Assembly (NCBI GenBank): GCA_005788585.1
Contig: SYBY01000415.1
Span: 1 to 13,833, forward strand
Direction of reading: 5' to 3'
Source: Actinomycetota bacterium
GTDB lineage: Bacteria; Actinomycetota; Thermoleophilia; Solirubrobacterales; Solirubrobacteraceae
DNA length: 13,833 nt
Under the pieces are notes generated by a model. It worked only from the letters and a program-made list of their open reading frames with translations, did not search any database and was not told where the DNA came from. Positions 1-13,833 of the stretch are shown one piece after another. Position numbers and translations under genes: made by a program. Each line of letters begins with the position of its first letter. Within the stretch, counting starts at the first letter, position 1.

Positions 1-25
1 CTATCCCCACGGAGGACACACGACC

Positions 26-385
26 ATGGCCCGAGTGCTGATTGTTGACGACGCCGCGTTCATGCGGAAGATGGTGGGCGACGCCCTCGCGAAGGGCGGC
101 CACGAGGTGGTTGGCGAGGCCGCCAACGGCCAGGAGGCCGTTGAGCGCTTCCAGGAGCTCAGCCCCGAGGTGATGACGCTGGACATCACCATGCCCGAGA
201 AGGACGGCCTGCAGGCCCTGCGCGAGATCATCGCGATGGACCCGAGCGCGAAGGTCATCATGTGCTCGGCGCTGGGCCAGGAGAGCAAGGTCCTCGAGTC
301 GATCAAGATCGGCGCGAAGGACTTCGTGGTCAAGCCGTTCCAGGCCGATCGTGTCCTCGGCGCGATCGAGAAGGCCCTCGGCTAA
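26..385 (+). CDS. cheY: CheY-type chemotaxis response regulator
   Basis: Single-domain receiver of 119 residues, the normal CheY length, with no output domain. The acidic pocket (D8, D9), phosphoacceptor D53 in a TLDITMP context, switch serine S81 and K103 in VVKPF are all present. The sequence closely follows the CheY style of Gram-positive and Thermotoga motors (IVDDAAFMRKM near the start, KDFVVKPFQADRVL near the end). In that family the chemotaxis kinase CheA phosphorylates CheY, and CheY-P binds the flagellar switch (FliM and FliN/FliY) to alter rotation. The ATG at 26 is preceded by a clear GGAGG at 11-15, ten bases upstream. The gene comes just before motA but is separated from it by 185 nt with a strong hairpin, so it may end its own transcript or be only partly coupled to the motor operon. 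What lies upstream is outside the window. Confidence 0.95.
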   Translation: MARVLIVDDAAFMRKMVGDALAKGGHEVVGEAANGQEAVERFQELSPEVMTLDITMPEKDGLQALREIIAMDPSAKVIMCSALGQESKVLESIKIGAKDFVVKPFQADRVLGAIEKALG

Positions 386-389
386 ATGC

Positions 390-412
390 GCGCCCGCCTT
401 CACGGCGGGCGC
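390..412 (+). terminator. GC hairpin after cheY, possible terminator
   Basis: A perfect 9-bp inverted repeat (GCGCCCGCC at 390-398, GGCGGGCGC at 404-412) with a 5-nt loop TTCAC begins four bases after the cheY stop codon. No T-run follows, so it is not a classical intrinsic terminator. Strong hairpins without a U-tract are often proposed as terminators or 3'-end stabilisers in high-GC actinobacteria. It could stop or attenuate transcription from cheY into motA, or protect the cheY mRNA end. The stem is certain; its function is inferred. Confidence 0.45.
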
Positions 413-442
413 CCGCAGGACCTCGACGACCTCGGCGTAACC

Positions 443-522
443 ACCCCGCACGGGGTCGGTCTGTCCCTGCGCGCGCCCCTCGAACGTCCGGCCAGGGGGC
501 CGTATGTCCACGGTATGTGGAC
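443..522 (+). other. Hairpin-rich intergenic stretch upstream of motA
   Basis: Three short inverted repeats lie in the 185-nt cheY-motA gap: ACCCC/GGGGT (443-447/452-456, loop GCAC), CGGCC/GGCCG (489-493/498-502, loop AGGG) and GTCCAC/GTGGAC (506-511/517-522, loop GGTAT). The last is AT-richer than its surroundings and looks more like an operator dyad than a chance GC stem. No small ORF with convincing coding features was seen. The stretch may be a structured leader, a regulator-binding region, or both. It does not match the conserved blocks of the c-di-GMP riboswitches as I know them. Confidence 0.35.
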
Positions 523-527
523 GAACG

Positions 528-555
528 TAAGGGACACCACCCCGGTGACCGATGT
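528..555 (+). promoter_or_regulatory. Candidate sigma28/FliA-type promoter before motA
   Basis: TAAG at 528-531 is followed by 16 nt and ACCGATGT at 548-555. The usual flagellar-sigma consensus is TAAA, about 15 nt, GCCGATAA, so the -35 matches at 3 of 4 positions and the -10 keeps the CCGAT core. Transcription would begin near 561-563, leaving only 8-10 nt before the motA ATG at 571. That leader would lack the GGAG at 557-560, which is the best ribosome-binding site. The promoter and that site are therefore partly in conflict, which lowers confidence. Confidence 0.35.
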
Positions 556-570
556 CGGAGTCGATCCCCT

Positions 571-1401
571 ATGAAGGCTGCTACTCCCATCGGCATCATT
601 CTCTCGATGGTCCTGCTCGCACTGGGCGGGTTCCTCGAGGGTACGAATCCGGCATCACTCTTCAACGTCCCGGCGACGGTCATCATCTTCGGTGGCCTGC
701 TCGGGGTCTCCATCGCCGCGTTCGGCATGGAGGAGATGAAGAAGGTCCCGGTCCTCTACAAGAAGTCCTTCAGCATGGAGATGCCGGACTACGGCGCCAA
801 CGTGGTCCTCATGCATCACTTCGCCGACCGCGCCCGCCGCGACGGTCTGCTGGCGCTGGAGGAGGAGGCCGGGCAGCTGGAGGATCCCTTCGTGAAGAAG
901 GGCCTCGGCCTGGTGGTCGACGGCTCGGACCCGGACACGGTCGCGGAAGTGCTCGAGCTCGAGATCGAGTCGATGCAGAAGCGCCACCGTCAGGGGCAGA
1001 ACACCTTCAAGGGCGCGGGCGGCTTCGCCCCGACCCTCGGCGTGCTCGGCACCGTGATGGGCCTGCTGCACGCCCTGAGCATCCTCGACCAGCCCGAGCT
1101 GCTCGGGCCGGCGATCGCGGGCGCGTTCATGGCGACGCTGTACGGCGTCGGCGCCGCGAACATCGTCATCCTGCCGGTCGAGAACCGCCTCAAGCAGCTG
1201 ACCGAGGCGGAGGTCACTTCGCGCCAGATGGTCATCGAGGGCCTGCTCGCCGTCCAGAGCGGCGACAACCCGCGCATGGTCGCGGAGAAGCTCCTTGCGT
1301 TCGTGTCGCCGGAGCAGCGCCTCTCGGTCGAGGAGGAGCTCGAGGGCGGTCGCCCGAACCTCAAGGCCGTCGACGGCGGCGCTGAGCAGCAGGCGGCCTA
1401 G
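571..1401 (+). CDS. motA: Flagellar motor stator protein MotA
   Basis: 276-residue inner-membrane protein that with MotB forms the ion-conducting stator driving flagellar rotation. TM segments are visible at about 5-22 and 33-51, then a cytoplasmic domain with the conserved RARRDGLLALEEE stretch (about 87-99), whose charged residues in the family contact the rotor protein FliG. The pore helices follow: GGFAPTLGVLGTVMGL (about 150-165, with the conserved proline P154) and AFMATLYGVGAANIVILP (about 185-202). The charged C-terminal tail is normal. The ATG at 571 places the first TM helix directly at the N-terminus, and a GGAG lies at 557-560; longer in-frame extensions add Arg/Pro-rich sequence unlike MotA. 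It is followed after 2 nt by motB. Whether the coupling ion is H+ or Na+ cannot be decided here. Confidence 0.95.
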   Translation: MKAATPIGIILSMVLLALGGFLEGTNPASLFNVPATVIIFGGLLGVSIAAFGMEEMKKVPVLYKKSFSMEMPDYGANVVLMHHFADRARRDGLLALEEEAGQLEDPFVKKGLGLVVDGSDPDTVAEVLELEIESMQKRHRQGQNTFKGAGGFAPTLGVLGTVMGLLHALSILDQPELLGPAIAGAFMATLYGVGAANIVILPVENRLKQLTEAEVTSRQMVIEGLLAVQSGDNPRMVAEKLLAFVSPEQRLSVEEELEGGRPNLKAVDGGAEQQAA

Positions 1402-1403
1402 CC

Positions 1404-2216
1404 ATGGCCGGTCGGCGCCGGCGCGGCGGACACGAGCACCACGAGGAGCATCCCGACGAGCGGTGGCTCCTGACCTACGCCGACATGATCACGCTGCTGC
1501 TGGCGCTGTTCATCGTCCTCTTCGCGATGGGCAACACCGACCCGAAGAAGGCCGAGCCGCTCGCTGCGTCCGTGAAGGACGCGCTGAACGTCAGCATCGC
1601 TCCGGGCGGCACCGCGATCGCGGAGACCGGTGGGCAGGCCGATTCGAGCTCGCTCAAGCAGTCGGTCCCGACGCCCTCCCTGCAGGAGGCGATCTCGCAG
1701 GTCAAGCCCGTGTCGGCCGAGGAGGCCGAGCAGGAGAGCGAGCAGCTCGAGCAGCTCAAGGAGCGCATCGACGCGGCGGCCGCCGAGGACGGGCTGAAGG
1801 ACAAGGTCCAGACCAAGGTCACGCGTGACGGGCTCGTGGTGCTGCTCCTGAGCGACGACTTCCTCTTCGATTCGGGCAGCGCCGAGCTCAAGCCGCGCTC
1901 GAACCGGATCATGGCCCGCATCGCCCAGCTCCTGCGCCTGGAGGGCTCGCATGCGGTGCGGGTCTCGGGCCATACGGACTCCGTGCCGGTCAGCGGGAAG
2001 TACCCGTCGAACTGGGAGCTGTCGACCGCCCGCGCGTCGGCGGTCGTCCGCGGACTCGCCCGGAACAAGGTCTCGCCCGCGCGGATGGAAGCTGCCGGGC
2101 GCGCCTATCTGGCGCCGGTGGCCTCCAATGCGACGGACCGCGGCCGATCAAAGAACCGACGCGTGGAAATCCTCATCCCTCGACAGAAGGTCGCCACCGA
2201 GGCGACCACCGGATAG
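1404..2216 (+). CDS. motB: Flagellar motor stator protein MotB
   Basis: 270-residue partner of MotA. A short basic and His-rich cytoplasmic start (RRRR at 4-7, several His at 10-16) leads into WLLTYADMITLLLALFIVLFAM. D27 there is the ion-binding aspartate essential in the family, and the single TM helix is about 28-43. A plug/linker region rich in Glu and Gln (about 95-135, possibly coiled) precedes the OmpA-like peptidoglycan-binding domain (about 145-258). That domain shows DDFLFDSGSAELKP, GHTDSVPV (189-196), SNWELSTARA and the terminal GRSKNRRVEI block. It anchors the stator to the cell wall. An AGGCGG at 1391-1396 inside the end of motA can serve as ribosome-binding site. It is clearly co-transcribed with motA, and fliL follows after 4 nt. 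Confidence 0.95.
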   Translation: MAGRRRRGGHEHHEEHPDERWLLTYADMITLLLALFIVLFAMGNTDPKKAEPLAASVKDALNVSIAPGGTAIAETGGQADSSSLKQSVPTPSLQEAISQVKPVSAEEAEQESEQLEQLKERIDAAAAEDGLKDKVQTKVTRDGLVVLLLSDDFLFDSGSAELKPRSNRIMARIAQLLRLEGSHAVRVSGHTDSVPVSGKYPSNWELSTARASAVVRGLARNKVSPARMEAAGRAYLAPVASNATDRGRSKNRRVEILIPRQKVATEATTG

Positions 2217-2220
2217 CCCC

Positions 2221-2697
2221 ATGGACAAGAAGAAGCTCATCATCATCGTCGTCGTGGCCATCGTGGGCGCTCTGGGCGGCTACAAGATGGTGCTGGCCAA
2301 GCCGGCCGAAGAGGGGCCGAAGCCCAAGGTCGCGGGTGAGGTGTACATCCTGCCCAAGGAGTTCCTCGTCAACCTGTCCGACGGGCGGTTCGCGCGGCTG
2401 AACGTCGCCATGGAGCTCGACCACCACTACACGTCCGCGGGAGCCGTCGAGGAGTACGCCAAGGCCCATGGCGGCGGTGGCCACGGGGCCGTCGAAGTGC
2501 CCGAGGGCTTCGGCGTCCTCCCCCAGGAGGCCGTGGTCCGCGACATCATCACCGATGAGCTCACCGAGGCGACCGCGAAGCAGATCCAGCGCAGCGAGTC
2601 GCGGGAGAAGCTCAAGAAATCGATCGCGAAGCAGATCAACAAGAAGACGGATGTGAAGGTCCACCACATCCTGTTCACCGACGTCGCCGTGCAGTAG
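2221..2697 (+). CDS. fliL: Flagellar basal body-associated protein FliL
   Basis: 158-residue single-pass membrane protein: KKK at 3-5, a TM helix at about 6-26, then a periplasmic/extracytoplasmic domain beginning GEVYILPKEFLVNLSDGRFARLNVAMELD (about 39-67). The C-terminal helix-strand block (about 103-158: VVRDIITDEL, REKLKKSIAKQIN, VKVHHILFTDVAVQ) is the standard FliL ending. FliL surrounds or supports the MotAB stator and affects torque and stator stability in several species. A Gly/His-rich insert (about 83-89) splits the domain and is probably a loop. The start is fixed by the Lys-TM pattern; there is no clear Shine-Dalgarno in the 4-nt gap after motB, so translational coupling to motB is likely. 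Confidence 0.92.
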   Translation: MDKKKLIIIVVVAIVGALGGYKMVLAKPAEEGPKPKVAGEVYILPKEFLVNLSDGRFARLNVAMELDHHYTSAGAVEEYAKAHGGGGHGAVEVPEGFGVLPQEAVVRDIITDELTEATAKQIQRSESREKLKKSIAKQINKKTDVKVHHILFTDVAVQ

Positions 2698-2708
2698 GAG
2701 CCTTCGCC

Positions 2709-3128
2709 ATGTCCGACATCACCTCGCTCACCCCTTCCGCGGTCGACGCCGCGCCGCTCGACACCGGGGACGGCCTGCGCCGCCTCGCCCAGGTGCGCGT
2801 CGAGCTGTCCGTCGAGATCGGCCGCACCTCGATGTCACTGGGTGAGGCGCTCGCGCTCGGCCCCGGCTCGGTCATCGCGCTCGACCGCATGGCCGATCAG
2901 CCCGTCGACCTGCTCGTCAACGGCAAGCTGGTGGCGCGCGGCGAGGTCGTCGTCATCGACTCCGAGTACGGCCTGCGGGTCACCGAGGTCGTCGGCGCGG
3001 AGGCGCAGACCGCTGAGCCGGCGCCGGTCGCGGCCGCACCGCCGGTCGAGGCCGCCCCGGCGCAGGACGCGCCGATCGACCAGGCGGCGATCGACGCCGC
3101 CATCGCCGCCGCTGCCGCTGCCGCGTAG
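2709..3128 (+). CDS. fliN: Flagellar switch protein FliN with a C-terminal Ala/Pro tail
   Basis: 139 residues with one SpoA/FliN domain at about 25-97 (LAQVRVELSVEIGRTSMSLGEAL, then GSVIALDRMADQPVDLLVNGKLVARGEVVVID and YGLRVTEVV). FliN builds the lower C-ring of the switch and helps CheY-P binding and export-cargo docking. GGAG at 2697-2700, overlapping the fliL stop, gives an 8-base spacing to the ATG. After the domain comes a low-complexity Ala/Pro/Glu tail (about 98-122), then a short helical-looking end (123-139) with the pattern I-D-Q-A-A-I-D-A-A-I. That end resembles the N-terminal CheY-binding peptide of FliM. fliM is not found beside it, although fliL-fliM-fliN is the usual order. It could in principle be called a truncated FliM or FliY-like protein, but the length and the single SpoA domain favour FliN. 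Confidence 0.88.
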   Translation: MSDITSLTPSAVDAAPLDTGDGLRRLAQVRVELSVEIGRTSMSLGEALALGPGSVIALDRMADQPVDLLVNGKLVARGEVVVIDSEYGLRVTEVVGAEAQTAEPAPVAAAPPVEAAPAQDAPIDQAAIDAAIAAAAAAA

Positions 3129-3176
3129 ACCTGCCGCCGCCGTGTGTGAGCGGCCGTGTTCCCGCGGGCCCGCTGG

Positions 3177-3201
3177 TAGGGTCGCCGACGTCTTCAGGAA
3201 G
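3177..3201 (+). promoter_or_regulatory. Candidate -10 box and ribosome-binding site for the giant sensor gene
   Basis: The 81-nt gap after fliN holds TAGGGT at 3177-3182, a good actinobacterial -10 hexamer (TANNNT type), and AGGAAG at 3196-3201, eight bases before the GTG at 3210. Transcription starting near 3189 would give a leader of about 20 nt carrying this ribosome-binding site, which is sensible geometry. No convincing -35 is seen. Also in the gap are a 10-bp palindrome GCGGGCCCGC (3164-3173) and a weak GCCGC/GCGGC stem (3136-3140/3150-3154); neither resembles a proper terminator. Confidence 0.4.
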
Positions 3202-3209
3202 CGGGCGCT

Positions 3210-6200
3210 GTGTCAACGAATCCACGGACGGCTCCCCCCGTCGCGCAGGCTCTACGCCGCCTCACGGGCGAGGGCGCTGACGCGCGCCGGGATGCGCCCG
3301 CGCACGCCCTCGACCGGCTGACGGAGCTGTTCGACCGCTGCGCCGACGCGGTGGTCGTCGTCGGCCTCGACGGACAGGTCGCGGAGGCAGACCGTGGTGC
3401 TCGCGCGGCGCTCGGCCTGGCGCCCGGGGATCCCGTCGACCAGCTGTTCGACGTCGCTGAACGCCCGCGCGCAGCCGCCGAGATCCTCCCGCGCGCGGTG
3501 CGCGAGGGCCGGTGGGACGGGACCCTGGCCGTCCGTTGGGGTGGTGCGCCGACGACGGGCCGGGCCGTGCTGTTCGGCCACCGGGCGCCCGAGGGGCAGC
3601 TGCTGGCGACCTCCGTGATCGTCGCGGCGCCTGCCGTCGAGGACGCTGCGACCTTCGACGATCTTCAGGCCGGATCGCTGGCCCTCAGCGACGCGCTGGA
3701 CCTGGCCCTGGGCGCCGCGCGTGCGCTGGCGGCCGTCCACCGCCACGGGCTCGTGCACCGCGATCTGCAGGCGCGCTCGTTCCTGCTGCCCGAAGGCGGG
3801 GCGGGGGTGCGCGTGACGGGCCTGTGGTCGGCGCGCCCCCTCGCGCCGGGGATGCTGCCCGCGCGGGAGGTCACCGCCGGGCTCGAGGGCGCGCTCCCGT
3901 ACCTCTCGCCGGAGCTGACCGGCCGCGTCAACCGTCCCGTGGACCGCCGGTCCGATCTCTATTCGCTCGGTGTCGTCCTGTACGAGCTGCTGTCGGGCCG
4001 CCTGCCGCTGGAGGCCGACGACACCCTGGAATGGGTGCACGCGCACGTCGCGCGCGTCCCCGACCCGCTGCGGGCCCACACGCCCGCTGTCCCGGAGGTC
4101 GTCGACCGCATCGTCATGCGGCTGCTCGCCAAGAGTCCCGAGGACCGCTACCAGAGCGCCGCGGGGGTGGTCGCGGACCTCGCACGTTGTGTCGCCGAGC
4201 TGCGGGACACGGGTGTGGTCGGGACGTTCGCGCTCGGATCCCAGGATGTCTCCGACGTGTTCGCCGTGCCGCAGCGCCTGTACGGGCGGACGACCGAGAG
4301 CGACGCGCTGCTCGGGGCGTTCACGCGCGTGAACGCCACCCGTCGTGGTGAGCTCGTCCTCGTCTCGGGGCCGGCGGGCGTCGGGAAGTCCTCGCTCGTC
4401 CAGTCGCTGCGCGAGTCCGTCGGGCAGACTCGGGGGACGTTCGTCACCGGCAAGCTCGACGGCGTCGCGCGGGACGTGCCGTACGCGCCGTTTGCGCAGG
4501 CCGTCGGGGAGCTCGTGCAGCAGGCGCTCGCCGAGCCGCCCGCCCGCCTGCGGGCGCGCTCCGAGCAGCTGCGCGCCGCGGTGGGCGCCAACGGCCGGAT
4601 CATCTGCGACCTCGTCCCCCGCGCCGAGCTGCTGCTGGGCCCGTGCCCGCCGGTCGGGGACCTGCCGCTGCCCGAGGCGCAGCGACGCGTGCACCGCGTC
4701 GTCGGTGACGTCATCGATGTCTTCGCCTCCGAGCACCCGGTCGTGCTGTTCGTCGACGACCTGCAGTGGGCCGACCCGGCGTCGGTGCAGCTCCTCGTCG
4801 ACCTCGCGGGGCGCGACCGCCCGACGCGTCTCGTGCTGGTCGGCGGGTACCGGGACGACGAGCTCGAACCCACCCATCCGCTGACCCTCGCGCTCCACGA
4901 GCTGCGTGGGTCCGCCGGCCTGCTGGAGCTCCCCCTGGGACCGCTCGACGCGCCCGCCCTGCAGAGCCTCCTCGAGGACACCCTGCGCGCGCCGCCGGCG
5001 GCCTGTGCCGCGCTGGCGACGCTCGTGCGCGACAAGACCGGCGGCACGCCCTACTACGTCCTGCAGTTCCTGCACGCGCTGCACCAGCGCGGGCTCATCT
5101 CGCTGGACCCGCTCGGCGGCGGGTGGCGCTGGGACCGGGACGAGATCGCCGGCGCCGACGTCACGGACAACGTCGTCGACATCATGACCGAGCGTCTCCG
5201 GCGCCTGCCGCCGGCCACGCAGCAGGTCCTGATGATCGCCGCGTGCCTCGGCGACCGGTGCGATCTTTCGACCCTCGCGATCGCGGCACGCCGACCCGCG
5301 GGCGAGGTCGAATCCGACCTGTGGGACGCGCTGCGCGAGCGCCTGCTCGTCGCGCGCGAGCCCGGCTACCGGTTCTCGCACGACCGGGTGCGCCAGGCGG
5401 CGTACGCGCTCATCGACCCGGCCGAGGCGCCTGCGGTCCACCTCGCGATCGGGCGGGCGCTGCTTGCCGACACGCCCGCGGAAGCGCTTGAGGCCCGGGT
5501 CTTCGCGATCGTCGGCCACCTCGACGCCGGGGCTGGGCTCATCGACGATCACGCCGAGCGGTTGCGCTGCGCCGAACTGCATCTCCTGGCCGGCCACCGT
5601 GCCATGGCGGCGACGGCGCTGCGGTCGGCCGCCCGGTACCTGCGGACAGGTATCGAGCTGCTGCCCGAGGATGCCTGGGAGGCCGCGCCCCGGCTGAGCC
5701 TCGATCTCCACCTCGGGTGCGCGCGGTGCGAGCACGCGGGAGGCGATCTCGACGAGACCGAGCGGCTGGTGGACCTCCTCCTCGCCCACGCCCGCGAGCC
5801 CGGCGACATCGCGGCGGCGGCGCAGATGCGGGTCGAGACCCGGCTGGCGCGCAGTCAGCCGGCCGAGGCCGCGCAGGCCGGTATCGACGCCCTCGCCCGG
5901 CTCGGCGTCGTGCTGGACGCGGATCTCTCCGACGACGAGATCGACACGGCGGCCGCACGCATGTGGGACCTGCTCGACGGCCGCCCGATCGAGTCCCTGC
6001 TGGAGCTGCCGATGACCGACGACCCGCGCATCAACGCGGTCGCCGGGCTGCTGGCCCCGGTGATGACGGCGGCGTTCCTGGGCGGCTCCACGAACCTCGG
6101 GATCCGGATCATGCTCGAGAGCGCGTTCATGAGCCTCGAGCACGGCAACGCCGCGCTGTCCCCGCTGCTGCACGCGCTGCTCGGCTCGGTGCTCGCCGCA

Positions 6201-9200
6201 CGCTTCGGTCGCCCCGAGGAGGGCCGGCGCCTCGGGCACGCCGCGCACGCGCTGGCGGAGGCCGCCGGGATCGATGCGCTGGCCGCGCAGACCGGGGTCT
6301 ACGTCGGACTGGGCAGCGTCTGGACCGACCCGTATCCGGACTGCCTGCCGTTCATCCGTGCGGGCTTCGAGCACGGGGTCGCCGTCGGCGACCTCGCGCA
6401 CGCCGCGTACTGCGGCTTCTTCTCGCTGGTCATCCGCTTCGCGGCGGGCGACCCGCTCGACGAGGTGCTGCGTGACGCCGAGCCGCGCTTCGCCTTCGCC
6501 GAGCAGATGAAGCTGCCCGAGAACCAGGACGCGCTGTCGATCGTCGAGCGCGCGGCGCGCAGCCTGCGGGGCGAGACCACGGCGCTCGGCGACTACGGCG
6601 ATGCCGACTTCGACGACGAGGCGTTCGCCGACCGGCTGCGCACGAGCCGCCCGCCGTTCTACCTGGCGATCGACACGCTGCATCGCCTCGGTGTCCTCGT
6701 CATCGCGCACCGTGTGCCTGATGCGCTCGCGGCCGCGCAGCAGTTCGACGAGGTCAGCTGGGCGGTCGCCTATCACCCCATGCTCGCGCTGCAGGAACCG
6801 TACGGGGCGCTCGCGCGGGCGGCGGCGTGGGACACGGCGTCGCCTGCGGAGCGTGACGAGATCCAGGCGCGGCTCATCGCGGCTGTCGCGCGTCTGGACG
6901 CGTGGGCGGTGCATGCGCCCGGGAACTTCCTGGCACCGGCCAAGCTCGTCGCGGCCGAGCTCGCACGGATCGAGGGCCGGGCCGAGGACGCCGCGCGGGG
7001 ATACGAGGCCGCGATCACCGCGGCGGCGGGCTCCGGGCTCATCCACTACGAGGCGCTCGCGCGCGAACGTGCCGGCCGGTGGTACCTGCGTCGGGAGCTG
7101 ACCTCCGTCGGCCTGGCCTGCCTGCATGACGCGCGCGACCGCTACGCGCGCTGGGGGGCGACGGCGAAGGTCGCGCAGCTGGACGCGGAGTTCGGCGTGC
7201 TGGCCGCAGCGCCGGCCGGGATGCCGGCGACGCCGCCGCTGGACGCGCTCGCGGTCGCCCGGAGCTCCCAGGCGATCTCTGGCGAGCTCGACCTCGAACA
7301 GCTTCCCGCGACGCTCCTGCGCCTGGCGGTGGCCGCGGCGGGCGCCCAGGCGGGCCGGCTGCTGCTCGTCGACGACGAGGGCCGGATCGACATGGTCGCG
7401 GTCGCCGAGACCGCCGACGACGAGGTGCACGTCCGGCGTGCGGCGGCCGACGATGACGACGGGGTGCCCCAGGCCGTGACCGACTACGTGCTGCGGACCC
7501 GCGAGCGCGTCCTGCTGCGAGACGCGCGCGCCGACCCGACGTTCGGCGCCGACGCCGTCATCACCGCCCGGGGCATCCGCTCGCTGCTGTGCCAGCCGGT
7601 GGTGCGGCACAGCGCGCTCGTCGGTCTCCTGCTGCTCGAGCACCGCCTGGTCGATGACGCGTTCCCCGAGGACCGGCTCGCGGCCGTGGAGATCCTCGCC
7701 GCGCAGGCCGCGATCTCCGTGGAGACCGCGCGGCTGTACCAGGACGTGCGCGAGGAGAACCGCATCCGCCGCCGCACGGAGGCCGAGCTGCGCGCCAGCG
7801 AGGAGCAGTTCCGCACCCTCGTCGAGTCGGCGCCCGACGCGATCCTCATCACCGACGAGCGCGGCCGGATCGTGCTCGTCAACTCTCGCGTCGAGCAGCT
7901 GTTCGGCTACACGCGCGACGCGCTGGAGGGCAGCCCGGCGGAGGAGCTCGTCGGCGAGATCGACTGGACGCGCATCGCGCTCTCCGCCGAGGGGACCGCG
8001 ACGCTGGAGCTGGAGCGGGCGGGCCGCCGGCGCGACGGCGCGTCGTTTCCCGTGGAGGTCACCCTCAGCCCGCTCGAGCGGCCCGGCGCGACGTGGACGA
8101 TCGGCATCGTCCGCGACGTCACCGAGCGCAAGCGCCTCGAGCACGAGCTCGAGCACGCCGCCGACCACGACGCCCTCACCGGCCTGTTCAACCGCCCGCG
8201 CTTCGAGCGCGAGCTGGCCGCGGCACTCGAGCGCGTGGGCCGCAACGCCAGCGCGGCGGTGCTGCTCGTCCTGGACCTCGACCACATCCGGGACATCAAC
8301 GACAGCCTGGGTCCCCAGGTCGGCGACGAGCTCATCCGCGCGCTCGCGCACGCGCTGCGCGAGCGCCTGCGCCCGACGGACATCCTCGCCCGGCTGGGCG
8401 GCGACGAGTACGCCTTCATCCTGTCGCGCACCGACGTGCCCGGCGCGCAGGTCGTCGGCGACGAACTGCTCGAGCTGGTCCGCACCCACGCGCTGGTCAG
8501 CGACGGGATGCGCGTCCGGACGACGGCGAGCATCGGCATCGCCCCGATCACCGTGGACGCCGGCAACGCGCAGGACCTCCTCGCCGCGGCGGATGTCGCG
8601 CTGGATCAGGCCAAGGAGGCCGGCCGGGACCGCGCGGTCGTCTACACCCCGGACGACGGCCGCCGCGCCGCCGCGCGCCACACGTGGTCGGAGCGGATCC
8701 GCCACGCGCTCGAGCACGAGGAGTTCACGCTGCACGAGCAGCCCATCCTCGACCTGCGCACCAACGAGATCACGCACGCGGAGCTGCTCATCCGCATGGA
8801 GGACGACGGCGAGCTCATCGCTCCGGCCGAGTTCCTGCCGACCGCCGAGCGCACCGGGCTCATCACGGCGATCGACCGCTGGGTCATCCGCGAGGGCGCG
8901 CGGCTGGCGGCGACGAGCGGCGGACGGCTGCTGGAGCTCAACCTGTCGGCGAAGTCGCTGGCCGATGCCGAGCTGCCCGGCTACATCCAGCAGGAGGTCG
9001 AGGCGGCGGGCGCGGATCCGGCGAACCTCGTCTTCGAGATCACCGAGACCGCGGCGATCGCGAACCTGCCCAGTGCGGCGGCGCTCGCCGAGCGGCTCAC
9101 GGCGCTCGGCTGCCACTTCGCGCTCGACGACTTCGGGGTCGGGTTCGGCAGCTTCTACTACCTCAAGCGCCTGCCGCTGCACTACATCAAGATCGACGGG

Positions 9201-9395
9201 GACTTCATCCAGACGCTCACGCGCAGCCCCACGGACCAGCACGTGACGAAGGCGATCGTCGGCGTCGCCCAGGGGCTGGGCCTGAAGACGATCGCGGAGT
9301 TCGTCGAGGACGCCGAGACGCTCGAGCTCCTGCGGACCTACGGCGTCGACTACGCCCAGGGCTTCCACGTCGGGCGTCCCGGGCCGGTGGACTGA
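3210..9395 (+). CDS. Giant sensor: PAS-pseudokinase-ATPase-GAF-PAS-GGDEF-EAL (c-di-GMP turnover)
   Basis: 2061-residue cytoplasmic protein with no TM segments or signal peptide. Order: PAS (about 36-138); Ser/Thr-kinase C-lobe only (about 145-335), with HRDLQARS at 183-190, LPYLSPELTGR at 229-239 and RSDLYSLGVVLYELLSGRLP at 247-266; AAA/STAND-type ATPase (about 358-760; Walker A GPAGVGKSS at 387-395, Walker B VLFVDDLQWAD at 512-522); helical TPR-like region (about 760-1335); GAF (about 1345-1508); short coiled linker; PAS (about 1530-1640); GGDEF (about 1647-1812); EAL (about 1828-2061). GGDEF has DLDHIRDIND at 1689-1698, active-site GGDEY at 1730-1734 and an RxxD inhibitory site at 1721-1724. 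EAL keeps E1858 (as ELL), N1911, E1943, D1973-D1974, K1994, E2030 and Q2050. The kinase lobe lacks the glycine loop and ATP-binding lysine; the HRDxK lysine is Q187, the following Asn is S190 and DFG is replaced by TGL (203-205), so it is probably inactive. Both c-di-GMP domains look competent. The GTG start fits the AGGAAG at 3196-3201. It lies between fliN and fliO, suggesting control of motility. Confidence 0.93.
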   Translation: MSTNPRTAPPVAQALRRLTGEGADARRDAPAHALDRLTELFDRCADAVVVVGLDGQVAEADRGARAALGLAPGDPVDQLFDVAERPRAAAEILPRAVREGRWDGTLAVRWGGAPTTGRAVLFGHRAPEGQLLATSVIVAAPAVEDAATFDDLQAGSLALSDALDLALGAARALAAVHRHGLVHRDLQARSFLLPEGGAGVRVTGLWSARPLAPGMLPAREVTAGLEGALPYLSPELTGRVNRPVDRRSDLYSLGVVLYELLSGRLPLEADDTLEWVHAHVARVPDPLRAHTPAVPEVVDRIVMRLLAKSPEDRYQSAAGVVADLARCVAELRDTGVVGTFALGSQDVSDVFAVPQRLYGRTTESDALLGAFTRVNATRRGELVLVSGPAGVGKSSLVQSLRESVGQTRGTFVTGKLDGVARDVPYAPFAQAVGELVQQALAEPPARLRARSEQLRAAVGANGRIICDLVPRAELLLGPCPPVGDLPLPEAQRRVHRVVGDVIDVFASEHPVVLFVDDLQWADPASVQLLVDLAGRDRPTRLVLVGGYRDDELEPTHPLTLALHELRGSAGLLELPLGPLDAPALQSLLEDTLRAPPAACAALATLVRDKTGGTPYYVLQFLHALHQRGLISLDPLGGGWRWDRDEIAGADVTDNVVDIMTERLRRLPPATQQVLMIAACLGDRCDLSTLAIAARRPAGEVESDLWDALRERLLVAREPGYRFSHDRVRQAAYALIDPAEAPAVHLAIGRALLADTPAEALEARVFAIVGHLDAGAGLIDDHAERLRCAELHLLAGHRAMAATALRSAARYLRTGIELLPEDAWEAAPRLSLDLHLGCARCEHAGGDLDETERLVDLLLAHAREPGDIAAAAQMRVETRLARSQPAEAAQAGIDALARLGVVLDADLSDDEIDTAAARMWDLLDGRPIESLLELPMTDDPRINAVAGLLAPVMTAAFLGGSTNLGIRIMLESAFMSLEHGNAALSPLLHALLGSVLAARFGRPEEGRRLGHAAHALAEAAGIDALAAQTGVYVGLGSVWTDPYPDCLPFIRAGFEHGVAVGDLAHAAYCGFFSLVIRFAAGDPLDEVLRDAEPRFAFAEQMKLPENQDALSIVERAARSLRGETTALGDYGDADFDDEAFADRLRTSRPPFYLAIDTLHRLGVLVIAHRVPDALAAAQQFDEVSWAVAYHPMLALQEPYGALARAAAWDTASPAERDEIQARLIAAVARLDAWAVHAPGNFLAPAKLVAAELARIEGRAEDAARGYEAAITAAAGSGLIHYEALARERAGRWYLRRELTSVGLACLHDARDRYARWGATAKVAQLDAEFGVLAAAPAGMPATPPLDALAVARSSQAISGELDLEQLPATLLRLAVAAAGAQAGRLLLVDDEGRIDMVAVAETADDEVHVRRAAADDDDGVPQAVTDYVLRTRERVLLRDARADPTFGADAVITARGIRSLLCQPVVRHSALVGLLLLEHRLVDDAFPEDRLAAVEILAAQAAISVETARLYQDVREENRIRRRTEAELRASEEQFRTLVESAPDAILITDERGRIVLVNSRVEQLFGYTRDALEGSPAEELVGEIDWTRIALSAEGTATLELERAGRRRDGASFPVEVTLSPLERPGATWTIGIVRDVTERKRLEHELEHAADHDALTGLFNRPRFERELAAALERVGRNASAAVLLVLDLDHIRDINDSLGPQVGDELIRALAHALRERLRPTDILARLGGDEYAFILSRTDVPGAQVVGDELLELVRTHALVSDGMRVRTTASIGIAPITVDAGNAQDLLAAADVALDQAKEAGRDRAVVYTPDDGRRAAARHTWSERIRHALEHEEFTLHEQPILDLRTNEITHAELLIRMEDDGELIAPAEFLPTAERTGLITAIDRWVIREGARLAATSGGRLLELNLSAKSLADAELPGYIQQEVEAAGADPANLVFEITETAAIANLPSAAALAERLTALGCHFALDDFGVGFGSFYYLKRLPLHYIKIDGDFIQTLTRSPTDQHVTKAIVGVAQGLGLKTIAEFVEDAETLELLRTYGVDYAQGFHVGRPGPVD

Positions 9396-9419
9396 CCCGG
9401 CGTCGGCCACCGCGACGGG

Positions 9420-9432
9420 TACCGTTGGCGGC
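9420..9432 (+). promoter_or_regulatory. Candidate leaderless promoter (-10 TACCGT)
   Basis: TACCGT at 9420-9425 ends seven bases before the ATG at 9433. A TANNNT box at this distance places the transcription start on or next to the A of the ATG, the arrangement common for leaderless mRNAs in actinobacteria. No Shine-Dalgarno precedes the gene and no clear -35 is seen. The 37-nt gap also holds a CGTCG/CGACG stem (9401-9405/9413-9417), too weak to call a terminator of the preceding gene. Confidence 0.4.
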
Positions 9433-9975
9433 ATGACGGTCGGCGAGCTGTTGCAGCGCACGCGGTCGGGCGGCGCGGCGCACGCGGAGCTCACCGCTGC
9501 GCGTGGGAGCGCGGGCAGCGTGCGGTTCACGGGCACGTGCGACTTCGCCCGCGGGCTCACGACGCTCGAGCGCGACGCTCCGGATCTGCGGCCGCTGTGG
9601 GTCGAGCTCGTGGGCGAAGAGGTCGGCCTGACCGCGGGCGGCGAGCCCGAGCAGCGCCACGTCGACCCCGACTGGGCCGGCCGCGACGTCGGGCGCTCCG
9701 CCGTGGGCCTGCTCGGCCTGCTGGAGGCGATCACCGAGCACGAGCTCGCCCTTGGCGTGGTCGCCGAGCTGCCGGCCGGGGATCCTGCGCGCTGGGTCCG
9801 GACGCTCGTGCTGCGCGTCACCGGGATCCCGCTGCCGAACGGGCGGCGTGCCGCCTCACTGCGGATCATGGCCGACGCGGACGGCCGGCTGGAGGAGCTC
9901 GACGTCACCGAGCGCCGCCTGCTCGGCGGCGCGCCGCGGGTCACGCACTCCCTGCGTCTCAGCGCCTGGCGCTGA
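9433..9975 (+). CDS. Hypothetical protein, 180 residues, between giant sensor and fliO
   Basis: I do not recognise this family. The protein is soluble-looking, with no signal peptide or TM helix, and has alternating short strands: SVRFTG at 29-34, LWVELVGEEVGL at 55-66, WVRTLVLRVTG at 121-131, AASLRIMADADGRLEELDV at 140-158, THSLRLSAW at 171-179. A helix (about 87-103) contains GRSAVGLLGLLEAI. This beta-rich shape with a DPDW...LLGLLEA segment (78-99) faintly recalls the LolA/LppX-like lipid-binding fold, but the lipoprotein signal expected for that family is absent, so the idea is weak. The gene starts 37 nt after the giant sensor and is probably expressed from its own leaderless promoter. 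G/C-ending codons and Arg/Ala richness match normal coding here. It may be a partner of the giant sensor because the two sit together between flagellar genes; there is no direct evidence for this. Confidence 0.75.
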   Translation: MTVGELLQRTRSGGAAHAELTAARGSAGSVRFTGTCDFARGLTTLERDAPDLRPLWVELVGEEVGLTAGGEPEQRHVDPDWAGRDVGRSAVGLLGLLEAITEHELALGVVAELPAGDPARWVRTLVLRVTGIPLPNGRRAASLRIMADADGRLEELDVTERRLLGGAPRVTHSLRLSAWR

Positions 9976-9992
9976 CGATCCACACGTCGATC

Positions 9993-10004
9993 GGACAAAT
10001 GTCC
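9993..10004. repeat. Short dyad upstream of fliO
   Basis: GGACA and TGTCC form a perfect 5-bp dyad around AA. The right half is part of ATGTCCAC (9999-10006), an 8-mer that also occurs in the dyad upstream of motA (504-511). It may be an operator half-site shared by the two flagellar transcription units. The match is short and no regulator can be named. Confidence 0.3.
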
Positions 10005-10014
10005 ACCGGGCCTC

Positions 10015-10041
10015 TCAAGCCGGGTGCGTGGTTGCCGACGA
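10015..10041 (+). promoter_or_regulatory. Candidate sigma28/FliA-type promoter before fliO
   Basis: TCAA at 10015-10018, exactly 15 nt, then GCCGACGA at 10034-10041. Against the flagellar-sigma consensus TAAA-N15-GCCGATAA this matches 3 of 4 and 6 of 8 positions with ideal spacing. The start point would be near 10048, giving a leader of about 40 nt to the fliO ATG. The 111-nt gap between 9975 and 10087 otherwise shows the dyad at 9993-10004 and no terminator. GCCGACG is not a rare string in GC-rich DNA, so the call is tentative. Confidence 0.4.
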
Positions 10042-10086
10042 AGGGATGGACGCCGGTCCCCTCCCCGACGTCACCCCTCCACACCA

Positions 10087-10734
10087 ATGATTCGCCTCCG
10101 CCTCTCGGCCGTCTCCGCGGCCGCTGTCACCTGTCTGCTGCTTCCGGCCGCCACCTTCGCGGCTGAAGGCACGAAGACCACCCCTGCGCCCAAGGCTCCG
10201 ACCGGCGAGGACACGCCGATCAACGTCCCGGCGGATGACGGTGGCGCCGCCGCGACCGCGACGAGCAGCTCGAACGTCGTCCGCACGTTCGTCGGCCTCG
10301 CGATCGTCCTCGCCGTCATCTACGGCCTCTACTGGGTGCTGCGCCAGATCAAGGCCAGCCGCGAGGAGGCCACGAAGGGCGACGGCCTCGCCACGGTGGC
10401 CTCCATCGGTCTGGGCGCGAACCGCGCGCTGCACCTCGTCCGTGCCGGTGAGGACTACATCCTCGTCGGCGTCGGCGAGCACGCGATCACGCCGATCCGC
10501 ACCTACACCGCGGCCGAGGCGATCCTCGCCGGCCTGGTGCCCGACCCGGAGCAGGACGGCGTCATCGAGGGCTCGGCCACCGAGACCGGTGCGAAGGCCG
10601 CGATGCCCGCCCTGCTGCGCAAGGTGCTGGCCGCCGGTGGCGCACCCGGCGCACGGACCGCGTCGTCGAAGCCCAACCAGCTGACCGTCCAGGCGCTGCT
10701 CGGCAGCCTCCGTGAGAAGACGGTGCGGTCATGA
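10087..10734 (+). CDS. fliO: Flagellar biosynthesis protein FliO
   Basis: 215 residues. An N-terminal signal peptide (about 1-25: basic IRLRLS, hydrophobic core, likely cleavage near TFA-A) is followed by a Thr/Pro/Ala-rich extracytoplasmic linker, a TM helix (about 64-86) and a cytoplasmic domain. That domain has the FliO pattern GLGANRALHLVRAGEDYILVGVGEHAITPI (about 108-137), then a variable tail. FliO is an assembly chaperone/scaffold for the FliP ring of the export gate. It is a poorly conserved family, so position directly before fliP is strong support. The ATG at 10087 is chosen because it starts the signal peptide; a GTG 63 nt upstream would add an Arg/Pro-rich stretch. No Shine-Dalgarno precedes it: the upstream bases are C-rich. 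Its stop overlaps the fliP start (ATGA). Confidence 0.88.
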   Translation: MIRLRLSAVSAAAVTCLLLPAATFAAEGTKTTPAPKAPTGEDTPINVPADDGGAAATATSSSNVVRTFVGLAIVLAVIYGLYWVLRQIKASREEATKGDGLATVASIGLGANRALHLVRAGEDYILVGVGEHAITPIRTYTAAEAILAGLVPDPEQDGVIEGSATETGAKAAMPALLRKVLAAGGAPGARTASSKPNQLTVQALLGSLREKTVRS

Positions 10735-11366
10735 CGGGCGACGGCGGCAACGCGGTCGAACTCCTCATCCTGATCGGCGGGGTCGCGCTGATCCCGGCGC
10801 TGCTCTTCTGCGTCACGGGCTTCACGCGCATCCTCGTCGTCCTCGGCTTCATCCGCACCGGCCTCGGCACGCCGACCGCGCCCCCGAACCAGGTCCTCGT
10901 GGGCATCGCACTCTTCCTGACGATCTTCGTCATGGCCCCGACCTTCAAGGAGATCAAGACCGACGCCGTCGACCCGCTGATGGAGAAGAAGATCACGCAG
11001 GAGCAGGCGCTCAAGCGCGCCGAGGCTCCGATGCGCGAGTTCATGTTCGCCCAGACGCGCGACCGCGACATCGCCCTGTTCATGAAGCTCGGCAAGCTCG
11101 AGCCGCCGCGGACGCGCAAGGACGTCCCGACCTACGTCCTCATCCCGGCGTTCATCATCAGTGAGCTGAAGACGGCCTTCCAGATCGGGTTCCTGATCTT
11201 CCTGCCGTTCCTCGTGATCGACCTGGTGATCGCCTCGACGCTCATGTCGATGGGCATGGTCATGCTGCCGCCGGTCTTCATCTCGCTGCCGTTCAAGATC
11301 CTGCTCTTCGTCCTCGTCGACGGCTGGAACCTGGTCACGCAGGCCCTGGTGGAGAGCTTCGGATGA
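10731..11366 (+). CDS. fliP: Flagellar export gate protein FliP
   Basis: 211-residue membrane protein, core of the FliPQR export gate (five FliP subunits per gate in studied systems). Family signatures are intact: FTRILVVLGFIRTGLGTPTAPPNQ (31-54) with LFLTIFVMAP (61-70), AFIISELKTAFQIGFLIFLPF (140-160), and DLVIASTLMSMGMVMLPP (164-181) continuing into ISLPFKILLFVLVDGW (184-199). Four hydrophobic segments are visible. It is shorter than the roughly 245-residue enterobacterial FliP because it lacks the cleavable signal peptide and starts almost directly at the first TM. The start overlaps the fliO stop by 4 nt, implying translational coupling. Confidence 0.96.
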   Translation: MTGDGGNAVELLILIGGVALIPALLFCVTGFTRILVVLGFIRTGLGTPTAPPNQVLVGIALFLTIFVMAPTFKEIKTDAVDPLMEKKITQEQALKRAEAPMREFMFAQTRDRDIALFMKLGKLEPPRTRKDVPTYVLIPAFIISELKTAFQIGFLIFLPFLVIDLVIASTLMSMGMVMLPPVFISLPFKILLFVLVDGWNLVTQALVESFG

Positions 11367-11635
11367 CGAACGACACCGTCATCAGCCTCATGACGACCGC
11401 GATGGAACTCGCGCTGAAGATCGCCGCGCCGATCCTCATCGTCGGCCTCGTGGTCGGCGTGATCATCTCGATCTTCCAGGCGATCACGCAGATCCAGGAG
11501 CAGACGCTCGCGTTCGTCCCGAAGCTGCTCGCCACCGCCGCGGTGCTCGTCATCGCCGGCCCGTGGCTGCTCAACGAGCTCGTGGGCTATACCCAGGAAC
11601 TCTGGAGCTCCATCCCGACCCTGATCGGGTCATGA
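11363..11635 (+). CDS. fliQ: Flagellar export gate protein FliQ
   Basis: 90 residues, the normal FliQ size, with two TM hairpin helices (about 17-39 and 55-75) joined by the conserved QAITQIQEQTLAFVPK loop (39-54). FliQ packs around the FliP-FliR core of the type III export channel. GGAG at 11351-11354 gives an 8-base spacing to the ATG, and the start overlaps the fliP stop by 4 nt. Confidence 0.96.
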   Translation: MTNDTVISLMTTAMELALKIAAPILIVGLVVGVIISIFQAITQIQEQTLAFVPKLLATAAVLVIAGPWLLNELVGYTQELWSSIPTLIGS

Positions 11636-12420
11636 CCGGCGCAGAGACGCTGCTCCAGCAGTTCGGCGAGCAGCAGGTGCTCGGCTTCTTCGCGGTCCTC
11701 GCACGCGTGATGCCGCTCTTCATCGTCGCGCCGCTGTTCAGCTCGCGGTCGATGCCCCCGCGCGTGCGAGGCGTGGCGGCTGTCGGCATCGCGTTCGGCC
11801 TCGCGCCGATCGTCGCGCGTGGCGCCGTGATGCCCACGGACGTGCTCGGGATCGCGTTCCTCATGGGCAAGGAGCTGCTGATCGGCTTCTCCTACGCCTT
11901 CGTGCTGGCCTGCCTGTTCGCCGCCGTGGCCACCGCCGGCACGCTCCTGGATTTCAGCGTCGGCTTCGCGTTCGGCGCGGCGGTCGACCCGCTGACGGGC
12001 AACAACTCCGCGGTCATCTCGCAGATGTACGTGATGTTCGCCACGGCGATCTTCGTCATCGTCGGCGGCGTCGAGTGGGTCGTGCAGGGCCTCGCGCGCA
12101 CGTACGACCTGGTGGGGATCACCGAGATGCCGGAGCTCGGCACGATGGTGCAGGGCGCCGTCGAGTCCTTCGTGCAGATCTTCGTGTCGGCCATCGAGAT
12201 CTGCGGCCCGATCCTCCTGGCCATGATCATCACCGACGCGGCGTTCGGCATGGTCAGCCGCGTCGCGCCGTCGCTGAACGTCTTCGCTGTCGGCTTCGCG
12301 GTGAAGATCGGTGTCGGCCTGCTCCTGCTGGCGCTCACCTTCCCCTACGTCGGCATGTGGATCGGCGACGAGGTCCAGGGCTCCGTGACCGATGCGCTGC
12401 GCACCCTGAAGGTGGCCTGA
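11632..12420 (+). CDS. fliR: Flagellar export gate protein FliR
   Basis: 262-residue polytopic membrane protein, usual length. Recognisable blocks: ARVMPLFIVAPLFSSRSMPPRVR (24-46), GKELLIGFSYAF (79-90), GTLLDFSVGFAF (103-114) and TDAAFGMVSRVAPSLNVFAVGFAVKIGVGL (201-230). FliR joins FliP and FliQ in the export gate and contacts FlhB. The ATG at 11632 overlaps the fliQ stop as ATGA and starts the protein in normal FliR fashion; an in-frame start 69 nt upstream would lie inside fliQ and add a non-homologous segment, so it is rejected. flhB follows after 3 nt. Confidence 0.95.
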   Translation: MTGAETLLQQFGEQQVLGFFAVLARVMPLFIVAPLFSSRSMPPRVRGVAAVGIAFGLAPIVARGAVMPTDVLGIAFLMGKELLIGFSYAFVLACLFAAVATAGTLLDFSVGFAFGAAVDPLTGNNSAVISQMYVMFATAIFVIVGGVEWVVQGLARTYDLVGITEMPELGTMVQGAVESFVQIFVSAIEICGPILLAMIITDAAFGMVSRVAPSLNVFAVGFAVKIGVGLLLLALTFPYVGMWIGDEVQGSVTDALRTLKVA

Positions 12421-12423
12421 CCC

Positions 12424-13491
12424 ATGGCCGGTGAGAAGACAGAAAAGGCGACACCCAAGAAGAAGGCAGACTCGCGCAACCAGGGCACGGTCGCGAAGTC
12501 CCAGGACCTCAACGCCGCGGTCATCACGATCGTCGGCCTGTTCGTGATCGCTCTCACCGGCCAGAAGATGGTCGAGCTCATGGGTGAGCTCACGCGCGAG
12601 TCGCTCACGAAGATCGCCAACCCGCAGAACGTCACCCGCGAGGGCATCGGCCCGCTCGTGTCCGAGGCGGGCATGGTGATGCTTCAGTGCATCATGCCGA
12701 TCGCGATGGCGTGCGTCGTCGCTGCGGTGGTGATCCTCGTCGCCCAGGTCGGCTTCAAGATCACGCCGAAGGCCGCCCAGCCGAATCCGAAGAAGCTCGA
12801 TCCGCTCAAGGGCGCCAAGCAGGTCTTCGGCCCGAACGCCGCGGTCGAGGGGATCAAGTCGATCCTCAAGGTCGTCTTCGTCGCCGGCCCCGCGCTGATC
12901 GTCGTCGTGCCGGTCATGCCGCAGATCGCGTCGATGGTCGGTATCGGCCCGATCGAGCTGGGGATCATGACCAATGAGCTGATCATGAAGATCGCCCGCA
13001 ACGTCGCGGTGGCCTACATCGTCCTCGGGATCGCGGACTACATCTACCAGAAGTACCGCACCGAGAAGGAAATGAAGATGGACAAGCAGGAGGTCAAGGA
13101 CGAGGCCAAGAACATGTCGCTTCCAGCGGAGGTCAAGATGGCCCAGAAGCGCAAGGCCTTCGAGCTGTCCCGGGCGCGCATGATGTCCGCGGTGCCCGAC
13201 GCCGACGTCGTCGTCACCAACCCGACGCACTTCTGCGTCGCGCTGAAGTACTCCGATGGCATGCTGGCCCCCGAGGTCGTGGCCAAGGGCCAGGACCTCG
13301 TCGCCTTCCGCATCCGTGAGCTCGCCGCCGAGCACGGCGTCCCGGTCGTGCCCGACCCGCCGCTCGCGCGCGGGCTGCACAAGACGGTCGAGGTCGGCCA
13401 GCAGATTCCCGAGGACTTCTTCCAGGCCGTCGCCCACGTGCTCGCCTTCGTGTACCGCACTCGCCCGATGCGTCAGACGGTGGCCGCATGA
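12424..13491 (+). CDS. flhB: Flagellar export switch protein FlhB
   Basis: 355 residues. The N-terminus EKTEKATPKKKADSRNQG (4-21) is the standard charged start, followed by four TM segments (about 31-50, 84-108, 148-165, 190-206) and a cytoplasmic domain. The autocleavage motif NPTH lies at 266-269 within VVVTNPTHFCVALKY; cleavage after the Asn switches export from rod/hook to filament substrates in the family. The linker 207-256 is rich in Lys and Glu, as expected. PDPPLARGLHKTVEVGQQIPEDFFQAVAHVLAFVYR (310-345) is the typical ending. AAGGTGG at 12409-12415, within the end of fliR, is the ribosome-binding site. Its stop overlaps the flhA start. Confidence 0.96.
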   Translation: MAGEKTEKATPKKKADSRNQGTVAKSQDLNAAVITIVGLFVIALTGQKMVELMGELTRESLTKIANPQNVTREGIGPLVSEAGMVMLQCIMPIAMACVVAAVVILVAQVGFKITPKAAQPNPKKLDPLKGAKQVFGPNAAVEGIKSILKVVFVAGPALIVVVPVMPQIASMVGIGPIELGIMTNELIMKIARNVAVAYIVLGIADYIYQKYRTEKEMKMDKQEVKDEAKNMSLPAEVKMAQKRKAFELSRARMMSAVPDADVVVTNPTHFCVALKYSDGMLAPEVVAKGQDLVAFRIRELAAEHGVPVVPDPPLARGLHKTVEVGQQIPEDFFQAVAHVLAFVYRTRPMRQTVAA

Positions 13492-13833
13492 ACGGGTTCA
13501 TGAAGAAGGCCGGGAAGTACACCGACATCGTCGCGGCGCTGCTCGTCGTGATGGTCGTCGTGATGATGATCGTCCCGCTGCCGCCGATGCTGCTGGACTT
13601 CCTGATCACGATCAACATCAGCGTGGCGCTGGCGACCGTGATCACGACGCTCTACGTCCCGCGCGCGCTGGACTTCTCGGCGTTCCCGTCGCTGCTGCTG
13701 CTCACCACGCTCTTCCGCCTGGCGATCAACATCAGCGTCACGCGCCTGATCCTGCTGGAGGGCGACGACGGCCACGTCGTCGAGGCGTTCGGCAACTTCG
13801 TCGTCGGGGGCAACGTCGTCGTCGGCCTGATCA
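13488..13833 (+). CDS. flhA: Flagellar export protein FlhA (5' part, runs off the window)
   Basis: The first 115 codons are present; the frame is open to the window end, so the gene is partial only because the window stops. The ATG at 13488 overlaps the flhB stop as ATGA; Met5 (13500) is an alternative start. The translation shows the FlhA opening: DIVAALLVVMVVVMMIVPLPPMLLDFL with the first TM, INISVALATVITTLYVPRALDFSAFPSLLLL, then TTLFRLAINISVTRLIL and VVEAFGNFVVGGNVVVGLI, which matches the membrane half of the FlhA/LcrD family. FlhA forms the nonameric ring that receives chaperone-substrate complexes and couples proton flow to export. GGTGG at 13479-13483 is a weak, close ribosome-binding site; coupling to flhB is likely. 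Confidence 0.95.
   Translation, partial: MNGFMKKAGKYTDIVAALLVVMVVVMMIVPLPPMLLDFLITINISVALATVITTLYVPRALDFSAFPSLLLLTTLFRLAINISVTRLILLEGDDGHVVEAFGNFVVGGNVVVGLI

Follow-up and report, generated by a model that had tools for sequence, protein, structure and literature searches.

A giant PAS, half-kinase, ATPase and GAF protein with a GGDEF-EAL output, encoded next to fliN in an actinobacterial flagellar gene cluster

The window analysed here, the whole stretch of 13,833 nucleotides, carries the gene of a giant protein next to fliN (Table 1). Judged from its sequence, the best explanation of this protein, to which we give about an even chance, is a c-di-GMP sensor phosphodiesterase remodelled from a kinase-ATPase-GAF sensor of the HstK/CP1 kind. 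It represents a known sensor family remodelled in one lineage and not a wholly new system, and a c-di-GMP output within that family is already known. What looks new in the twelve members of its ortholog group, as far as sequence comparison goes, is that they lack the kinase N-lobe and carry a PAS domain at that place, and that what is left of the kinase is catalytically degenerate.

Table 1. Features of the window and of the giant protein that it encodes
Feature	Residues	Position	Strand	Remarks
cheY-like, motA, motB, fliL		26..2697	+	
fliN		2709..3128	+	upstream neighbour; 81 bp gap to giant gene
Giant gene	2061 aa	3210..9395	+	PAS / half pseudokinase / AAA_16 ATPase / helical / GAF / PAS / GGDEF / EAL
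PAS-1, N-terminal	32-146	3303..3647	+	occupies the place of the kinase N-lobe
Kinase C-lobe alone	150-330	3657..4199	+	catalytic residues lost
Degenerate catalytic loop HRDLQARS	183-190	3756..3779	+	Lys and Asn of HRDxKxxN gone
DFG aspartate position	Gly204	3819..3821	+	Gly in window protein
AAA_16 ATPase	352-548	4263..4853	+	Pfam E 1.7e-33
Walker A GPAGVGKS	387-394	4368..4391	+	
Walker B LFVDDLQWAD	513-522	4746..4775	+	
Post-ATPase region	549-1340	4854..7229	+	no Pfam family in window protein
GAF	1345-1510 (Pfam 1361-1503, E 2.3e-10)	7242..7739	+	between ATPase region and output
PAS-2	1526-1646 (Pfam 1532-1642)	7785..8147	+	
GGDEF domain	1647-1812	8148..8645	+	
RPTD (RxxD I-site pattern), ILARL and GGDEY signature	1721-1734	8370..8411	+	
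EAL domain	1826-2060	8685..9389	+	ELL variant at 1858-1860, catalytic set retained
180-aa ORF		9433..9975	+	no assigned family; between giant gene and fliO; 37 bp gap
fliO		10087..10734	+	
fliP, fliQ, fliR, flhB		10731..13491	+	

A domain search has confirmed that the 2061-residue frame is real and that its PAS, kinase C-lobe, AAA_16 ATPase, GAF, PAS, GGDEF and EAL parts lie where the initial annotation had put them. The entire layout recurs in 10 further protein clusters, 58–73% identical to the window protein, so the giant frame is no fusion through assembly error, a flaw that the same annotation had allowed for. An assembly artefact or a chance fusion of adjacent genes was rejected and has practically no probability: nothing but the unusual length speaks for it, and the layout is common to 11 full-length clusters of 2017–2089 residues, the window's own counted. 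A twelfth member, from Svornostia abyssi (Solirubrobacterales), matches in its first half alone, and this gene is taken to be broken or mis-sequenced because the matching stops after residue 1028 of 1184. The carriers known to date are a small group of bacteria, probably in or near the Solirubrobacterales, the order being that of this single named relative. Thirty listed plasmid records match the giant protein at 36.8–38.0% over 71–72% from residue 176 onward, and a coverage of 80% is reached by 0 of 5000 records counted, among the matches listed.

The kinase C-lobe had been recognised from the start, while its catalytic death and the group-wide replacement of the N-lobe by a PAS domain had not been drawn out. 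The N-lobe is absent, with a PAS in its seat, in all 12 members of the ortholog group. None of the 12 has an intact D/K/N/D catalytic set; the catalytic residues are intact in 117 of 165 relatives that end in a histidine kinase, a count based on the 219 of 220 sequences with both kinase C-lobe and ATPase matches (L049, a fragment lacking them, was dropped). Residues 32–146 of the window protein show the PAS fold, and PAS-1 has no match of its own there in the Pfam scan alone. An N-lobe concealed in residues 1–150 was rejected, as a PAS-only model fits PAS domains far better, although VIA-align superposes kinase chains on the 345-residue model from about model residue 35 onward. A search limited to residues 30–175 returned four proteins, every one from the ortholog group; since it missed known members, absence from other proteins does not follow. 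The half-kinase is poorly modelled (pLDDT below 50 at residues 213–246 and over most of 268–288), and its top Foldseek match, PknB, has a TM-score of only 0.39 by query length.

Intact Walker A and B motifs are found in all 11 full-length members. The P-loop ATPase core with a DD Walker B, a STAND-type trait, is present, and the nSTAND1 match is weak (E 5e-4; 20.1 bits, below the 27.1-bit cut-off). A phmmer search (E 0.01) gave no solved-structure relative for residues 352–1334, and our guess for the post-ATPase region is a winged helix plus helical repeats.

Membership of a kinase-ATPase-GAF lineage in which a terminal histidine kinase is frequent, with a GGDEF-EAL output here, was claimed initially and has held. 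A singular exchange of the output is not supported: a unique swap was rejected because an architecture survey and a 64-protein tree show c-di-GMP outputs recurring. GGDEF plus EAL occurs in 20 of 140 proteins (window's own included), which are a best-hit list and not a census, drawn from database clusters at 90% identity with 7986 candidates scored. Among 80 listed genome loci, also a best-hit list, one has GGDEF plus EAL and two more have GGDEF alone; these loci are the matches listed from a genome-collection scan with two generic peptide patterns, and none is recognisably actinobacterial by title. Output labels came from self-built profiles, and the 31 proteins left unassigned may include histidine kinases because the histidine-kinase profile was made from the C-termini of mostly myxobacterial hits. 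On the tree, at least four changes between c-di-GMP and other outputs are needed, with their direction left unset; it holds 64 of 220 sequences, hand-picked for spread, from a quick LG+G4 search without a mixture model, and carries warnings for a long-branch join (L060/L017), one long row (L070) and uneven composition. The sister of the ortholog group is P0015 (support 95), whose branch is long and whose sequence could be truncated.

The Pfam scan (E 0.01) found no HisKA or HATPase family in the giant protein, which has GGDEF and EAL instead, and the PAS-2-GGDEF-EAL part matches 5xgb with E 3e-97 across residues 1521–2059. The residues taken as the metal and catalytic positions of the EAL domain, aligned to RbdA, are unchanged in 11 of 11 full-length members. 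In the same members the GGDEF signature reads DGDEF six times, GGNEY once and exactly GGDEF just once. Since the EAL set does not vary while the GGDEF signature is being lost, the output would be chiefly breakdown; of the "synthesis and breakdown" suggested initially, the second stands and the first is weakened. In our reading the giant protein acts mainly as a phosphodiesterase of c-di-GMP that PAS/GAF ligands and the ATPase would gate, and it probably favours motility. The window's own GGDEY with its I-site pattern kept could still allow c-di-GMP synthesis.

A fairly unlikely alternative is a two-way enzyme with GGDEF and EAL both active, in which the sensor chooses between making and destroying c-di-GMP and some inputs brake motility. 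Structure matches include the "Motility regulator" 4rnh, presumably MorA, and the "MucR Phosphodiesterase" 5m1t. In the window protein GGDEY, the motifs DLD..IND and AKxxGR, and RxxD are all in register, and its GGDEF domain is under constraint, as it ranks second among the segments in conservation (0.754; 83 of 166 columns invariant). Bifunctional tandem enzymes exist, MorA and MucR being described in passages of PMC10874727. This alternative is opposed by the seven of 11 members with DGDEF or GGNEY, set beside an EAL set that never varies. It is quite improbable that the kinase part is a decaying, functionless relic and that PAS, ATPase, GAF and GGDEF-EAL alone matter. The loss of N-lobe and catalytic residues throughout the group would suit such decay, but the half-kinase is conserved (0.666; 70 of 181 columns invariant; rank 5 of eight segments), the ATPase (0.631), the helical part (0.597) and PAS-1 (0.511) all score lower, and the APE Glu is retained in 12 of 12 members.

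The gene had been placed between fliN and fliO; it does adjoin fliN, but the small ORF, for which phmmer (E 1) gave no solved-structure relative, separates it from fliO. This flagellar-cluster position has been seen in one window, and a single neighbourhood would also suit a general c-di-GMP sensor without a flagellar tie, inserted there by chance. The same could be said of neighbours 81 and 37 bp off, one of them another ORF without an assigned family, of an overall GC of 0.742 against 0.637–0.719 in most flagellar genes here (fliN 0.752), and of Thermomicrobium roseum, where fliN directly adjoins fliO with nothing inserted. We consider chance insertion unlikely, as the genes share a strand, the short flanking gaps hold neither a sigma-70-like promoter nor a terminator-like site (sigma-70 type scanned), GC at third codon positions is the same as in the neighbours (0.937 vs 0.907–1.000), and flagellar genes of Actinobacteria are highly clustered with a relatively conserved order, according to passages of PMC10746217. 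A flagellar-promoter pattern (PMC8325347 consensus, at most 3 mismatches) with a 15-bp spacer gave six matches vs 0.9 expected, a number reached by 0 of 200 shuffles; spacers of 14 and 16 bp gave one and three. Five of the six fall within genes and the gap upstream of the giant gene contains none, and the excess carries no inference because shuffling loses codon structure. A literature search covering the main text of freely accessible papers found no account of the exact layout in the fliN/fliO position.

For the sensor phosphodiesterase that we prefer, we infer the following course in a protein that is probably cytosolic. PAS-1 would bind a ligand, and the signal would pass to the ATPase through the dead half-kinase, acting as a structural coupler instead of an enzyme. 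ATP binding would alter the assembly state of the ATPase, and this state together with GAF and PAS-2 input would set the arrangement of the GGDEF-EAL pair, and GTP bound in the eroding GGDEF domain would serve as an allosteric co-signal. The EAL domain would hydrolyse c-di-GMP, and a lower level of it at places of flagellar gene expression would promote motility. One route may be the release of a flagellar-type sigma factor by an anti-sigma factor that depends on c-di-GMP, on the RsiG-WhiG pattern. The ATPase-gated integrator of the initial annotation is a plausible proposal. More tentatively, and with some doubt, the PAS seated where the N-lobe was may form a chimeric two-lobed module (PAS over kinase C-lobe) whose switch is ligand binding instead of ATP binding, a "PAS-capped half-kinase" that would drive an ATPase-gated phosphodiesterase reserved for the flagellar operon.

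The group offers a clean natural case of a kinase minus its ATP-binding half, with a sensor domain replacing it and the other half still conserved, and a testable example of a pseudokinase turned coupler. Because the output changed at least four times on the sampled tree, the family lends itself well to asking what reaches the output from an ATPase-GAF front end. Should relatives share the flagellar position, the protein would be a candidate motility control point in little-studied basal Actinobacteria; c-di-GMP studies in Actinobacteria have reportedly centred on non-motile genera.

Among solved structures the top match is the phosphodiesterase RbdA (PA0861), which has the same PAS-GGDEF-EAL order and ELL for EAL. 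Its aligned chain lacks the half-kinase/ATPase/GAF front, and its signature is GGDEF where the window's is GGDEY. In Shewanella PdeB, an inactive, GTP-binding GGDEF domain regulates an EAL domain at the flagellated pole (passages of PMC9061725), comparable to the role that we propose for GGDEF here. PdeB differs by its periplasmic and PAS sensor front, and it is not known to carry an ATPase. A Clostridium thermocellum protein of 1826 residues with a kinase, six TPR and GGDEF was noted in 2005 (passages of PMC1262709). Within the kinase-ATPase-GAF proteins, c-di-GMP domains stand where most listed relatives have a histidine kinase in P0013-P0019, P0031, P0115, a protein of Scytonema sp. NIES-4073 (L051) and L060. 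An N-lobe is recognisable in 10 of these 11, and P0015 starts in or near the C-lobe without one; all save P0015 are apart from the ortholog group on the tree.

The CP1 pseudokinases described in 2025, in which a dead kinase is joined to a COG3899 ATPase, are probably this protein type. They share a (partly) dead Ser/Thr kinase fold and a predicted ATPase, often with GAF/PAS (passages of PMC12599244), and the degraded kinase motifs that mark CP1 are found in the giant protein, which has lost the HRD/K/N/DFG set. Both CP1 examples tabulated there have an entry at the VAIK position, hence an N-lobe, which the giant protein lacks; the main text of PMC12599244 has no occurrence of GGDEF or EAL, and its sole N-lobe mention concerns another family. 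The HstK-type dual kinases (cbSTKIII), named "trifunctional serine/threonine-protein kinase/ATP-binding protein/sensor histidine kinase" by NCBI, have a kinase fold, an AAA_16 ATPase, a long middle part and GAF, ordered as in the giant protein, and the listed relatives that end in a histidine kinase are 36–41% identical over 65–84% of length. The giant protein differs in having no complete kinase domain, a PAS for the N-lobe, lost kinase residues, and a GGDEF-EAL output without a C-terminal histidine kinase, and it shares with the HstK type the Walker A/B ATPase and the GAF domain between the ATPase region and the output.

The giant gene opens with GTG, and Pfam finds in its 2061-residue product, in order, a partial Ser/Thr kinase, AAA_16, GAF, PAS, GGDEF, and EAL domains. 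The kinase match spans profile positions 87-253 only. The initial annotation had described the same frame and domains together with helical repeats; frame and domains are borne out, but the repeats have weak profile support. The overall GC of the gene (0.742) is higher than that of most neighbours, and its third-position GC (0.937) lies inside their range (0.907-1.000). The long frame open on the opposite strand is probably a by-product of the very high GC.

Features of the giant gene and its surroundings in the window
Feature	Position	Strand	Remark
cheY-like, motA, motB, fliL, fliN		+	upstream of giant gene
Interval between fliL and fliN	2697-2709	+	fliM absent
Giant gene	3210-9395	+	2061 residues
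[LV]xxALR motif	3210-3260	+	near protein start
Antisense open frame	3252-9998	-	2248 aa, opposite giant gene
Unassigned ORF	9433-9975	+	180 aa, between giant gene and fliO
Flagellar-sigma pattern match	10015-10041		gap before fliO
fliO, fliP, fliQ, fliR, flhB		+	downstream, after 180-aa ORF

A frame of this length could be a fusion created by misassembly. A search of 5.8 billion proteins found, besides the window's own protein (listed from a record with a contig of 11,581 bases, not necessarily an independent assembly), 10 further clusters with 58-73% identity to it over 97-100% coverage; such full-length orthologs rule out an assembly or fusion artefact, the 11 clusters measuring 2017-2089 aa. 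A profile was built from these 11 full-length members and used to rank candidates, so their top rank (3948 to 3488 bits) is expected by construction. Next comes a 1184-aa protein of Svornostia abyssi, a member of the order Solirubrobacterales and the relative from which the same order is tentatively assigned to the window, at 1640 bits, and the first protein below it scores 1453 bits. This fall sets the group at 12 clusters among the candidates scored. The Svornostia protein, encoded on a 5-Mb contig, matches up to residue 1028 and not beyond, likely because the frame was lost, through either a broken gene or a sequencing error. The [LV]xxALR motif is conserved in 9 of the 11 full-length members and is missing from two of the database proteins (P0002 and P0008) owing to later annotated starts. 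It forms a helix in the structure model of the window protein, and the segment is a possible docking peptide.

The kinase portion consists of a C-lobe with a PAS domain in the place of the N-lobe. Four positions were scored, with D (HRD), K or R, N, and D (DFG) counted as intact. None of the 12 group members has the intact set. Among relatives it is present in 117 of 165 that end in a histidine kinase, in 2 of the 11 others with a c-di-GMP output, and in 8 of 31 without an assigned output. Within the group the HRD-Asp is kept in 5/12, and the Lys, Asn, and DFG-Asp in 0/12 each, from which the half-kinase is predicted to be catalytically dead. The incomplete sets among relatives indicate that kinase-motif decay is common outside the group too; judged from the residues, what distinguishes the group is complete residue loss combined with the absent N-lobe. 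Across the 11 full-length members the half-kinase (mean pairwise identity 0.666, 70/181 columns invariant) is more conserved than the ATPase (0.631) and the helical region (0.597). A 345-residue structure model is of low quality over the half-kinase.

At the output end, EAL ranks first in conservation among the segments of the full-length members (0.845, 149/235 columns invariant), with GGDEF second (0.754). E1858, N1911, E1943, E1946, D1973, D1974, K1994, E2030, and Q2050 are invariant in 11/11, and from the RbdA alignment we take them to be the metal and catalytic positions. The GGDEF signature varies (DGDEF in 6, GGDEY in 3, GGDEF and GGNEY in 1 each), and the I-site pattern RxxD is present in all 11. 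The closest solved structure is the PAS-GGDEF-EAL part of RbdA, an arrangement that the giant protein shares, as it does the reading ELL at the EAL motif. RbdA is described as chiefly a phosphodiesterase, stimulated by GTP bound at its GGDEF domain (PMC10874727), and an inactive GTP-binding GGDEF domain is reported in a similar role in PdeB at the flagellated pole (PMC9061725). The invariant EAL set, the varied GGDEF signature, and these precedents make c-di-GMP breakdown the likelier main activity.

In this window, the single neighbourhood covered, the sensor gene stands within a cluster of flagellar genes, with intergenic gaps of 81 bp (5') and 37 bp (3'). The translation also appears to include the first codons of flhA. 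Placement between fliN and fliO, as first annotated, is right as to flagellar genes on both sides, but the 180-aa ORF intervenes; this ORF gave zero matches in Pfam, NCBIfam, and solved structures. In Thermomicrobium roseum, a distant comparison for gene order, motA, motB, fliL, fliM, fliN, and fliO are consecutive, fliN directly adjoins fliO, and a FliM/FliN-family gene occupies the fliL-fliN interval. A flagellar-sigma promoter pattern with a 15-bp spacer has 6 matches at 3 mismatches on both strands of the window (0.9 expected), 5 of them inside gene bounds. Three Thermoleophilia species are reported to encode WhiG, a sigma factor of the flagellar clade, together with a single-motif form of its c-di-GMP-dependent anti-sigma partner RsiG, and in Rubrobacter DGC/PDE genes are found in or near the type IV pilus cluster (PMC8325347). 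A phosphodiesterase encoded in the flagellar operon could release an RsiG-bound WhiG-type sigma factor.

GGDEF together with EAL occurs in 20 of 140 proteins, 11 of which are the group, and in 1 of 80 genome loci (Scytonema sp. NIES-4073), with GGDEF alone in 2. Kinase-ATPase-GAF proteins with GGDEF-EAL or GGDEF are seen in other lineages at the Scytonema locus (L051) and at L060. A single branch (SH-aLRT 100) separates the group from all other proteins in a quickly built 64-protein tree of the ATPase-to-GAF region, which carried tool warnings; c-di-GMP output requires at least 4 changes on it, gain and loss being indistinguishable. The genome of Sorangium cellulosum So ceGT47, source of L071, has a large expansion of AAA_16 proteins: scoring 150 out of 415 candidates gave at least 146 matches at E 1e-3, and most of the strongest fall in frames of ~1300-2160 aa.

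The initial annotation of an HstK-like sensor with GGDEF-EAL output is confirmed as an observation and backed in part as an interpretation. The literature search found no description of a lineage that combines PAS in place of the N-lobe and total kinase-residue loss with erosion of GGDEF and invariance of EAL. The kind is already known from an 1826-aa protein with a kinase, six TPRs, and GGDEF reported in 2005 (PMC1262709), from the cyanobacterial family cbSTKIII, to which HstK belongs and whose members join a Ser/Thr kinase and GAF to a histidine kinase (PMC2176072), and from the CP1 pseudokinases described in 2025. The latter make up ~40% of CP1 kinases and are all linked to the COG3899 predicted ATPase, often with GAF or PAS; GGDEF and EAL have zero occurrences in the main text of that paper (PMC12599244). 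Beside these, the giant protein appears to be a variant of the kinase-ATPase-GAF sensors specific to one lineage, with a dead half-kinase capped by PAS and an output that probably degrades c-di-GMP.
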